Shown here piece after piece: positions 1-64,000 of a stretch of DNA of 64,000 bases. Both the position numbers and the translations under genes were made by a program. Positions within the stretch are counted from its first letter, which is position 1, and each line of letters starts with the position of its first letter. The stretch spans positions 246,818-310,817 of the forward strand of contig NZ_JH126468.1 of NCBI RefSeq assembly GCF_000225705.1, written 5' to 3'. The notes beneath the pieces were generated by a model, which worked only from the letters and a program-made list of their open reading frames with translations, made no database searches and was not told where the DNA came from. This DNA is from Collinsella tanakaei YIT 12063 (lineage in GTDB: Bacteria > Actinomycetota > Coriobacteriia > Coriobacteriales > Coriobacteriaceae).

Positions 1-915
1 GGGAATCATAGCGGGTTCGCATTCAAGTCCGCGAATGGGCTCGGGAGCCATATACGGGCAGTCGGTCTCAAACAACAGCAGATCAAGCGGACATGCCGCG
101 AAAGCCTCTCGAACCTCATCGTTGCGCTTAAAAGTGGCGGCGCCGCCAAAAGCGATATGGCACCCAAGGTCGCAGAAGCGCTCCATAGTTGCACGGTCCT
201 CGCCAAAGCAATGCAGTACGCAACCGGCAGCCGGCACGCCAACCCGCTTGAGCACGTTATAGGCGTCCAGATGAGACGAGCGCTCAACATCGTCCGCTTC
301 ATGCCTTAGATGCAGCTCAACGGGTAGGTTGCGCTCGACGGCAAGGCTAAGCTGTCGGGCCATAACATCCATCTGCATCTGATGCGGCGCCGCCTCGATA
401 TTGTCCTCCGCGTCAAAATGATAATCCAAGCCGATCTCGCCCACGCCGGAACATAAGGGGCTATCGAGCGCTTCGAGCACCTGGGCATGGACATCGTCTG
501 TATACTCGGGCGCGCCATAAGGATGCACGCCCGCAAGGAAAGAAATGCGCGATAGCAGCGCCCGCGGATTGGAATCCCATGCATCCGCACAGGGTCCAAT
601 CAGCTCGCCAGCGGGCTCCAACGGAGCCACACCGGCGGCAAGGGCCTGGTCAAGCAGGTCTCTCGCCTGATCGATCCAGCCAACCAGCTGCTCGTGATAC
701 GTAGCGGCATCGCGATGGTCCGCCAGCGGATCCCAGATGGTAGTCATCTGCCGCACGCCAGCAAGCGCGGACCGGGCGATAGCCTCGGCCGGATCTTTAT
801 CCCAAAAACTCATAAGGTGCGCATGAGTATCCGCGATGGGAGCCAGCGGCGCCGGAACCGCGAATTCCTTTTTCTTTTTTGCAAACACTAGCGAAAAACG
901 AGGGTCGGTCTGCAT
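1..915 (-). CDS. tatD: TatD-family metal-dependent hydrolase (3' end beyond window)
   Basis: This is a TatD-family metal-dependent hydrolase of the amidohydrolase superfamily; members act as DNA exonucleases or D-aminoacyl-tRNA deacylases. The frame runs open from an ATG at 915 to the left edge, giving 305 codons, so the C-terminus is missing. Visible signature pieces are the N-terminal metal motif 'IADTHAHLM', 'GVGEIGLDYHF' (metal-binding Glu), 'VELHLRHEADD' and 'CVLHCFGED', then 'LLFETDCPYMAPEP' near the edge. An unusual lysine-rich stretch of about 20 residues precedes the first motif. The ribosome site AGGGGTGAG overlaps the rsmA stop and the gap to rsmA is 12 nt, so the two are probably cotranscribed with metG upstream. 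Family assignment is firm; the exact substrate is unknown. Confidence 0.9.
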   Translation of the reverse strand, partial: MQTDPRFSLVFAKKKKEFAVPAPLAPIADTHAHLMSFWDKDPAEAIARSALAGVRQMTTIWDPLADHRDAATYHEQLVGWIDQARDLLDQALAAGVAPLEPAGELIGPCADAWDSNPRALLSRISFLAGVHPYGAPEYTDDVHAQVLEALDSPLCSGVGEIGLDYHFDAEDNIEAAPHQMQMDVMARQLSLAVERNLPVELHLRHEADDVERSSHLDAYNVLKRVGVPAAGCVLHCFGEDRATMERFCDLGCHIAFGGAATFKRNDEVREAFAACPLDLLLFETDCPYMAPEPIRGLECEPAMIP

Positions 916-927
916 GGCGGCTCACCC

Positions 928-1818
928 CTAACCCTGCTGCGCCAGCGCGGCGGCCAGGCGAATAAAGTCGCTTGTGCTCAGGGCCTCCGCACGCGTGGTG
1001 GGCGCAATGTCGCAGGCTCCAAAAGCCTTGTCCAGCTTCTGCTTCTCAAAGCCCGAGGAAGACATGGAGTTGCGAATGGTCTTGCGGCGCTGGGCAAACG
1101 CCGCCTCCGTCACCCGTGCAACATCGTCGCGCGTACAGCCCTCGCCCTCGGCCCATGCCATGAGGTCGAACACCTCGTCCCCACTAGTCCGCCTGTCGAT
1201 GCGCACCACGGCAGAGTCAACGTGCGGAGCGGGCATAAAGCAACGCGGCGGCACCTCGAAGCGACCCGTAACGCGTCCGTAGAGGCCCAATTTTGCCGTG
1301 TAAGCGCCAAACGCCTTGGTGCCCGGCTGCGCGGCGATACGGTCGGCAACCTCTTTTTGCACCATGACAACCGCGGCGTTAAGGCTGGGCATGGTCTGGA
1401 AGAACGAAAGGATGATGGTTGCAGCCACGTTGTATGGCAGGTTAGCAACCAAAATGCTGGGCCCACCGCCGGAGACGTCAGCGATTTGCTCGGGCGCAAC
1501 CTTGAGCGCGTCGCCCATGATGAACGAGAAATTAGCGTTGAGGGCGGCATGCGCGCTCAACACCGGCTCAAGCTCCGAGTCCATCTCGATAGACGTGACA
1601 TGGCCGGCATCCTGCAGCAGGGCGAGCGTCAACGTGCCAATGCCCGGGCCAACCTCTAGCACCAGCTGGTCGCTCGATAGGCTTGCAAGGGCGCAGATGC
1701 GCTCGATCACATGGTTGTCGATAAGGAAGTTCTGGCCCAGACGGTGCTTGGTGGCAAGTCCGTAGGTCTCCAGCAGCGCACGGGTTGCGGAAGGATTCGC
1801 CAGCGGCGACGTGGTCAT
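928..1818 (-). CDS. rsmA: 16S rRNA (adenine1518-N6/adenine1519-N6)-dimethyltransferase
   Basis: RsmA (KsgA) dimethylates two adjacent adenosines in the 3' terminal helix of 16S rRNA during 30S maturation, using S-adenosylmethionine. The protein is 296 aa from the chosen ATG at 1818, which has a strong AGGAGGAG ribosome site 4-5 nt upstream; an upstream in-frame start at 1905 lacks one. Motifs seen are 'HRLGQNFLID' at the N-terminus, the SAM-binding 'VLEVGPGIGTLT' and the catalytic 'VANLPYNVAATII'. The C-terminal 'FAQRRKTIRNSM' is also typical. It lies between metG (113 nt upstream) and tatD (12 nt downstream), an arrangement common in Gram-positive bacteria. Confidence 0.95.
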   Translation of the reverse strand: MTTSPLANPSATRALLETYGLATKHRLGQNFLIDNHVIERICALASLSSDQLVLEVGPGIGTLTLALLQDAGHVTSIEMDSELEPVLSAHAALNANFSFIMGDALKVAPEQIADVSGGGPSILVANLPYNVAATIILSFFQTMPSLNAAVVMVQKEVADRIAAQPGTKAFGAYTAKLGLYGRVTGRFEVPPRCFMPAPHVDSAVVRIDRRTSGDEVFDLMAWAEGEGCTRDDVARVTEAAFAQRRKTIRNSMSSSGFEKQKLDKAFGACDIAPTTRAEALSTSDFIRLAAALAQQG

Positions 1819-1931
1819 TGCTCCTCCTATGGTCTCCTCGGTTCTTAACACGGAGGACCTGCCATGCGGATGCGCCGCCTGACAGGTCCGAACATCAAAT
1901 AGCATATATGCGCCCCGGGCGCACGGGAGCC

Positions 1932-3554
1932 CTAGTCAACCAGGCGCGGGAACAGCGGGTCGCCCTTCTCCACGGGCTCGCCGCCGGCAAGGCCGCCCCA
2001 CTGGCAAGCCTCGGCCAAATTGCTGGTCGCCTCCTGCGGAAGGGACAGACGGCGACGCACCTCTGCAGACACGCTGGGCATAAAGGGTGCGTAGAGCTCG
2101 GAAGCGATGCGGATGACCTCCAGCAGGTTCCAGATCACAAGAGCAAGCTCGTCGGCGCGCTCGGGATCTTTCGCCAGCGCCCAAGGAGCCATGTCCTCGA
2201 TGTAATGGTTGGCGGCGGACACCACGGCGAGCACTTCCTGTGCGGCGCCGGAGTAATCGAAGGCCTCCATGCATGCGGCATAGCGTTCGTAGATACCCTC
2301 GCACGCCTCTTTCAGCGGAGTGGCCTGCTCAAAATTGGCAGGACGAACCGGAGCGCAGCCGTCGAAGTACTTGCCGGCCATGTTGAGCGAACGGGACACC
2401 AAGTTGCCCCAGCTATTGGCGAGATCAGCATTGTAAACCTGGCGCATGCGACCCCAGCTAATGGGAGCGTCGGTGCCGTGGGCAACGTCGCACATGAAGT
2501 AGTAACGGTACGCGTCGACGCCCAAAAGCTCGATGACCTCTTCGGGGGCGATCGCGTTGCCGCGGCTCTTGCTCATCTTCTCCGCCGCGCCGGTCTCCTC
2601 GTTGCGCACGGTCAGGAAACCGTGGACAAACACGCGCTCGGGCAGGGGAAGGCCTGCCGCCATCAGCAGCGCAGGCCAGATGACGCAGTGGAAGCGGATG
2701 ATGTCCTTACCCACCACGTGCACCTGCGCGGGCCAGCGGAAGGCGACCTCATCGGCTGCCTCCTGGCCCTCGGCGCCATAGCCTACGGCAGACAGGTAGT
2801 TAATCAGGGCGTCGACCCACACGTAAGCCACGTGCCTGGAATCGAAGGGGAACTGGATGCCCCAATCGAACGTGGAGCGAGAGATGGAAAGATCCTTCAA
2901 GCCGCCCTTCACAAAAGAGAGCACCTCGTTGCGGCGGGTCTCGGGCTGGATAAAGTCAGGGTGCGACTCGTAGAAGTCGAGCAGGGGCTGCTCGAAAGCG
3001 GAAAGCTTGAAGAACCAGCTCTCCTCCTGGATGCGCTCGAGAGGACGGTCGCAATCCGGGCACAGCGGGTGCTCGGGGTCGGCGGCGTCCATGCCCTTGG
3101 CGCGGCGCTCCTCCTCATGATGGCGCACCTGCGTCTCGGTAAAGTAGGTCTCATCCGGACGGCAGTACCAACCGTCGTAACTATCCTTGTAGATGTAACC
3201 GCGGTCAAGCAGGACCTGCAAAAACTTCTGCACGCCGGCGGTATGGCGATCCTGGGTGGTGCGGATGAAGTCATCGTTGGAGATATTCAGCGTCTCCCAC
3301 AGATCGCGGAACTTGGGCTCCATGGAATTGCACCATGCCTGGGGAGAATCAAAACCGTTCTTCTCCGCGGCTTCGGCAACCTTCTCGCCATGCTCGTCCA
3401 TGCCCGTGAGGAACTTCACGTCGTGGGCGTTTGCACGCTGAAAGCGAGCCTGGACATCCGCCATGACGGTGGAGTATGCGGTACCGAGGTGCGGCTTGGC
3501 GTTCACGTAGTAGATCGGCGTGGTGATGTAGTACGAGGGCTTAGAATGCTCCAT
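1932..3554 (-). CDS. metG: methionyl-tRNA synthetase
   Basis: This class I aminoacyl-tRNA synthetase charges tRNA-Met in the cytoplasm. At 540 aa it has the catalytic domain beginning 'YYITTPIYYVNAKPHLGTA' (HIGH-like region), the sequence 'KFLTGMDEHGEKV', a zinc-knuckle insertion with 'CRPDE' and 'CPDCDRP', and the signature 'EKMSKSRGNAI'. The anticodon-binding helical domain follows. The protein ends without the C-terminal EMAP-like tRNA-binding domain found in Bacillus MetG, so it is the short form. It heads the probable metG-rsmA-tatD unit. I see no T-box in the roughly 170 nt between it and rsmI. Confidence 0.95.
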   Translation of the reverse strand: MEHSKPSYYITTPIYYVNAKPHLGTAYSTVMADVQARFQRANAHDVKFLTGMDEHGEKVAEAAEKNGFDSPQAWCNSMEPKFRDLWETLNISNDDFIRTTQDRHTAGVQKFLQVLLDRGYIYKDSYDGWYCRPDETYFTETQVRHHEEERRAKGMDAADPEHPLCPDCDRPLERIQEESWFFKLSAFEQPLLDFYESHPDFIQPETRRNEVLSFVKGGLKDLSISRSTFDWGIQFPFDSRHVAYVWVDALINYLSAVGYGAEGQEAADEVAFRWPAQVHVVGKDIIRFHCVIWPALLMAAGLPLPERVFVHGFLTVRNEETGAAEKMSKSRGNAIAPEEVIELLGVDAYRYYFMCDVAHGTDAPISWGRMRQVYNADLANSWGNLVSRSLNMAGKYFDGCAPVRPANFEQATPLKEACEGIYERYAACMEAFDYSGAAQEVLAVVSAANHYIEDMAPWALAKDPERADELALVIWNLLEVIRIASELYAPFMPSVSAEVRRRLSLPQEATSNLAEACQWGGLAGGEPVEKGDPLFPRLVD

Positions 3555-3724
3555 GGCATATTCCCTTCCGACAAACTCTATACGGCGCAGCGTTCTTTAT
3601 CTGCGCAGGTTATTCCAACCTGCCATTTTACCGCATATTTGGACGAAGATGGGACAACGTACCGCCAGCCTCCACCGACTCCACCAGCAACTCTACCGGC
3701 CTGTCTAAACCGACGCCATCAATC

Positions 3725-4630
3725 TTATTGACCCTGAGCAGCAAGCACTCGCTCGTACACGGCGCGCTTTTTGAGAGAATAGCGCTGGCTCAACCGCTTG
3801 GCTATGGCAGATGCCGGCTCACCTTGCGCCAGCGCATCTTGAATGTCTTTCTGCAGCGCCTCGTCCACATCGACCGCACCCGCAGCCCCTACTGCCGCGC
3901 CCGGCATCATAGAGGCGAACGCTGCCAGCTCCTCTTCGGACGGAGGGGCGACCACCAGCACCATCTCGCCCTTAAGCTCGCCGCGCTCGCGCACCTGCTC
4001 AAGCAGGTAAGGAGCCTGCGCGCGCAAAACCTCCTCATGCAGCTTGGTGAGCTCGCGGCAAAGGGCGACCTGACGGGCGGGAAAGACCTCGGCGAGCGCC
4101 TCGAGCGACGCCGCGACGCGGTGGGGCGATTCGTAGAACAGCAGCGCACCGGGAATCGCCGCCAACTGCGACAACCTGCGCACGCGCTCCCCGTGCTTGC
4201 GTGGCAAAAAGCCCTCGAAATAGAAGTGCTCGCAGGGAATGCCGCTTGCAACCAGCGCGGTCACGCAAGCGGAAGGGCCGGGGATCACCTCCACGTCAAC
4301 ACCCGCCTCGCGCGCCGCGTCCACCAGAACCTGCCCGGGATCGGAGACGCTGGGCATGCCCGCGTCGGAAGCAAACGCGATCACGTCGCCTGCCAGCATG
4401 CGGCCGATCAGCTCGGGCGAGCGCGATGCGATCACGTTCTCGTCGCACCGCACCAACGGACGAGAGATTCCCAAATGGGCCAGTAGCTTTGACGTTACGC
4501 GCGTATCCTCGCAGCAGATAGCATCCGCCGCCTCGAAGGCCTGCGCCACGCGCGGCGTAAGGTCGCCAAGGTTTCCAATGGGCGTGCCAACGATTATGAG
4601 GCGCCCGGAAGTGCTGCTGCATGCTGCCAT
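3725..4630 (-). CDS. rsmI: 16S rRNA (cytidine1402-2'-O)-methyltransferase
   Basis: RsmI 2'-O-methylates C1402 in the decoding centre of 16S rRNA, using SAM. The 301 aa sequence shows the tetrapyrrole-methylase fold motifs 'LIIVGTPIGNLGDLTPR' near the start, 'CEDTRVTSKLL', 'ASDAGMPSVSDPG', 'IPGPSACVTALVASG' and 'LFYESPHRV'. The C-terminus holds 'AIAKRLSQRYSLKKRAVY', typical of the small C-terminal domain. The ribosome site before the ATG at 4630 is weak, so the precise start is less certain than the family. The GH5-like gene ends 53 nt upstream. Confidence 0.93.
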   Translation of the reverse strand: MAACSSTSGRLIIVGTPIGNLGDLTPRVAQAFEAADAICCEDTRVTSKLLAHLGISRPLVRCDENVIASRSPELIGRMLAGDVIAFASDAGMPSVSDPGQVLVDAAREAGVDVEVIPGPSACVTALVASGIPCEHFYFEGFLPRKHGERVRRLSQLAAIPGALLFYESPHRVAASLEALAEVFPARQVALCRELTKLHEEVLRAQAPYLLEQVRERGELKGEMVLVVAPPSEEELAAFASMMPGAAVGAAGAVDVDEALQKDIQDALAQGEPASAIAKRLSQRYSLKKRAVYERVLAAQGQ

Positions 4631-4683
4631 AGTAAGTAACCGTCCAAATCGCAGGGTCGAGGCGAGAACACAAGGGATGAAAG

Positions 4684-5748
4684 CTAATCGAGCATCGCGC
4701 GCTCAAGGGTTCCCAGCGCAAGGCGCGCATCCCAGGCGGCGATGCGCTTCTCCGTCTTCCACGTCTGGAAGAACCAGCCCTCCGCTTGGGAGAAAGAAGC
4801 AAGCTGGTTTGCCACGAAAACGCGCTCGTACGCGGAGCGTCCTTCGGGCGTAACGGAAGCGCTGGACATGACGGCAGCCGCAGACCACTCGCCGATGATG
4901 ACGGGAAAACCCGTTCCCACCGCCTCGCGAATCTGGGCCTTGTTGCGTGCGATCGCAGCGGAAAGACCGCGCGGGGAGGTGATGTCCTGGGCGTTCTCAT
5001 CATGATAGTGATACAAATGAACGTCCATCATGACGTTTTTATATTGCGAGCTGCGCATAAAGTGCTTCCACAAGCCCGGATAACCCGAAGCGGAAAAGAC
5101 CACGGCCTTGTCGTTTGTCATATGTTTGCGCAAAAGGTCATAGGCATCGCGATAGAAGTTGCGCAAATAGTGGCTGGGAATGCCGTCCGTCATGGTGAAC
5201 ATGTTCTTTCGAACGCTCATGACGGGGGAATCCAGCAACTCGATACCGTACAGGGCGTCTGCCACGGCGTAGCGAGCAGCTAAGCGCTCCAGCACCTCAA
5301 GCGCCACATGGCGTCCGTTTGTGGACGAATGCCAGTCGGCGATATAGCGCGATGTGGTCTGGGGCTCGTTGGAGTCGCCCTGACCACCGGGAACGGTGGC
5401 AAGGTCCAGCAACACGCTGACGTTGTATTTGGAGCCCCACTCCATCGCACGATCGATGTAATCGATTGCGGAGATGTAGGTTGCCGCATCATTTTGCAAG
5501 CCAAAAACGTGCCAGGGAACGGGGATCCTCACCGCATTGAGGCCGATGGACGACATGCGCCTAAAGTCCTCTTCGGTAATGAAGGTCTCATAATGCTGGC
5601 GAATTCGCTCGTTGTACTCAACGGTGCCCAGATTCTCCTGCAGCTCGGCATCCGTGCTGGCGCCGGTGGCGGCGAACAAGGACGGCGTGACCCAGGGCTC
5701 GGGGATAAACCATCCCGAAAGATTGACTCCTCGAATTCTATCGTCCAT
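4684..5748 (-). CDS. GH5-like glycoside hydrolase homolog with altered acid/base site
   Basis: The protein is 354 aa with the look of the exo-beta-1,3-glucanase branch of GH5. It opens with 'IRGVNLSGWFIPEPWVTPS', like the GGW-EPW start of that branch, and has 'GLNAVRIPVPWHVFG' and, near residue 287, 'VIIGEWSAA' with the expected nucleophile Glu. The acid/base position is abnormal: where the family has the Asn-Glu-Pro motif, this protein reads 'GIELLDSPV', with Asp173-Ser174 in place of Asn-Glu. The usual His in the 'LDLHG' motif is also absent ('LLDLATVPGG'). There is no signal peptide, so it would be cytoplasmic. It may be inactive, a carbohydrate-binding relative, or use another acid. The start is supported by AAAGGGG about 8 nt upstream. 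It lies upstream of rsmI on the same strand with no obvious functional link. Confidence 0.75.
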   Translation of the reverse strand: MDDRIRGVNLSGWFIPEPWVTPSLFAATGASTDAELQENLGTVEYNERIRQHYETFITEEDFRRMSSIGLNAVRIPVPWHVFGLQNDAATYISAIDYIDRAMEWGSKYNVSVLLDLATVPGGQGDSNEPQTTSRYIADWHSSTNGRHVALEVLERLAARYAVADALYGIELLDSPVMSVRKNMFTMTDGIPSHYLRNFYRDAYDLLRKHMTNDKAVVFSASGYPGLWKHFMRSSQYKNVMMDVHLYHYHDENAQDITSPRGLSAAIARNKAQIREAVGTGFPVIIGEWSAAAVMSSASVTPEGRSAYERVFVANQLASFSQAEGWFFQTWKTEKRIAAWDARLALGTLERAMLD

Positions 5749-5890
5749 GCCATGCCCCTTTACGTGCGAATGTGGTGTGTGAGACGGCTTGCATTCGGCC
5801 TGCGTCTACAGTGTCTTCGCAAGAGTATACTCGCCCGTGCAGACACATATCGCACCACACGCCGCGAGTGTCGGATATGTAAGGAACTAT

Positions 5891-5927
5891 AAAGATCGAT
5901 GCCGATCTTTGCTCGCCTGCGGCGAGC
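5891..5927. repeat. two abutting perfect hairpins
   Basis: An 8-bp perfect stem (5891-5898 with 5903-5910, 4-nt loop) is followed directly by a 7-bp perfect stem (5911-5917 with 5921-5927, 3-nt loop). They sit about 140 nt upstream of the GH5-like start and downstream of the tRNA-Phe terminator. Neither has a clear U-tract. The function is unknown; a 5' leader element of the GH5-like gene or an RNA-processing site are possibilities. Confidence 0.5.
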
Positions 5928-5977
5928 ATTCCGCAGCCATCAGGAAAACGCCCACCGACGCACGATCGATGGATATG

Positions 5978-6000
5978 AAAAAACCTCCCAAGGAGGGAGG
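5978..6000 (-). terminator. Rho-independent terminator of tRNA-Phe
   Basis: On the minus strand a 6-bp stem CCTCCC/GGGAGG with a 5-nt loop is followed by six T residues, 16 nt past the 3' end of the tRNA. Confidence 0.85.
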
Positions 6001-6015
6001 CTGGAAGTTAAAGGG

Positions 6016-6088
<73 letters not shown>

Positions 6089-6118
6089 GTTTATGTCGTG
6101 CTGACTTGCAGCTCGATT

Positions 6119-6146
6119 ACTATATCAAATCTCAAGCGGGAGTCAA
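6119..6146 (-). promoter_or_regulatory. sigma70-type promoter of tRNA-Phe
   Basis: On the minus strand TTGACT (6146-6141) and TATAGT (6124-6119) are separated by 16 nt. The -10 box lies about 30 nt before the mature tRNA 5' end. Confidence 0.75.
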
Positions 6147-6256
6147 ACGAGAATTTAAAAAAAATTTGGAGCGAATGCGTCTGGAGACTTTGGAGGGCAG
6201 CTCCCCATCCTCACCCGTCCAAAAAAAAGATTACGAATCCAAGAAAGAGGTAAAGC

Positions 6257-6435
6257 CTAGGCACAAGTCTTAGACACTTCCCGCGCAAGACGAAGAATAA
6301 GCGCAGCATTGTTGTGGACAAACACGTCCAGATGCTCGAGCTCCACATCGCTGAAACCCTCAACAGGGCTCCATTCAAAAGACGGCAACAAACATCTAGC
6401 ACCATCAAAGTCGCGTGATAGAATGCCCGAAACTC
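6257..6435 (-). pseudogene. C-terminal remnant of an unidentified protein
   Basis: A minus-strand frame ending at a TAG at 6257-6259 reads like real protein ('CLLPSFEWSPVEGFSDVELE', then 'VFVHNNAALILRLAREV'). It has no start codon and is blocked upstream by TGA. I do not recognise the family. It is downstream of the methyltransferase gene on the same strand, so it may be the tail of a decayed neighbour. Confidence 0.35.
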
Positions 6436-6483
6436 AGCCATCCACCACGCCTCCTCAACTACCTGGAAACAAAGCAAGGAAAC

Positions 6484-7227
6484 CTATCCAACCGAGCACT
6501 CATAGAGAAACATCTCGTCCATATCCCCTTTCGCGGGTTCCTTATCAAAAGAGCGATACGTCGTCACACTCGCAAAACCCGCCCGCTCCAGCCGCTGCTC
6601 CAACTCCCCAAAACGATAAAGGCGAATCTGGAAATCCATCCATTCGCTCTCGACCAGCTCGCCGTCACGGTACAGCTCGTAGCGACCGGGCGAATACTGC
6701 GTCTGGGTCTTCGCATCATAGCGGTCCATGGAGCTAAACCGCAGCTCGCCGCCATCGTCAAAAGGTATCGCGGACACCAGGCGATACGACCCGTCCCCGT
6801 TACACGCCCCAGCCATGGACTCGGCCGCAATCACCATTTTTCCTCCCGGCGCCAGAAGCGACCGCAGCTTCACGAGCACCCTATCCGCGGCCCCCTCGTC
6901 GGTAAACAACGAGAACGAGCCCGAAGAAATGAAGATATAATCGTAGGGCGCATCCGAGTCGAATTTCAGGATATCCCCTTTGAATGCATGCGCCCGCGGT
7001 GCCTTTCGATACAGCGACGAGAGCATCTCCTCTGAGAGATCGATGCCCGTGATATCGAATCCGCGCTCCATAAAGGGGACGAGGAACCTGCCGCTGCCGC
7101 ACATGGGCTCGAGAATCTTGTCACCAGCGCGTGCGTAAGAGAGGTAGAACGCCAGCTCATCTTCGGGAGCCGCTGCGTGAAGTACCTCATAGGTCTCCGC
7201 GCACAGCCTGCCGTAGTAGTTCTTCAC
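6484..7227 (-). CDS. class I SAM-dependent methyltransferase
   Basis: The protein is a small (247 aa) cytoplasmic methyltransferase of unknown substrate. The Rossmann SAM-binding motif is 'ILEPMCGSGRFLVPFMERG', followed by 'DITGIDLSEEML' and 'YDYIFISSGSFSLF'. The C-terminus has a small beta-rich part ending 'MDEMFLYECSVG'. I prefer the GTG at 7227 because GGAAGGAG lies 4 nt upstream; the in-frame ATG at 7260 has no ribosome site. It stands alone between the Tad locus and tRNA-Phe. Confidence 0.85.
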   Translation of the reverse strand: MKNYYGRLCAETYEVLHAAAPEDELAFYLSYARAGDKILEPMCGSGRFLVPFMERGFDITGIDLSEEMLSSLYRKAPRAHAFKGDILKFDSDAPYDYIFISSGSFSLFTDEGAADRVLVKLRSLLAPGGKMVIAAESMAGACNGDGSYRLVSAIPFDDGGELRFSSMDRYDAKTQTQYSPGRYELYRDGELVESEWMDFQIRLYRFGELEQRLERAGFASVTTYRSFDKEPAKGDMDEMFLYECSVG

Positions 7228-7285
7228 GGTGCTCCTTCCCCAAGGCGCGATGCGCACCACAACATTCTTCTCATCCTACCCTGAA

Positions 7286-7621
7286 TTACCATCCCCTAGA
7301 GAACCGCTCGAGCACAAAAGACGCCCCGCGACACCAAACGATTCGGCATGGGGGAACGCCCTCCAAAGACAGCAGCACCCTACCCTCCTTGTCGGCAAAC
7401 ACAATATCCAAGGCGTGCCCCATAAAGAACGTGTGGACAGACGAGCACTTGGAAAACCAAATGACATCGCCTGCACACCGCTCGGGCCGCCTACCAATGA
7501 ACCCCCGCAGCCTTTTGAGAAACGTGTTCGCTGCAATCACCCTGCAGGCACCCCAACCAGTATGCACCATGGCGATGCGGCAAGGAACCGCAACATGCCC
7601 GCCGTCGGCCCGCCCGCTCAT
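7286..7621 (-). CDS. DUF192-family protein at the end of the Tad operon
   Basis: The protein is 111 aa. Its core 'SVHTFFMGHALDIVFADKEG' is the DUF192 (COG1430) signature, whose members are small single-domain proteins of unknown biochemical role. The start ATG at 7621 overlaps the stop of the preceding TadE-like gene (ATGA), so it is the last translationally coupled gene of the pilus operon. The coupling suggests a role linked to pilus assembly or export, but that is inference. Confidence 0.75.
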   Translation of the reverse strand: MSGRADGGHVAVPCRIAMVHTGWGACRVIAANTFLKRLRGFIGRRPERCAGDVIWFSKCSSVHTFFMGHALDIVFADKEGRVLLSLEGVPPCRIVWCRGASFVLERFSRGW

Positions 7622-8145
7622 ACCAGCACCCCCGGTCGCCAAGGGTCCACCGTCACCTCGCGCACATGCTCCAAGGTTGCGGGAGCGCCCATAGACACGC
7701 CCGCTATGCTCAGCCCCGACGGCCAAGGCCTGTACATCATGGTGCAGCTATACGTTCTCAGCGCCCCGGCGAGAGACAAGACGGCGGTGCCGACTCCTTC
7801 GCCCTCGGTATCTGCATATGAGACATCGACCTCAACGTCATGACCCTCCATCGCGCGCTCCAACTCGGACTGGATAGAACCCATGCCGCCATCGTCCAAT
7901 CCCGCACCTTCGGCCCCCGACGTCGAAACACCATGTGCGATCACGATGTCGGGGGCAACCCTATCGAACCGAGCCGTCGCCGCTGCGAACCGCATGAGGT
8001 TGAAAACGATGAGCGCAAGCACCAGCAGGACCGGCACTACAACAACCATCTCAACCGTTGCCTGGGCAGCCTCTTCCGACAGGCCAATGCGCACAGGCGC
8101 CGGCGCCACGAGCATGCCTTTGCGCATTGCTCTTTTTTTCATCAT
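7618..8145 (-). CDS. TadE-like prepilin (minor pilin)
   Basis: A 175-aa protein with a basic N-terminus, the prepilin-type site 'SEEAAQATVEMVVVVPVL' and one hydrophobic helix, then an extracytoplasmic domain. In TadE/F families the prepilin peptidase cuts before a residue five positions from the conserved Glu, which here would be after Ala in 'AA-QATVE'. The start at 8145 shares one base with the stop of the upstream gene (TGATG), with AAGGGG in front. It is probably a minor pilin or assembly factor of the Tad machine. Confidence 0.8.
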   Translation of the reverse strand: MMKKRAMRKGMLVAPAPVRIGLSEEAAQATVEMVVVVPVLLVLALIVFNLMRFAAATARFDRVAPDIVIAHGVSTSGAEGAGLDDGGMGSIQSELERAMEGHDVEVDVSYADTEGEGVGTAVLSLAGALRTYSCTMMYRPWPSGLSIAGVSMGAPATLEHVREVTVDPWRPGVLV

Positions 8146-10220
8146 CACCACCCCTTGAACAAGTCTCCCAGCCGAATGGTGAGAGGAATACTGCCGCCGC
8201 CCGGCAACGGGATGCTTGCGAGCGTAAACTCCGTAGCGTATATGCGCTCCCCTACCGCGTATCCAGCCGCCTGGAGAATCGCCCCCGGATCGGTGGACCC
8301 CAGCGGGATTGACCTCAGCGCGCTTTGAAGGTCACCCAACCCGGCGACATCCGACTGGGCTATAACGTTTGAGCTGTCCGTAAGCACGGGCTTCTTACAC
8401 GAAAGGTCGACCGGTTCGAATCCAAGGCCGCGCACCACCCCGCTGATTCTGCCGGACAACCAGGACGCCAGCGGCCCCGCGCCCAGCGCATCCAATCCCC
8501 CCAGCAGCCCATCCATCACATCGCCAAGGCCTTCGCCCAAATCGCCATAGGAGATAAGAAGATCGCCCCAAAGGCCCATGACATCATCGATAAGCCCCAC
8601 GGCGCCGCGATCGCCCACGCGCTCCTGCACCGTCGAGAAGAAATTCGATAGCACGTTGTTCTCACGAGTCGCCGGATCGGGCGCGAGCACGGCGGCAGAG
8701 ATGGCTCCCCTCCGCTGCAGCTCTGGCGCAGGCGCAAAGGGGTTGGAAAGAACATTGTCCGCAGAAATCTCCCCACTCGCCACCATCGCGACGCACCCCG
8801 CGCGACCAGGCGGCGCTATCCTGGGCCTCTTGCCGGCAAGAACCGATATCGCGTCTTCAAATGCATCGCTTGCGCCTTCCGCCTTGGACTTCGCGCGCCT
8901 TTCCTGCTCCAACTGCTCGCTGCGGGCGTCGACGTATTCTTGCAACACTCGAATAAACTCGCGCAGGTGGTACTCGTATCCGTTGTCGATCGACGTCGAT
9001 GCGGCAGGGGCTTTTCCCACGTCCGTCACGCTGAATTTGCATACCTCGCATTCATGCGCAGCAGACGCGTCGATGGATTGCAGCGAAAGCGAGGGGCCTA
9101 CAGCACCCGTCGCTCCGGGACATGATGAACCAAAGTGCAGGGTAAGACCCTGAGATTCGTAAGACGAGGGCCAGCAAGCATCCGTATACAGCCGGGTTTC
9201 CCTCACTTCTTCCGTATTCCTTGGAAGCATCGGCACGCTTGCCGCCATGCGCCCGTCAACCTCCTCGACGCGTGCATCTGCGAATTCCTCGCATGCGTAG
9301 GTGTAGAACGCATGGCGCGCCGCCGCGTCGGCACGCGCCTCCACACCGGAACCCACGGGTTTATCATGGTCGCGCCGCCAGCGGTAATACGCGCGCGTGC
9401 GATCAAGCGCCACCATCGGCTCCCACGTAAGGCTCGATGCGTAATCCGGGTTCTCCGCCGCACTTAAGCCCGAGAGCGAGGCCGCGCGCTCCTGCATGTT
9501 CGCACCCTCTCTTCCGCAATCCACAAGCCATGCCGCCTCTTTCTTCTGGGCAGCCTTCTCGTTCGCACGGGCAAGGTCGGTCGCCGCCTGGTCAAGCTCG
9601 TCCGCGCCCACCCCTATTTCTTCTGTTTCTATCTCAGACCCCTCGAGCGCGGGGAACTCGGAGGCCGACTCGCGGGGAACCGCCATAGCGGATCCGCTGA
9701 ACTCCACCGATTCGGATGATTGAGCGGAGCAGGCCCTCGCTCCGTTAGCGGCGACGAGCCAGGGAAGGGCATCTTCCAGCGTCTTTAGGCCACGAGACGT
9801 CGATGATGCGAACTCGTTTCTCATCTTGATGATGCGAACGCCCGCATCGACCATCTGCCCCGCCGCCGTCTGCGCGCCGGGCACCAGGGTCGCGGCTAGA
9901 CCAACGCCGGTCACCACAAACCCCGTAAGCCCCAAGCTCAAGATGCTCGCGTCCACAACCGTCGCCGCCGTATGGTACGAGGAGACCACGTTTGCGCCCG
10001 CCATGGCTGTCGCGTCCGCCGCGGTCTGCGTGTCGCCCGCCCGCGACATGCTCCATATCGCCGACGTAGACGAGAACAAAAGTGCCATAACCAGCAGGAT
10101 CGACACCGCGGCGGCAAGCGTGGTATAGGCACCGTCCTCTATAAAGGCATCCACACCAAGCCGCCGAGCCCGTACGGGCCCGTGGCGCCGACTAGCCCCA
10201 TGTAGAAATCCAATCGCCAT
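8145..10220 (-). CDS. large TadG-like pilus-assembly protein
   Basis: This 691-aa protein has one N-terminal hydrophobic helix ('TLAAAVSILLVMALLFSSTS') preceded by 'FIEDGAYTT', as in TadG-like proteins that anchor in the membrane and extend outside. The following 'SRAGDTQTAADATAMAGANV' is typical of the family. A long extracytoplasmic region has Ala/Glu-rich, probably helical segments and many cysteines (such as 'AHECEVCKF'), so disulfides are possible. I chose the ATG at 10220 (GGAGGG 6 nt upstream), which overlaps the upstream TadE gene by 29 nt; the longer frame from 10325 is less likely. Its length is large for a TadG protein and its exact role is unknown. Confidence 0.7.
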   Translation of the reverse strand: MAIGFLHGASRRHGPVRARRLGVDAFIEDGAYTTLAAAVSILLVMALLFSSTSAIWSMSRAGDTQTAADATAMAGANVVSSYHTAATVVDASILSLGLTGFVVTGVGLAATLVPGAQTAAGQMVDAGVRIIKMRNEFASSTSRGLKTLEDALPWLVAANGARACSAQSSESVEFSGSAMAVPRESASEFPALEGSEIETEEIGVGADELDQAATDLARANEKAAQKKEAAWLVDCGREGANMQERAASLSGLSAAENPDYASSLTWEPMVALDRTRAYYRWRRDHDKPVGSGVEARADAAARHAFYTYACEEFADARVEEVDGRMAASVPMLPRNTEEVRETRLYTDACWPSSYESQGLTLHFGSSCPGATGAVGPSLSLQSIDASAAHECEVCKFSVTDVGKAPAASTSIDNGYEYHLREFIRVLQEYVDARSEQLEQERRAKSKAEGASDAFEDAISVLAGKRPRIAPPGRAGCVAMVASGEISADNVLSNPFAPAPELQRRGAISAAVLAPDPATRENNVLSNFFSTVQERVGDRGAVGLIDDVMGLWGDLLISYGDLGEGLGDVMDGLLGGLDALGAGPLASWLSGRISGVVRGLGFEPVDLSCKKPVLTDSSNVIAQSDVAGLGDLQSALRSIPLGSTDPGAILQAAGYAVGERIYATEFTLASIPLPGGGSIPLTIRLGDLFKGW

Positions 10221-10752
10221 AGCCGCCCTCCAACCAGCTCGGCCTACCGTCATAAGACACCTCGACGCGCAAACGCACATCGCCCATCGCGTTCGTCTCC
10301 CCAAACGCACTCGCAAACGCGCCAAGCACCGGCAGGGGCTTCACCGTCCCCTCTATAGAAACGCCCACGGCGCCCGCGGTGCCCGATGTCCGTTCAAGCT
10401 CCACCTGCCAGGAAAGCGGGCCTCCCTCGTGAAAGATCGAGACGTCCGGAACGGCGGCAAGCCTGCGCATAACAAACGCCTGAACCGACTCGTCATCGAC
10501 GTCCTCGCCCGTAACCAACAAGCGCGCCGCCTGCGATGCCGCGGACTCCATGATTGACGTGGTGTAAAGCAGGCAGATCGGCTGCAAGGCGAGGAGCAAG
10601 ACGATGAGGAAGCTCGGAAGAAGCACGGCGGCCTCAACCGTCGCCTGGGCACGCTCATCCCCCGCCGTCGCTTCCCAAAACCCAGGATCCGCCGCCGATC
10701 TTCCCCTGCTAAAACAACGCCGCATCGATTGCGCCAGCGACATCGAGCCCAT
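10192..10752 (-). CDS. TadE-like prepilin
   Basis: The protein is 186 aa from the ATG at 10752 (an alternative lies at 10743). The prepilin site is 'GDERAQATVEAAVLLPSF', followed by a hydrophobic helix and an extracytoplasmic domain. The motif AQATVE is shared with the other prepilins of this locus. It overlaps both neighbours (43 nt with the small TadE gene, 29 nt with the TadG-like gene), which implies coupled translation. Confidence 0.8.
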   Translation of the reverse strand: MGSMSLAQSMRRCFSRGRSAADPGFWEATAGDERAQATVEAAVLLPSFLIVLLLALQPICLLYTTSIMESAASQAARLLVTGEDVDDESVQAFVMRRLAAVPDVSIFHEGGPLSWQVELERTSGTAGAVGVSIEGTVKPLPVLGAFASAFGETNAMGDVRLRVEVSYDGRPSWLEGGYGDWISTWG

Positions 10753-10966
10753 GAGACGCCGCCTCCTCCACCAACCTGGCAAGCACGCCGCGCTCGGCAG
10801 CTCGCCATACCACCGCGACTCCCAGGATCATCCCCAAGAGCGCGACCGTGCACAAAGCCATCTCCAGCGTTGCCTGGGCACTTTCAGATGCACGCGGCTC
10901 GTGCAGGCGCCCCAACGAACTACCCCTCATAACGTCTCCCACAACATCGCGCCGCCGCGGCGGCAT
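10709..10966 (-). CDS. small TadE-like prepilin
   Basis: The protein is 85 aa if started at 10966 (ribosome site GGTGAGGGG), or 73 aa from the ATG at 10930 (GGGAG upstream); I cannot decide between them. It has the prepilin site 'ASESAQATLEMALCTVALL' and a single hydrophobic helix with a short C-terminal tail. It is probably a minor pilin. It follows the membrane protein at 10971 by 4 nt and overlaps the next TadE gene by 43 nt. Confidence 0.72.
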   Translation of the reverse strand: MPPRRRDVVGDVMRGSSLGRLHEPRASESAQATLEMALCTVALLGMILGVAVVWRAAERGVLARLVEEAASHGLDVAGAIDAALF

Positions 10967-10970
10967 CCCC

Positions 10971-11546
10971 TCACCCCGCCTTGATGCGCGCCACGCGAAC
11001 GGAAGCAGCGCCCTCGTGCGAGCCAGTAACCGAAACAACGTCGACCCACTCTCCTCCCCGCAGAACGGCCGCCCATGCGGTTCCATGCAGATCAAGATAA
11101 CCGTGCATCTGCAGAGAGGCTCCCGCCCGCTCGTAGGCTCCCAACACCTCACGGCCCGCATGCTCCAGCCCCACGGCGTCCGTCCATCCAACCGTCTCCA
11201 CCGGCTCGCCCGCACCAGACAAGTCATCTAGAAACGCATCCGGGCTCGACAGGGACGCCTCGGCATTCAAGACTTCGCGAACAACCTCATCGTCCTGAGC
11301 AAACTGCCCCGCCAGCTCCCCGATGGCCAATCCCTCCCCCTCACCCTCATCGCCTTCTTCCGCAGCGCCCCCTGCAGATGCCGGCATATTGGCACCCGAG
11401 TCATTTGGCAACGCCCCGCCATCACCCCTGGACCCGTTTCTCACAAACGCAAATGACAGGGCGATTGCCAAGACGCACAGCACTACGGGGACCGCCGAGG
11501 CGAGAAGACGTCGAGGCGTACTCGCGTGCAAGCCCACGGGCACCAT
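10971..11546 (-). CDS. membrane-anchored hypothetical protein of the Tad operon
   Basis: The protein is 191 aa. One N-terminal membrane helix ('LLASAVPVVLCVLAIALSFA') is followed by a low-complexity Gly/Glu/Ala linker and a domain of about 110 residues outside the membrane. I recognise no family. It lies 3 nt after the Flp pilin gene and 4 nt before a minor pilin gene, so a role in pilus assembly is likely from position alone. Confidence 0.65.
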   Translation of the reverse strand: MVPVGLHASTPRRLLASAVPVVLCVLAIALSFAFVRNGSRGDGGALPNDSGANMPASAGGAAEEGDEGEGEGLAIGELAGQFAQDDEVVREVLNAEASLSSPDAFLDDLSGAGEPVETVGWTDAVGLEHAGREVLGAYERAGASLQMHGYLDLHGTAWAAVLRGGEWVDVVSVTGSHEGAASVRVARIKAG

Positions 11547-11549
11547 CCC

Positions 11550-11900
11550 CTACAAGCTGTTGATGCCAGAGGAAATCGCTTCCCACAACTCGCTCACCTT
11601 GTCGCGAAACGCGATGATGGCGACGATGGCGATAACCACGAGCACGCCCACCAAGATGGCGTACTCGGTAGTTCCCTGAGCAAGTTCTTCTCGAAGGCGC
11701 GGCGCCCCTCGACCCGCCATACGCAGGCGCAACACCGCCGCCCGGGGTCCACCGTCCCTTAAGCGCGGCGAGGTGCAACCGGCACCGCCCCCTGCCCCTT
11801 TGCTCCCGTCGCCCCGCGCCCGGTCACTCGCCTCCGCAGGCGCGACCCTGAGGCGGGCGGCCAATCCCCGCAATCGCTCGGTCATCCAGCTGCGCTCCAT
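11550..11900 (-). CDS. Flp-type pilin with unusually long leader
   Basis: The C-terminal 40 residues are a Flp major pilin: 'AQGTTEYAILVGVLVVIAIV' and a short amphipathic tail. The gene has an excellent ribosome site (AGGAGGT, 4 nt spacing) in front of the ATG at 11900, 9 nt after tadC. The pilin segment is therefore preceded by a leader of about 74 residues that is very rich in Arg, Ala and Gly. Flp leaders are usually only 10-30 residues. Cleavage by analogy with the TadE motifs would fall between Ala74 and Gln75. It is the only Flp-type pilin I can see here and presumably the main pilus subunit. Confidence 0.8.
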   Translation of the reverse strand: MERSWMTERLRGLAARLRVAPAEASDRARGDGSKGAGGGAGCTSPRLRDGGPRAAVLRLRMAGRGAPRLREELAQGTTEYAILVGVLVVIAIVAIIAFRDKVSELWEAISSGINSL

Positions 11901-11909
11901 TTCTACCTC

Positions 11910-12560
11910 CTATACCATCCCGCCGGCGGCAAGCAGCGGGCCTATAATCGATAACAGCAACGCGGGCAAAATCAACGTGCCCGTGGGAATGAGGATTTTT
12001 ACCGGCGCCCGCTCGATATTTCGCTCGACCTCCGCGCGATGCGCGGCACGACACTCGGCGCTTTGAGCCGAAAGCGTGGACGCAAGCGGGGCGCCCAACG
12101 TAAGCGCCTGGGTCACCGCCGTGGCAAACGATTCCAAAGCCCTCAACTCCAAATCGGCAGCCGCATCCATAAGCGCCTCCTCCCTTGTCTGCATGCCAAT
12201 CTGCCAGCTCATGCATGCCTGCTCCATACGACGGGCAAGCTTTGTATCGCGCTCGCGACAATACAGAGAAAGCGATGCGTCGAACGACAATCCCGCAGAC
12301 AGCCCCAGGCAGATCAAATCGATCATTTCAGATGCCTCGCCCAACGAAACCGCCCCGTCAACATCGGAAGACCCTGTCCAAGCCTCAATACGGTTGCGAA
12401 CGATATCGATGACGCCCCTCGTTGCCCGCACCGCCTGCGCAACAAGACCTGACACGCTGGACGCTGCGCGGGCCGAAGCGCGCTCGTTCGTTTCGCTCGC
12501 AAGCCATATGGCGCTCCCGAAGAACAGGGCGGTGCAGAATACAAGCCATTCGCCATCCAT
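11910..12560 (-). CDS. tadC: Tad inner-membrane platform protein TadC
   Basis: TadC is one of two membrane platform proteins related to the T2SS F protein. The 216-aa sequence has the GspF-like helical region ('DLICLGLSAGLSFDASLSLY' and 'ALESFATAVTQALTLGAPLA') and C-terminal membrane helices ('PTGTLILPALLLSIIGPLLA'). The start at 12560 shares a base with the tadB stop (TGATG). TadB and TadC form the membrane core powered by the CpaF ATPase. Confidence 0.85.
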   Translation of the reverse strand: MDGEWLVFCTALFFGSAIWLASETNERASARAASSVSGLVAQAVRATRGVIDIVRNRIEAWTGSSDVDGAVSLGEASEMIDLICLGLSAGLSFDASLSLYCRERDTKLARRMEQACMSWQIGMQTREEALMDAAADLELRALESFATAVTQALTLGAPLASTLSAQSAECRAAHRAEVERNIERAPVKILIPTGTLILPALLLSIIGPLLAAGGMV

Positions 12561-13516
12561 CACAGTTCCACCTTCATGATCTTTCGAATAACCAGCCAGG
12601 CAACCGCATTGAGACCTAGTGCCACAAACACGCAAAACGCTCCCGATACAGTCGCCACGCCCTTTCTAAAATCGCTGGAGAGCAAGGTAAGAAACGCAAT
12701 CATCGCAACCGGCATACCCGCTACCAGGCGGGCAGACATACGCGCCTGCGATGTCTTCACGTCGAGCGTCCGCTGTAGCTCGATACGGTCCCCCACCAGC
12801 CGTGCCGCCTCTTCCAACAGATCCTTGAGCGGCGCGCCCGTCCTCTGGGACACCTTCAGCGCCAGGGCGACCATATCCAGACCGGGAGCGCGCAGCCTTG
12901 TGATAAGGCCGTCAAGCGCCTCGGTAGCAGAAAACCCGCAATCGATAGCAAAGCCAACGCGCATGAACTCAGAACGAACGGGCTCCCTTGAATGAACGCC
13001 TACGTACCGCATCGCCTGCGCCAACGAATGCCCGGACCCCAGCGCAATCGATAATGCCCCAAAGGCTTCGGGCATCGCGCGCTCCGTGTCACGCGCCGTC
13101 GCCTTCTTCGCGCGACCGCCCGCCACGGCAAGAACCATCACGGGGACGCCAGCACCTATCAACGCCCCAGGGACAGAGAGCGACGCCACCCCGCCCACGA
13201 CCGATCCGACGCCCATGAGCAGAACAACCATCGCAGCCGCGCGCCTCTTATCAAGCACCGCCCCTCCGCTTTCGCCAGAAGAACCAAAGAGCAGCCGTTT
13301 TGCAGCCCCCATATCGCGAATTGGCTCGGCAAGGCTCGCTAAAACATCGACGGCCCCGGGAGCTCGATCAAAGATGCGCCCCGTAAGCAGGAGAATCTGG
13401 TTGACACCGCCGGCGGCAAACCCGCAAGGCCGCGATGCAACGGCGCCGCCGGGCAAAAGACCCGCCACGCAAAACGCCACAAGCCCCGCTATGCCGCAGA
13501 ACACGACCGCCTCCAT
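12560..13516 (-). CDS. tadB: Tad inner-membrane platform protein TadB
   Basis: The protein is 318 aa from the ATG at 13516, which is preceded by GGGGAGGTG. N-terminal membrane helices, a cytoplasmic GspF-like domain ('AFGALSIALGSGHSLAQAMR') and two C-terminal helices are visible. It overlaps the end of the CpaF gene by 28 nt and is coupled to tadC by TGATG. A frame from 13594 is longer but lies wholly inside the CpaF gene. Confidence 0.87.
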   Translation of the reverse strand: MEAVVFCGIAGLVAFCVAGLLPGGAVASRPCGFAAGGVNQILLLTGRIFDRAPGAVDVLASLAEPIRDMGAAKRLLFGSSGESGGAVLDKRRAAAMVVLLMGVGSVVGGVASLSVPGALIGAGVPVMVLAVAGGRAKKATARDTERAMPEAFGALSIALGSGHSLAQAMRYVGVHSREPVRSEFMRVGFAIDCGFSATEALDGLITRLRAPGLDMVALALKVSQRTGAPLKDLLEEAARLVGDRIELQRTLDVKTSQARMSARLVAGMPVAMIAFLTLLSSDFRKGVATVSGAFCVFVALGLNAVAWLVIRKIMKVEL

Positions 13517-14826
13517 TCGTCCACCTCCCCCTGATCTAGGGCGCCTTCCAGAAGAGAGCGCTCGATAAACTCCGGCTCTTGAACCAACTCCCACGTTTCA
13601 GACGCGGCATCGAAGGCAACGTATTCTTTCAGCTCGACCCCGCCGGACGCCCCTCTCTCCACACCGCAATACGACCCCACAAACCTCTTTCCATCCGGCC
13701 TGCGCAACGACATCACCACCCCATCGAGAGCCATGGCTATCTGCTCTTCGATAAGGTCGCTAGGCAGGTCGATTCCAAAACGAGCCAGAAGCGTCATGCG
13801 AACTATGGTCTCTTGCGGCGTGCCGGCGTGCAGCGTGGTCAGCGATCCATCGTGCCCCGTATTCATAGCCTGCAGCATGTCGATGCACTCGGCACCGCGG
13901 ACCTCTCCAACCACAATGCGGTCGGGGCGCATGCGCAGGGCATTGGTCACCAAATCGCGAATGGTCACAGCGCCCTGTCCCTCAATCGACGCCTCTCGCG
14001 CTTCGAGCCTCACCACTTGGGGATGGCACGCAAACTTGAGCTCGGCCGAATCCTCAATCGTCACAATCCGTTCTTTCTTTGGAATCTCGCAGGACAACGC
14101 GTTGAGCAGCGTCGTCTTGCCCGAACCCGTTCCCCCCGCCACCGCCAAATCCTGTCGCAATTTAACCGCGCAAGACAGCAATCCCGCATACCAACTTGGC
14201 AGCGATCCCAGCCTTACAAGCTCGTCCAAAGAGCTAATCCGGTCCGAGAACTTTCGAATGGTCACGCAGGTTCCATCGATAGCTGCGGGAGGAATCACCA
14301 CGTTGACGCGATATCCGCTAGGAAGACGGGCGTTGACCAGCGGGCTCCGCTCATCCACACGCCTGCCCAAAGGAGAGATGATGCGATCGACCACGATACG
14401 AATCTGCTCTTCGCTATCAAACAGGGGACCAAGGGGGTAAAGCTCGCCGGCGCGCTCGAAGAAAACGGAATCCATGCCGTTGACCATGATTTCCGTCACG
14501 CTATCGTCCTCGAGCAACGGCTGGAGCGGGCCAAGCCCCACCACATCATCCAACACCTCGCCCACTATGAGCTCTCGATCGCACTCGGGCAGATTTCCAT
14601 GCCCGTCCGCATTCAGCACCGCCTCCACGGCGGGCCGCAATTCTTCTCGAGCGGCGGCCGCATCCAATCCCGCAGCGATTCGCGCCACCTCGGCAAAACC
14701 GACGCGCTCCATCAAGGCCCTCTTGGCTTCGGCCTTAATCGCACGGCTTTTCGCCGAGTCCTTTTCCGCGGCATTCACGGAACCAAGACGTCCTTCGGCC
14801 TCCTTCACCCTCCCCATCACCGTCAT
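13489..14826 (-). CDS. tadA: Tad secretion ATPase CpaF/TadA
   Basis: This cytoplasmic hexameric ATPase drives assembly (and perhaps retraction) of Tad pili. At 445 aa it has the N-terminal helical domain, 'DDSVTEIMVNGMDSVFFERA', the Walker A 'VAGGTGSGKTTLLNAL', the Asp box 'RIVTIEDSAELKF', the Walker B region 'LRMRPDRIVVGEVRGAE' and the His box 'AMNTGHDGSLTTLHA'. All catalytic elements look intact. The start overlaps the CpaE stop by 4 nt (ATGA). Confidence 0.95.
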   Translation of the reverse strand: MTVMGRVKEAEGRLGSVNAAEKDSAKSRAIKAEAKRALMERVGFAEVARIAAGLDAAAAREELRPAVEAVLNADGHGNLPECDRELIVGEVLDDVVGLGPLQPLLEDDSVTEIMVNGMDSVFFERAGELYPLGPLFDSEEQIRIVVDRIISPLGRRVDERSPLVNARLPSGYRVNVVIPPAAIDGTCVTIRKFSDRISSLDELVRLGSLPSWYAGLLSCAVKLRQDLAVAGGTGSGKTTLLNALSCEIPKKERIVTIEDSAELKFACHPQVVRLEAREASIEGQGAVTIRDLVTNALRMRPDRIVVGEVRGAECIDMLQAMNTGHDGSLTTLHAGTPQETIVRMTLLARFGIDLPSDLIEEQIAMALDGVVMSLRRPDGKRFVGSYCGVERGASGGVELKEYVAFDAASETWELVQEPEFIERSLLEGALDQGEVDEWRRSCSAA

Positions 14827-16262
14827 GCCGCATCACCAACCCTCTTTTTCCATGGCAACCGTATGCGGGGGCGCACCCCCGCCGCCGCTTTCATCCCAAG
14901 ATCATCCGCCTCGATTGGACATCCCAATTCGCGCAGCAACTCTCGCGCAAAAGAGCGGACGCTGGTCGCAAAGGCCCCAGGACCCAGAAGCAAGCTGTCC
15001 AGATGGCCGAACGCCGCCATGCCGCGCACCTCATCGCCTCCATCCGCAATCCTCGCGCGCGAATGCAGCGCAACGCCCATCTCATAGCGCATGGCCTGCT
15101 CCTCCCCTGCCCCCTCTCCGCCAAAGCGGTTGAACACGCCGGTCATCTTGGTGCCGGGAACTCCCACGCGCGACGCCAGGCCCATTGCTTTTATTGACGA
15201 AGAGACAGCGCAGGCACCCGGCGCGCCCACAACCAGGCACCGGTCGCATGACGCCACCAGGGAGGCGACGCAATCGCCCCAAAATGTCGATGTATCCACA
15301 AAGAGCACGTCTGCCGCCCCGCGGAGCACGCGCACCAATTCATCAACGGGCGCAGCCATAACCTCCGCCATTTCCGGAGCTTCAAGCGGGCCCCACAACG
15401 TAAGGCCGGGTGCTATTTTCATGGCGGTCGCCTCGGCGGCGGCCTCGGGCGAGACCGACACCCCCTTATCAAGAAGCAAGCCAAGATCAAGCGGTGCATC
15501 GACGCCTAAAAGCTCGTGCTGGTTTCCAAACATCAGATCGGCGTCTATGACTGCCGCCCGCAACCCCATATGGGCGCTGCAATATGCAAGGGACGCTACC
15601 AGCGTCGACTTCCCCACGCCTCCCCTACCGGATATTGCCGCCACCAGCGGAGCGCCCGCCTGTTGCCCGGCATCGCCTTGCGAGCGCAGGGCGCGCCGCC
15701 CCATCCCTAGAGAGGAGACGGTCGAGGAGGCACCTCGCGACGCCTCCCCCGGTTCCGGCCCTGCGGCCTTTTCGGTGGGCAGCCGTCCTGCAGGCATCTC
15801 CATCGCGGGCGCCGCTGCTGACGCCAGGGCAGCAGTCGGCTCTTCGTTATTGCAAGCGGGCCGCGCAACGGCCGCGGCATCATTTGGCCCTCTCACCGCA
15901 CATGCCTCATTCGATTCAATCGACGACGCCACCAGCGGGCCCGCCGCAATAACCTCGGTAGCCCCGGCGTAGAACAGCCGGGCGAACCATGCCGGATCCC
16001 GTGAATCGGCGAGGACGAGAATTTGCCCTGCTCGTCCGCCGCGCGATATCGACTCAACGGCAGCAAGAGCATCCTCGTCCCCCGCTTCCGCCACGAGGGC
16101 GGCGTTCACGTCTTGATTGGGAAACCCGTCGATCATGTGCGAGAGATCTCCCATTCCACCAAATCTCAGCACGTTGGCCTGAACATCCCTCACCCGCACC
16201 TCGGTAAAAAGCCGCGCATACGCTTCGCGCGAACAACATGTCAACCACACGGAGCCCATCAT
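14823..16262 (-). CDS. CpaE/TadZ-like ParA-family ATPase
   Basis: This protein is likely to position the Tad machine. At 479 aa it has an N-terminal receiver-like domain (residues about 1-115), a poorly conserved Ala/Glu/Pro-rich linker, and a MinD/ParA-type ATPase from about residue 205 with 'AAISGRGGVGKSTLVASLAY' (deviant Walker A) and 'LRAAVIDADLMFGNQHELLG'. The first codon overlaps the CpaB stop (ATGATG). In other species TadZ localises to the pole and recruits CpaF. Confidence 0.85.
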   Translation of the reverse strand: MMGSVWLTCCSREAYARLFTEVRVRDVQANVLRFGGMGDLSHMIDGFPNQDVNAALVAEAGDEDALAAVESISRGGRAGQILVLADSRDPAWFARLFYAGATEVIAAGPLVASSIESNEACAVRGPNDAAAVARPACNNEEPTAALASAAAPAMEMPAGRLPTEKAAGPEPGEASRGASSTVSSLGMGRRALRSQGDAGQQAGAPLVAAISGRGGVGKSTLVASLAYCSAHMGLRAAVIDADLMFGNQHELLGVDAPLDLGLLLDKGVSVSPEAAAEATAMKIAPGLTLWGPLEAPEMAEVMAAPVDELVRVLRGAADVLFVDTSTFWGDCVASLVASCDRCLVVGAPGACAVSSSIKAMGLASRVGVPGTKMTGVFNRFGGEGAGEEQAMRYEMGVALHSRARIADGGDEVRGMAAFGHLDSLLLGPGAFATSVRSFARELLRELGCPIEADDLGMKAAAGVRPRIRLPWKKRVGDAA

Positions 16263-16912
16263 GCGGCGCCCCCTTGCTCGTCCTGCTCAAGATCGCCCGG
16301 AACCACAAGCGTCACCGCACCCTGCGTTGTAGCAGCCAGCAACTCCTTTACCGATGCGGGATCCACCGCCAGGGTCACCCATGAGATATCCCCGCCGCCG
16401 TTGGCAAGCGAGCTCGTATCCAGCACGCGGGCGCGCACCAAGCGGTCGGCAATCGAGTCCCGTGATACATAGACATCGACCACCGCGTTTCGCACCAAAG
16501 CCCCTCCGACTGCGTGCTCGGGATCGCTTGAAACGGACACGGCGACCTTGCCCGAAGGAACCTCGACGGCGTTCTCGTCCTTCTTGAAATAAGCGGCGCT
16601 CAAGGGGGCGCGATTCGGAATGCGCGAGGTCGCGGTTTTCCCCAGCACGTCGTCCATCGACGTCACCGCGCTCGAGGGAAGCAGGCTCGCAAGCCATTCC
16701 TCCATTGCGATGCAGCTCTCGTCCACCACGTCTCCGGGTTCGATATCACGCGTTGCCACGCATACCGAAACAACCTCTCCGCCGTAGCGGGCAAGGGCAT
16801 CTTGCTGCGCTTTCTGGGCCTCCGCCTGAACAGACGATGCATAAAGCAACGCAGCTATAGCCGCCGCGACGCCCGAAATCACGCTTAAAGCTATTCTCGT
16901 CCTGCGTTTCAC
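16259..16912 (-). CDS. cpaB: CpaB/RcpC-like SAF-domain pilus protein
   Basis: This 217-aa protein is the first gene of the operon. It has an N-terminal membrane anchor ('IALSVISGVAAAIAALLYAS') and then a SAF-like domain ('VSVCVATRDIEPGDVVDESC') and the RcpC/CpaB region. In diderms CpaB helps the outer-membrane secretin; in this probably monoderm organism it would face the wall. The start codon is GTG with AGGGGAG upstream. Confidence 0.82.
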   Translation of the reverse strand: MKRRTRIALSVISGVAAAIAALLYASSVQAEAQKAQQDALARYGGEVVSVCVATRDIEPGDVVDESCIAMEEWLASLLPSSAVTSMDDVLGKTATSRIPNRAPLSAAYFKKDENAVEVPSGKVAVSVSSDPEHAVGGALVRNAVVDVYVSRDSIADRLVRARVLDTSSLANGGGDISWVTLAVDPASVKELLAATTQGAVTLVVPGDLEQDEQGGAA

Positions 16913-17017
16913 ACCATACTCCCCTCGTTCACCAGCGCCCGATCAAGGCGACCTCAGCCACCAACTGTCGGTGCGCGGATTCCATTGTGGAAGGGATGCC
17001 GCATGCTACAGAGAGCC

Positions 17018-17046
17018 ATTTAAGAAAGTGAAACGCGGTCTTACAA
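17018..17046 (-). promoter_or_regulatory. candidate promoter of the Tad operon
   Basis: On the minus strand TTGTAA (17046-17041) and TTAAAT (17023-17018) are spaced by 17 nt and sit about 105 nt before cpaB. Each box matches consensus at four of six positions, so this is only a candidate. The 15-bp inverted repeat lies immediately upstream. Confidence 0.35.
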
Positions 17047-17049
17047 ATG

Positions 17050-17090
17050 TATGCCCCCAATCTTCCACCGCCTGAAAGATTGGGGGCATA
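17050..17090. terminator. perfect 15-bp inverted repeat between rsgA and the Tad operon
   Basis: The arms 17050-17064 and 17076-17090 are perfect reverse complements around an 11-nt loop. The structure is 115 nt past the rsgA stop and 4 nt upstream of the candidate Tad -35 box. It is most simply an rsgA terminator, but the minus-strand tail (ACATTTGT) is a poor U-tract, so it may instead be a binding site controlling the pilus operon. The rest of 16913-17205 shows no gene. Confidence 0.55.
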
Positions 17091-17205
17091 TCGAGCGAAC
17101 AAATTGTACTAACGCAGCGCGCGCCACCATGCAAGAAGGCGTCTAATTGCACCCGTTTTCACGCAACGGTGCCGCAAAGCATCATTATTCGCCAGCAAGG
17201 CGTCT

Positions 17206-18417
17206 CTACAAATGAATATCCGGATCCAGGGACTGGGCACTTACGCGCATCTCACCAGCCAAAGCCAAAAACGCGTCAACGCGAGCGCGGTTAATCTCCT
17301 CGGCCGCGACCGCTTCGAGAACCGCGCAGCCAGGCTCATGGGTGTGCGTGCAGTCATTGAAGCGGCAAGCGCGGGCGGCTTCGACTACCTCGGGAAACGT
17401 TCGAGCAAGACCGCGCTCATGGCCAACCAGGGGCAGGCTGCGCAAGCCCGGAGCATCTGCTATAACGCCGCACGGATCCGGAAGCGCCACCATAACGCGG
17501 GCAACGGTTGTATGGCGTCCCATATCATCGCGCTCGCGCACGCCGCTTGTCGCCAGGGCATCGTGTCCCAACAGCACGTTGAGCATGGTCGATTTCCCCG
17601 CTCCCGATTCGCCCAAGATCATGCCGCAGGTCCCCTTGGGAATACAGGCGCGGACCTCATCCAAACCTCGCCCGTCAGCAGAAGAGGTCACAAGAACGCG
17701 AACCCCCTCGCCCACCAAATTCTCTATATGGCGTACCGCACTTGAGAGCTCGTCTTCATCACAGCGGTCCGCCTTGGTGAGAACCACAACGGGAGTCGCG
17801 CCGCAATCGTTGACCAGAACGAGCGATCTTGAAATGCGGTCGCACATAAGCTTGACGCTGTCGCGCGCCGCGCCCAAGGGCTGGACGATGAAGATGATGT
17901 CGACGTTGGCGGCAAGCACCTGACGCTCGCCGCGGTTCTTGCCGCGCCAGCGCTCAAACGTGGTACGGCGGGGCAAGACGCGCTCGATTACCCCCATGTC
18001 GTGACCGGGATCGCACCTCACGGCCACCACGTCTCCCACGGCGGGCAGCATGTCCGCCCCCTTCGCAAACGCAACGGCGTGCTCGGCGCGCAACGTCAGT
18101 CCTTCCGTCGCCACCAAAGGAAAGCCGCGATCAAGCCTAACCACAACGCCCATGCGCATGGCGCCCGCCATGGCATCCTCGCCCGCCGCGAGAAGCTCGT
18201 CCACAAACGTTTGGAAGGCAGCCGCCTGGGACTGGTCCACGCGCATATCGCCAAAGGAAGGAACATCTTGCAGCGCATCGATTTTAGGCAGGGCCTCTAT
18301 CAGCGATTCGTCCATCGATGAATCGGAGCCGGCAGACCGCAGCGCCTGCACCTCCGCTCGGCGGGCGCGCGAACGGCCCTTTGCCGCCTTAGTCTTCTTT
18401 GCCTTTTGCTTTGCCAC
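17206..18417 (-). CDS. rsgA: ribosome small-subunit-dependent GTPase A
   Basis: RsgA is a circularly permuted GTPase that checks late 30S maturation. The order of motifs shows the permutation: 'VVVLTKADRC' (G4) comes before 'MILGESGAGKSTMLNVLLG' (G1) and 'VIADAPGLRSLPL' (G3). The zinc site is 'ACRFNDCTHTHEPGC'. I chose the GTG at 18417 because AGGAG lies 5 nt upstream; longer frames begin at 18465 or 18573 without a site. A Lys/Arg-rich N-terminal tail is unusual but common in basic rRNA-binding proteins. Length is 403 aa. Confidence 0.92.
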   Translation of the reverse strand: MAKQKAKKTKAAKGRSRARRAEVQALRSAGSDSSMDESLIEALPKIDALQDVPSFGDMRVDQSQAAAFQTFVDELLAAGEDAMAGAMRMGVVVRLDRGFPLVATEGLTLRAEHAVAFAKGADMLPAVGDVVAVRCDPGHDMGVIERVLPRRTTFERWRGKNRGERQVLAANVDIIFIVQPLGAARDSVKLMCDRISRSLVLVNDCGATPVVVLTKADRCDEDELSSAVRHIENLVGEGVRVLVTSSADGRGLDEVRACIPKGTCGMILGESGAGKSTMLNVLLGHDALATSGVRERDDMGRHTTVARVMVALPDPCGVIADAPGLRSLPLVGHERGLARTFPEVVEAARACRFNDCTHTHEPGCAVLEAVAAEEINRARVDAFLALAGEMRVSAQSLDPDIHL

Positions 18418-18802
18418 AGAAGCTCCTATCGCACGCGGCATCCATACGTCAAATAAGCCGCTCATACTAGCTGATTCTACGTCTGTGAGTATAGCCAACG
18501 CGCTCGGCGCGCACCAATGTCCATCCATAAAAAACGGTCGTCCCGCGTTCCGAGCACGGGGCGACCTGCACATGTGGAGCCGCTGGAGGTGGAGTTAGTT
18601 TCCTTGGCTCTAAGGCTATTGTTCTCTAAAGTTGCGTGTTTGCATCACTTATTCGCACATGTCATACGAATCACATTGAATCGCACAAAAGCTCACAGCA
18701 ACGGCTCAGCTGCGCGCACGCACAACCAAGGACCGCATCAGAATCAAACGCCGCTCAAGGTCCAGAAGATAAATCCGCCACAACCCAATAAGGAGCGCTC
18801 AT
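18418..18802. other. intergenic region upstream of rsgA
   Basis: This stretch of about 385 nt lies between the rsgA start and the terminator of the calcium ATPase. It presumably carries the rsgA promoter, but I see no convincing -35/-10 pair, repeat or coding frame. Confidence 0.5.
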
Positions 18803-18835
18803 AAAAAGGGGGCACGGCTTTGAAGCCGCACCCCC
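18803..18835 (-). terminator. Rho-independent terminator of the calcium ATPase gene
   Basis: On the minus strand a 12-bp GC-rich stem (GGGGGTGCGGCT with AGCCGTGCCCCC, 4-nt loop) is followed by TTTTT. Two G-U wobbles form only in the minus-strand RNA, which supports that orientation. Confidence 0.9.
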
Positions 18836-18871
18836 TAATGGGTCGCTATGTGCAAGCGAACAAAAACGGTT

Positions 18872-21550
18872 TTACGCGTCCTTCTCGACCTTGCGCATGA
18901 TTGCCTTGTAGACCTCCATGATCGGGATGATCAGGAATGCCAAGCCAAGAGCGGTCAGCAGCGCGTGGACGGGCAGCGGCATGAAGCCGAAGACCTCGGC
19001 CAGGAAGTCGACCTCGACGGGGACGACGGTCAGCGCCAGCGCGAGGGCGGCGGCGCCCCACAGCCACTTGTTCTGCTTCTTCATGGAGAAGATGGAGGCG
19101 CGGCGGCTGCGCATGTTGAAGGAGTGGAAGATCTCGACCATGGACAGGGTGATGAATGCCATGGTGACGCCCTCGGCGTCGGCATTGCCGGCGATCATGT
19201 CGGCGATGTCGATGTAGCCCATGTCGAAGTAGACGCCCGCGAAGAAGGAGGCGAGCACCAGCAGGGTGATGATGACGCCCTGGAAGGCGATATCGAGACC
19301 CATGCCGCCGGCGAAGACGCCGTCGGAGGCGTTACGCGGCTTGCGCTTCATAACGTCGCCCTCGGCCTCCTCCATGCCAAGCGCGAGCGCGGGCAGGGAG
19401 TCGGTAATGAGGTTGATCCACAGCAGCTGAACCGGCTGGAAGATGGTGAAGCCGATCAGGGTCGCGACAAAGACGGAGAGAACCTCGGCGATGTTGGCGG
19501 ACAGCAGGAACTGGATAACCTTGCGGATGTTGTCGTAGATACGACGGCCTTCCTCCACCGCGTTGATGATGGTGGCGAAGTTGTCGTCGGCGAGAACCAT
19601 GTCCGCGACGTTCTTGGTGACGTCGGTACCGGTGATGCCCATGCCGACGCCGATGTCGGCGCGCTTGATAGACGGAGCGTCGTTAACGCCGTCGCCGGTC
19701 ATGGCGACGATGTTGCCGCGGCTCTTCCAGGCATCGACGATACGAGCCTTGTGCTCGGGCTGGACGCGGGCGTAGACGGAGATGTCGGTGACCTTCTCCT
19801 TGAAGTCCTCGTCAGAAATCTTGTCGAGCTGAGCGCCGGTGATGGCCTGGGAGGCGTCCGTAACGATACCCAGGTCCTTGGCGATGGCGACGGCGGTGTC
19901 GATGTGGTCGCCGGTGATCATGACGGCGCGAATACCGGCCTCCTTGGCCTCCGCGATAGCAGCGGTGACCTCGGGGCGGACCGGGTCGATCATGCCGGAC
20001 AGGCCGCAGAACACCAAATCGTGCTCAAGGGCCGCGGGGCTGAAGTCAGAAGGCTTCTCGGTATAGGTGCGGCTGGACAGGGCCAGAACGCGCAGGGCCT
20101 GATCGGCCATGGCCTTGTTTGCCGTGAGGATCTCCTCGCGGCGGGCGTCGGTCATGGGGACGATCTCGCCGTTCTCGTACACATGGGTGCAGCGGGACAG
20201 AACAACGTCCGGGCCGCCCTTGGTGTACTGCTCAAAGGTGCCGTCGGCCTCCTCGACCACAACGGACATCATCTTGCGGCCGGAATCGAACGGAGCCTCG
20301 CCCACACGCGGGTGCTCGACGTCGAGGCGCTTCATGCCAGCCTTGGCGGCATCGTTGACCAGAGCGCACTCGGTGGGCTCGCCAACGGCCTCGCCCTTCT
20401 CCTCGTCCCACTTAGCATCGGAGCACAGGGCCATGCCAGCAAGGAACTTCTCCTCGGAGCAGGCGAGCTCGTGCTTGACGACGGTCATCTTGTTCTGGGT
20501 AAGGGTACCGGTCTTATCGGAGCAGATGATCTGGGTGCAGCCAAGGGTCTCGACAGCGGTCATCTTACGGATGATTGCCTGACGCTTGGACATCTTGGTA
20601 ACGCCCATGGACAGAACGATGGTGACGACGGCAACCAGGCCCTCGGGAATAGCGGCAACGGCCAGGGACACGGCGACCATGAAGGTGTCGAGCAGCATGG
20701 CGGGGTTGGAGCCAAGATCACCGAAGTGGCGGATGATGTCGACGGCGAAGATGATCACGCAGATGGCGAGAACGAGCTTGGTAAGGATGCCGGAGAGCTC
20801 GTTGAGCTTCATCTGAAGCGGGGTGAGCTCCTTCTTAGCCTGGGTAAGGGCGGTGGCGATCTTGCCCATCTCGGTCTTCATGCCGGTGCCAACAACAACG
20901 GCGCGACCGCGGCCGTACACCACGGTGGAACCCATGTAGCACATGTTCTTGCGGTCGCCCAGCGGCACGTCATCGGTATCGGCGGCAAGGGCGATCTGAT
21001 CGGCGTGCTTCTCTACCGGGACGGACTCGCCAGTAAGGGCGGCCTCCTCGATCTTCATGGAAGCGCTCTCGAGAACGCGGCAGTCTGCCGGCACGGAGTC
21101 GCCCGCTTCGAGCAGGACGATATCACCGGGAACCAGCTCGGAGCTGGGCATGTGGACGAGCTTGCCGTCGCGCATAACCTTGGACTGGGCGGCGCTCATC
21201 TCCTGCAGGGCCTCAAGGGCCTGCTCGGACTTAGCCTCCTGGACCACGCCCAAAACCGAGTTCAAGATAACGACGGACAGAATGATCGCAGCGTCCGCCC
21301 ACTCGGGCTCGCCCTGGATGAAGCCTGTGATCACCGAAATGGCGGCAGCAACGAGCAGCATGATGACCATGGGGTCTGCCATCTGCTCGAAGAAGCGCTT
21401 CCACATGGGTGTCTTCTCTTCTTCGTCCAGCTTGTTAGGGCCAACGCTCGCAAGACGCGAGGCGGCCTCAGCCGCGGACAGGCCTGTCTCGGCGTTAGAG
21501 GACTGTGCAGCGAGCACGTCCTCGGCCGAAGCCAGGTACTCCTTCTCCAT
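18872..21550 (-). CDS. P-type calcium-transporting ATPase (PMCA/SERCA type)
   Basis: This 892-aa P-type ATPase is predicted to export Ca2+ across the cytoplasmic membrane. Visible parts are the N-terminal cation ATPase domain ('GLSAAEAASRLASVGPNKL'), the A-domain 'EAALTGESVPVEKHA', the membrane 'AAIPEGLVAVVTIVLSMGV' (PEGL calcium site), the phosphorylation motif 'CSDKTGTLTQNKMTVVKH', 'KGGPDVVLSRCTHVY', and 'VAMTGDGVNDAPSIKRADIG', followed by the C-terminal membrane domain. The start at 21550 has AGGAGGG 4-5 nt upstream. A perfect TATAAT box (21625-21620, minus strand) lies about 70 nt upstream without a good -35. A perfect terminator follows. Confidence 0.92.
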   Translation of the reverse strand: MEKEYLASAEDVLAAQSSNAETGLSAAEAASRLASVGPNKLDEEEKTPMWKRFFEQMADPMVIMLLVAAAISVITGFIQGEPEWADAAIILSVVILNSVLGVVQEAKSEQALEALQEMSAAQSKVMRDGKLVHMPSSELVPGDIVLLEAGDSVPADCRVLESASMKIEEAALTGESVPVEKHADQIALAADTDDVPLGDRKNMCYMGSTVVYGRGRAVVVGTGMKTEMGKIATALTQAKKELTPLQMKLNELSGILTKLVLAICVIIFAVDIIRHFGDLGSNPAMLLDTFMVAVSLAVAAIPEGLVAVVTIVLSMGVTKMSKRQAIIRKMTAVETLGCTQIICSDKTGTLTQNKMTVVKHELACSEEKFLAGMALCSDAKWDEEKGEAVGEPTECALVNDAAKAGMKRLDVEHPRVGEAPFDSGRKMMSVVVEEADGTFEQYTKGGPDVVLSRCTHVYENGEIVPMTDARREEILTANKAMADQALRVLALSSRTYTEKPSDFSPAALEHDLVFCGLSGMIDPVRPEVTAAIAEAKEAGIRAVMITGDHIDTAVAIAKDLGIVTDASQAITGAQLDKISDEDFKEKVTDISVYARVQPEHKARIVDAWKSRGNIVAMTGDGVNDAPSIKRADIGVGMGITGTDVTKNVADMVLADDNFATIINAVEEGRRIYDNIRKVIQFLLSANIAEVLSVFVATLIGFTIFQPVQLLWINLITDSLPALALGMEEAEGDVMKRKPRNASDGVFAGGMGLDIAFQGVIITLLVLASFFAGVYFDMGYIDIADMIAGNADAEGVTMAFITLSMVEIFHSFNMRSRRASIFSMKKQNKWLWGAAALALALTVVPVEVDFLAEVFGFMPLPVHALLTALGLAFLIIPIMEVYKAIMRKVEKDA

Positions 21551-21739
21551 AAAATCCCTCCTGGAACTTTCTCTTGGGATGCGGTGCGTCCGCACCCCAC
21601 TCCAACAGTCTGACACCCGATTATAATTCCCCCAGGAGGGGCAAGGGCTTGTCATAGGTCGATATGGTACCCAACCCTTACCGTCCTAGTATAGAAACCA
21701 ACAGAGGTTCCAGATTTGGTACCAGCTCACCACAACTGA

Positions 21740-21982
21740 TGATAATTTATTCTTATTACGCGGCGCAAGGCCATTCCGCGCGCTCGTCTTGAGACAGGCT
21801 CTCCCTCTCAGCTGCCACACGGAACCCCCTTGCCCTTTTCGACGCAGCAGCGAGGCTTCGTCCCGATACTGATCGCCCACAACCTAAAAGGTATTCTTGA
21901 TGGAATCAGACCAGAGGCGGCGGGCATTTTGGGCGTATCGCGCACCACGCTCTGCAAACTTCTCGAACAGTCCCAAACATAA
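21740..21982 (+). pseudogene. possible remnant of an excisionase/antitoxin-type HTH protein
   Basis: An open frame of 80 codons ends in a segment resembling a helix-turn-helix: 'GIRPEAAGILGVSRTTLCKL', followed by LEQSQT and stop. This resembles the DNA-binding part of excisionase-family or antitoxin proteins. The first 45 residues do not look like protein and no ribosome site is present, so I read it as a tail fragment of a lost gene. The rest of the gap 21551-22217 holds the ATPase promoter region and pyk upstream sequence. Confidence 0.35.
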
Positions 21983-22083
21983 GACGCGCGAAAGCAAACA
22001 TAATTGTGGAACTCCGTAGAAATTTATCTGTTGGGAAGGAATCTTTCACCTAAACACGCGCATTATGAAATCGATTACGCCCA

Positions 22084-22169
22084 ACGGGTTTAACCACCCG
22101 TTCGCGTAGTAGAGGGTTGACATGGATGCGGTAAAAGTAATATCACGGCCGCTTCTATTCCCCTATAAT
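22084..22169 (+). promoter_or_regulatory. pyk upstream region with inverted repeat and -10 box
   Basis: A 7-bp inverted repeat (AACGGGT ... ACCCGTT, 22084-22103) is followed by TTGACA at 22117-22122 and by TATAAT at 22164-22169. These two boxes are 41 nt apart, so they cannot be one promoter. The TATAAT, about 50 nt before pyk, is the better candidate, but it lacks a clear -35. Confidence 0.35.
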
Positions 22170-22217
22170 GCTTATCGGTTGTATTAGCGCAAAAAACCAC
22201 GTCAGATGGAGGTCTGA

Positions 22218-23678
22218 ATGTTCAAGCGCACCAAGATTGTATGCACGATGGGTCCCGCCTGCGATAGCGATGATATCCTGCGCGAGATGATCAAGGCTGG
22301 CATGAACGTTGCCCGCTTCAACTTCTCCCATGGCTCCTACGAGGAGCACCACGGCCGCATCGAGCGCGTTCGCCGCATCGCTGCCGAGCTGGGCCAGCCC
22401 GTTGGCATCCTGCTCGACACCAAGGGCCCCGAGGTCCGCACCGGCCTGCTCGAGGGCCACAAGAAGGTCTCCGTCACCGCTGGCGACCCCATCATCGTCA
22501 CCGCTGAGCCCACCACCGAGGAGAACCTTGGCAACTCCGGCCACATCTCCCTTGACTACCTCAACCTCCCCAACGAGGTTAAGCCCAGTTCCCACATCCT
22601 GATCGACGACGGCCTGATCGACCTCAAGGTCGACCACGTCGACGGTGCCGACATGCACTGCATCGTTATGAACAACGGCGAGATCGGCGAGCGCAAGGGC
22701 GTCAACATCCCCAACGTTGACCTGAGCCTGCCCGCCATCACCGAGCGCGATCGTCAGGACATCCTGTTCGGCATCTCCGAGAACGTCAACTACGTTGCCG
22801 CCTCCTTCATCCGCAGCGGCAAGGCCGTCCGCGAGATCCGCGAGCTGCTCGACAGCAACGGCGGCGAGCACATCTCCATCTTCCCCAAGATCGAGAGCTC
22901 CCTGGGCGTCGAAAACTTCGACGAGATTCTCGAGGAGTCCGACGGCATCATGGTCGCCCGTGGCGACCTGGGCATCGAGATCGCCCCGCAGCTGGTCCCC
23001 TTCATCCAGAAGGAGATCATCGCCAAGTGCAACGCTGCTTACAAGCCGGTCATCACCGCTACCCAGATGCTCGACTCCATGCAGCGTAACCCCCGCCCCA
23101 CCCGCGCAGAGGTTGCCGACGTTGCCAACGCCATCTACGACGGCACCGACGCCGTTATGCTCTCCGGTGAGTCCGCTGCCGGCCAGTACCCGGTTGAGGC
23201 CGTTAAGATGCAGGCCAGCATCGCCATGGAGACCGAGCGCCACCTGCCCGCTCACCGCGAGCTCAAGGTTCCCGACGGCGCCAAGGGTACCCGCGTGATC
23301 AACAACGTTGTGGGCCTCTCCGCTGTGAACATGGCCACCACCGTTCGCGCCAAGTGCATCACCGTTCCCACCACCACCGGCCGCTCCGCTCGTCTGGTGT
23401 CCCACTTCCGTCCCAACATGCCCATCGTCGCCTTCACCCGCAACGAGTGGGCCGTCGCCAAGATGCTCATGTACTGGGGCGTTGTTCCCTTCCTGGCTGA
23501 GACCGAGGGCGATGACGTCAGCCTGACCGCTGCCCACGCCATCGACGCCGCACGCGACTGCGGCTTCCTTAAGCAGGGCGACATCACCGTTGTTACCGCT
23601 GGCGATCCCGCTACCTCCGTTACCCTGGAGGACAAGATCACCTCGACCAACATCTGCTGCGTGGCCCAGGTCCGCTAA
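22218..23678 (+). CDS. pyk: pyruvate kinase
   Basis: Pyruvate kinase transfers phosphate from phosphoenolpyruvate to ADP, the last step of glycolysis. The 486-aa protein shows 'RTKIVCTMGPACDSDD', 'MNVARFNFSHGS', 'DTKGPEVRTG', 'FPKIESSLGVENFDEIL', 'GIMVARGDLGIEI' and 'ATQMLDSMQRNPRPTRAE'. The C-terminal allosteric domain is present; the extra PEP-utiliser domain found in Bacillus is absent. GGAGG precedes the ATG. Codon use is strongly biased, as expected for a highly expressed gene. PEP is also the phosphate donor for the PTS encoded at 56-58 kb. Confidence 0.97.
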   Translation: MFKRTKIVCTMGPACDSDDILREMIKAGMNVARFNFSHGSYEEHHGRIERVRRIAAELGQPVGILLDTKGPEVRTGLLEGHKKVSVTAGDPIIVTAEPTTEENLGNSGHISLDYLNLPNEVKPSSHILIDDGLIDLKVDHVDGADMHCIVMNNGEIGERKGVNIPNVDLSLPAITERDRQDILFGISENVNYVAASFIRSGKAVREIRELLDSNGGEHISIFPKIESSLGVENFDEILEESDGIMVARGDLGIEIAPQLVPFIQKEIIAKCNAAYKPVITATQMLDSMQRNPRPTRAEVADVANAIYDGTDAVMLSGESAAGQYPVEAVKMQASIAMETERHLPAHRELKVPDGAKGTRVINNVVGLSAVNMATTVRAKCITVPTTTGRSARLVSHFRPNMPIVAFTRNEWAVAKMLMYWGVVPFLAETEGDDVSLTAAHAIDAARDCGFLKQGDITVVTAGDPATSVTLEDKITSTNICCVAQVR

Positions 23679-23708
23679 GGTTTAACCCTAGCAATCGCTT
23701 ACACAACA

Positions 23709-23749
23709 ATCCCCGCTGGATCCCAAGGGTCCAGCGGGGATTTTGTTTT
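23709..23749 (+). terminator. Rho-independent terminator of pyk
   Basis: A 12-13 bp stem (ATCCCCGCTGGA / TCCAGCGGGGAT) with a 9-nt loop is followed by a T-rich run. Confidence 0.92.
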
Positions 23750-23838
23750 AGCCATCTATTAATACGATCAGTTCCGCGCTCCATTATGGGCTGCGTCAGC
23801 TAGCCGCAAACCACAAGCCCAACCTCGTCCAAGCTTTA

Positions 23839-24651
23839 TTACGCGCGCTCCTCAAACAGGCTTATGGTCTGCTTAACCACCTCTGCAAACGTCTGCGCAA
23901 AGAACTCGTCCGTAAGAAGCTGGTAGGGCGGATGCTGATCGGTCCCCTCGTTCACACGAACCGTCTCATGCGCCACGCCCACCGTGGCGATAACCAGGTC
24001 CCTATCGATGGGGTACTGGGCAAACCGCGCCGCTGCCCCAATAAGGCGCACAGAGGCAACGGGGATGAGACGCAGGGGACGAGAACGGCCAAACCAGTCG
24101 AAATCGCTCTGCTTCTTGATGCGGAACGAATCGCTGGGGCGCCCGCCATGGGCCTCAAGGTACTCGTTTACGCGGGTGTTCCAAATGTTGTCCGCCAGCA
24201 GGTGGGCCCACGTGCCAAGCGTCAAATCAACGCGGGACGCCTCAATGTCCGTCTCCGCGGTGGAGTTCGCTGCGGCAACCTCTTGGGGATCCTGGATCAA
24301 CGCAGGTTCATTCTCATAGCGCACCGGGTAATGGATGCGGTTGATGCGCTCGCGCTCGTCCTCAATACTAAGGGCGGCAACGCGCGACCCATCCGCACCG
24401 TGAAGCACGGGCGCAACAAAAGTGTGCCAAAATTCGTCCTCGCGCGGCTTGGGGATGGGCTCCGGCTTGGCAAAATGCGTGATGCGGTAAGGAATGGGGT
24501 CGGCAATACCTGGCACCATGTAGCCAACGCGAATGTCCGGCACCACGTTGCCAAACAAAAAGGCGTTTTGGTCGTGCACCGCACGCGTGAGCGAGCAGTT
24601 GCGCGCCAGCACCTCTTGCGTCTGGGCAATATGGATGTTCCAACTTGGCAT
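23839..24651 (-). CDS. zinc-dependent phospholipase C-like protein
   Basis: The 270-aa protein resembles the zinc-dependent phospholipase C/S1-P1-like fold family seen in many Gram-positive genomes. It starts 'MPSWNIHIAQTQEV', continues with 'AFLFGNVVPDIRVGYM' (Asp ligand candidate), has several conserved His, for example 'HFAKPEPIPKP' and 'FWHTFVAPVLHG', and 'DLTLGTWAHLLADNIWNTRV'. No signal peptide is visible, so it is probably cytoplasmic. Activity is not certain; the family is often annotated as hydrolase of unknown substrate. Confidence 0.7.
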   Translation of the reverse strand: MPSWNIHIAQTQEVLARNCSLTRAVHDQNAFLFGNVVPDIRVGYMVPGIADPIPYRITHFAKPEPIPKPREDEFWHTFVAPVLHGADGSRVAALSIEDERERINRIHYPVRYENEPALIQDPQEVAAANSTAETDIEASRVDLTLGTWAHLLADNIWNTRVNEYLEAHGGRPSDSFRIKKQSDFDWFGRSRPLRLIPVASVRLIGAAARFAQYPIDRDLVIATVGVAHETVRVNEGTDQHPPYQLLTDEFFAQTFAEVVKQTISLFEERA

Positions 24652-24668
24652 GAACGCACCCCTTAATT

Positions 24669-24700
24669 AAAAGGAGCCCACGCTACCCGCGGGCTCCTTC
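24669..24700 (-). terminator. Rho-independent terminator of the PH-domain gene
   Basis: On the minus strand a 12-bp stem (AAGGAGCCCGCG / CGTGGGCTCCTT, with one wobble) is followed by TTAATTAA. It lies about 30 nt past the PH-domain gene and can also end read-through toward the phospholipase-like gene. Confidence 0.8.
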
Positions 24701-24726
24701 AACTCAAACACTGCTTTCATTCGCTT

Positions 24727-25098
24727 TCACGAAAGAACGAAGTAGCTAATCAGCTGATCAATTTTTCTGATATCGACACCCTGTTTCAAAGCGATTTTAA
24801 TGTGCCCTGCCCTAGTCCACAACTCGATCTCAGAATTGACGTCCATAAAACCAGCGTTCTCCGATGACCACATATTGATTGAGCTCCACGGCAAGGAGTA
24901 CATTTCGATTTTCTTGCCCGTAATGCCCTGTGAATCTCTAATGATCAGCCTTTTGTTTGTAAAAATAGCCGCGTCCCTTATCGTTGCATATGCCGCAAAA
25001 GGCTGCTCGCCATCAATGAGTATCGATGCAATATCTGACGGTAAATCAATCTCCCTCATGAATGTCCAAGTTGCAATCGATTCGATACTCTCGGCCAT
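24727..25098 (-). CDS. small PH-domain-like protein
   Basis: The 123-aa protein has the pattern of bacterial PH (pleckstrin-homology-like) domains: 'AAIFTNKRLIIRDSQGITGK', then 'EMYSLPWSSINMWSSE' and a C-terminal helix with 'DIRKIDQLISYFVL'. There is no membrane segment. GGGGGAGG precedes the ATG and 21 nt separate it from the upstream membrane protein, so the two probably form an operon. Base composition is clearly more AT-rich than the neighbours, which suggests acquisition. Confidence 0.7.
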   Translation of the reverse strand: MAESIESIATWTFMREIDLPSDIASILIDGEQPFAAYATIRDAAIFTNKRLIIRDSQGITGKKIEMYSLPWSSINMWSSENAGFMDVNSEIELWTRAGHIKIALKQGVDIRKIDQLISYFVLS

Positions 25099-25119
25099 TT
25101 TCCTCCCCCTGTTCTCTAA

Positions 25120-25974
25120 TTAGTTAATTACAACCTGATCCGCATACAGCGCAGGCAATGATATTGCAGCCCCCAAAGTGGATTCATACGTATACTGACC
25201 CAAGCACGTACCGTACACAGTCACCGAATCATCCTCGAGGACTCGTGTGCCGCCAAGCAAATCAGAATCATACCCAACAAAGATAACGTCATCCCAGCCT
25301 CCGTCCGTCGCAATGCGCAGGTCGGTCTCATCGGTTCCTTCTACCACCTGAAGCACTTTCCCGGTAAACGTCAGCTGCTGCCCCATATAATCGTCGGGAT
25401 TCCTTGCAACGTCAGCAAAGGCGACTGCAGAGTAGTTTTCCGGCTTAAACACCTCTTTTAAAGACGAATGGGCCGATACGAGCTTGCTATGCGCGTCATC
25501 GACATCGTCTTGAGTGGCCTTATCATCATCAAGAACCTTTTTTGCTGCATCCAACGCTTCGAGCAACGCTTGAAAAGTCTCCGGCGTATAGTCGTTCCCG
25601 GACAAAGAGGTGTATGCCTCAATTGAGGATTTCAACATAGACTTGTCGACGCTGGGCTCTTCTTCAACCTTAGTTACCTGCTCAGCACTTTCAGTGCTGC
25701 CCTCTTTACTTGTGGTCGAGGATTTGTCGCTATTACCGCCCGATCCAATCGCCGCTAAAAGAAGAACAACTACGCAACCAATGATTATTGCTTTTTTCTT
25801 GGAAGGCTTCTTCTTATCCTTTCCAGCATTTTTCAACGCTGATTTACCATAATCGAGATCAGGAGCAGCAACTGGACCATGATCCTCATTATTCTCCGAG
25901 GCCCCGCCCTGCTTTTCGCTCATTTCCATTGGCGTAGGCACAAAACTACCAACAGCTTTCTTCTCTTCCCCCAT
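25120..25974 (-). CDS. membrane-anchored protein with helical stalk and OB-like domain
   Basis: This 284-aa protein has a polar, basic cytoplasmic N-terminus, one membrane helix ('KKAIIIGCVVVLLLAAIGSG'), a Ser/Thr/Glu-rich linker, a helical FIVAR-like segment ('YTPETFQALLEALDAAKKVL') and a C-terminal beta domain ('NPDDYMGQQLTFTGKVLQVV') that resembles the OB-fold module seen in Gram-positive surface lipoproteins. It would face outside the membrane. The ribosome site GGGAGG is good. Composition is low-GC as in the PH-domain gene downstream. Function is unknown. Confidence 0.68.
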   Translation of the reverse strand: MGEEKKAVGSFVPTPMEMSEKQGGASENNEDHGPVAAPDLDYGKSALKNAGKDKKKPSKKKAIIIGCVVVLLLAAIGSGGNSDKSSTTSKEGSTESAEQVTKVEEEPSVDKSMLKSSIEAYTSLSGNDYTPETFQALLEALDAAKKVLDDDKATQDDVDDAHSKLVSAHSSLKEVFKPENYSAVAFADVARNPDDYMGQQLTFTGKVLQVVEGTDETDLRIATDGGWDDVIFVGYDSDLLGGTRVLEDDSVTVYGTCLGQYTYESTLGAAISLPALYADQVVIN

Positions 25975-26053
25975 GTTTTCCTCCCATCAATGTTGACCCT
26001 CAACACACTGCCTTCGATACTGCTTGTCCCATGGCAGTTATAGAAAGTATAGC

Positions 26054-26081
26054 AATATAAATGCCATGCCTTTTTACACAA
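26054..26081 (-). promoter_or_regulatory. candidate promoter of the low-GC gene pair
   Basis: On the minus strand TTGTGT (26081-26076) and TATATT (26059-26054) are separated by 16 nt, about 80 nt before the membrane-protein start. The -35 is imperfect. Confidence 0.4.
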
Positions 26082-26091
26082 TAATCGGTCT

Positions 26092-26125
26092 AAAGAAGGG
26101 AGCGTCCCAACACACTGACGCTCCC
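26092..26125 (-). terminator. Rho-independent terminator of pheT
   Basis: On the minus strand the 9-bp stem GGGAGCGTC/GACGCTCCC with a 10-nt loop is followed by TTCTTT, 30 nt past the pheT stop. Confidence 0.85.
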
Positions 26126-26154
26126 TCATTTCAGCTATATCAAATGGGGTAACC

Positions 26155-28620
26155 CTAGCTGCGGACCTCGCCGCCAACGGCCTTGCACACCTTGGTGACC
26201 AGCTTCTGATGGGTCTTCTCGACCTCTTCGGACGTCAACGTGTGGTCGTCGGAGCGATAGGTCAGCGCGAACGCCATGGACTTCTTGCCCTCGCCCACGC
26301 GCTCCTTGTCGCGATAGACGTCGAACAAGCGCACGCCAACCAGCAGCTTGCCGCCGGCACTGCGCAGACGGCGTTCAAGGTCCTCGCAGGTAACGCTGTC
26401 GTCCACAACGATGGCCAGGTCATGCTCAACGCTGGGGAACTGCGAGAACTCGTGGTAGGCCTCCTGAGAGCCGGCAACGCTCAGCAGCGCGTCCAGATTG
26501 AGCTCGAAGGCGACCACGGGAATATCGATACCGTAGACGTCGCGCGCATCCGGATGGATCTCTCCAACCCAGCCGAGCACTACGCCGCCGGACAGGACCT
26601 CGGCGCAGCGGCCGGGCTGCAGGAAGGCATAGCCCTCGCCCTCGGCGGGACGGAAACGTACCTTGGGCACGCGCATCTGGTCAAGCAGCTCCTCGACCAC
26701 GCCCTTGCCGTCGAAGAAGCGAAGCGGCATGGGCTTTTTGATCCAGGAGATGTCGCCCATAGCACCAGACATGACGCCGGCGACGTTCTCGCGCTCCTTG
26801 GGAGCGCTGGCGTTTTCGCGACCAATGAAGACGGTGCCGGTCTCGTAGAGCTGCACGTTGGCGGTGCTGTGGGAGATGTTGTACTCAACAGCCTGCAGAA
26901 GCGCCGGAATAAGCGAGCGGCGCATCTCGGTCTGTTCGGCCACCAGCGGGTTCATAAGGATCACGGGGCAGCCAAGCCCCTCCTCGCCCATGCCAATGCG
27001 CTCAAGGTCGCCCGGAGCAGCGAATGAGAAGTTCATGGTCTCGTTGAGGCCGCAGGAACGCAGCACGCGGCCGACCTTGCGAATCTGCTGCTGGCGATGG
27101 GTGAGACCGCCGATGTGGTTCTTGGCGGCAGGGATGGTCGCTTCGACGCGGCCCATGCCCCACAGACGCAGAACCTCCTCGATAAGGTCGATTTCACGCG
27201 GCAGGTCGGGGCGGAAGGAGGGCGGCGTCACGGTGAAAACGGTCTCGCGGCCCTCTCCTGCGGTCTCGACACTGCAGCCAAGACGGGTCAGGGAGCGCTG
27301 AATGAAGTCGATCTCGATGGGGGCACCGCACAAGTCGAGCACGCGGGCGTAGCGCAACTCGATGGACTCGATGGTCTTGGGCGCGGGGTAGACGTCCACG
27401 TAGCCCGGAGCGACCTCGCCGCCGGCAAGCTCCTCGATAAGGGCGCAGGTGACGTTGGCGACGTCCACGCAACCGGTCTCGTCCACCTGACGCTCGAAGC
27501 GAATGGAGGCGTCGGAGATAAGCGAGAGGTCGCGGCTGGTGTGCGAGGTACGGCCGGCGTTGAAGCAGGCGCTCTCAACCAGCACGTCGACGGTATCGTC
27601 CTCGATCTCGGAATCCATGCCGCCCATGACGCCGGCAAGAGCGACGGGGCGCTCGCCGTCAGTGATTAGCGCCATGCCCTCGGCCAGGGTGCGCTCCACA
27701 TCGTCCAGGGTGCGGAAGGTCTCGCCCTCGTGCGCGGCGCGAACCACTACGGAACGCTTGCCGTCGCGCTCGGCGAAGGTGGACAGATCGAATGCGTGTA
27801 GCGGCTGGCCGGTAAGCATCATCACATAGTTGGTGATGTCGACGATGTTGTTGTGGGGACGGATGCCGCAGGCGTTCAGGCGCTCCACCAGCCACTCGGG
27901 CGAAGGGCCAACCTTCACGTTGCGGACGATGCGGGCCACGTAGCGGCTGCAGAGGTTCCCGTCCGCAAGTTCAACCGTGACCTCATCGGCGGTAGCGCGG
28001 CCGACCTCGGCCTTGATAGCGGGCAGCTCAACATGGAAGTCGCGGTCGTAGATGGCGCCGACCTCGCGGGCGATGCCGATCATAGAAAGGCAGTCGGCGC
28101 GGTTGGGCGTGATCTCGCAGTCGAGCACGGTATCAGACGTGCCGTGGTACTGGGAGAACGGCATACCAACGGGAGCGTCCTGGGGCAGGATCATAATGCC
28201 CGCGTGATCGCTGGAAAGCCCCAGCTCGCGAGCAGAGCAGTTCATGCCCATGGAGACCACGCCGCGCAGCTTGCTCTTCTTGATCTTGATGTCGCCCGGC
28301 AGCTCGGCGCCGATCATGGCGGTCACAATGTGGTCGCCTTCGTTGAAGTTCTGAGCACCGCAGACAATCTGCAGGGGCTCGGGATTGCCGTCGGCATCCA
28401 CGTTACAGGCGCCCACGTCAACCTTGGTGACCCACATATGGTCGGAGTCCGGGTGCGGCTCTTTGGAGACCACCTTAGCGGTGACGATATGGTCGAAGGA
28501 CTCGCCCACGGTCTCGATAGCCTCGACCTCGGTACCGGTGCGAATGAATTCGGTCGCGAGCTCGGAAGGATCCTCCGGAACCTCGACCATGCTGGAAAGC
28601 CAGTCGTATGAAACCTTCAT
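26155..28620 (-). CDS. pheT: phenylalanyl-tRNA synthetase beta subunit
   Basis: PheT pairs with PheS as an alpha2-beta2 enzyme charging tRNA-Phe. At 821 aa it has the usual domain order: N-terminal 'MKVSYDWLSSMVEVPEDP', an EMAP/OB-like tRNA-binding domain ('HPDSDHMWVTKVDVG', 'VCGAQNFNEGDHIVTA'), the B3/B4 editing domain, a B5 domain ('LPREIDLIEEVLRLWG'), the class-II-like core ('NPLVAEQTEMRRSLIPALLQ') and a C-terminal anticodon-binding FDX-ACB domain ('FSQFPSVEHDLAIVVDDS'). It follows pheS by 45 nt and shares its T-box leader. Confidence 0.96.
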   Translation of the reverse strand: MKVSYDWLSSMVEVPEDPSELATEFIRTGTEVEAIETVGESFDHIVTAKVVSKEPHPDSDHMWVTKVDVGACNVDADGNPEPLQIVCGAQNFNEGDHIVTAMIGAELPGDIKIKKSKLRGVVSMGMNCSARELGLSSDHAGIMILPQDAPVGMPFSQYHGTSDTVLDCEITPNRADCLSMIGIAREVGAIYDRDFHVELPAIKAEVGRATADEVTVELADGNLCSRYVARIVRNVKVGPSPEWLVERLNACGIRPHNNIVDITNYVMMLTGQPLHAFDLSTFAERDGKRSVVVRAAHEGETFRTLDDVERTLAEGMALITDGERPVALAGVMGGMDSEIEDDTVDVLVESACFNAGRTSHTSRDLSLISDASIRFERQVDETGCVDVANVTCALIEELAGGEVAPGYVDVYPAPKTIESIELRYARVLDLCGAPIEIDFIQRSLTRLGCSVETAGEGRETVFTVTPPSFRPDLPREIDLIEEVLRLWGMGRVEATIPAAKNHIGGLTHRQQQIRKVGRVLRSCGLNETMNFSFAAPGDLERIGMGEEGLGCPVILMNPLVAEQTEMRRSLIPALLQAVEYNISHSTANVQLYETGTVFIGRENASAPKERENVAGVMSGAMGDISWIKKPMPLRFFDGKGVVEELLDQMRVPKVRFRPAEGEGYAFLQPGRCAEVLSGGVVLGWVGEIHPDARDVYGIDIPVVAFELNLDALLSVAGSQEAYHEFSQFPSVEHDLAIVVDDSVTCEDLERRLRSAGGKLLVGVRLFDVYRDKERVGEGKKSMAFALTYRSDDHTLTSEEVEKTHQKLVTKVCKAVGGEVRS

Positions 28621-28665
28621 CTATGTACTCCTTTGGAATGAAATCGGCTTTTGGATCGGGCGTGC

Positions 28666-29742
28666 TTAGAACTGCTCAAGGAAGCGCATGTCGCCCGTGA
28701 CCAGGGCGCGCAGGTCGGGCAGGTCGTAGCGAAGCGCAGCGATGCGCTCCACGCCGGCGCCAAAGGCGAAGCCGGAGTACACGTCGGGGTCGATGCCGCA
28801 GTTGATGAGGACGTTGGGGTCGACCATGCCGCAGCCCAAGATCTCGATCCAGCCGGAGTGCTTGCAGAAGGGGCAGCCCTTGCCGCCGCACACGCCGCAG
28901 GAAACGTCGACCTCGCAGGAGGGCTCGGTGAACGGGAAGAAGTGCGGACGATAGCGCGTGGCGCGGTCCTCGCCAAACATGCACTTAACAAAGTAGTCGA
29001 GCGTGCCCTTGAGGTCGCCGAAGGTGATGCCCTTGTCAACGACCAGGCCCTCCACCTGATGGAACTGCGGCAGGTGGCAGGCGTCTGCCGTATCGGGACG
29101 GTACACGCGGCCGGGAGCGATCATGTAGATAGGAGGCTTCTGGGACTCCATGGTGTGGATCTGCACGCCGGAGGTCTGGGTGCGCAGCAGCACGTCGGAC
29201 TCGCCATGGGCATGCTGCTCGGGATGGGCGGCGGTGCCGGGGGCGTTGTCCTTTACATAAAAGGTATCGCGGGCAGAGCGGCTAGGATGGTCCAATGGGG
29301 CGTTCAGCGCGGTGAAGTTGTACCAGCTGCTCTCAACCTGCGGGCCGGTCTCCACGGTGTAGCCGATGCCGCAGAAGACATCCTCGATCTCCTCGATGAT
29401 CTGGTTGATGAGGTGCTGGTGACCGATCTTAGGACGAGCGCCCGGCAGGGTGATGTCCACGGCCTCGGTCGCCATAAGCTCGCGAATGGCGGCGCGCTTG
29501 AGCTGCTGGGTGCGGTTGTCCAACAGCGTCTCGGCCATGCGACGCATCTCGTTGGCTCGCTTGCCCAAAACGGGGCGCTCCTCGGGAGAGATCTTGCCCA
29601 TCATGCGCATCAGGCCGGTGATCTCGCCCTTGCGGCCAAGAAGCGCCACGCGCGCGGCCTCGAGCTTGTCGCTCGTCTCCGCGCCCTCGATCAGCTCCTT
29701 CGCTCGCTGTTCGAGCTCCTCAAGTTCATCGATCAAACTCAT
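28666..29742 (-). CDS. pheS: phenylalanyl-tRNA synthetase alpha subunit
   Basis: PheS is the catalytic alpha subunit (358 aa). It has an N-terminal coiled coil ('LIDELEELEQRAKELIEG'), and class II motifs 'PLDHPSRSARDTFYV', 'LLRTQTSGVQIHTMES' (motif 2 region), 'TDACHLPQFHQVEGLVVD' and the C-terminal 'FAFGAGVERIAALRYDLPD' (motif 3). The ribosome site is AGAGGGA. Expression is controlled by the T-box leader immediately upstream. Confidence 0.97.
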   Translation of the reverse strand: MSLIDELEELEQRAKELIEGAETSDKLEAARVALLGRKGEITGLMRMMGKISPEERPVLGKRANEMRRMAETLLDNRTQQLKRAAIRELMATEAVDITLPGARPKIGHQHLINQIIEEIEDVFCGIGYTVETGPQVESSWYNFTALNAPLDHPSRSARDTFYVKDNAPGTAAHPEQHAHGESDVLLRTQTSGVQIHTMESQKPPIYMIAPGRVYRPDTADACHLPQFHQVEGLVVDKGITFGDLKGTLDYFVKCMFGEDRATRYRPHFFPFTEPSCEVDVSCGVCGGKGCPFCKHSGWIEILGCGMVDPNVLINCGIDPDVYSGFAFGAGVERIAALRYDLPDLRALVTGDMRFLEQF

Positions 29743-29796
29743 CTGTTCCCTCTCTTTCCAAGCGGCACCGCATCACGGCACCAACCTGTTCCATAG

Positions 29797-30120
29797 AAAA
29801 ATCCGCCCTTGGAATCATGTGATCGCTCACACTCCCAAGGACGGATCAGATTTCCGCGGTACCACCTTGATTGGCCGCCGGTTGTCCTCCCGGCGAACCC
29901 TCTTTTGCCCGATGTCGCTCAGGCGGGCGGCTTCCCTACTCAGCACGAACACGCGGAAACGAGCGCAAATATCGTCTTGCATGCCCGTATCGCGGAACCA
30001 CCGTTCAAGTCGCAGCTCGGGAGTGAACTCGGGCTTCTATCGTTGCGGGTGGGCTTGCAGCCGGCGGCCCTCCCTCTCTTGGCAACGATGCGGCGAGGCC
30101 CAACCTCTCCGTCAACGCAA
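29797..30120 (-). ncRNA. T-box riboswitch leader of pheST
   Basis: The minus-strand leader carries the T-box sequence AAGGTGGTACCGCGG (29868-29854), which pairs with uncharged tRNA acceptor ends. It is followed by a terminator with a 12-bp stem (29846-29835 with 29812-29801, one wobble) and an A-run/T-run at 29801-29797. A likely specifier codon TTC for Phe is at 30027-30025 in a stem-loop region, and an AGAGAGGGAGGG segment fits the AG-bulge region of stem I. A second T-box-like motif lies upstream (see findings). Uncharged tRNA-Phe should favour antitermination and pheST expression. Confidence 0.88.
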
Positions 30121-30230
30121 TTGGCAGAAGGATAACACAACGCAATCAGACTAAAAGAGTGCATCACCCTTTAAGCTGACAGAACTTGCAGAACTTGCAA
30201 ACAAGACGGACAAGCCTTGCCCGTCTCCAT

Positions 30231-30359
30231 CTATAACTCAACCCCATACCTCGCGAGTAGGCCCTTGCGATTTTGAACAAGGCGCTCGCGCATAAACGGA
30301 ATCGAAAATGCCACATACCCACGCTCCGCGGGCTCGACAATCTGGCGCGATACCAGAAG
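30231..30359 (-). pseudogene. C-terminal scrap of an ATPase- or regulator-like protein
   Basis: A 42-codon minus-strand frame reads 'LLVSRQIVEPAERGYVAFSI' and continues to '...RYGVEL' and stop. It has no start; a TAG lies directly before it. The sequence resembles winged-helix tails of ATP-binding proteins, but the identification is weak. It lies in the decayed region after pheST. Confidence 0.4.
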
Positions 30360-30669
30360 CTATTCGCCATTATCGCTTTTATCGTTATTATCGTTTTTGT
30401 AGTGGAAATAGTATTTATCGCAAGATAAGGCAGCCAGACCGCCTTTCGCCCATACGAAGCGACCTTGTTATTTCTTGATGCGACGGCCCTACCAAGAAGG
30501 GCTTCATCGCCAAACGCAACGATGCGCGTTACGAAGCGCCCACACACTGTGACCAAGTCACCGACAATTGCGCGGCATCTCGAATACATTTTCCACAATG
30601 CGCAAAGACCGTGAACGCCAATCTAATTGCCACAGTGAAAACCGCCCCATCTCGCGAACAGGACGGCCC

Positions 30670-30799
30670 GTGACCCACCTCGCATCCTTTCTCGAGGGCA
30701 TCATCACCTTCATCTCCCCGCCTACTGCCCATGCCGCCCATCTACCTGGCCTACTTCGCCGACGTCGAGCGGCTCGATAGCGGCGGCGCCAAGTCCTAG
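30670..30799 (+). pseudogene. frameshifted N-terminal remnant of a CcdA-type membrane protein
   Basis: From a GTG at 30670 the frame reads 'VTHLASFLEGIITFISPP', typical of CcdA thiol-disulfide transporters, whose first helix runs 'FLEG-FISPC-LP-LPIYL-Y'. After a one-base shift the other frame continues 'LLPMPPIYLAYFADVE' before a stop at 30799. The critical Cys is lost and only about 40 residues remain. The intact protein would move reducing equivalents across the membrane to periplasmic thioredoxins. Confidence 0.6.
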
Positions 30800-30895
30800 A
30801 TGGCAGAGATCCTCACCCGCGTCGCCTTCTACGCCGGCGACCCCGCATGGGCCGCCTTCAAGATGGCTAAAGAGGACGCCATGGGTTCGGAACGG
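30800..30895 (+). pseudogene. C-terminal fragment of a carboxymuconolactone-decarboxylase-like protein
   Basis: The stretch 'MAEILTRVAFYAGDPAWAAF' followed by KMAKED matches the tail of CMD-family proteins. It directly abuts the ccdA fragment, and nothing recognisable precedes it in frame, so the gene has been truncated. Confidence 0.55.
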
Positions 30896-30904
30896 CAGGA
30901 CGAA

Positions 30905-30975
30905 CTAGAACATGGCCTCGTCGATGCGGCGGACGGTCTCGCGGTAGTCGTAAGTCGGCGGGGTCCAAGGGGCGG
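30905..30975 (-). pseudogene. C-terminal scrap of an unidentified protein
   Basis: A minus-strand frame ends 'PPTYDYRETVRRIDEAMF' and stop. It reads like a real C-terminus but I cannot identify the family. It adds to the cluster of gene fragments here. Confidence 0.3.
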
Positions 30976-31039
30976 CAGCGCGGCTGAGCCGAACCCCAAG
31001 CGCACCCCTCATTTCAAAAGAACCATACCCGCATTCGAT

Positions 31040-31516
31040 CTACAGTTTGATGGCCATACGGCCCGAATCTCCTATGCGGCTGAACCCGAAACGGGCATAA
31101 AACGCCGCCGCCGAATCGTCCACGGGATCGACCACGAGCGCCCAAGCACCGGCGATCGCTGCGACCTTGGACGCGTTGACGATCGCATCGCGTAGCAGGG
31201 CGGCGCCAAGCCCCATTCCTTTAAAATCGTCGTCCACGCCCAACATCCCCAGAAGCACGGCGGGGACCTGGGAGGGGGCGTTGCGGGCGAGCCATCCCCC
31301 GCCGATGTCGGTCCGCACAATGGAATGCGTGCTCAGCGTATAGAAGCCCGCCACGCGCCCGGCGCAGCGCGACACGTAGACCACGCCCGTTCCTCGCACG
31401 CGAGCGGTTGCGGCATGGCGCGCGGCCCACGAATCAACGATTTCGACGCCGCAATGGAAGCCCTCTATACCCTCCCCCGCCGCAAGCTGGACGGGCCGGG
31501 AGAACCCAGCCGTCAT
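31040..31516 (-). CDS. GNAT acetyltransferase toxin of a type II toxin-antitoxin pair
   Basis: This 158-aa protein has the GNAT fold: 'GTGVVYVSRCAGRVAGFYTL', the acetyl-CoA loop 'DDDFKGMGLGAALLRDAIV', and 'PVDDSAAAFYARFGFSRIG'. It overlaps by 4 nt the end of a DUF1778 antitoxin gene. In characterised TacAT/AtaRT systems such enzymes acetylate aminoacyl-tRNA and stop translation. The aminoacyl specificity cannot be read here. Both genes look intact although they lie in a decayed region. Confidence 0.85.
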   Translation of the reverse strand: MTAGFSRPVQLAAGEGIEGFHCGVEIVDSWAARHAATARVRGTGVVYVSRCAGRVAGFYTLSTHSIVRTDIGGGWLARNAPSQVPAVLLGMLGVDDDFKGMGLGAALLRDAIVNASKVAAIAGAWALVVDPVDDSAAAFYARFGFSRIGDSGRMAIKL

Positions 31517-31785
31517 GCCCAGATCTCCTCACGGGCCAGGAGCTCGCGGGTCGACTCCGGTAGCGGGGCGTCGAGCATCGAGCAGAACTCCTCGAACGCG
31601 GGCCCCGTGAGCCGCGTAAGGCGCGCTGCCTCTATATCTGCTGCCGCCGCCTCATCGAGCTTGGAGGTCGACCACTGCGTGAGCGTCTGGCCCCTGAGCG
31701 CCGCCGCCTCCTCATAATTGGCTCGCTGGGAGCTGGTGAGCCTCAGGTCCATCCTGCAGGGCTTTTCCAAAGCGGGCGCTGCCAT
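31513..31785 (-). CDS. DUF1778 ribbon-helix-helix antitoxin
   Basis: This 90-aa protein has a DUF1778 N-terminus with ribbon-helix-helix features ('RMDLRLTSSQRANYEEAAAL', then 'RGQTLTQWSTSKLDEAAAAD') and a C-terminal neutralising segment ('PLPESTRELLAREEIWA'). It would bind the GNAT toxin and repress its own promoter. The ribosome site AGGGGG is 6-7 nt upstream of the ATG. An inverted repeat (GTACG ... CGTAC, about 31813-31831) between promoter and start is a plausible operator. Confidence 0.85.
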   Translation of the reverse strand: MAAPALEKPCRMDLRLTSSQRANYEEAAALRGQTLTQWSTSKLDEAAAADIEAARLTRLTGPAFEEFCSMLDAPLPESTRELLAREEIWA

Positions 31786-31812
31786 GTCGTCCCCCTCTTT
31801 AAGCGTGACATT

Positions 31813-31862
31813 TGTACGGAATTACTACGTACGATTATAGCGCTGAGGGACCAGCGCGTCCA
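31813..31862 (-). promoter_or_regulatory. toxin-antitoxin promoter and operator
   Basis: On the minus strand TGGACG (31862-31857) and TATAAT (31839-31834) are separated by 17 nt. Just downstream lies the short inverted repeat GTACG-N9-CGTAC, a candidate site for the antitoxin. Confidence 0.55.
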
Positions 31863-32095
31863 TATGGCGTTGCAGCGAGCACCATATACGGCATGGAGCC
31901 GAGCATTCTGGATCGAACGCCTGCCCGCTGGAATTCGACACCTTCGTCGCCGGCATTGCAAGCATCCTCAGACTGCGGGATTTGTAGCGAGCACACGGGA
32001 GCAAGGTGCGCTCCATTGGATCGGTGCCCCTTCTCGGACCATCGATGAAGCATCAGTTCGCTTACGCAACAAGCGCTAAACACGGCGTACGCTGG

Positions 32096-32425
32096 CTAGC
32101 CAAGCGAGATAGAAAAGCGCTTCTCAAGATCCGCGATGTCCCACTCATTGGGCAGCACCCATGCGCTGTCGACGATAACCACCTCAAGCTCGTCCCAGTC
32201 GCGCGCGAGGCAGATACCATCGGGTAGATCAGCGGCGATGAGGTCCCCAATAGACGGAAACGAAACCCAGGCATGCTCGCCATTCCCATAGGCCTGGAAT
32301 ATGGCACAATCCTCATCCTTGATAACCATGTAGTCATGAGGCCGCTCGCCAAAAAACTGAAGCTCGATCTCGTCGCTGCCGGGGAGCGCGTCATAAAGCG
32401 CCATGAATGCATCTATGGGGATCAT
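32096..32425 (-). CDS. hypothetical protein
   Basis: A 109-aa acidic protein with no membrane segment, beginning 'MIPIDAFMALYDALPGSDEI'. It has several Trp residues ('YGNGEHAWVSFPSI', 'RDWDELEVVIVD') and no recognisable catalytic motif. The ribosome site is poor. It reads as genuine protein because acidic and hydrophobic residues alternate as in beta-strands; the fold might be SUKH-like but I cannot confirm it. It sits between the toxin-antitoxin pair and a dead nuclease gene. Confidence 0.5.
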   Translation of the reverse strand: MIPIDAFMALYDALPGSDEIELQFFGERPHDYMVIKDEDCAIFQAYGNGEHAWVSFPSIGDLIAADLPDGICLARDWDELEVVIVDSAWVLPNEWDIADLEKRFSISLG

Positions 32426-32500
32426 GAGCCGCCTCCATACTCTGAACGCGCGCCGATAAATTGCACCCTGTCCATTTTAAATTGGCCTTAATGATAGACG

Positions 32501-33277
32501 CTAAAATAGATAACTGACATTGCAGGAGTCTTGCGACTGCAAGCGCACTGGCGCTACTTCGCGTAGCAACATTTCTCGGGAAACACCCCGTCCGCCTGGA
32601 TATGGTACGCGATCTTCGATTGAGGCTGAACGCCTAGATGTCGATGCCGTTAGGATCGCGATGCGTCGCGTTCGAGCAGTTGCGTTCTCGACCATCTGCT
32701 GTTCGATCTCATGCTCCTGGTGGCCCTGCCTGGTGGTGATGAAGTCGAACACGTACGGGTCTTTGAGCGCCCGTTGGGCAAGTTCGCTCTCCAGTGCGGG
32801 CAAGGTGCGAGAGAAGTTGGTCACCTTGCCGGCAAGCTTCTGGCGCTCGTAGAGCCGCAAATCGATCTGATGGTCAAAGACCACACGCGACCAGCCATTT
32901 TCGATAGTCGCGTTCAGGTACCACAATCGCTCTTCCCCGGGCTCGGTCTTGTCGAGGAGCGGCATCATATGACCCCATGGAATTGTGCAGTAACTGCTGC
33001 ACAATTCAGAATCCACCTCACGAGCGAACTATGCCATGTACTTGAGACTACGGACCGAGAATCCCCTGATGCCGGGGAATGCAGCCCTAATGTCCTTCGA
33101 CAGAGTTTCGATGTATTTGTTGCCCCACTCCGAACGCGCCACAAGCTCGTTGCCTATGAGCCAGTACATGCGAATCATCTCTGCAGAAGCCTTCTGCGCC
33201 GCATTCGACCGCGCGGAAGAGATGACCTTGGCCACACGACCAAGAGACTCTTTGTATTCACCCGTGTTCAGCGACAT
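32501..33277 (-). pseudogene. YhcG/DUF1016-type PDDEXK nuclease pseudogene
   Basis: The N-terminal DUF1016 domain is in frame from 33277 ('YWLIGNELVARSEWGNKYIE', 'LSKDIRAAFPGIRGFSVRSL'). It stops at an in-frame TAG just after 'KYMA' (about 33031-33029). The same frame continues after it with 'CTIPWGHMMPLLDK', 'WYLNATIENGWSRVVFDHQI' and 'ALKDPYVFDFITTRQ'. The family C-terminal PDDEXK catalytic core is absent; the tail becomes unrelated sequence. The gene therefore has both a nonsense mutation and a lost nuclease domain. Such genes often accompany type I restriction loci, and an hsdS scrap lies nearby. Confidence 0.75.
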
Positions 33278-33370
33278 GACAGATCATCCAGTTTATAGAC
33301 TGTGCAACGAATGGCACACAATGTGGCACCCTGCTCAGGCGAGCATAGCACGCCGACCGGATATAACATC

Positions 33371-33458
33371 GCACCTCAATCTCACCGGAAATGAGCTTGG
33401 GAAGCGAGCGCTTAGGAGCGTTATCTCCAGATGCGATAATGCGTTCCCTCTGCCTCAC
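33371..33458 (-). pseudogene. possible C-terminal scrap of a type I restriction specificity subunit
   Basis: A short minus-strand stretch ends 'SLPKLISGEIEV', matching the common C-terminus of HsdS proteins (LLPKLMSGEI-V). Nothing else of an HsdS gene is visible. The identification rests on about 12 residues. Confidence 0.35.
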
Positions 33459-33635
33459 TTACCCCCGATACGCAAATCCACTCAACAAGCGACATCGCCC
33501 GCGCCCGCGATAGCCGCTCTCCGCCCATGCTACGGCGATATCGGTCTATTGGGATCAGCCCTGCGCTCGGGGTGGCGCCACTACAACCATCAGAGCGACT
33601 TCGGGGGCTTCGAACCCGAGGAGCGCTCCTAGTTC

Positions 33636-33754
33636 GGGGCGTAACCGGCGTGCCTGTTACCCACTTTGTCGACAAGGAAGGCGACCTGGCGGCCTACGGA
33701 CAGGGCAGGCTGGGAGTCGACGGCATTCGCCAGGGCATCGAGATGGCCAGCTAA
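33636..33754 (+). pseudogene. C-terminal remnant of a TlpA-like thioredoxin
   Basis: The plus-strand frame ends 'GVPVTHFVDKEGDLAAYGQG' and then 'RLGVDGIRQGIEMAS' and stop, typical of the cis-Pro strand and last helix of TlpA/thioredoxin-like lipoproteins. The active-site half is missing. Such proteins are usually encoded beside CcdA, and a ccdA piece lies on the same strand about 3 kb upstream. Confidence 0.6.
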
Positions 33755-34243
33755 CCCCATTCGACAAACCGCCTCCGCTGGGGATGGCAGCTGAGGGCCA
33801 CGAGGTGGGTGCTTCAGGGCCGTGCATACTCAAAACGGCCCTCTCCGCCATGACCCTCGCAAAGAAGGGCCTCGATGGGGGCAAGATTCTAGAGATAGAT
33901 TGGAGACATAACTAGCATGCCCGTCTCTTAGAATTCACTTGCACCTTGCCCGACTGCCGCCGTGCCGCCCTTTCTGCCAAAGATAAAGCCCTTCTCGCGC
34001 AAAAACTGGGGCCTGCGGACCTTGCCTTACCCACCTCGTGGTCCTCAACTGCCACAGCGACCGGCAACGGTTTCCAGCGCCCTTTTATCTATGCATTGTT
34101 GAAATGTAGGCACCCGCCTGACCTTGCACTATGCTGGGCGCGCATGCATAGCACCCGACAGCGCTTTCATAGACAGTATCCCCGCCCGCTGGGTACACTC
34201 TCAATCGTCAAACCAATCCCCCACGTACGCGCCAGGAGGCACC
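33755..34243. other. intergenic region upstream of the M32 peptidase
   Basis: About 490 nt with no convincing gene. A short frame ending 'KKGLDGGKILEIDWRHN' (plus strand, around 33870-33912) may be another protein scrap. I see no clear promoter pair. Confidence 0.4.
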
Positions 34244-35902
34244 ATGGGCAAGCACAAAGATGACTGCACCTGTAAACATGACCATAAGCATGACCACAAG
34301 CACGGCGAATGCTGCGGCAAGCACGAGCATGAGCACAAGCATGGCGACGGCGAGTGCTGCTGCCACGGCCACGAAGAAGGCCACGTCTGCCAGGCGCCCC
34401 AGCGCGCCGAGGAGTTCCGCGCCCTGCAGCGCGAGCTGTGGACCCGCTCTTACCTGCTAAAGATCACCGAGTTCGACGGGGCCACGGTTGCACCGGAGAA
34501 CGCCGCCCCCGCCCGCGGCGAAGCGATGGCCGCGCTCGCCGGCGAGCACCACCAGATCCTCACCAGCGAACGCGCCCAAAAGCTGGTCCATAAGCTCAAC
34601 AAGGCACTCTCCAAGGGCAAGCTCGACGACGCCCAGCTCGCCGACGAGGTCCGCGTCTTCGAGCGCGACCAACGCGAGGCCATGGCATTCCCCCAGGAAG
34701 AGGTCGAGGCATGGAGCCGCCTCACGTGCGAGGCGGACGCCGTGTGGCACAAGGCAAAGCTCGCCAATGATTGGGATTCTTTCGAGCCCTACATCGACCG
34801 CATGGTCGATGCGCTCAAGCGCCAGGCGGGCTACCTCGACAGCTCCCGCGATCCCTACGACGTCTGGCTGGACCAGTACGAGCGCGGCATGGACGCCGCC
34901 TCTTATGACAAGTTCTTCTCCCAGGTCCGCGAAACCGTGGTTCCACTGGTCCGCGATATCGCCGAGCGCGGCGAGCAGCCCCAGGCGGATTTCCTCACCG
35001 CGCGCGTGCCGGAGAGCGTCCAGCGCAACCTGTCCTTCGACCTTATGAAGCTGGTTGGCTTGGACATGGCCTCCACCACCCTGGCCTTCACCGAGCACCC
35101 GTTCTCGGAGGGCTTCAGCGTGGGCGACGCGCGCGTGGCGACGCACATCTACGAGGACAACCTCATGAGCAACGTCTACTCCGTCATCCATGAGGCCGGC
35201 CACGCCATCTACGAGTTGGGCGTCGACCCCGCCTACGCCTTCACCTGCCTTGAGGGCGGCACCTCCATGGGCATCCATGAGAGCCAGAGCCGCTTCTTCG
35301 AGAACACCGTCGGCCGCTCCCGCGCCTTTATGGGCCCGCTGCTCGCCCTGCTGCGCAAGCACGCGCCGGAGGTCTACAACAACGTGGACGAGGATGCGCT
35401 CTACCGCGCCGTCAACATCGCCCAGCCCTCGCTCATCCGCACCGAGGCAGACGAGCTCACCTACCCGCTGCACATCATGATCCGCTACGAGATCGAGCGC
35501 ATGCTCTTCTCCGGCGAGGCCACGGCCAAGGACGTTCCCGCCCTGTGGGCGCAAAAGACCAAGCAGTACCTTGGCCTGGACGTTCCTACCCACACCGAGG
35601 GCGCCCTGCAGGACACCCACTGGTCCGGTGGCGCGTTTGGCTACTTCCCCAGCTACGCCCTGGGCAGCGCCTACGACGCGCAGTACGTTCCCGCCATGCG
35701 CGCAGCGGGCATCGACCTCGAGGGCGCCTGCGCATCCGGCGACCTGGCCCCGGTGCGCACCTGGCTGGGCGACAACATCTGGCGCTTTGGCCGCGGCAAG
35801 GACGCGCCCGAGCTCATCGCCGGCTCTTGCGGCGCCCCCTTTGACGCCACGTTCTTCTGCGATTACCTCTCCACCAAGTTCCGCGACCTGTACAAACTCT
35901 AA
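34244..35902 (+). CDS. M32-family metallocarboxypeptidase with His/Cys-rich N-terminal tail
   Basis: This 552-aa zinc carboxypeptidase belongs to family M32 (Taq carboxypeptidase). The zinc motif is 'YSVIHEAGHAIYELGV' with the first His near residue 316, followed by 'SMGIHESQSRFFENTVGRS' carrying the third ligand Glu, and 'HWSGGAFGYFPSYALGSAYD' near the end. These are all standard. Residues 4-49 form an added tail with 13 His and 8 Cys (such as 'KHDHKHDHKHGECCGKHEHE'), which should bind metal ions and is not part of the usual family. The start at 34244 is fixed by AGGAGG upstream. Cytoplasmic peptide turnover is the expected role. Confidence 0.92.
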   Translation: MGKHKDDCTCKHDHKHDHKHGECCGKHEHEHKHGDGECCCHGHEEGHVCQAPQRAEEFRALQRELWTRSYLLKITEFDGATVAPENAAPARGEAMAALAGEHHQILTSERAQKLVHKLNKALSKGKLDDAQLADEVRVFERDQREAMAFPQEEVEAWSRLTCEADAVWHKAKLANDWDSFEPYIDRMVDALKRQAGYLDSSRDPYDVWLDQYERGMDAASYDKFFSQVRETVVPLVRDIAERGEQPQADFLTARVPESVQRNLSFDLMKLVGLDMASTTLAFTEHPFSEGFSVGDARVATHIYEDNLMSNVYSVIHEAGHAIYELGVDPAYAFTCLEGGTSMGIHESQSRFFENTVGRSRAFMGPLLALLRKHAPEVYNNVDEDALYRAVNIAQPSLIRTEADELTYPLHIMIRYEIERMLFSGEATAKDVPALWAQKTKQYLGLDVPTHTEGALQDTHWSGGAFGYFPSYALGSAYDAQYVPAMRAAGIDLEGACASGDLAPVRTWLGDNIWRFGRGKDAPELIAGSCGAPFDATFFCDYLSTKFRDLYKL

Positions 35903-35968
35903 AGTTCGGCAACGCGGCGCGGCCACCTGCCGCCGCATCAGCTTGCGCCTTTGGACGAGCATCGCTTT

Positions 35969-35998
35969 GGGCGGCCCCACGCGGGTCGCCCTTTTCTT
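35969..35998 (+). terminator. Rho-independent terminator of the M32 gene
   Basis: A 9-bp stem GGGCGGCCC/GGGTCGCCC with one wobble and a 5-nt loop is followed by TTTTCTTT. Confidence 0.85.
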
Positions 35999-36177
35999 TG
36001 GAACGCGACGGCGAACGGCACCGTGAAGCGGCGAGCGGCAGATGGCATTTCTCACCGATGCAAATGGGTATCCTGTTGCCTAACGTAGACCGTTCTGAAG
36101 CCGAGCGGCGGCCGCGACGCCCCGTAGCCAGCGCGCGGCACCGTCCTTGAGCCCAGAACCCGTTCGAAGGAGCACCC

Positions 36178-37143
36178 ATGCTCTACGCAATCTTCAACCT
36201 CTTTGGCGGCCTTATAGGCCTCGTCCTCATCCTGCTTGTGATCGCAGCGCTCACCGGCAACGTCTTCTTTGTGGTCAAGCAGCAGCACGCCGTCATCATC
36301 GAGCGCCTGGGCAAGTTCCACCGCATCGTCGGCGCGGGGTTCCACGCCAAGATCCCCTTCATCGACCGCAAGGCCGCCACGGTAAGCCTTCGCACCATGA
36401 AGAACGGATTCGATATCGACGTGAAGACCGAGGACAACGTCACCATCGGCCTGGAAGTCTCCGCCCAGTACCACGTCAGCTATGACATGGGCTCCAGTCC
36501 CGCGGATTCCGGCGTGTACAAGAGCTACTACATGCTGCAGCAGCCCGTCGCCCAGATGCGCGACTTCATTACGGATGCCCTGCGCTCTTCCATCCCCGTC
36601 TACACGTTGGACGAGGTCTTTGCCAAGAAGGACGACATCGCCAAGGACGTCAACGCCACCGTCTCCGAGCAGATGGACGCCTACGGCTTCACCCTGGTCT
36701 CCACGCTGATCACCAAGATCGCGCTGCCGGCAGAGGTCGAGGACTCCATGAATCAGATCAACGCCGCCCAGCGCACCAAGGCCGCGGCGCAGGACCTGGC
36801 CGAGGCGGACCGCATCCGCCGCGTCACCGAGGCCAAGGCTGAGGCGGAGGCCATGGAGAAGGCCGGCGAGGGCATCGCCAACCAGCGCAAAGCCATCGCC
36901 CTGGGCATCAAGGACTCGCTTGAGACCATCCAGGAGACCGGCGTGGGCAACGACGAGGCCAACCAGCTGTTCATGTTCACCCAGTGGACCGAGATGATGA
37001 GCGAGTTCGCCAAGAGCGGCAAGGCCGCGACGGTGGTTTTGCCCACGGACTTCCGCGACTCCACCAGCATGTTCGAGCAGATCATCACCGCGGACCAAGC
37101 CGGCGAGGGCATCAAGGTCCCCGCCGTGGACCCGGTCGAGTAG
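36178..37143 (+). CDS. SPFH/Band 7 (stomatin-like) membrane protein
   Basis: This 321-aa protein has an N-terminal membrane helix ('FGGLIGLVLILLVIAALTGN'), the SPFH domain ('QHAVIIERLGKFHRIVGAGF', 'IPFIDRKAATVSLRTM', 'VKTEDNVTIGLEVSAQYHV') and a long Ala/Glu-rich coiled coil ('AAQDLAEADRIRRVTEAKAE'). Stomatin-like proteins form oligomeric rings and microdomains in the membrane and often regulate proteases. No NfeD or protease partner is adjacent. The ribosome site is GAAGGAG. Confidence 0.9.
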   Translation: MLYAIFNLFGGLIGLVLILLVIAALTGNVFFVVKQQHAVIIERLGKFHRIVGAGFHAKIPFIDRKAATVSLRTMKNGFDIDVKTEDNVTIGLEVSAQYHVSYDMGSSPADSGVYKSYYMLQQPVAQMRDFITDALRSSIPVYTLDEVFAKKDDIAKDVNATVSEQMDAYGFTLVSTLITKIALPAEVEDSMNQINAAQRTKAAAQDLAEADRIRRVTEAKAEAEAMEKAGEGIANQRKAIALGIKDSLETIQETGVGNDEANQLFMFTQWTEMMSEFAKSGKAATVVLPTDFRDSTSMFEQIITADQAGEGIKVPAVDPVE

Positions 37144-37190
37144 TACCTCGCCCGCTCGCGCAAGGCGACTCCCGGCGTCAAGCGCGTCAA

Positions 37191-37236
37191 ACGGCAGCAG
37201 CCCCGATCTCGCATGGAGGTCGGGGCCGTTTTTTCA
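37191..37236 (+). terminator. Rho-independent terminator of the SPFH gene
   Basis: The stem CCCCGATCT/AGGTCGGGG, extended by ACGG/CCGT, is followed by six T residues. Confidence 0.85.
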
Positions 37237-37343
37237 CAAACGCCTATTAAGCTAATCTTGTTGCTGCGGAGCTTCGCAAGCGCTTCGAATCGAATGTGCC
37301 AACGGTAGAGCTAGGTGAAGTCCTCTCGATTTCCACGAAGACA

Positions 37344-37799
37344 TTAAAGCCGCAAGATCATGACGGGTAAATATGGGAAGACCCGTTGCGTTCGCATTCG
37401 CGGTGAGCTTGCTGAAATTTGTTTTTGCACCTGCTCGATGGGCATGCCTTTGCCGATTGCGTGTATGGCCAGCGTGCGTCGGAACTTATGAGGATGTACC
37501 CTACCAATCTGCGCTTTCTCCCCCAGCGCCTTGATCCTCTTCTCGATTGTGCAGACGCTCAGCCGTTGTGCCCTCCCATCGAAAGACTCACTCTCGATTT
37601 TGGCAAAGGATTTGATCCGTCCAACCTTCGCTATATGCGGTTGTTTTACCAGGCATTTCCAATTTGTGACGCACTGCGTCACGAATTGAGCTGGACTCAC
37701 TATCGAAGGCTTTCCCGTATATCCGACCCCGACGCCCGCATGTGGTACATGAATGAATGCGCAGACGCGAAGTGGAGTACACGTCAGCTCGAGCGTCAA
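37344..37799 (-). pseudogene. tyrosine recombinase (integrase) remnant
   Basis: The minus-strand frame contains 'TIEKRIKALGEKAQIGRVHP' followed by 'HKFRRTLAIHAIGKGMPIEQ' and VQKQ. This is the His-x-x-Arg part of the catalytic domain of XerC/phage-type integrases. The catalytic Tyr segment is missing: the sequence after VQKQ becomes unrelated. The N-terminal half is also absent. It marks a former mobile element between the SPFH and HIT genes. The gap 37237-37871 holds only this fragment. Confidence 0.65.
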
Positions 37800-37871
37800 A
37801 CCAACACGATGTTTCGAGAGCGCCTGCTGGCGAGCAAGGATAAGGAGCCAGTTTCAGCAGCCTCTGCTCGC

Positions 37872-38306
37872 TTACAGGTTGTCGATAATTGCCTGGGTGA
37901 TTTCGTCGTACTGAGCCGGCTCGAGCGTGATGCGGCCGGGGTTCATGGCGAATACGTCGCCAAACTCAAACGGGTCGTCCTTGTACTTGGGGACGATATG
38001 CACGTGTAGATGATGCATGGTATCGCCGTAAGCACCAAAGTTAATTTTGTCGGGGTTGAACGCCTTGTGCAGCGCAGCTGCGACGTGGCGGACATCGGCC
38101 ATAAAGGCGGCGGCGTCTTCCTCGGACATGCAGGAGATGTCATCGACGTGCTGCTTGGAGGCCACGATTACGCGACCCTTGTGGCTCTGCTCCTTAAACA
38201 GGATGAGCTTGCTGGCGGGCAGGTCGAGCATGGGGATGCCAAAGGCATCGACGAGCGTGTTGTCGGTCCCGCACATGCAGTACGAGCAATCGGTGTGTCG
38301 TTCCAT
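37872..38306 (-). CDS. HIT-family nucleotide hydrolase/transferase
   Basis: This 144-aa protein has the His-triad motif 'HHLHVHIVPKYKDD' near its C-terminus and a CxxC-type zinc pair near the start ('TDCSYCMCG'), as in Hint/HinT-like enzymes that hydrolyse nucleoside phosphoramidates. I chose the ATG at 38306 with AGGATC upstream, because the longer frame to 38486 has no family match. It stands alone. Confidence 0.88.
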   Translation of the reverse strand: MERHTDCSYCMCGTDNTLVDAFGIPMLDLPASKLILFKEQSHKGRVIVASKQHVDDISCMSEEDAAAFMADVRHVAAALHKAFNPDKINFGAYGDTMHHLHVHIVPKYKDDPFEFGDVFAMNPGRITLEPAQYDEITQAIIDNL

Positions 38307-38406
38307 GGTGATCCTTTCGATCTGGTCAACAATGAATGTCGCTTTTGCAGCAGGTGCAATCCCCCCCCGTTTGCACCACCAGATAATGGACAGATACAAC
38401 GCATGC

Positions 38407-38440
38407 GCAGTGGATACGAAATCGATTTCGCATCCACTGC
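38407..38440. repeat. 34-bp near-perfect palindrome
   Basis: This 34-bp sequence equals its own reverse complement except at one symmetric pair. It is centred on ATCGAT and lies about 100 nt upstream of the HIT gene and 90 nt downstream of the DMT transporter gene. There is no T-run on either side, so it is not a standard terminator. An operator or recombination site are options. Confidence 0.6.
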
Positions 38441-38474
38441 TGCCATGATACTGCCAACGAGTTGTCACTATTAG

Positions 38475-38486
38475 GTGAACGTTCAC
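38475..38486. promoter_or_regulatory. 12-bp palindrome GTGAACGTTCAC
   Basis: A perfect 12-bp palindrome resembling TetR-family half-site arrangements lies 45 nt beyond the transporter stop and 170 nt before the HIT start. No regulator gene is adjacent, so the cognate protein is unknown. Confidence 0.4.
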
Positions 38487-38530
38487 TTTTTAATTGTTTG
38501 TTTTATAAACGCGAATCCGACAGCACGCTT

Positions 38531-39568
38531 CTACGCCGTCAGGAACACCATGAAGATGATGAGGGCGAAGCCGACGATGTCCGTGGGGGCGAAGAAGGTT
38601 CCCAGGAACAAGGCGCTGGTCACTGTGGCGGAAACGGGCTCCACCGTGCCCAGCAGGCTGGCGCGCACAGAGCCAATGTCTTTCACGCCCTGCAGGTACA
38701 GCGCGTACGCCAAACAAGATCCCACAAAGATCAGCACCAGCAGCGCGCCCCAGCCCACGCCGTCCAAAGCGGGTACGTTGTTCCACGGCTGGATAAAAAT
38801 CGAGCTCACAATGCCTGAGATAAACATCGCCGTACCCGTAACGATGGACGAGCCGTAGATAGGCAGGATGCTGGTGGGAATGATGGACATGCACGCGGCT
38901 CCCACCGCGGCGATAAGTCCAACAGCCAAGCCCTCGGGCGGAATCGCCAGCTGGGTGGGGTCGCCACCCGTAGCGATAAGGTACGTGCCGCCAAATGCCA
39001 AAAGCAAGCCGGCGAGCTCGCGACGACGCGGCAGGCGCCGCACGGTCACGCACGTATACGCCATAATCAGCACCAGCTGCAAGCATTGCAGCACCGTGGC
39101 CGTTCCAGCATTGGTAAGGCGCACCGCCAACAGGTAGAAGAACTGATTGAAGAACACGCCGAACGCGGCAAGGAGTAGCAGTGTCTTAAGGTGCTTGGGC
39201 GTGGTGAGTAGCGTGAACAAACGCTTACGGTCGAACATCAGCACCACAATCAAAAATGTGGCGCCCGCCAAGATCTGGCGTATGCAGGTGAGCCACATGG
39301 TGTCGATGTCGTAATTCGCAAACAAAAAGCTGGCGCACGTACCCGAGAATCCCCAGAACGTACCGCCGGCGAGCGTCGCGACAACGCCCACCAGAGCTTG
39401 GCGCGCCGCCTTATCATTCAGACGTTCACGCCATGCCTTGCGCTGAGCACGCGACATAGCGTCGCGACCGTCAGACGGCATGTGCTCCTCGTCCACCGCG
39501 TTCTCGGCAATAGCCTCCGCGGCATGCGCCCCTGTCTGATTCTCCGACCCGGCAAGCTTGCTTGTCAT
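38531..39568 (-). CDS. EamA/DMT-superfamily membrane transporter
   Basis: This 345-aa membrane protein has about ten helices in two EamA repeats: 'LVGVVATLAGGTFWGFSGTC', 'NQFFYLLAVRLTNAGTATVL' in the first, and 'GLIAAVGAACMSIIPTSI', 'YALYLQGVKDIGSVRASLLG', 'TVEPVSATVTSALFLG' in the second. Such proteins export metabolites or amino acids; the substrate is not readable. About 50 polar residues precede the first helix, which is longer than usual, so the real start may be further in (Met at residue 30 or 38). Confidence 0.85.
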   Translation of the reverse strand: MTSKLAGSENQTGAHAAEAIAENAVDEEHMPSDGRDAMSRAQRKAWRERLNDKAARQALVGVVATLAGGTFWGFSGTCASFLFANYDIDTMWLTCIRQILAGATFLIVVLMFDRKRLFTLLTTPKHLKTLLLLAAFGVFFNQFFYLLAVRLTNAGTATVLQCLQLVLIMAYTCVTVRRLPRRRELAGLLLAFGGTYLIATGGDPTQLAIPPEGLAVGLIAAVGAACMSIIPTSILPIYGSSIVTGTAMFISGIVSSIFIQPWNNVPALDGVGWGALLVLIFVGSCLAYALYLQGVKDIGSVRASLLGTVEPVSATVTSALFLGTFFAPTDIVGFALIIFMVFLTA

Positions 39569-39777
39569 GCGATTCTTCTCCCGTCATTCGTCCCCATAGG
39601 CGTCCACCATATCGCACAACCACGCGCTGCAACAACACCAAAACGCAAGGTCACGGCAACTTTTTTATAGCGTTGCCCAAAACGATGCATCACGCTAAAG
39701 CATATACTGGGACAAGAAGGGCGCGAGTTCGGCGCCCGCCTAGATCGAACGCCGCCAATCGGCAGACGGAGGACGCC

Positions 39778-40146
39778 ATGGACCGCACCATGCAAGAGGC
39801 CATCGATATCATCGCAAGCGATTCCGCCATCGGCGAGATTGTGGACGAGCGCCTGGCGCAGGCGAGCGCCCGTCCCCGCAAAGCGCTCATCTCCCTCAAG
39901 AAACAAGAGATCTCATCCGCGCTCCAGCTCAACGTCTCCCCCAACAGCTGGCTTGTCGGCGCCCTCAAGACGCTCACCCAGCAAGACGGCAGCTTCGCCT
40001 ACCCTCCCGCGGTCCTCGCCTCTGCGCTGGGCTGCAGCGAAGACCTCGTCCAAGCGGCGCTCGATAACGTGGACGAGGTGCCGCTCGAAGAGCGCTACCC
40101 GCTTGCCGTATCCGTCGCCCGGCTCATGCTTATCCTGAGTCGCTGA
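39778..40146 (+). CDS. hypothetical protein
   Basis: A 122-aa mostly helical, soluble protein starting at an ATG with GGAGG 6 nt upstream. Pieces such as 'ISLKKQEISSALQLNVSPNS' and 'AYPPAVLASALGCSEDLVQA' look like winged or helix-turn-helix segments, but I recognise no family. It converges with the membrane protein at 40155. Confidence 0.6.
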   Translation: MDRTMQEAIDIIASDSAIGEIVDERLAQASARPRKALISLKKQEISSALQLNVSPNSWLVGALKTLTQQDGSFAYPPAVLASALGCSEDLVQAALDNVDEVPLEERYPLAVSVARLMLILSR

Positions 40147-40154
40147 CGCCGACG

Positions 40155-40982
40155 CTATTCGATAGGATCTCCCGCCGCAAGCGGACTATCCACATCTCGC
40201 GCCCCCACCAACGTGCCGGTCTCTGGATACCAGCGAACCTCTGCCAGCGGCTCCTCCAGCACGCGCTCGACCTGGGGCCAATCCGAAGCGTTGACGGAAA
40301 GGTGCGCGCTCGCCCGACGGGCATCCGCCGCCGCGACGTCCTCGTAAAGATCGACCTCGATCGTGGTGGGCGTAAGCATGGAGCCGCGGCCGCTCGGACG
40401 GTTGACGCTCGCGCCGTAGAACGCGAACTCATCCTGCCTCCACCCACCAGAGAGGTCGTCGAGAACCTCGCCGCATGAAAGCGCACCGGCCGCAACGGAG
40501 AACGCCGCCATAGCGCCGCAAAACACCACAAGGGCGGCCGAGCCGGTATGTTTATACGCTATGGGGTTCTTCTTGCGATAACGGCGATAGCAAACGGCCA
40601 CCGCGCCAAAGGCGATCGCGAGCGCGATTCCAACCACGCCGGTCTCGTCCGCAGAGGAAAGCGCCCCCATGGCAAAGATAAACGCCACGCCGTAGCAAAG
40701 AAATCCCAGGACAACGCCTTTGAGCTCCCTGCCAAGCTGGGCGGGGTCGATATGGGCGCGATGCAGGCGCTGCAGATAGAGACACGGCGTGAAGAGCGCC
40801 ATCGAGATGCCAAACAGAATAAAGCCAACGCCAACGGACGCGCGGTTATACAGCCCCGCCGCGCCAATGCTCGTGCAAAACCGGCTGTACACAAGCGTGC
40901 CCAGGGCGGCGAAGAGAAACGCGCAGCCAACCATGGCGACAACCGCCTGGCCGCGACCCTCCGCAGTGGTAAAGCGCTTCAT
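40155..40982 (-). CDS. multi-pass membrane protein, function unknown
   Basis: This 275-aa protein has about five hydrophobic helices in the first 170 residues ('AVVAMVGCAFLFAALGTLVY', 'VGVGFILFGISMALFTPCLY', 'VVLGFLCYGVAFIFAMGAL') and a C-terminal domain of about 100 residues with beta-rich sequence ('MLTPTTIEVDLYED'), probably outside the membrane. I see no catalytic motif. It has its own gap upstream and appears monocistronic. Confidence 0.65.
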   Translation of the reverse strand: MKRFTTAEGRGQAVVAMVGCAFLFAALGTLVYSRFCTSIGAAGLYNRASVGVGFILFGISMALFTPCLYLQRLHRAHIDPAQLGRELKGVVLGFLCYGVAFIFAMGALSSADETGVVGIALAIAFGAVAVCYRRYRKKNPIAYKHTGSAALVVFCGAMAAFSVAAGALSCGEVLDDLSGGWRQDEFAFYGASVNRPSGRGSMLTPTTIEVDLYEDVAAADARRASAHLSVNASDWPQVERVLEEPLAEVRWYPETGTLVGARDVDSPLAAGDPIE

Positions 40983-41302
40983 CTGTAAAACCCCTATCGA
41001 TATCGTCGGCTATTGCAGGATACCATCGCGCTTCAAGCCGCAACACCCTGTTTCGGCGGCGGGTACCAGGTGACGCCGACAAACGGTGGCAAAAACAAGA
41101 GCCGCGAGCATTCCGCAAGCACCGCCAAGGCCCAATTGTCCCCGCACTGCAACCACGCACCCTCTAACGGGTAAGCTATGCCTTAGGCAAATTCACATCG
41201 GATCGCATCGCCGCGAGCGCCAAGCGCGTGCATGCCGCATAAAGCACGCCGCGCGCCGCAAGCCCCGCCGCCCGCGACCCGCCACCGCAGAATAGGAGCA
41301 CC
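40983..41302. other. divergent intergenic region
   Basis: These 320 nt separate the divergently transcribed membrane protein and M16C peptidase. I find no repeat, RNA gene or strong promoter box; it presumably contains both promoters. Confidence 0.4.
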
Positions 41303-44300
41303 ATGACCATATCGCAAACCGGCGCCATCCAGCGCGCCGCCGCGCTTCTGGGCAAAAACCCCGTCATCCACGGCTTCACCGTCCTTAGCGACCAGGACGT
41401 CCCCGAGCTCGACACCCACGCCTACGTCATGCGCCATGACGCATCGGGCGCGCGCCTGCTGTACCTGCCCTGCGAGGACGAGAACAAGTCGTTCTCCATC
41501 GGTTTCAAGACCCCGCCCGCAGACGACACCGGCGTCTTCCACATCCTGGAGCACTCGGTTTTGTGCGGCTCCGAGCGCTATCCCGTCAAGGAGCCCTTCG
41601 TCGACCTCATCAAGAGCTCCATGCAGACGTTCCTCAACGCCATGACCTACCCGGACAAGACCGTCTACCCGGTCGCCTCCACTAACGAGCAGGACCTCAT
41701 GAACCTGGCGAGCGTCTACATGGACGCCGTGCTCAACCCTGCCATCTACACCAAGCCCGCCATCTTCGAGCAGGAGGGCTGGCACTACGAGCTGGACGTT
41801 CCCCAGGGCGGCCAGCTTGAAGACGGCACCCTGCGCTACAACGGCGTGGTCTTCAACGAGATGAAGGGCGCCCTTTCCGACCCCATGGACGTGCTGGACA
41901 ACGCCGTCACCGCGGCGCTGTTCCCCAACACCGCCTACGCGCACGAGTCCGGCGGCAACCCGCGCGCCATCCCGCAGCTAACCTACCAGGACTTCCTGGA
42001 TAACCACGCGCGCCACTACAACCTTGCCAACAGCTACATCACCCTCTATGGCGACCTCGATGCCGATCGCATGCTCGCGTTTTTGGACGATGAGTTCTTG
42101 TCGCGCGACAACGCCGCCTCGCGCGCGTGCGCCGGCGACCCCAACCCGCTCGAGCGCCAGGAGCCCGTGGTCTGCGACTATGCTTCCATCCAGATGGACA
42201 CCACGCCGGAGAACGCCCTGGTAGGCATGGCCTACGTGCTGGGCGACGCCCTGGATCGCAAGCGCATCGTCGCCGCAGACCTGTTGATGGACTCCCTCAT
42301 GGGCTCCAACGAGGCCCCCGTCAAGAAGGCCATCATGGCGGCCGGCTTGGGCGGCAACGTCACCTACTACACCGCCGGCGACATGCTGCAGCCCTACGGC
42401 CTCATCATGTTGCAAAACGCTAAGCCGCAGGTGGCGCGCCAGCTTCGCCAGATCATCCAGGACGAGTGCCGCCGCCTGGTAGAACAAGGCGTGCCGCGCG
42501 ACCGCCTGGAGGCGGCCATCTCCAACGACGAGTACGACCTGCGCCAACGCGACTACGGCATCGCCGACGGCGTCGCCATCTCCTGCGACGTCCTGAGCAC
42601 CTGGCTCTACGACGATGACGCCGCCACCCTGGCCCTTAGCTACACCCCCATCTATGCAGAGCTGCGCCGCGAGCTTGACGGCACCTACTTTGAGGACCTG
42701 CTGCGCGACCTGGTGCTCGAGAGCGACCACAACGCGCTGGCAGAGCTCATCCCCACGGGCGCCGCATCCGCCGCGCTCGACGCGGACGCCGCAGATGCCG
42801 CGGATGAGGACGAGCTAGAGAACGCCGACCTCGAAACCGGCGCCCCCTCAGCCGACGCCGGCGAGGCAGCAGAGCTCGCAGCCATCAAAGCATCCCTTAC
42901 CCATGAGCAGCTGCAGCAGATCGTGGACGATGTCGAGCGCCTGCGCGCCCAGCAAGAGGCGGAGGACTCACCCGAGGCCAAGGCAACGCTGCCGCGCCTG
43001 CACGTGTCGGACATCGGCCCGGCCCGCCCGGAGCCCAAACCCGTGCTTGACACCGCGACGCCGCTGCCCTGTCTCAAGCACAACATCCCCACGCATCGTT
43101 TGGCCTACGCGCTCACCTACTTCGACATCTCGCACCTGAGCTACGCAGAGCTGCCCTACGTCACCATCCTCTCCCGCCTGATGCAGCAGCTGGCCACCAA
43201 GCGCCGCAGCGCCGCGGAACTGGACAGCTATATCGACTCCAACCTGGGCTTCCTCTCCTTCCGCGCGGAGGTCATCAGCCAGCCCAACTGGAAGCTCGCC
43301 GCACCCAAGCTCACCGTCGCCGCCGGCGCCCTCTCCGAGAAGATCGATGCCCTGGCGCAGATCCCCGCCGAGGTCTGGAGCGAGACGCTCTTCGAGGATA
43401 TTGACCGCATCCACGATGTACTGGTCCAGATGCGCATCGGCGCGGAGCAGAGCTTCCTCAACGCCGGCCACGCCGCCGCGCTGGCACGCGCTATGAGCTA
43501 TGTGTCGCCCGCCTCCGTGGTCGCCCAGCAGCTTTCCGGCGTAGACTTCTACCGCTTCCTGCGCGACCTGCTCGACAACTTCGATGAGCGCAAGGAAGAT
43601 CTTGTCGCCAAACTGCAGGAGCTCCAGACGCGCATCTTCACCTCCACCAACACCGTGACCAGCTTCACCGGTTCGGACGATGACTACCAGCGCTATTGGA
43701 AGGTCGCCGGCAACCTGGGCCTTACACCCCGCACCGCCCCTGCCAAGGAGCTCTACGTTCCCATGCCGGAGCCGCGTCGCGAGGCCTTCATCATCCCCTC
43801 GGACGTGTGCTACGTTGCCCGCAGCACCGACCCCCGCGTACTCGACATCCAGATGGACGGTACCTGGGCCGTTGCCGCGCAGGCGGTCACGTACGAGTAC
43901 CTGTGGAACGAGATCCGCGTCAAGGGCGGCGCCTACGGCTGCGGCTTCCGCGCCATGATGGACCGTCAGCTGGCCTTCTACACCTACCGCGACCCGGCGA
44001 TCGACCCCTCTCTGGAGCGCATCGCGCGCGCCGGCGAGTGGCTCAGCACCTTCGAGCCCACGCAGGATGCCTTCGAGGGTATGGTGGTCAGCTGCGCTTC
44101 CGGCTTTGACGCGCCCATCAAGCCCTACGCGCTCACCAAGCGCCAGGACAACGAATGCTTTGCCAAGCGGCCCGCCAACTGGCGCCTTGAACTGCGTGAG
44201 CAGCTGCTCAAGGCAACGCCCGAGGATCTGCGCCAGCTTGGCAAAACCGTCACGCGTGTAGCGGAGGCCGCTCCGGCATGCGTCTTTGGCGGGCGCGACA

Positions 44301-44350
44301 TCATCGAGGCATCGCACGCGGACCTGGTGCCCGTGGACCTGCTCGCCTAG
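41303..44350 (+). CDS. M16C (PreP-like) zinc metallopeptidase
   Basis: This 1015-aa protein is a presequence-protease-type M16C enzyme that degrades peptides inside a closed chamber. The inverted zinc motif is in 'VFHILEHSVLCGSERYPV' (HxxEH), and 'MKGALSDP' with the upstream Glu supplies the third ligand. The four-domain architecture is kept: 'YPDKTVYPVASTNEQDLMNL', 'TPENALVGMAYVLGDALDRK', and C-terminal 'EIRVKGGAYGCGFRAMM' (the Arg/Tyr substrate region). An acidic Ala/Asp/Glu-rich insertion of about 50 residues (near 480-530) lies in the linker and is unusual. AGGAG precedes the ATG. Confidence 0.93.
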   Translation: MTISQTGAIQRAAALLGKNPVIHGFTVLSDQDVPELDTHAYVMRHDASGARLLYLPCEDENKSFSIGFKTPPADDTGVFHILEHSVLCGSERYPVKEPFVDLIKSSMQTFLNAMTYPDKTVYPVASTNEQDLMNLASVYMDAVLNPAIYTKPAIFEQEGWHYELDVPQGGQLEDGTLRYNGVVFNEMKGALSDPMDVLDNAVTAALFPNTAYAHESGGNPRAIPQLTYQDFLDNHARHYNLANSYITLYGDLDADRMLAFLDDEFLSRDNAASRACAGDPNPLERQEPVVCDYASIQMDTTPENALVGMAYVLGDALDRKRIVAADLLMDSLMGSNEAPVKKAIMAAGLGGNVTYYTAGDMLQPYGLIMLQNAKPQVARQLRQIIQDECRRLVEQGVPRDRLEAAISNDEYDLRQRDYGIADGVAISCDVLSTWLYDDDAATLALSYTPIYAELRRELDGTYFEDLLRDLVLESDHNALAELIPTGAASAALDADAADAADEDELENADLETGAPSADAGEAAELAAIKASLTHEQLQQIVDDVERLRAQQEAEDSPEAKATLPRLHVSDIGPARPEPKPVLDTATPLPCLKHNIPTHRLAYALTYFDISHLSYAELPYVTILSRLMQQLATKRRSAAELDSYIDSNLGFLSFRAEVISQPNWKLAAPKLTVAAGALSEKIDALAQIPAEVWSETLFEDIDRIHDVLVQMRIGAEQSFLNAGHAAALARAMSYVSPASVVAQQLSGVDFYRFLRDLLDNFDERKEDLVAKLQELQTRIFTSTNTVTSFTGSDDDYQRYWKVAGNLGLTPRTAPAKELYVPMPEPRREAFIIPSDVCYVARSTDPRVLDIQMDGTWAVAAQAVTYEYLWNEIRVKGGAYGCGFRAMMDRQLAFYTYRDPAIDPSLERIARAGEWLSTFEPTQDAFEGMVVSCASGFDAPIKPYALTKRQDNECFAKRPANWRLELREQLLKATPEDLRQLGKTVTRVAEAAPACVFGGRDIIEASHADLVPVDLLA

Positions 44351-44359
44351 CCGTTGCAC

Positions 44360-44872
44360 ATGGAAGCCAGGCGCGTCATCCATACCATAGAGCCCGTTTT
44401 CGACGAGTCCTCGCGGGTGCTGGTGCTGGGCACCATGCCCTCGCCCGCATCCCGCGAGGTGGATTTTTACTACGGGCACCCCCAAAACCGCTTTTGGCGC
44501 GTAATGGAGAGTCTCTACGGCTTGGCAGACCATGCGTTGGACGAGAACGGGCCGCGGCACGCCTTCCTGCTGCAGCGACACATCGCGCTGTGGGACGTTC
44601 TGCGCTCCTGTACCATAACAGGCGCCAGCGACGCCAGCATCGCGGAGCCGGAGCCCAACGACCTCGCCCGCATTCTGGACGCCGCCCCCATTCAACACGT
44701 CTTTTGCACCGGCGGCAAGGCGGCCGCGCTCGCCAAGCGCTTTGACGGCTCGCTGCTGCGCGAACGCGGCATTCCGCTAACCGCCCTGCCCTCTACCAGC
44801 GCCGCCAATGCCCGCATGCGCCTGCCGCAGCTGGTTGAGGCATACAAAGTCATCCTGGCCAGCTCCATATAG
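44360..44872 (+). CDS. DNA-deoxyinosine glycosylase (uracil-DNA glycosylase superfamily)
   Basis: This 170-aa protein shows 'VLVLGTMPSPASREVDFYYG' followed by 'HPQNRFWRVMESLYG', the signature of hypoxanthine-DNA glycosylase in the uracil-DNA glycosylase superfamily, and 'LPSTSAANARMRLPQLVEAY' near the end. It would excise deaminated adenine (hypoxanthine) from DNA as the first step of base excision repair. It starts 10 nt after the M16C gene and is probably cotranscribed; the ATG at 44360 is preferred over a TTG at 44354. Confidence 0.85.
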   Translation: MEARRVIHTIEPVFDESSRVLVLGTMPSPASREVDFYYGHPQNRFWRVMESLYGLADHALDENGPRHAFLLQRHIALWDVLRSCTITGASDASIAEPEPNDLARILDAAPIQHVFCTGGKAAALAKRFDGSLLRERGIPLTALPSTSAANARMRLPQLVEAYKVILASSI

Positions 44873-45005
44873 ACGCGGCATTAAGATTGTTGTGCAGCAT
44901 GTACAATGCGACAGTAAGCAGTCTCAGACAATGCATCCGGCCAGGCAGCGCAACGAGCTCGATCTGCGCGGCAGAACAGACGGCACCAGCGAAAGGTTTA
45001 GCGAT

Positions 45006-45962
45006 ATGGATATCCTCGATTTGCGCGAATGTGCAAAATCCGGCATGTTCTATGGCGGGCGCGCCGGAAAAAAAGAGGGCATAGTCTATAAGGGCGCACA
45101 CTGGATCGCCAAGTATCCGCGCTCATCGCGCGACCTCGCCGGCAAGCACCTCCCCTCGTACACCTCCTCACCCGTAGCCGAATACCTTGGCTCGCACCTG
45201 TACCAGATGTTGGGAATCCCTGCACATGAAACCGCGCTGGCCTACCGCGGCGGCAAAATCGTGTGCGCTTGCAAGGATTTCACCTATCCTGGCAAGCGCC
45301 TGTTCATGTTCTCCGAGCTCAAAACTGAGATGGACGACGATGACGATGGCTTTCACGATTCCCCCTCGGACGGGGCGTCAGTTTATCTAACCGACGTGCT
45401 CCTTAGCATCGAAAAGTCAGAAACGCTATCTAACATCCCGGGAGCTCTCGATAGATTCTGGGATATGTTCGTCGTCGATGCGCTCATCAAGAACCCCGAT
45501 CGCAACAACGGCAACTGGGGGGTTCTCATGGACGAGGACGGGCGCTACTCACTAGCGCCCGTCTATGACAATGGCTCGTCATTTTTCAGCAAGCGCAACG
45601 ACTCCACCTTTGAGCGCCGGCTCGGTGACTCCGATGCCATCTTGCAGGACGCATTTGGCACCAACATATCCGTCTACCTCGCCATTGGGGACGACGGAAA
45701 GCCGCGACACATCCATCCGTTCGACTACATGCGCACAACCATTAACGCTGATCTCGATAGGGCGATAGAGAGAATTGCCTCGGCGTTCGATCTGACCGCA
45801 TTTGAGAATCTCGTTGATAGCGTCCCTCGCGAAGCGTATGGATGGCGCGTCCTATCTGAACCGGCACGGGAATCCCATATCGAACTGGTGAAAGCGCGGT
45901 ACGAGAAAGGGCTTTTGCCCCTAGCCGATGCAATCGCCCGCAGGCGCGCGTCCGCGCAGTAG
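45006..45962 (+). CDS. HipA/CtkA-like Ser/Thr kinase
   Basis: This 318-aa protein has the kinase core of HipA-type enzymes, closer to the CtkA-like short form than to full HipA. The catalytic loop is 'VDALIKNPDRNNGNWGVLMD' and the metal site 'LAPVYDNGSSFFS'. The N-terminal lobe includes 'KKEGIVYKGAHWIAKYPR'. The HipA N1 domain and a HipB antitoxin partner are not present nearby. The start is supported by GAAAGG upstream. The last 20 nt and the following metA tail are repeated at 48.55 kb. Function (autophosphorylation, persistence or other) is unknown. Confidence 0.8.
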   Translation: MDILDLRECAKSGMFYGGRAGKKEGIVYKGAHWIAKYPRSSRDLAGKHLPSYTSSPVAEYLGSHLYQMLGIPAHETALAYRGGKIVCACKDFTYPGKRLFMFSELKTEMDDDDDGFHDSPSDGASVYLTDVLLSIEKSETLSNIPGALDRFWDMFVVDALIKNPDRNNGNWGVLMDEDGRYSLAPVYDNGSSFFSKRNDSTFERRLGDSDAILQDAFGTNISVYLAIGDDGKPRHIHPFDYMRTTINADLDRAIERIASAFDLTAFENLVDSVPREAYGWRVLSEPARESHIELVKARYEKGLLPLADAIARRRASAQ

Positions 45963-46080
45963 GCCCTACTCGCCCACGCGCTCGATGTCGTAGGACGTGG
46001 TCTGGTACACGCAGTAGTTGAGCCAGTTGGTGTAGAGCAGCTGCGCCTGGCTGTTCCAGATGTTGAACGAACCGCGCGTG
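45948..46080 (-). pseudogene. duplicated 3' end of metA (direct repeat, left copy)
   Basis: The minus-strand sequence encodes '[20 protein letters not shown]' and '[11 protein letters not shown]', the C-terminus of MetA found intact at 48573. By eye it differs at about five of the first 92 nt from the intact copy. The matching region also runs about 25 nt past the metA stop into the kinase gene end, so both copies share the kinase-metA junction. It is not expressed as a complete protein. Confidence 0.9.
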
Positions 46081-46237
46081 AGGCGGCCGCCCAGGAAAAA
46101 GCGCCAATACGTACGAGGCGATCGCTCACTTGGAACGGCAACGGGGACAACCCTTCGCCGAAGGTGGCGCAGAAACACATCCATGCGCCGCTATACTTGC
46201 GACAATGCCCCAGGCGCCCAATTCAAGGAGGCCGGCC

Positions 46238-47233
46238 ATGGCGAAACGTGATTCCAACATCGACCCCTTCAACGCTGGCGAACCGGTCTCGCCCTGGCAG
46301 GACCCAGAATCGGAGACCCGCGACGACGAGGGGCAAGAAGCATACGAGGCGCCTCATCACGGCGATAGCGCGCCGAAACCTCCGATTGGCCAAATGCCCG
46401 GCTTCGCTTCCAACAACACCAACGGGCCCAAGGCACCCCGCACCCGCCGGCGCAGCGCCGACTCCCTTAAGCGCGAGGCGGCCCGCCAAGCCCGCGCCCA
46501 GAGGGCACGCAACAAAACGTCCGGGTCCATTGCACGCCGTATCTTCAAGCTAATCCTGGGCATATGGATGCTCTTCCTCCTCCTGTCCACCGGCGGCTCC
46601 ATCGTGAGCTGCGCGACAAGCCTATTCACACCCAGCTCACCCAACAAGCCCTACGACACTCCCGCATTCGAAGAGGACGAGGACTCCCCTGAAGCCCTAT
46701 GCCTCCTGCTCGCTAACACCCGCATGGAGCACCTCTTGCTCGCGGGAACCCCCGAGCACGCCGCTGTCGCCGACCGCATTGCAGGAGCTTTCGCGCAGCG
46801 CATCGAGAGCGACTTCGACCTCACTCCCGATGAGCTGGGGGTTAACCCCACCATCGTCGCCGAATGGGTCATCGGTTCTCTCATCTACGAGGAGGTCGAC
46901 GCCCAGGCATTCCCCGAAGCCGATGATCCATACGCTTCTGTCTACTTCGATGCCGAGGCGTGCTCGATGATGACCATGTACTACGAATTCCAAAGCGACC
47001 TATACGATTACCTGAGCGAACAAGGTCTCTACCTCCTCGACATCAAGCAGGGCAAAGAACTCGCCGATGCGCAAAAAGCCGATATCGCCGGCATCTTGCA
47101 GGCGGCGATGGCAGAGACGGGATCACGCGAATCCTCGATGCGAGTAAGGCTCACTCTTCAGGACGACACCTGGAAGATCGACGAGGCAGACTTTGAGCGC
47201 TACTGCGACTATATCTTCGGCATGCCTGCGTAG
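46238..47233 (+). CDS. single-pass membrane protein, paralog A, function unknown
   Basis: This 331-aa protein has an N-terminal segment 'DPFNAGEPVSPWQDPESE', a basic linker, one membrane helix ('LILGIWMLFLLLSTGGSIVS') and a C-terminal domain of about 180 residues ('LPDELGV'-like 'LTPDELGVNPTIVAEWVIGS'). It shares order and motifs with the adjacent paralog at 47306: the same 'PFNA-EP-PWQDP' start and the same 'PEELG-D'-type core. I recognise no known domain. AAGGAGG is placed 8 nt before the ATG. Confidence 0.72.
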   Translation: MAKRDSNIDPFNAGEPVSPWQDPESETRDDEGQEAYEAPHHGDSAPKPPIGQMPGFASNNTNGPKAPRTRRRSADSLKREAARQARAQRARNKTSGSIARRIFKLILGIWMLFLLLSTGGSIVSCATSLFTPSSPNKPYDTPAFEEDEDSPEALCLLLANTRMEHLLLAGTPEHAAVADRIAGAFAQRIESDFDLTPDELGVNPTIVAEWVIGSLIYEEVDAQAFPEADDPYASVYFDAEACSMMTMYYEFQSDLYDYLSEQGLYLLDIKQGKELADAQKADIAGILQAAMAETGSRESSMRVRLTLQDDTWKIDEADFERYCDYIFGMPA

Positions 47234-47305
47234 CGCACACTCCACAATGCGCCCGCCGATACTGAAACGTCTTGCATTACCGTCACCACATCCTTTGGAG
47301 CAACT

Positions 47306-48433
47306 ATGGCGCGACACGAATCAGACTTCGGCCCCTTCAATGCAAGCGAACCCATCCTACCCTGGCAGGACCCCGATTCCGAAGTTTATGACGACCTGAA
47401 CGAGCTCCATGAAGCTCCACGCGCGTCAAGCGTAGACAATGTCACCGCTACAGAGAATGAAGAAGATGCCGAAATTGCCGCCCAGCTCGAGATGCTCGAA
47501 CTCGAGCGCCAGCGTCTAATCGAAAAAACAAACGAGTATGATTCGCAAGGTTCCACCACTTCCCAAGAATCTGAAAGCCCTCGCGTGGAACTACCCTCAG
47601 ATCGCTTCGACGTCGCTCACGCCACCTCCCCCAAAGCCCATAACGAAGAGGCTCCCGCAAAGGAGCGTGCCTCGCGGAGCGTTCGAGCGGACAACCGCCC
47701 CGCATCAACGTCCCCAAGCGCGCGCCCATATCGAAGAAGCAGCCGATTGTGAAGAGCCCTGCCTATCTTCATGGTCATGCTCGTCGCCTCTAGGATCGGA
47801 AGCTGCGCCTACCAAGCGCTCACCATTTCTAAACTCGATGAGCGCCCAAGCGATGATCATTCATATACCGATCCGTACCGCAGCGAAGATGCCGCGATAT
47901 GCCGTGCCCTTGTTGAGGACCGTCTCTCCGGCATCACAACGCCCGATTCGCCGCAGTACGCCGATGCCGCCCAGCACATCACGAGCTGGATGGAAAAGCG
48001 CGTCTACGACGACTTCGCCAGAACGCCCGAGGAGCTCGGCATCGATGTAAGGCCACTCGCGGAGCTCGCGCTTGGAGCCCTTTCCATCGACATCTCGACC
48101 GTATCCGCCTTCCCTCATTCCGATGAACCGCACGCATCGGCATATACCAGCGCGCAGGCACTCAGTATCTACGAAATGTACTTTGATTTACAAGATAATG
48201 CTCGACGCTGCCTGCGCGATAACGGACTCTCGGCCCATACCAACGACGGTGCCCTGAACGATGAGCAAAAAACGCAGCTTCGCTCGTATTTCGACAAGGC
48301 GTTCTCGTCTAGCAAGACGAAATCGTCGTTCGTCACCTTCGAACTCACGATGGAAGACGGCAACTGGGTCCTCGAAGAAAGAGAATTCAGCGACGGCTTC
48401 CGCCATCTCCTGCTCCTCCCCGGGCCGCTGTAG
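47306..48433 (+). pseudogene. paralog B of the membrane protein, interrupted by an in-frame TGA
   Basis: The same frame runs from 47306 to 48433 but is interrupted by TGA at 47750-47752. The first part (148 codons) contains 'DFGPFNASEPILPWQDPDSE', and the second part restores the family C-terminal domain ('ARTPEELGIDVRPLAELALG'). The stop falls just before the membrane helix ('LPIFMVMLVASRIGSC'). An ATG at 47771 could allow restart. A recent nonsense mutation, or a sequence error, explains it best. The second part is well conserved in character. Confidence 0.7.
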
Positions 48434-48551
48434 GCATCGAGTTGCAAGGCGCTCTCACCGTACGGGTTACCGCACCCTTTATCGCCACCCCCGCCCGCAA
48501 GAGGACCCCATTACCACCCTCACCGCACCCGCGCTCCATCGACCAAGTCGG

Positions 48552-48680
48552 CGCGCGTCAGCGCAGTATGCCCTACTCGCCCACGCGCTCGATGTCGTAG
48601 GGCGTGGTCTGATACACGTAATAGTTGAGCCAGTTGGTGTAGAGCAGCTGCGCCTGACTGTTCCAGGTGTTAAGCGGCTC
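48552..48680 (-). repeat. direct repeat (right copy) spanning metA 3' end
   Basis: This is the counterpart of 45948-46080. The shared block starts at 'GGCGCGCGTC' near 48550 and runs into metA. The two copies enclose the paralogous membrane-protein pair. Confidence 0.8.
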
Positions 48681-49493
48681 GCGCGAAGGGTCGTCGTTGG
48701 GGAAATAGTTCACCGGCACGTCGGGGTCGATGCCGCGCTTGACGTCGCGCTCGTACTCAAGGCGCAGCGTGTCGCTGTCGTACTCCGGATGGCCAAAGAC
48801 AAAGAACCGCCTGCTATCGACGGACTTTACAATGTAGAGTCCGGCAACGTCGGAGGTCGCGATGATCTCCAGGTCCGGATTCGCCGCAACGGCGTCCTCG
48901 TCCACGCCCGTATAGCGGGAATGAACGGCGTAAAAGCGGTCGTCGAAACCGCGCACCAAAGGCGAGGAGGGCTTGATCACGCGGTGCTGGTACACGCCGG
49001 AGAGCTTGGCCGGCAGCTCGTGCTTGTCGATACCGTAGTGATGGTACAGGCCAGCCTGCGCGCCCCAGCAGATGTGGAAGGTGGAATGCACGTTGGTGGT
49101 GGACCAATCCATGATCTCGACCAGCTCGTCCCAATAGTCGACGTCCGCAAAATCCAGCTGCTCAACGGGAGCGCCGGTGATGATGAGGCCGTCGAAGTTA
49201 GAATCGCGGACCTCGTCGAACGTGCGGTAGAAGGTATCCAGATGCTGGGCGGACACGTTTTTAGCCTCGTGACTGCTGGTACGCAGAAGTTCCACCTCGC
49301 ACTGCAGCGGCGTGTTGGAGAGCTTGCGCATGATCTGCGTTTCGGTGGCGATCTTGGTGGGCATGAGGTTCAAGATCAGCACGCGCAGGGGACGAATGTC
49401 CTGATGTAGCGCGCGGAACTCCGTCATGACAAAGATATTCTCGCTCTCCAGCGTCTCGGTTGCCGGCAGGGCGTCTGGTATGCGAATGGGCAT
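48573..49493 (-). CDS. metA: homoserine O-acyltransferase (MetA family)
   Basis: MetA transfers an acyl group (succinyl or acetyl) to homoserine, committing it to methionine synthesis. The 306-aa protein has '[20 protein letters not shown]', '[21 protein letters not shown]', the nucleophile Cys in '[20 protein letters not shown]' and the '[18 protein letters not shown]' catalytic region. Glu/Gly at a specificity position cannot be judged safely here. The start at 49493 has GAGGTGG upstream. It is transcribed away from ldh across a 242-nt gap. Confidence 0.94.
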
Positions 49494-49735
49494 GGTCCAC
49501 CTCGAGGTTACTAGGCTCTCTCTTGCAAGGCTCTCGCTTTTACACGTAAAGCATACGATACCCGCTTGCAGCCCGCTTATGTCGCGCAAAAGCCGCAAGC
49601 GGTGAAATGATACGCGCGACAGCTTCGGACTTGTTCTGCAACAGAGCTGACACATTGCAGCGCTACTATGCACGGCAACAAAACGCCGGCGCGCCGCGAA
49701 AGCCCGCGACGCTCTCCAGCTAGAAGGGATACATA

Positions 49736-50689
49736 ATGATCAAGCCGCGAACCGTTGGCATTGTGGGAATGGGCCACGTGGGCGCCCATGTGGCGAACAG
49801 CCTGCTGCTGCAGGGCTTGGCGGACGAGCTCTACCTGTGCGACATCGACTCTGTCAAATCCGCGTCCGAGACGCAGGACCTGCGCGACTCGCTGCAGTTC
49901 TGCCCGTACAACACCAAGATCATCGACTGCCAGGACCGCTATGAGGAGCTTGCGGGCTGCGACGTCATCGTTAACGCCGCCGGCAAGGTCTCGCTGGCCG
50001 CTGGCAACCGCGACGGCGAGCTCTTCTTTACCACGGACGCCTGCCGCACCTTTGCCAACCGCATTGTCGACGCGGGCTTCGACGGCATCTGGATCTCTAT
50101 CTCCAACCCCTGCGACGTGGTCTGCACGGAGTTTTGGCACCTCACCGGCTACGACCCCTCGCGCATCATCGGTTCGGGCACCGGTTTGGACTCCGCGCGC
50201 CTGTGCTCCCAGATCTCGCTCGCTTGCAACCTGGACCCCAAGTCCATCAACGCCTATATGATTGGCGAGCACGGAGCGTCCATGCTGGCGGCCTGGAAGT
50301 CCGCCTCCATCTCTGGCAAGCCCTTGGCGCAGTTGGCGGACGAGGAGCCCGAGCGCTTCGCCTTTGACCTGGCCGAGATGGAGGACAAGGCGCGTCAGGG
50401 CGGCTACGTCACCTTTGCCGGCAAGCAGTGCACCGAGTACGCCGTGGCAAACGCTGCCGTTCGCGTGGTCGCCGCCGTGTTGCATGACGAGCACGCCGTG
50501 ATGGGCGCCTCCACCCTTATGACCGGCCAGTACGGTGAGGAGGGCATCTTCACCTCGCTGCCCTGCATCATCGGTCGCAACGGCGTCGAGCGCGTTATGG
50601 AGCTGGACCTCTCCCAGGCAGAGCTTGAGGCGTTCCACGCCAGCTGCCAGCACATCCGCGACAACATCGGCCGCCTCACCTGGTGGTAG
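49736..50689 (+). CDS. L-lactate dehydrogenase (or L-2-hydroxyisocaproate dehydrogenase)
   Basis: This 317-aa NAD-dependent enzyme of the lactate/malate dehydrogenase family reduces pyruvate or a related 2-oxoacid. It shows the nucleotide-binding '[20 protein letters not shown]' with 'LCDID', '[20 protein letters not shown]', '[20 protein letters not shown]' and the catalytic His in '[14 protein letters not shown]'. Lactate dehydrogenase and hydroxyisocaproate dehydrogenase cannot be separated by eye. A decayed copy of its 3' third lies at 62.9 kb. The next gene downstream is on the opposite strand. Confidence 0.88.
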
Positions 50690-50698
50690 AGCGCAGCG

Positions 50699-50747
50699 GG
50701 CGGTGCCGGCCTGCTGGAAACCCCCGCAAGCCGGCACCGCCTTTGTT
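50699..50747 (+). terminator. Rho-independent terminator of ldh
   Basis: A 12-bp stem GGCGGTGCCGGC/GCCGGCACCGCC with a 19-nt loop is followed by TTTGTT. The loop and stem are partly copied after the ldh fragment at 63.1 kb. Confidence 0.88.
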
Positions 50748-50781
50748 AGCTAAAGTCAAAATACGCGCAAGATGGCGGCAC

Positions 50782-51780
50782 TCACTGCAAGCCGCCGCGA
50801 ATCGAGTCGGTGATGTTCACCGAGCAAGAAAGCGTCTGGATCCCGACCTCGTCCACATCTCCGTTCAGCCTTGAGCACATTCGCGAGGCGACAACGTCGA
50901 TGATCTCGCCCATGGGCTGGCGTATAACGGACAGGGACGGATACATGACATCACTGAAGTCGAAATCATCGAAGCTGGCAAAACCGATATCCATGCCGGG
51001 ATGCAAGCCGCGGCGGCTAATCGCCTTGAGCGCGCCCAGCGCAAGGTAGTAGTTACACGAGAACAGCGCCGTCACTTCGCCTTGGTCGATAAGCGAGCAG
51101 GCGGCGGCAAAACCCTCGTCCTTAGAAGGGGCGCACAGGCGCACGTCTTGGGAACGAGCGGGCAGGCCCCGGCTCTCAAACGCCTCGGTCCAGCCCTTAA
51201 GGCGCCGGCGCCCAACGTAGGTTTCTTGCGAAGGGGCGATGACGCCCACCCGCTTATGGCCGGCGTCGATCATCGCCCCCACCATCTCCCTGGCGCTGGT
51301 AGCGTTGTTGACCACGATAGAGTCCACCATCCCGCTCTCGACGGGGTTATCGACCACTATGACGGGAATGTTGACCGTCTCGAGAAACTCCAGGTGCTCG
51401 GCATCGACCTCGGAGAGAAAGATGACCAAGCCGTCGACAAAACGACGCTTGAGAAATTCGACCTTTTCTTTGAGAACGTCCACGTCCCCATGGAAGTCGA
51501 TGAACAGGGACGAGTAGCCCTGCTTCTCGAACGCGGTTTCAAGCTTGCCGATGCTAGAGCTGACAAAGACGTTCGCCGCGCTTGCAACCAACACGCCTAT
51601 CGCATAGGTTCGCTGCGTGGTGAGCGCACGACCGATAAGGTTGGGATGGTAGTCGAGCGCCTCGATAGCGCGCGCGATGGCCTCGGCGTTGTCATCTCTG
51701 ATCTTGACGCCGTTAAGATAGCGCGAAACCGTACCAACGGAAACGCCGGAGCGCTTCGCCACCTCTCGTATGTTCGCCAT
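50782..51780 (-). CDS. LacI-family transcriptional regulator of the fucose operon
   Basis: This 332-aa repressor has the N-terminal LacI helix-turn-helix ('NIREVAKRSGVSVGTVSRYL') with the hinge helix ('ALTTQRTYAIGVLVA'), and a periplasmic-binding-protein-like sugar domain ('RVGVIAPSQETYVGRRRLKG', 'LFSCNYYLALGALKAISRRG'). It is the last gene of the fucose operon, 59 nt after GH98. By position it probably binds the double operator at 62625-62653 and responds to fucose or an intermediate. The start at 51780 has GAGGAG upstream. Confidence 0.9.
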   Translation of the reverse strand: MANIREVAKRSGVSVGTVSRYLNGVKIRDDNAEAIARAIEALDYHPNLIGRALTTQRTYAIGVLVASAANVFVSSSIGKLETAFEKQGYSSLFIDFHGDVDVLKEKVEFLKRRFVDGLVIFLSEVDAEHLEFLETVNIPVIVVDNPVESGMVDSIVVNNATSAREMVGAMIDAGHKRVGVIAPSQETYVGRRRLKGWTEAFESRGLPARSQDVRLCAPSKDEGFAAACSLIDQGEVTALFSCNYYLALGALKAISRRGLHPGMDIGFASFDDFDFSDVMYPSLSVIRQPMGEIIDVVASRMCSRLNGDVDEVGIQTLSCSVNITDSIRGGLQ

Positions 51781-51839
51781 TACCCTCTCCTCACCATATC
51801 CCAACCGCGGTCAATTCTACTTCATACAATGCGGGGCTG

Positions 51840-53651
51840 CTAAACCTTGGGCGCGCCTTCCGCTCGGATAAGGACGCGTACCTCGCCGTTATGCTTAAGG
51901 ACCACCTTCAAAACGCCCTTGGCCTCGTCCCAACTCTCCTCATGGGAGAACTCGCGCCCGTCGCCGGTGAAATCGGTCAAGGGGCGCTCCTTGCCGACGC
52001 CGTGAAGCGAGAACTCCGTGGTACGCAGGGCGCCGTCTGCCGGGTGCACGCAATAGTTCGAACTCAACCAGTTCGTAAGGTCGAGCTCGCCTTGCTTCCA
52101 GCTCTCGGACGCATCGAAGTTGCCCTGGAGCTCCCACATGGCCGTCTTGTCCGTCACGTAATTCTGGATGGTCAGCATCACCACGTAGGGTGTCTCCTGC
52201 ACCACGACATATGAATGGGGTTGCAGCTTCACCTCGACGGACTTGCACGTATGCACAAGGAGCGGAAGCGTTGCCGACTGCTCCCCGTTCTCATTGGCGT
52301 TGCTGTTATACGTGCACCAGGAATCGCCGACCCGCTGGGCGAAGGCGTCCCCTTCGGCGGCAACCGTGTAAAGGGAGTCCAGGTGCTCCTTTTTGCGCGC
52401 CAACTCCGGCGACTTCTTGGTAAGAATCACAGCGCCGGGGAAGAGTCCCTTGATGGTCGCTTCGTCCACGCGGTCCATGATGACCGGCAGAGCATGGTAG
52501 CGGCCGGAATCGTAGAGCGGCAGGGACTCATCGTCCATGCTCAACCCCTTATAGAAATCGGGTACGGACTCGATGCCGCCGTCCTTCTCCCAGAACACCG
52601 CCTTGGTGCGAGCCAAAACATCCTTGCGCGACGGAGCGGGGTTGTCGATGGCGAAGCGGAAGAACGGGACGATGGCGTTGAGGTAGGCGGGGGTGGCGAC
52701 GTCGTTATCCATGAAGGTGTAGGCGGCGCACTCGAAGTTGTAGACGGTGCCGCCGTTGGCGTACACGTTCATCATCTCGCATGCGATCATTGCCTCGGGC
52801 TCGCTCGCATAGGAGCGCATGTCGCGTGGACGGGTGCCCACGGCGTCGAACGGCTTGGTAAAGTGCTTCTCCCACCATTTCCAGGTATCCATGGAGGCGC
52901 CCCAGTTTTCGCAGACGCCCGTGAGCCACATGCCGTTAACGATGCTGTCCGTAGACGCGTCATCGCGGATGGGCGTGTTCTTTGTGGCGATGACCAGGTT
53001 TTTGGGATATTTGGCCGCTGCGTCGGCAAACGCCTTGTTGGACATGACGCGCTGCCAGAACCAATTCTCATGGTCATGCCAGATGAAATGGCCTCCGTAG
53101 CGAGCGCAGACCTCGAGGTATTTTGCCGCGTTGGTGGGAAGGTCGTCGTTGTAGATCCAGTAGTTCTCGATGTTCATGGCGCCGCGGAGAACCGAATAGG
53201 TCTCGAACTGCTCGGCGAGCCACTCGGCGGGCACCGTCTGGCGCTCGCCTGCGCTCATGATGACCAGGAAGACCGGAATACCCAGCAGCTGAGCCTCGTC
53301 CAGCATATGCTTGTACCAGGCGCGAAGCTCGGGCGTGTCCTTGGGGATGCAGCTGGTGGGCTTGCAAACCTTAGCGGGATGCAATTCGATGGCGGTGTAG
53401 GGCTTGATATCGTCGGGGACAGCGGACCAAGCTCCCTCGAGCGTGTTCCCCCACCAGAGGGAGTCCGGCGTGTTGCCGTACACGGCCGAAAGCAGCAACG
53501 GGGAGGTATTGCTTATTCTCGTCCTCATGACAGCGTCTTGAGAGGATGCCCCGGCGGCATCCTGCGCCCGAGCCGCTACGGGCACGGCGGCGGCGACAGC
53601 GCCGATGGCAAAAGCCGCAGACTTGACGGCTTGTCTTCTCGTAATGTCCAT
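51840..53651 (-). CDS. secreted GH98 endo-beta-galactosidase (blood-group/Lewis antigen type)
   Basis: This 603-aa protein starts with a twin-arginine signal ('DITRRQAVKSAAFAIGAVAA', processing near 'VAARAQDA'), so it is probably exported folded. The catalytic region has GH98 features: 'LRGAMNIENYWIYNDDLP', 'HFIWHDHENWFWQRVMSNK', 'MWLTGVCENWGASMDTWK' and 'RDMRSYASEPEAMIACEMMN'. The C-terminal half contains beta-sandwich domains ('SYVVVQETPYVVMLTIQNYV'). GH98 enzymes cut the endo-beta-1,4-galactosyl linkage in blood-group A/B or Lewis Y glycans. No alpha-galactosidase or N-acetylgalactosaminidase is in the operon, so an H- or Lewis-type target fits better than A/B, which is inference. Confidence 0.85.
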   Translation of the reverse strand: MDITRRQAVKSAAFAIGAVAAAVPVAARAQDAAGASSQDAVMRTRISNTSPLLLSAVYGNTPDSLWWGNTLEGAWSAVPDDIKPYTAIELHPAKVCKPTSCIPKDTPELRAWYKHMLDEAQLLGIPVFLVIMSAGERQTVPAEWLAEQFETYSVLRGAMNIENYWIYNDDLPTNAAKYLEVCARYGGHFIWHDHENWFWQRVMSNKAFADAAAKYPKNLVIATKNTPIRDDASTDSIVNGMWLTGVCENWGASMDTWKWWEKHFTKPFDAVGTRPRDMRSYASEPEAMIACEMMNVYANGGTVYNFECAAYTFMDNDVATPAYLNAIVPFFRFAIDNPAPSRKDVLARTKAVFWEKDGGIESVPDFYKGLSMDDESLPLYDSGRYHALPVIMDRVDEATIKGLFPGAVILTKKSPELARKKEHLDSLYTVAAEGDAFAQRVGDSWCTYNSNANENGEQSATLPLLVHTCKSVEVKLQPHSYVVVQETPYVVMLTIQNYVTDKTAMWELQGNFDASESWKQGELDLTNWLSSNYCVHPADGALRTTEFSLHGVGKERPLTDFTGDGREFSHEESWDEAKGVLKVVLKHNGEVRVLIRAEGAPKV

Positions 53652-53687
53652 GGTCGCTCCTATCAATCGAGAAGGAAGTGACGCGCG

Positions 53688-56000
53688 CTAGAACTCCCTC
53701 GTAGCGCGCCCATCGGAACCAAGCTCCAGCGTTTCGCAGACCTCGAGGCCCGAAGCCGTGCGGCTGGAAGGAACCCAATAGGAAAAAGAGGCGCCCGGCT
53801 CTCCCGCCACCTCGATGGAGCAAAGAGTTCCTTTAGTCCAAGAGGCGGAGACCTTGAAGCCGCCACGCGCCCGAAGGCCCGTGAACGAGCCATTTGGCAG
53901 CGCGTCGGGAAGCGCGGGAAGAATACGGACCTCGTCGGCGTTGCTCTGCAGAAGCATCTCGCACACCCCGCTAGTCAACCCAAGGTTGCCATCTATCTGA
54001 AAAGGCGGATGATCGGAGAACAGGTTGGGCAGCGAGCAATGCGCGAGCATTCCGGTGAGCTCGTCCATACAGGCGTCTCCCCTGCCCAGGCGCGCGTTGA
54101 AATGCACCAGCCAAGCGGAGCTCCAGCCCGTGCGCGTGCTCGCATGAAGGCCGGCCCCCTTCCAGTTCCCGATAGCCACGTCTCGCGAGGCGAGGTCGAG
54201 GTATCCGGCGTTCGAGGTGCGACGCTCGATGGTACGCAAACAGGCAGCTGCCAGCTCGGGCGTACGGCGAACGTCGAACTCGTTGCCCGGGTACAGGCCG
54301 AACAGCGGAGAGATGTGTCGATGCCCCGGCTCGACCTCCTCATAGTCCTCGAGCCACTCCTGTATCTGGCCGTGCGAGCCGATGCGCGTCGGCGGCAAGC
54401 GTTCTGCCAGCGCCTTGGCGCGGTCCGCAAAATCCGATTGGTCGCCCAGCACGCGGGCGACATCGACGCAGCAATCGAAGAAGAACCTGAGGATCTGGTT
54501 GTCGATCGCAGGCGATAGGCACACGTTGCCCTCGACGCCGTTTGGCAGGCGGTACCTGTTCTCCGGCGAAGCGGATGGACCGGTCACCAAGTAGCCCTGG
54601 TATTCGAAGAGGTAGTCCTCGAAGAACAGCAGCGCCTCCTTGAACATGTCGAGATGCTCCGCAAGAACCGATGCGTCGCCAAAGAAGCGGTACTGTTCCC
54701 AGACATGCGTGAGCAGCCAGGGAACGGTGAGGGGCCACACCGCGGCGCCGATCGCATGGGACTGAGGGGCGGTATCGGCGAAGCCATCCGTGTTGTGATG
54801 GCAGGTGAACCCGCGGGCTCCGTACATGGCGCGTGCGGTCCGGCGACCGGGCTCGCGCATGCGCTCGAGAAGGTCGAACAACGGAAGCTGCGCCTCGGGC
54901 AGATCAGCCGGGCCGCACATCCAGTAGTTCATCTCGGTATTGATGTTGATGGTGTACTTCGACCCCCAGATCGGATCGATGTCCTCGCACCAGATGCCCT
55001 GGAGGTTTGCGGGGAGGCCTCCAGGTTGGCTGGACGATAGCAGCAGGTAGCGGCCATAATCAAAGGCAAGGTTCAGAAGGTACGGCACATGGCGCCCCTC
55101 GCGCGCGCAGGCGATGAGGCCGTCCGTGGGAATCGAGGGGGCTTCCTCGTCCGCTGCGATATCCAGCGCAACACGACCGTACTGCTCGCGATACGCTGCG
55201 ACATGGTCATCCAAAGCGCAGTCGAAATCGAGCCCGTCGAATCCGTCCATCAGCGATGAGGCGTCGGGCTCGACGGCGCCGGCGCTCCAGTAATCGGTCG
55301 ACGACACCAGGGCGAGAACGACCTCGGTGGCTTCATCCACCACGATGGTCTCGCCCAGAACGCGCACGCTCCCGTCGCACGACACCACGCGCAGGCCCAC
55401 CTCGAACCCCACGCCCGCCGCACCGCCGGCATGGGCAGCCATGATGACGCCCCTGTCGCGATACTGGCGAACGGAATCGTTGAATCGCTTGCACCTGCCC
55501 AGAGTCGCGCGAAGGGATATGGAACCCTCCTTGGACGCGGTCAGGCGGGCGAGTATGACGTTCCTGGCGAAACTGGAGAAGTATTCGCGGCGGTAGTCCA
55601 CCCCGCCGCACGAGAAGGAAACGCGGCACAGGGCGTTTTCCAGATCGAGCTCGCGCTCGTACGACTCGCAGGCTTCCAGGGCGACGCCGCGCTGCTCCAG
55701 GAACATCTCGCCCAGGACCTCGTAATGGCTCTGGTCGCGAGGCGTGGCGAACATGGTCAGCGCCACCAGGTCCTCGGCCGCCTCCACATCGCCCACGGCG
55801 AGCAGTTCTCGAATCTTGCCCAGGTTATCCGCCGAGCTTGGGTTGTTGCGGTCCGCCGGCCCGCGGTACCAGATGGTCTCATCGTTAAGCGAGAACTTTT
55901 CGTTTTCGACTCCGCCGAAGACCATGCCGGCGATATGCCCGTTGCCAATAGGCAGGGCCTCGTTCCAAACGGACGCGGGAGACGTGTACCACAGCCGCAT
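53688..56000 (-). CDS. GH95 alpha-1,2-L-fucosidase
   Basis: This 770-aa inverting alpha-L-fucosidase belongs to GH95. It starts at 56000 with AGGAGG upstream and has no signal peptide, so it is cytoplasmic. Typical sequence includes 'WYTSPASVWNEALPIGNGHI' with 'MVFGGVENEKFSLNDETIWY' at the N-terminus, 'YTININTEMNYWMCGPADLP' and 'ARGFTCHHNTDGFADTAPQ' in the (alpha/alpha)6 barrel, and 'GHRHISPLFGLYPG' later. It would release fucose from Fuc-alpha-1,2-Gal ends of imported oligosaccharides. It precedes GH98 by 36 nt. Confidence 0.92.
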   Translation of the reverse strand: MRLWYTSPASVWNEALPIGNGHIAGMVFGGVENEKFSLNDETIWYRGPADRNNPSSADNLGKIRELLAVGDVEAAEDLVALTMFATPRDQSHYEVLGEMFLEQRGVALEACESYERELDLENALCRVSFSCGGVDYRREYFSSFARNVILARLTASKEGSISLRATLGRCKRFNDSVRQYRDRGVIMAAHAGGAAGVGFEVGLRVVSCDGSVRVLGETIVVDEATEVVLALVSSTDYWSAGAVEPDASSLMDGFDGLDFDCALDDHVAAYREQYGRVALDIAADEEAPSIPTDGLIACAREGRHVPYLLNLAFDYGRYLLLSSSQPGGLPANLQGIWCEDIDPIWGSKYTININTEMNYWMCGPADLPEAQLPLFDLLERMREPGRRTARAMYGARGFTCHHNTDGFADTAPQSHAIGAAVWPLTVPWLLTHVWEQYRFFGDASVLAEHLDMFKEALLFFEDYLFEYQGYLVTGPSASPENRYRLPNGVEGNVCLSPAIDNQILRFFFDCCVDVARVLGDQSDFADRAKALAERLPPTRIGSHGQIQEWLEDYEEVEPGHRHISPLFGLYPGNEFDVRRTPELAAACLRTIERRTSNAGYLDLASRDVAIGNWKGAGLHASTRTGWSSAWLVHFNARLGRGDACMDELTGMLAHCSLPNLFSDHPPFQIDGNLGLTSGVCEMLLQSNADEVRILPALPDALPNGSFTGLRARGGFKVSASWTKGTLCSIEVAGEPGASFSYWVPSSRTASGLEVCETLELGSDGRATREF

Positions 56001-56019
56001 ATTTCCTCCTAGCATGCAC

Positions 56020-56047
56020 GGGGCGTCCCTTGGACCGGAAACGCCCC
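56020..56047. other. hairpin between the PTS EIID and GH95 genes
   Basis: A 7-bp perfect stem GGGGCGT/ACGCCCC with a 14-nt loop stands in the 89-nt gap. There is no U-tract. It may modulate mRNA stability or relative expression of the PTS and glycosidase parts of the operon. Confidence 0.45.
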
Positions 56048-56089
56048 GCGCCATTCAAATCTTGCTTGCGCCGCCTTAGACGCGATTGC

Positions 56090-56921
56090 CTAGGCCGTGG
56101 TGAGCACGCCCAGCGCAGTGAGCGCGATGGCTGCAACCAGCGTGACCACGATCAGGAAGACGGGACTCTTGCCCTTACGCACCAGGTAGCACATGAGCAG
56201 CGTGAGCAGCATGGGGATCACGCCGGGGATGAGGCCGTTGATGAGCTCCTGAATGCTGACCACCAACTCGCCCTGGGTGAACTCCAGGCCAAAGGTGATG
56301 CCCACCATCTGGGGAATCAGTCCACCGACCAGCACCAGGCCAAGGGCGATAGCCATGTTGGTGATGGTATCCAGTGTGCCGCGGGCGGCGCTCTCCTGGA
56401 TGAACTTGGAGCCGCTGGAATAGCCGAACTTAAGGCCGAAGTACTTAAGGGGAACGTTGATGGCGTTGATCAAGAGCAGCGCGATGGCAACGCCCAGAAG
56501 GCCGCCCTCGGCGGAATAGGAAGCGCCGATGGAGAAGCAGATGGGGACCAGGGTGAGCCAGATCAGGGAGTCGCCGATGCCGGCGAGCGGTCCCATAAGG
56601 CCGACCTTGATACCGCTGATGGCGCTGCCCCCCGTCGTTGCCCTCGTTCTCCTCCATCGCCGCGGCGACGCCGCCGATAAAGGGGGCAGCGGTCTGATGG
56701 GTGTTGAAGAACTCCAGGTGGCGCTTCATGGCCTGCGCCATGGCGGGGGTATTGTTCTTGTACGTCCTCTTGAGGGCGGGAACCATCATGTAGAGGAAGC
56801 CCAGGTTCTGCATGCGCTCGTAGTTCCAGGACGCGCCGTACATGAGAGCGCGGCCGAACATCTTGTTAAGGACGGAAGGGGTGATGGCGTTCTCGCTCAT
56901 CTTGGTGTTATCGGTGCTCAC
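56090..56921 (-). pseudogene. mannose-family PTS EIID, frameshifted at a 6-base homopolymer
   Basis: EIID is one of two membrane subunits of mannose-family sugar transporters. From 56921 the frame reads 'VLNKMFGRALMYGASWNYER' and on to 'GGVAAAMEENEGND'. There it meets six G on the coding strand (C run at 56628-56633). Removing one G restores '...NDGGSAISGIKVGLMGPLAGIGDS' (in two frames), and the rest from 56596 is normal EIID ('GDSLIWLTLVPICFSIGASY') with C-terminal helices. Corrected length is 276 aa, which is normal. As given, it would be cut after the first third. The frameshift may be a real mutation, a phase-variable tract or a base-calling error. Confidence 0.85.
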
Positions 56922-57718
56922 AGGTCATACACCTCGTCATCATCATTGGAAGCGGATTCGGTCTGGGCGGCAACGGGGGCAGGGGTCTCGGAGCCAAAGC
57001 CGTTGCCCATCATGACGGTCAGGTATGCCACGGCGACGCCCACAAAGGTGATGCCGATCGTGGACATGCCCAGGAACGCGGAGGCGATGAAGCCCACAAG
57101 CAGGAAGACCCACATCTTCTTCTTCAGCATCATGTTGAGGAGCATGCCGAAGCCGATGGCGGGAAGCAGGCCGCCGGCGACGTTCAGGCCCTTCATGACC
57201 ACATCGGGGATCATGTCGAACAGGGACTGCACGTACTCGCCGCCAACAAGGACCGCCAGGAAGATCGGAACGACCTTGAACAGAACGATGATTCCCAGGG
57301 ATGCGTACTGGTACAGGCCGATCTTGCTGATGTCACCGCGCTCCGCGGCGGCGTCGGCCTTCTTGACGAACGCGATGTCGGCAGTCTTGGCGAGAACGTC
57401 GAGCTGCTGGGTCACCACGGCGACCGGAACGGCGATGGCGATACCCGCCGTGGCGCCCTGACCGGAAAGGATGCCGAGCGCGGTGCCTACGATGGCGCCG
57501 GAGATGGTGTCGGGCGGAGTGTAGCCGCCGATGCCGGTGACGCCGAGCCACATCAACTCGAGCGAGGAGCCGATGATCACACCCTGGGTCATGTCGCCCA
57601 GCACCAGGCCCGTCAACGTACCGGTCACCAACGGGCGATGGATCATGAACAGGGGGCCGTTATAGTCGATTGTGGCGATGATTCCCACGAGAGCGACTAG
57701 CAAAGCTTGAACAAACAT
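56918..57718 (-). CDS. mannose-family PTS EIIC
   Basis: This 266-aa membrane subunit begins 'MFVQALLVALVGIIATIDYN' and shows the family pieces 'GDMTQGVIIGSSLELMWLGV' and 'YTPPDTISGAIVGTALG', with about seven hydrophobic helices. It overlaps the EIIB stop by one base (TGATG) and the EIID start by 4 nt. With EIID it forms the sugar channel. Confidence 0.92.
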   Translation of the reverse strand: MFVQALLVALVGIIATIDYNGPLFMIHRPLVTGTLTGLVLGDMTQGVIIGSSLELMWLGVTGIGGYTPPDTISGAIVGTALGILSGQGATAGIAIAVPVAVVTQQLDVLAKTADIAFVKKADAAAERGDISKIGLYQYASLGIIVLFKVVPIFLAVLVGGEYVQSLFDMIPDVVMKGLNVAGGLLPAIGFGMLLNMMLKKKMWVFLLVGFIASAFLGMSTIGITFVGVAVAYLTVMMGNGFGSETPAPVAAQTESASNDDDEVYDL

Positions 57719-58200
57719 CAGTCGTTACCTCCAATAAAGTCCTTCATCTGGGAAACCTTGTCAGTGGGGACCATCTGGATCTCCACGTTGACCCCTGCAT
57801 CGATGATCTTCTTGAAGTAGGAGCGGTCCTCCTCGGTCACCGCGACGCCGGCGGTGATCTTCTCGTTGGACTCGGTCTTGCTCATGTTGCCAACGTTCAG
57901 GAAGGGAATCTCGACGCCGCCCTCGATGCACTCGTACACCTCGCGAGGATTGGTGAAGAGCAGCAGAGTGGATCGGGTGACCTCGGACTTCTCCAGAACC
58001 TTGATGAGCTTCTCGGGGCTGAAGAACACGACGCGCAGGCCCGAGGGGGCCGCCAGCTTCAGAATCATCTGGCGGGTCTTGTCCTGCGCGACCTCTTCGC
58101 TGACGATGATGGCCTGCTCGATGTCGTAGCGCTTGAGCCACGTGGTGACTACCTGGCCGTGCAGCAGGCGGTCATCGATGCGAACGAACTTTACTGACAT
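57718..58200 (-). CDS. mannose-family PTS EIIB
   Basis: This 160-aa cytoplasmic phosphocarrier has the phosphorylation site His14 in 'FVRIDDRLLHGQVVTTWLKR', then 'EIPFLNVGNMSKTESN' and the C-terminal 'GVNVEIQMVPTDKVSQMKDF'. It accepts phosphate from an EIIA and passes it to the sugar. No EIIA is in this operon. The start has GGAGGAAGC directly upstream and overlaps fucA by 10 nt. Confidence 0.93.
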   Translation of the reverse strand: MSVKFVRIDDRLLHGQVVTTWLKRYDIEQAIIVSEEVAQDKTRQMILKLAAPSGLRVVFFSPEKLIKVLEKSEVTRSTLLLFTNPREVYECIEGGVEIPFLNVGNMSKTESNEKITAGVAVTEEDRSYFKKIIDAGVNVEIQMVPTDKVSQMKDFIGGND

Positions 58201-58856
58201 GCTTCCTCCTTGTACTCGGTTTTCTGTCCATAGGTCTTGAATCGTTCGAGCATGCCCTCCATCTCGGAAAGCGGCAGCTCGACGGGGGTTCCAACGCTCT
58301 TTGCGATGCAATGGACCTGGGCGCAGTACTCGACTTCCTCCACGATGTTGAAGGCGTTGAGCAAATCGTTCGCGCCCGCCAGGATGCCATGGTTCGCAAG
58401 CAGCACCGCGCGGCGCCCCTCCATCGCCTTCACCGCGTTGTGGGCGAGCTCCGGCGTACCGTACGTTGCGTACTCCGCCACCGGAACGTCCACGCCTGCG
58501 ACGGCGACCATATAGTGGGTCGCGGGCAAAGGCTCGCGCAGGCACGCCATCACCGTCGCGTACATCGTGTGGGCATGGATCACCGCATCGATATCCGGGC
58601 GCGCCAGATAGGTCTCAAGATGCATCTGCCACTCGCTCGACGGCGTGCGCGAGCCCTCGACAACCTTGCCCTCCGAATCCATCACCACGATGTCGCTCTC
58701 ACGGATATCGAAGAAATCGATGCCCGAAGGCGTGATCGCCATGAGCCCGCGCTCGCGATCGAACAGGCTCAGGTTGCCGCCCGTACCCTTGGTAAGGCCC
58801 GCGTTCACCAGCTTCTTGCCGTACTCGACAAGGGCCGCGCGATCGAAATCAGCCAT
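58191..58856 (-). CDS. fucA: L-fuculose-1-phosphate aldolase
   Basis: This 221-aa class II aldolase cleaves fuculose 1-phosphate to dihydroxyacetone phosphate and L-lactaldehyde. The zinc site is made of 'SEWQMHLETY' (Glu), 'AVIHAHTMYATVMA' (two His) and 'AVLLANHGILAGAN' (His), and the phosphate motif is 'TKGTGGNLSLFDRE'. It follows fucI by 12 nt and overlaps the EIIB gene. Confidence 0.92.
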   Translation of the reverse strand: MADFDRAALVEYGKKLVNAGLTKGTGGNLSLFDRERGLMAITPSGIDFFDIRESDIVVMDSEGKVVEGSRTPSSEWQMHLETYLARPDIDAVIHAHTMYATVMACLREPLPATHYMVAVAGVDVPVAEYATYGTPELAHNAVKAMEGRRAVLLANHGILAGANDLLNAFNIVEEVEYCAQVHCIAKSVGTPVELPLSEMEGMLERFKTYGQKTEYKEEACQ

Positions 58857-58868
58857 ACCCTCTCCTCT

Positions 58869-60653
58869 CTAACCCCGATACAGCGGACCGAACGCCTGGC
58901 AATAGGCCATATCCGCGGCTTCGAGGTCCTTGGTTCCAAATCCATCGACCAGCGAGGGCCTGAAGATGCGCTCGTCCTCGACGTTGTGCAACGTAACCGG
59001 AATGCGCAGCATGCTCGCCAGCGTGATGAGGTCGCCGCCCACGTGCCCGTATACCGATGCGCCGTGGTTGGCTCCCCAGTGGTTCATGACGTCCCAGACG
59101 GTCTCGAAGCCCGGAGCTCCCAGCCTGGGGGCGAACCATGTAGTGGGCCACGTCTTGTCCGTGCGCTCATCCAGGGTCTTGTGGACATCGTCCGGCAGCA
59201 CGCAGGTGTAACCCTCCGCGATCTGCAGGGTCGGCCCCACGCCCGCGACCATGTTCAAGCGGATCATGGTCATAGGCATCTCGCCCGCCGTCTTGAAGTG
59301 GGACGAGAAGCCGCCGCCGCGGAAATACTCGTAGTTGGCTCGGCACCAATCGGTCGCGGCAAGGCAAGCGTCGATATCGGCCTGGTCCATCTCCCAAAAC
59401 GGCTTCATGATCGACTCGCCGCGCTCATCGCGCACGGCGCCCGATGCATCCAAGGCCGTTGCTCCCGAGTTGATGAGATGCAGTACGCCGTTGGCGGCTC
59501 GCCCCTCAAGCCGTTTGCCGCAAACGCGCTCGACGGCCTCGGGGCTCCAGTACGTGCGGACGTCGGAGAAGATGGGGGCCGTGTTGGTCAGCAGGGTTCC
59601 CAGCAGCATCGAGGCGCCGTTCAGGGTATCGTTCTCCGTGGCGAACGCGATGGGCTGGCGCGCCCCGTTCCAATCGAAGGTTGAGGTAATGACGGCCTCG
59701 GCGAAATCTCCGTTGGGCAGCCAGTCGGTCCACTGGCGCTGTCCCTGGAAGCCGCCCGCGATGGCATTGCGGCCGCGCGACTCCTCGAGCCAACCCATCT
59801 CGGCCAGCTTTGGATTGCCGAAAAGGATGTCGCGGATGATGACGACCTGGCGGGCGATGAAATCCCAGTCCTCGTCGGCCGGAACCACCTTGGAGTCGGT
59901 GATGATTCGGGGCAGCTCGCGACCCAGGTTGATATCCACGCCCTCGGGGCACTTCTGCTCGATCCACGCACGGGCGCGGGCGACCTCGTCCTCGTCGTAG
60001 ATATGCAGCGCCATGCGGCGCAAGATCTCGGTCATGTCGACAAACTCAACCGACATGCCCAGGTACTTCTGGAAGAAGTCGACGTTCACCTGGGAGCCCG
60101 CGATGCCCATCGCGCTGGCACCGAGGTTCACGTACGCCTTGCCCCTCATCTGCCCGGCGGCGACGGCGGCGCGCGCAAAGGAGATTATCTTCTTTGCAAC
60201 GTCCGCGGGAATGGTTGCGTCGTCGGCGTCCTGCACATCATGGCCGTAAATCTTGAAGGCGGGCAGACCGCACTGGGCGTGCGCCGCCATCGCCGCGGCA
60301 AGGTATACGGCGCCCGGGCGCTCCGTACCGTTGAAGCCCCAGACCGCCTTGAGGGTTGTGGGGTCGAGATCGAGCGTCTCGGTCCCGTAGCACCAGCACG
60401 GGGTAACCGTGAGCGTGGCGACAACGTTCTTATCGAGAAACTCGCAACGAGCGGCCTCGGCATCCGCACGACCGCCGATGGTACGGGACGCCACCACGCA
60501 CTCGACCGGCTGCCCGTCCGCATAGCGCAGAGAGCTCTCGATAAGCTCCTTGGCGGCCTGCGCCATCGCCATGGTCTGCCCCTCAAGGGACTCGCGCACT
60601 CCTCCTTGGCGGCCATCGATGGCGGGTCGTATGCCAATCTTTGGATAGTTCAT
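58869..60653 (-). CDS. fucI: L-fucose isomerase
   Basis: This 594-aa enzyme converts L-fucose to L-fuculose with manganese. Recognisable parts are '[20 protein letters not shown]' at the N-terminus, '[20 protein letters not shown]', the metal region '[19 protein letters not shown]' and '[19 protein letters not shown]', and '[20 protein letters not shown]' near the C-terminus (His ligand). It matches E. coli FucI in length. It follows fucU by 20 nt. Confidence 0.95.
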
Positions 60654-60673
60654 CTGACCTTCAACCCCTTTGC

Positions 60674-61105
60674 TTAAACAGAGCGCACAACGCCCTTTTT
60701 GACAATGATGTTTGCGTAGACCTCGCGCTCCCCTGTCGCCAACACGGCGTAGGCGCGCTTGGCACGCTCGTAGAATTCTTGGCGGTCGATATGGCTCATC
60801 ACCGGTGACTCATCCTGCGAGCGGTCCGCGATGTCTTGGTACACGCTCCAAATGGGAGGCTCGGGGTCGCCCTCGACGGTCGCCATAAGCACGAGCGGGC
60901 TCTCAACGTACGTATCGAGCGGTACCAGCTTCAAAACACTCTCGAGCATCTCCGGCACGCCCACCCCGTCCGCCCGGACCAAGCGCTGGGCCAGCGCCGC
61001 AGAGGGAAAGTTGCCGTCTGCGATTACGAGCTCGTCACCATGGCCCATCTCGGATAGCACCTTCAAAAGGTCGGGCCCTATATTTGCGGGAACGCCATTC
61101 AACAT
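60674..61105 (-). CDS. fucU: L-fucose mutarotase
   Basis: This 143-aa protein interconverts alpha- and beta-L-fucose so that the isomerase receives its preferred form. It starts '[20 protein letters not shown]', then '[15 protein letters not shown]' (the RbsD/FucU site), and ends '[10 protein letters not shown]'. AAAGGAG lies 8 nt before the ATG at 61105, 17 nt after fucK. Confidence 0.92.
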
Positions 61106-61122
61106 AAGGCGTACTCCTTTCG

Positions 61123-62559
61123 TTACAAATCGCTTGCCGCACGCGGTAGATACGTTCCGCATTCCAGCGACGAGCCGACGGCGCGGCGTGCGTCTTCCAG
61201 GGAGCAAAACGCACCGTGCGCGCAAAACTGGACCAGCAGGTTTCCCACGGCGGATGCCTCTGCGGGGCCCGCGATTACCGGCAGCCCGCATTCGTCCGCC
61301 ACCATCTGGCAAAGCACGGCGTTGCGCGACCCGCCGCCTATCACACGAATCCGCTCGATGGGATCTCCGGTCACCCGCTGCAAACGTTCGATAACCTGTG
61401 CATACTGCCTGGCGAGGCTTTCATACACCGAACCGAACAGCGTCGCGACGCCCAAGTCGCCCTCGATGCCCTCCTCGCGGGCTAGCCTCTCGAGCTTTCC
61501 CAGCATGTCGCCAGGCCGCGCGAGGGAAGGGTCCTCGGTGTCGAATAGGAAGGTCGATGCGTAAGACGCGCGGACCTCCTCGGCTACCCCCTGCCACGTG
61601 AGCCCCCGACCGAGGCTCTCCTCCATTTCAATCTTGAGCTGCTGGGCGATCCAAAGCCCGGTGCAGTTCGCAAGCAGAAGGGTCGACGCGTCCGGCCCGC
61701 TCTCGTTGGACAACCCTGCTGCGAGAGCCTCCGGTGTTGCGAGGGGCGTATCGCGGGCAACGCCAACAAGGGACCAGGTTCCGCAAGAGATAAACGCGTC
61801 GCCGGGCTCCAATCCAATACTCGCCACCGCGCTGGCCGTGTCGTGCTCGCACGCGCGCACCATACGCATACCGGCATGATCGCCGAGCCTCACCTCGCCC
61901 GCATCTGAGCCCAGGGGCCGAATAACGGGGACCATGGCATCGTCCACGCCGAACCGCCCCAGCAGCTCCACATCTTGCCGCTTGGACGCAACGTCTACAA
62001 GCTGCGTAGTGGAGGCTATGCTCGCCTCCGTTCCGCGGTCCCCGGTAAGCAGAAACGTGATCAGATCGGGCACCATCAAGATCTGCGCGCCCATTGGAAG
62101 AGGGCCCTCGTCGCGAATCTGCGCCGCAATCTGAACGGACGTGTTGATATCTAGCGGGGGGATTCCCGTCCTCTCGTAGGCATCTGCGAGCGTGCCGTCC
62201 TCGAGCAAGGCGGCGGCGAGCCCCTCGGTACGAGCATCTCGGTAGCCCACCACCGGACCCAGCAGGTTGCCATCGCTATCGACCAAACCGTAGTCGACGC
62301 CCCAGGTATCGATGGCGCATGTCTTCGCCCCGGCTTCCACCGCAGCCACCAGGCCCGCCTCGACCTGCGCGACGATCTTATCCATATCCCATACGAGCGT
62401 CTCGCCATGGCGGACAAGGCCGTTTTCGAACCGATGGACCTCGCGCAGGGAAAGGCTCTGGCCGTCTTCGATGACGCCCACGATCACGCGACCGCTCGAA
62501 GCCCCCAGATCGATTGCCGCAGCGCGACATCCTTCAAAACGATGTTCAACCTGTTCCAT
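61123..62559 (-). CDS. fucK: L-fuculokinase (FGGY, rhamnulokinase-like)
   Basis: This 478-aa FGGY kinase phosphorylates L-fuculose with ATP. It has 'AAAIDLGASSGRVIVGVIED' (phosphate 1 loop), 'HRFENGLVRHGETLVWDM', 'CAIDTWGVDYGLVDSDGN', 'ISCGTWSLVGVARDTPL' and 'IERIRVIGGGSRNAVLCQMV' (adenosine loop). Its closest look is to rhamnulokinases, as in other fucose operons of Gram-positive bacteria; the fuculokinase role is inferred from context. It is the first gene of the operon. A good ribosome site (GGGGAGG) precedes it. Confidence 0.87.
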   Translation of the reverse strand: MEQVEHRFEGCRAAAIDLGASSGRVIVGVIEDGQSLSLREVHRFENGLVRHGETLVWDMDKIVAQVEAGLVAAVEAGAKTCAIDTWGVDYGLVDSDGNLLGPVVGYRDARTEGLAAALLEDGTLADAYERTGIPPLDINTSVQIAAQIRDEGPLPMGAQILMVPDLITFLLTGDRGTEASIASTTQLVDVASKRQDVELLGRFGVDDAMVPVIRPLGSDAGEVRLGDHAGMRMVRACEHDTASAVASIGLEPGDAFISCGTWSLVGVARDTPLATPEALAAGLSNESGPDASTLLLANCTGLWIAQQLKIEMEESLGRGLTWQGVAEEVRASYASTFLFDTEDPSLARPGDMLGKLERLAREEGIEGDLGVATLFGSVYESLARQYAQVIERLQRVTGDPIERIRVIGGGSRNAVLCQMVADECGLPVIAGPAEASAVGNLLVQFCAHGAFCSLEDARRAVGSSLECGTYLPRAASDL

Positions 62560-62889
62560 TTCGACCTCCCCTCATCAAGGCTTTTACCTGCTGGTTCTAT
62601 AACATCACTGGTTTAGTGTGTTTGTGTAACCGTTTCAACTTGAACCGTTTACATTATTAGCAGGCAACCTCTGGGAAGCCAGATTTGAACACTTGAACGG
62701 TAGTTATTTAGGGGACGAACGTATCTTTATGTTGTTTTTAGCCTTAGAGAAGCGGGGCCGCGTTCGTTTGAGCGGGCACAAGCGGGGGCTTACGCGCAGC
62801 AGTCCGCGAACGAAGAGCAATGGCGCTTGCGGAGGTTGAAGACATTGGAGGACGTTTCCGTTAGGAATACAATTCTCATGCCTTGCCAC
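62560..62889. other. upstream region of the fucose operon
   Basis: This region carries the operator at 62625-62653 and a second pair of TTGAAC half-sites (62687-62700). The candidate -10 is TTATAG near 62600 on the minus strand, with no clear -35. Beyond 62705 nothing recognisable is seen until the ldh fragment. Confidence 0.5.
62625..62653. promoter_or_regulatory. double LacI-type operator of the fucose operon
   Basis: Two 14-bp sites, TGTAACCGTTTCAA (62625-62638) and TTGAACCGTTTACA (62640-62653), are mirror images separated by one base. Each has the central CG typical of LacI-family sites, and together they form a 29-bp imperfect palindrome. They lie 66-94 nt upstream of fucK. Confidence 0.75.
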
Positions 62890-63155
62890 GGTTCGGCTCG
62901 ACGAAAATGCCGTGATGAACGCGCCCGCCTCATGACCGGTCTGGGCAACGAGCAGGGCGTTTTTTCCGCTCCGCCGCCCACACCATCGGCCGCAGCGAAG
63001 CTGATTGTGCGATGGGGCCGGCTCAGGCAGAGCCCAAGACGTTCCGCGCCGGCTACCAACATATTCGCGACATCAACAGCCGCCTCACCCGGTGGCAAAT
63101 CATGGCAGGAAGAGCCGGCTTGTTGGGAAATCCCCCGCAAGCCGGCCCCATTTCC
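62890..63155 (+). pseudogene. 3' fragment of lactate dehydrogenase with its terminator
   Basis: The plus-strand sequence matches the last third of ldh (49736-50689) and its terminator. In three frames it retains 'TVRLDENAVMNAP', 'LMTGLGNEQGVF' and 'RAGYQHIRDINSRLTRW', against '[10 protein letters not shown]', '[12 protein letters not shown]' and '[17 protein letters not shown]' in the intact gene. Then comes the GCCGGC...GCAAGCCGGC hairpin. At least one frameshift (near 62930) and many substitutions show long decay. No 5' part exists here. Confidence 0.85.
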
Positions 63156-63165
63156 ATTGATCTTG

Positions 63166-64000
63166 CTATTGGCTCAAAGCAAAGCGCTTGCTATGCATTA
63201 CCGCCCAAAGGGGAACATTAATCAGCCACCCATCGTCTCGATACGGAGACAATGATGTTCGGACAGCACGGTCAATGCAAAACTTTTCGCATGCAACGCG
63301 CAAGCTTTTAGACCGAAGGTTCTCCCCTGCCTTTACTTCAACAGGAATAATGCCGCGCGAACTGGTAAGCGCAAAGTCTATTTCTGCAGATCCTGAATCA
63401 TTAGACCAATAGACCGGCTGCTCTCCCTGGGCAACATACTCCTGCAAAACATATTGCTCGGTCAGCGCTCCCTTAAATTCAGTGAAGACGCGTGACCCAT
63501 CAATCACCGCCGTCTCCGGCAGCCCCGCCATAGCACCCAGCAAACCCAAATCGCAGCAAAAGAGCTTGAACGCAGATAGATCCTCATAGCCCCCAAGCGG
63601 AAGGCGTAACGCGGCGACGCGAGGAACTTTATAAACCACCCCATAATCTTCAAGCCACTGCAGAGCTTCCTCAAAATCACGCGCCCTAGCGCCCGGCCTT
63701 ACCGCTCCGTACACAAACTTCTTGTTCTCATGCGCAAGCTGGCTTGGTATAGAGCGCCACGCCATCCTCATGCGCTCCAACAGCCTAACCGGTGCGTGCT
63801 TGCTAAAGTCCGCATCATACGCTTGAAGGATATCGCCCTGCAGCCGTCGACACTCCGCATAATCGCCCGACGCGACAAACTCCGCCACCACTTCTGGCAT
63901 GCCGCCAATGACCATGTAATCTTTCAGATGGCGTTCAATCACATCCGCTACGCTATCAAGCAATGCCATGTCCCCCGCTTCAAGGGCGTCGGCAAGCACG
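63166..64000 (-). CDS. DUF4143-type AAA ATPase, C-terminal part
   Basis: The visible 277 codons are the C-terminal half of an ATPase of the AAA_14/DUF4143 type: 'IERHLKDYMVIGGMPEVVAE', 'LEDYGVVYKVPRVAALRLPL', 'FKLFCCDLGLLGAMAGL' and the nuclease-like 'EIDFALTSSRGIIPVEVKAG'. The frame is open across the right edge, so the ATP-binding N-terminus lies outside the window. These proteins are common in Actinobacteria and Bacteroidetes; their role is unknown. It converges on the ldh fragment. Confidence 0.85.
   Translation of the reverse strand, partial: VLADALEAGDMALLDSVADVIERHLKDYMVIGGMPEVVAEFVASGDYAECRRLQGDILQAYDADFSKHAPVRLLERMRMAWRSIPSQLAHENKKFVYGAVRPGARARDFEEALQWLEDYGVVYKVPRVAALRLPLGGYEDLSAFKLFCCDLGLLGAMAGLPETAVIDGSRVFTEFKGALTEQYVLQEYVAQGEQPVYWSNDSGSAEIDFALTSSRGIIPVEVKAGENLRSKSLRVACEKFCIDRAVRTSLSPYRDDGWLINVPLWAVMHSKRFALSQ

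Follow-up and report, generated by a model that had tools for sequence, protein, structure and literature searches.

A lineage-restricted histidine- and cysteine-rich tail of the SlyD/HspA kind on an M32 carboxypeptidase of Collinsella tanakaei

An M32 carboxypeptidase of Collinsella tanakaei YIT 12063 carries a lineage-restricted N-terminal tail of histidines and cysteines, of the kind known from SlyD and HspA but on a new carrier. Its gene (34244–35902, on the plus strand, as are all features of the window given below; 552 aa plus stop) lies in a stretch of 64,000 nucleotides, the whole of which was analysed and is here called the window. Arguing by analogy with known tailed proteins, we put at roughly one in two the probability that the disordered tail binds several divalent metals and buffers metal in the cytosol, with the peptidase serving as its carrier.

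Residues 4–49 consist of 13 His, 8 Cys, 6 Lys, 6 Gly, 6 Glu, 5 Asp, 1 Thr and 1 Val; translation and counting thus bear out the coordinates, the reading frame and the 13-His/8-Cys composition given in the first-pass annotation. The window has 282 stop-to-stop reading frames that reach 100 codons (all six frames, whether genes or not), and when their 46-residue segments were ranked by His plus Cys, the maximum was the M32 tail, with 21; the next best reached 13, and those had two Cys and one Cys. The start had been attributed to a strong ribosome-binding site, and this is upheld by direct reading: AGGAGG (34234–34239) stands 4 nt before the ATG, and the M32 gene of Collinsella sp. BA40 also begins ATG-GGC-AAG-CAY after an AGGAGG of its own. 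The first in-frame ATG, GTG or TTG after the start occurs at codon 95 in the window and at codon 106 in BA40, within the folded core, and codon 95 is downstream of P84 and R91, both invariant in 25 aligned orthologs. With no in-frame start codon between 1 and 95, translation of a complete M32 protein has to begin at codon 1 or ahead of it. A mis-called start is thereby ruled out, and the core cannot be made without the tail. Initiation upstream, at the in-frame TTG at 34124, would give 592 aa and is possible but not favoured.

The AlphaFold2 model has a confident core preceded by a stretch of predicted disorder, with pLDDT below 50 over residues 1–46 and about 30 in the tail. Its first helix runs from residue 45, so that the tail would be tied straight to the core. 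The distal part (residues 1–36; 34244–34351) is rich in Lys, His, Asp, Glu and Cys, variable, and partly made of 12-bp tandem repeats (34273–34302; 2.5 copies, 88% matches), and the proximal part (residues 37–49; 34352–34390), ECCCHGHEEGHVC, is nearly unchanged in the sister species. This proximal block contains, in both tailed species and perhaps by chance, HEEGH, which has the HEXXH form of a zinc site. With the tail as query there were 0 matches in the PDB, none in Pfam up to an E value of 1 and nothing significant in NCBIfam, where the weak matches (E 2.1–3.3) to ZnuA, to a peptidylprolyl isomerase model and to a nickel/cobalt efflux model are within what chance and composition produce. 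We take the last two models to be those of SlyD and RcnA.

The rest of the protein is, on profile and predicted structure, an ordinary M32 carboxypeptidase fold. PF02074 (Peptidase_M32), the sole Pfam family found, covers residues 72–546 (34457–35881, delimited by the Pfam profile and pLDDT) at E 1.8e-150, with 502.3 bits against a curated cut-off of 25.1. By sequence the protein matches B. subtilis BsuCP (PDB 3hq2) at E 1.3e-106, and 3hq2 was also the closest structure in a Foldseek search with the AlphaFold2 model (built on a 25-sequence alignment; mean pLDDT 86.9, pTM 0.84, at least 90 in 397 of 552 residues), at E 3.4e-36 and TM 0.87 by query and 0.96 by target. The M32 identity assigned in the first pass therefore stands, and the likeness to BsuCP and PF02074 extends across the whole core and fold. 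The tail is where the protein differs from the solved M32 sequences: none of the eight found aligns with it, their best stretches beginning at residue 57 or later.

A passage in PMC6675120 describes M32 enzymes as zinc-dependent, and the sequence predicts a metal-dependent, zinc-type carboxypeptidase here as well. The HEXXH motif, HEAGH (residues 316–320; 35189–35203), has H316, E317 and H320 invariant in the 25 aligned sequences. A list of M32 motifs given in part of PMC7918520 comprises HPF, HEXXH, HESQ, IRXXAD, GXXQDXHW and DXRXT, and the first five are all present in P0001 and P0002. At the sixth both read DARVAT, and not DXRXT; the 25 aligned rows read DAR[VI]AT in 10 (mostly Collinsella) and D[AV]R[VI]TT in 10, the remaining 5 being unread at this site as HPF was not found there. 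Judging from this alignment, DARVAT is a one-residue departure common to M32 relatives.

With one genome per species, M32 was found in 40 of 43 genomes of the genus Collinsella, and only two of these 40 have a tail, counted as such if at least 8 His plus Cys occur in the residues, 62 at most, that precede the core: the window genome (13 H, 8 C) and G020 (6 H, 8 C). In the remaining 38 the N-terminus is short or Lys-rich (e.g., MGKKLDKKAK in C. aerofaciens), from which it follows that the M32 enzyme has no need of the tail and that the tail is dispensable for the genus. A scan of contigs yielded 43 M32 loci (among which L051 was checked, and L054 and L072 are partial), with a tail in one, L069 of Collinsella sp. 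BA40, which we take to be the same gene as that of G020. In one C. aerofaciens genome the M32 gene is in two pieces (G002:C11:74982-76483; L092; L054), owing to a frameshift or a sequencing error. Outside the genus, none of ten further family genomes (L093–L102) has the M32 tail. M32 is present in at least 166 of 396 genomes of the class, and among the class-wide matches listed no other begins at residue 1 or 2. Among the matches listed in more distant genomes that start at residue 5 to 44, seven looked worth checking, and the six examined have no tail (L180–L182 have ordinary short starts, L183 crosses stop codons, and L184 and L185 lack one); the seventh, G156, which matches from residue 40 and has one stop inside, was left out. 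The plasmid collection held no match to the window M32 gene.

On a tree of the core with 43 rows (L072 was dropped as too short), the two tailed proteins are sisters with support 100/99, so that one origin of the tail suffices. Absence from close relatives, named in the first-pass annotation as grounds for discounting the tail, is thus half borne out: the tail is present in the nearest relative, BA40, and absent from the other relatives examined.

The BA40 tail is 60 aa long, with 8 His, 10 Cys and three CCGKH or CCGNY units, and is less extreme, its best 46-residue His plus Cys count being 14 versus 21 in the window. The two tails have in common the block CCCHGHEEGHVC, adjacent Cys pairs and one Cys triplet, and their last 13 residues are almost identical (ECCCHGHEEGHVC in the window, GCCCHGHEEGHVC in BA40). 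A search of the 3-kb flanks of the BA40 M32 gene for nine proteins that neighbour M32 in the window recovered none of them; the immediate neighbours therefore differ, and the tail has been kept nonetheless.

If the tail were functionless and had been made by repeat slippage in a disordered N-terminus, which is the rival that survives best and one that we consider unlikely, we would expect much of what the distal parts present. Part of the window tail is encoded by the 12-bp repeats, the distal tails are set apart by an indel of 11 residues and numerous changes (dN 0.395 and dS 1.217 over residues 1–36, from small counts), and other Collinsella have variable, Lys-rich N-termini. Furthermore, His and Cys align to the same residue at 13 of 21 positions and other tail residues at 16 of 28, which gives the ligand residues no clear advantage in conservation. 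However, the proximal block has remained almost unchanged (dN 0.044 and dS 0.252 over residues 37–50, again from small counts) despite a substantial dS in the core (0.595, with dN 0.083, over residues 76–552). Slippage also accounts poorly for the six aligned ligands within residues 1–36, a number reached in only 4 of 10,000 shuffles, though the alignment favours identity, and for the three CCGKH/CCGNY units that BA40 has of its own.

The neighbours with Pfam matches (SPFH, HIT, EamA, GNAT and a DUF1016_N fragment; two more ORFs have no match) are not metal genes, Rfam gave no match at gathering score over window positions 29000–41000, and the 243 bp upstream of M32 contain no perfect palindrome with arms of 6–8 bp and a gap of 0–5 bp; a metal operon was ruled out on these grounds. 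A candidate sigma-70-like promoter, TAGACA-18-TACACT (34170–34199), is a consensus match of 9/12, and a hairpin with a T run behind it (35969–35991; one found, with a mean of 1.8 in shuffles, hence weak) resembles a terminator and would be consistent with transcription of the gene on its own. PheS and M32 are 4.5 kb apart in the window, and the stretch between them includes an 82-aa ORF with a DUF1016_N start (33029–33277). PheS is at most 3 kb from M32 in 27 of 43 related loci. That M32 had been relocated in BA40, as PheS is missing nearby, was considered and dropped because the PheS of the window is also 4.5 kb away, which is beyond the 3-kb flank available for BA40.

Pattern searches of the same genome led to a hydroxyacid dehydrogenase (P0003; PF03446 and PF14833; L082:1471-2553, i.e., G000:C2:139272-140354, minus strand), whose C-terminus is a repeated series of His, Cys and acidic residues ending in HECGCGHDHGEDHECCGGHGHGEDHECCCGNHGA. 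The enzyme is present in all 43 Collinsella and all 65 family genomes, and its tail was read to contain no fewer than 8 His and 5 Cys at 63 of 66 loci (the 65 genomes, with G043 represented twice), or in 62 of the 65 genomes, that of the window included. The exceptions are G044 (3 H, 5 C), G001 (12 H, 4 C) and G021 (1 H, 0 C). At the other extreme, the tail of L221 (G039) is expanded, with poly-His runs and 40 His among the 105 residues that were read, a stretch that contains no stop codon. Since the dehydrogenase tail occurs across the family, it is older than the M32 tail. When searched alone it matched no Pfam or NCBIfam model, and among the matches listed in a literature search no open-licence paper described a His/Cys tail on M32 or on a hydroxyacid dehydrogenase.

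The two tails share a genome, CC/CxC and HxH patterns, acidic residues and a soluble enzyme as carrier, whereas that of the dehydrogenase is C-terminal, is built of repeat units of the HECCGGHGH kind and is found in most of the family. The score of the DNA comparison between them was equalled by 477 of 500 synonymous resamples and by 204 of 500 residue-shuffled ones. As synonymous resamples score as high, the tails look independent, and copying of the M32 tail from that of the dehydrogenase was ruled out.

Like those of SlyD and HspA, the M32 tail is a terminal extension, predicted to be disordered, in which His, Cys and acidic residues abound, and this fits the resemblance to metal-storage or metallochaperone tails pointed out in the first pass, as does its presence in the sister species. 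Its carrier, with PF02074 as the sole Pfam family, has neither an FKBP nor a GroES core, so the protein is not a member of the SlyD or HspA families but may work alike. According to passages of PMC7055735, E. coli SlyD binds up to seven Ni, has an unstructured metal-binding tail and is thought to have a storage role, and the tail, like that of M32, combines His, Cys and acidic residues and varies between species. The M32 tail differs in being N-terminal, Lys-rich as well and carried by a peptidase, and its NCBIfam match (E 3.2) is not significant. Similarly, passages of PMC3856676 report that the His/Cys extension of H. pylori HspA binds Ni in vitro and that deleting it leaves cells with impaired hydrogenase maturation, less nickel and a greater sensitivity to nickel. 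This too is a lineage-specific extension of a housekeeping protein; it differs in being C-terminal, on a co-chaperonin activated by NikR, and its metal role has been tested, whereas that of the M32 tail is predicted. The His-rich tail of mycobacterial GroEL1 has been studied as a copper ligand, as part of PMC10170517 records.

By analogy with these proteins, the 13 His and 8 Cys of the tail would bind several divalent ions (Zn, Ni, Co or Cu), the tail would act as a cytosolic metal reservoir or buffer, and the peptidase would be its carrier, with M32 catalysis independent of the tail. We infer the binding of metal, the choice of metals and buffering as what selection has kept from composition, predicted disorder and these precedents. 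A general reservoir of divalent metal is the simplest reading common to the M32 and dehydrogenase tails, and the family-wide occurrence of the latter suggests that this lineage places His/Cys tails on soluble enzymes. More tentatively, and with odds somewhat against it, Coriobacteriaceae may spread a metal buffer over unrelated enzymes instead of using a tailed SlyD (the latter judged from one genome), with a Collinsella sub-lineage having gained the M32 tail independently, in a modular fashion that does not depend on the chemistry of the carrier.

Tails that serve the peptidase itself are less probable than a reservoir. One such idea, raised in the first-pass annotation, is self-loading, in which the tail would capture metal and, when metal is scarce, deliver it to the HEXXH site of the peptidase that carries it. 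Such loading would be helped by the direct junction with the first M32 helix, from residue 45, and would suit enzymes that depend on zinc (as stated in a passage of PMC6675120). It finds little support in the distribution, since 38 of the 40 genus genomes with M32 have no such tail. A similar tail is moreover found on the dehydrogenase, and hydroxyacid dehydrogenases of this kind are not known to require a metal, so the tail there is unlikely to load its own enzyme; we accordingly regard self-loading of M32 as improbable. Somewhat less probable still is a metal-sensing switch, the other idea raised in the first pass, by which metal bound to the tail would alter or block peptidase activity: the tail adjoins the N-terminal helix, and SlyD isomerase activity is reversibly inhibited by Ni (a passage of PMC7055735), but the distal tail varies in length and sequence, which argues against a specific docking interface there. 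A zinc-thiolate element whose Cys-rich part would detect oxidants and respond by letting go of metal could be useful in an anaerobe and would suit the Cys pairs and triplet of both species, yet His outnumbers Cys in the window tail and we consider it very improbable.

A reservoir of divalent metal may be set beside other features of these genomes. A HypA match in 39 of 43 Collinsella genomes indicates that nickel use is probably common; HypB-like ORFs, sought near HypA, gave no match. The four genomes without a HypA match (G015, G023, G026 and G032; by one Pfam model, and with G023 87% complete) all keep the dehydrogenase tail, and a nickel store for [NiFe]-hydrogenase was rejected as the sole role on this ground. 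The two FKBP/SlyD-like proteins of the window genome (L188, L189) have no His/Cys tail. The HxHxH pattern, which is insensitive to tails of other kinds, matched this genome 45 times versus 7 in a reversed control, and those that looked gene-like by eye were the M32 tail, the dehydrogenase tail and a loop of an efflux permease alone. This permease (L104:766-1950; G000:C1, near 92 kb) matches the arsenic efflux model NF037962 at 5.1e-97 and ArsP_2 at 8e-16, and its long loop is His/Asp-rich and contains Cys. A composition scan of 225 records (882,036 bases) returned 48 distinct stretches, namely dehydrogenase tails, the window M32 tail, the permease loop and one probable non-gene in L032, at a threshold that the BA40 tail falls below and that may miss other kinds of tails elsewhere. 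A tail-alignment search of the same genome, insensitive enough to miss the M32 tail itself, recovered the dehydrogenase alone.

The interest of the M32 tail is moderate and rests largely on this wider pattern, in which the dehydrogenase tail, shared across the family, is of greater interest than the M32 tail and would offer a good way into metal handling in Collinsella. The two tailed and 38 untailed members of the genus form natural pairs for the gain of a putative metal-binding tail, and tails on chemically unrelated enzymes would argue that the tail, and not the enzyme, is the functional unit. If these tails bind metal, a common family of gut bacteria stores metal on everyday enzymes and not only on dedicated proteins.
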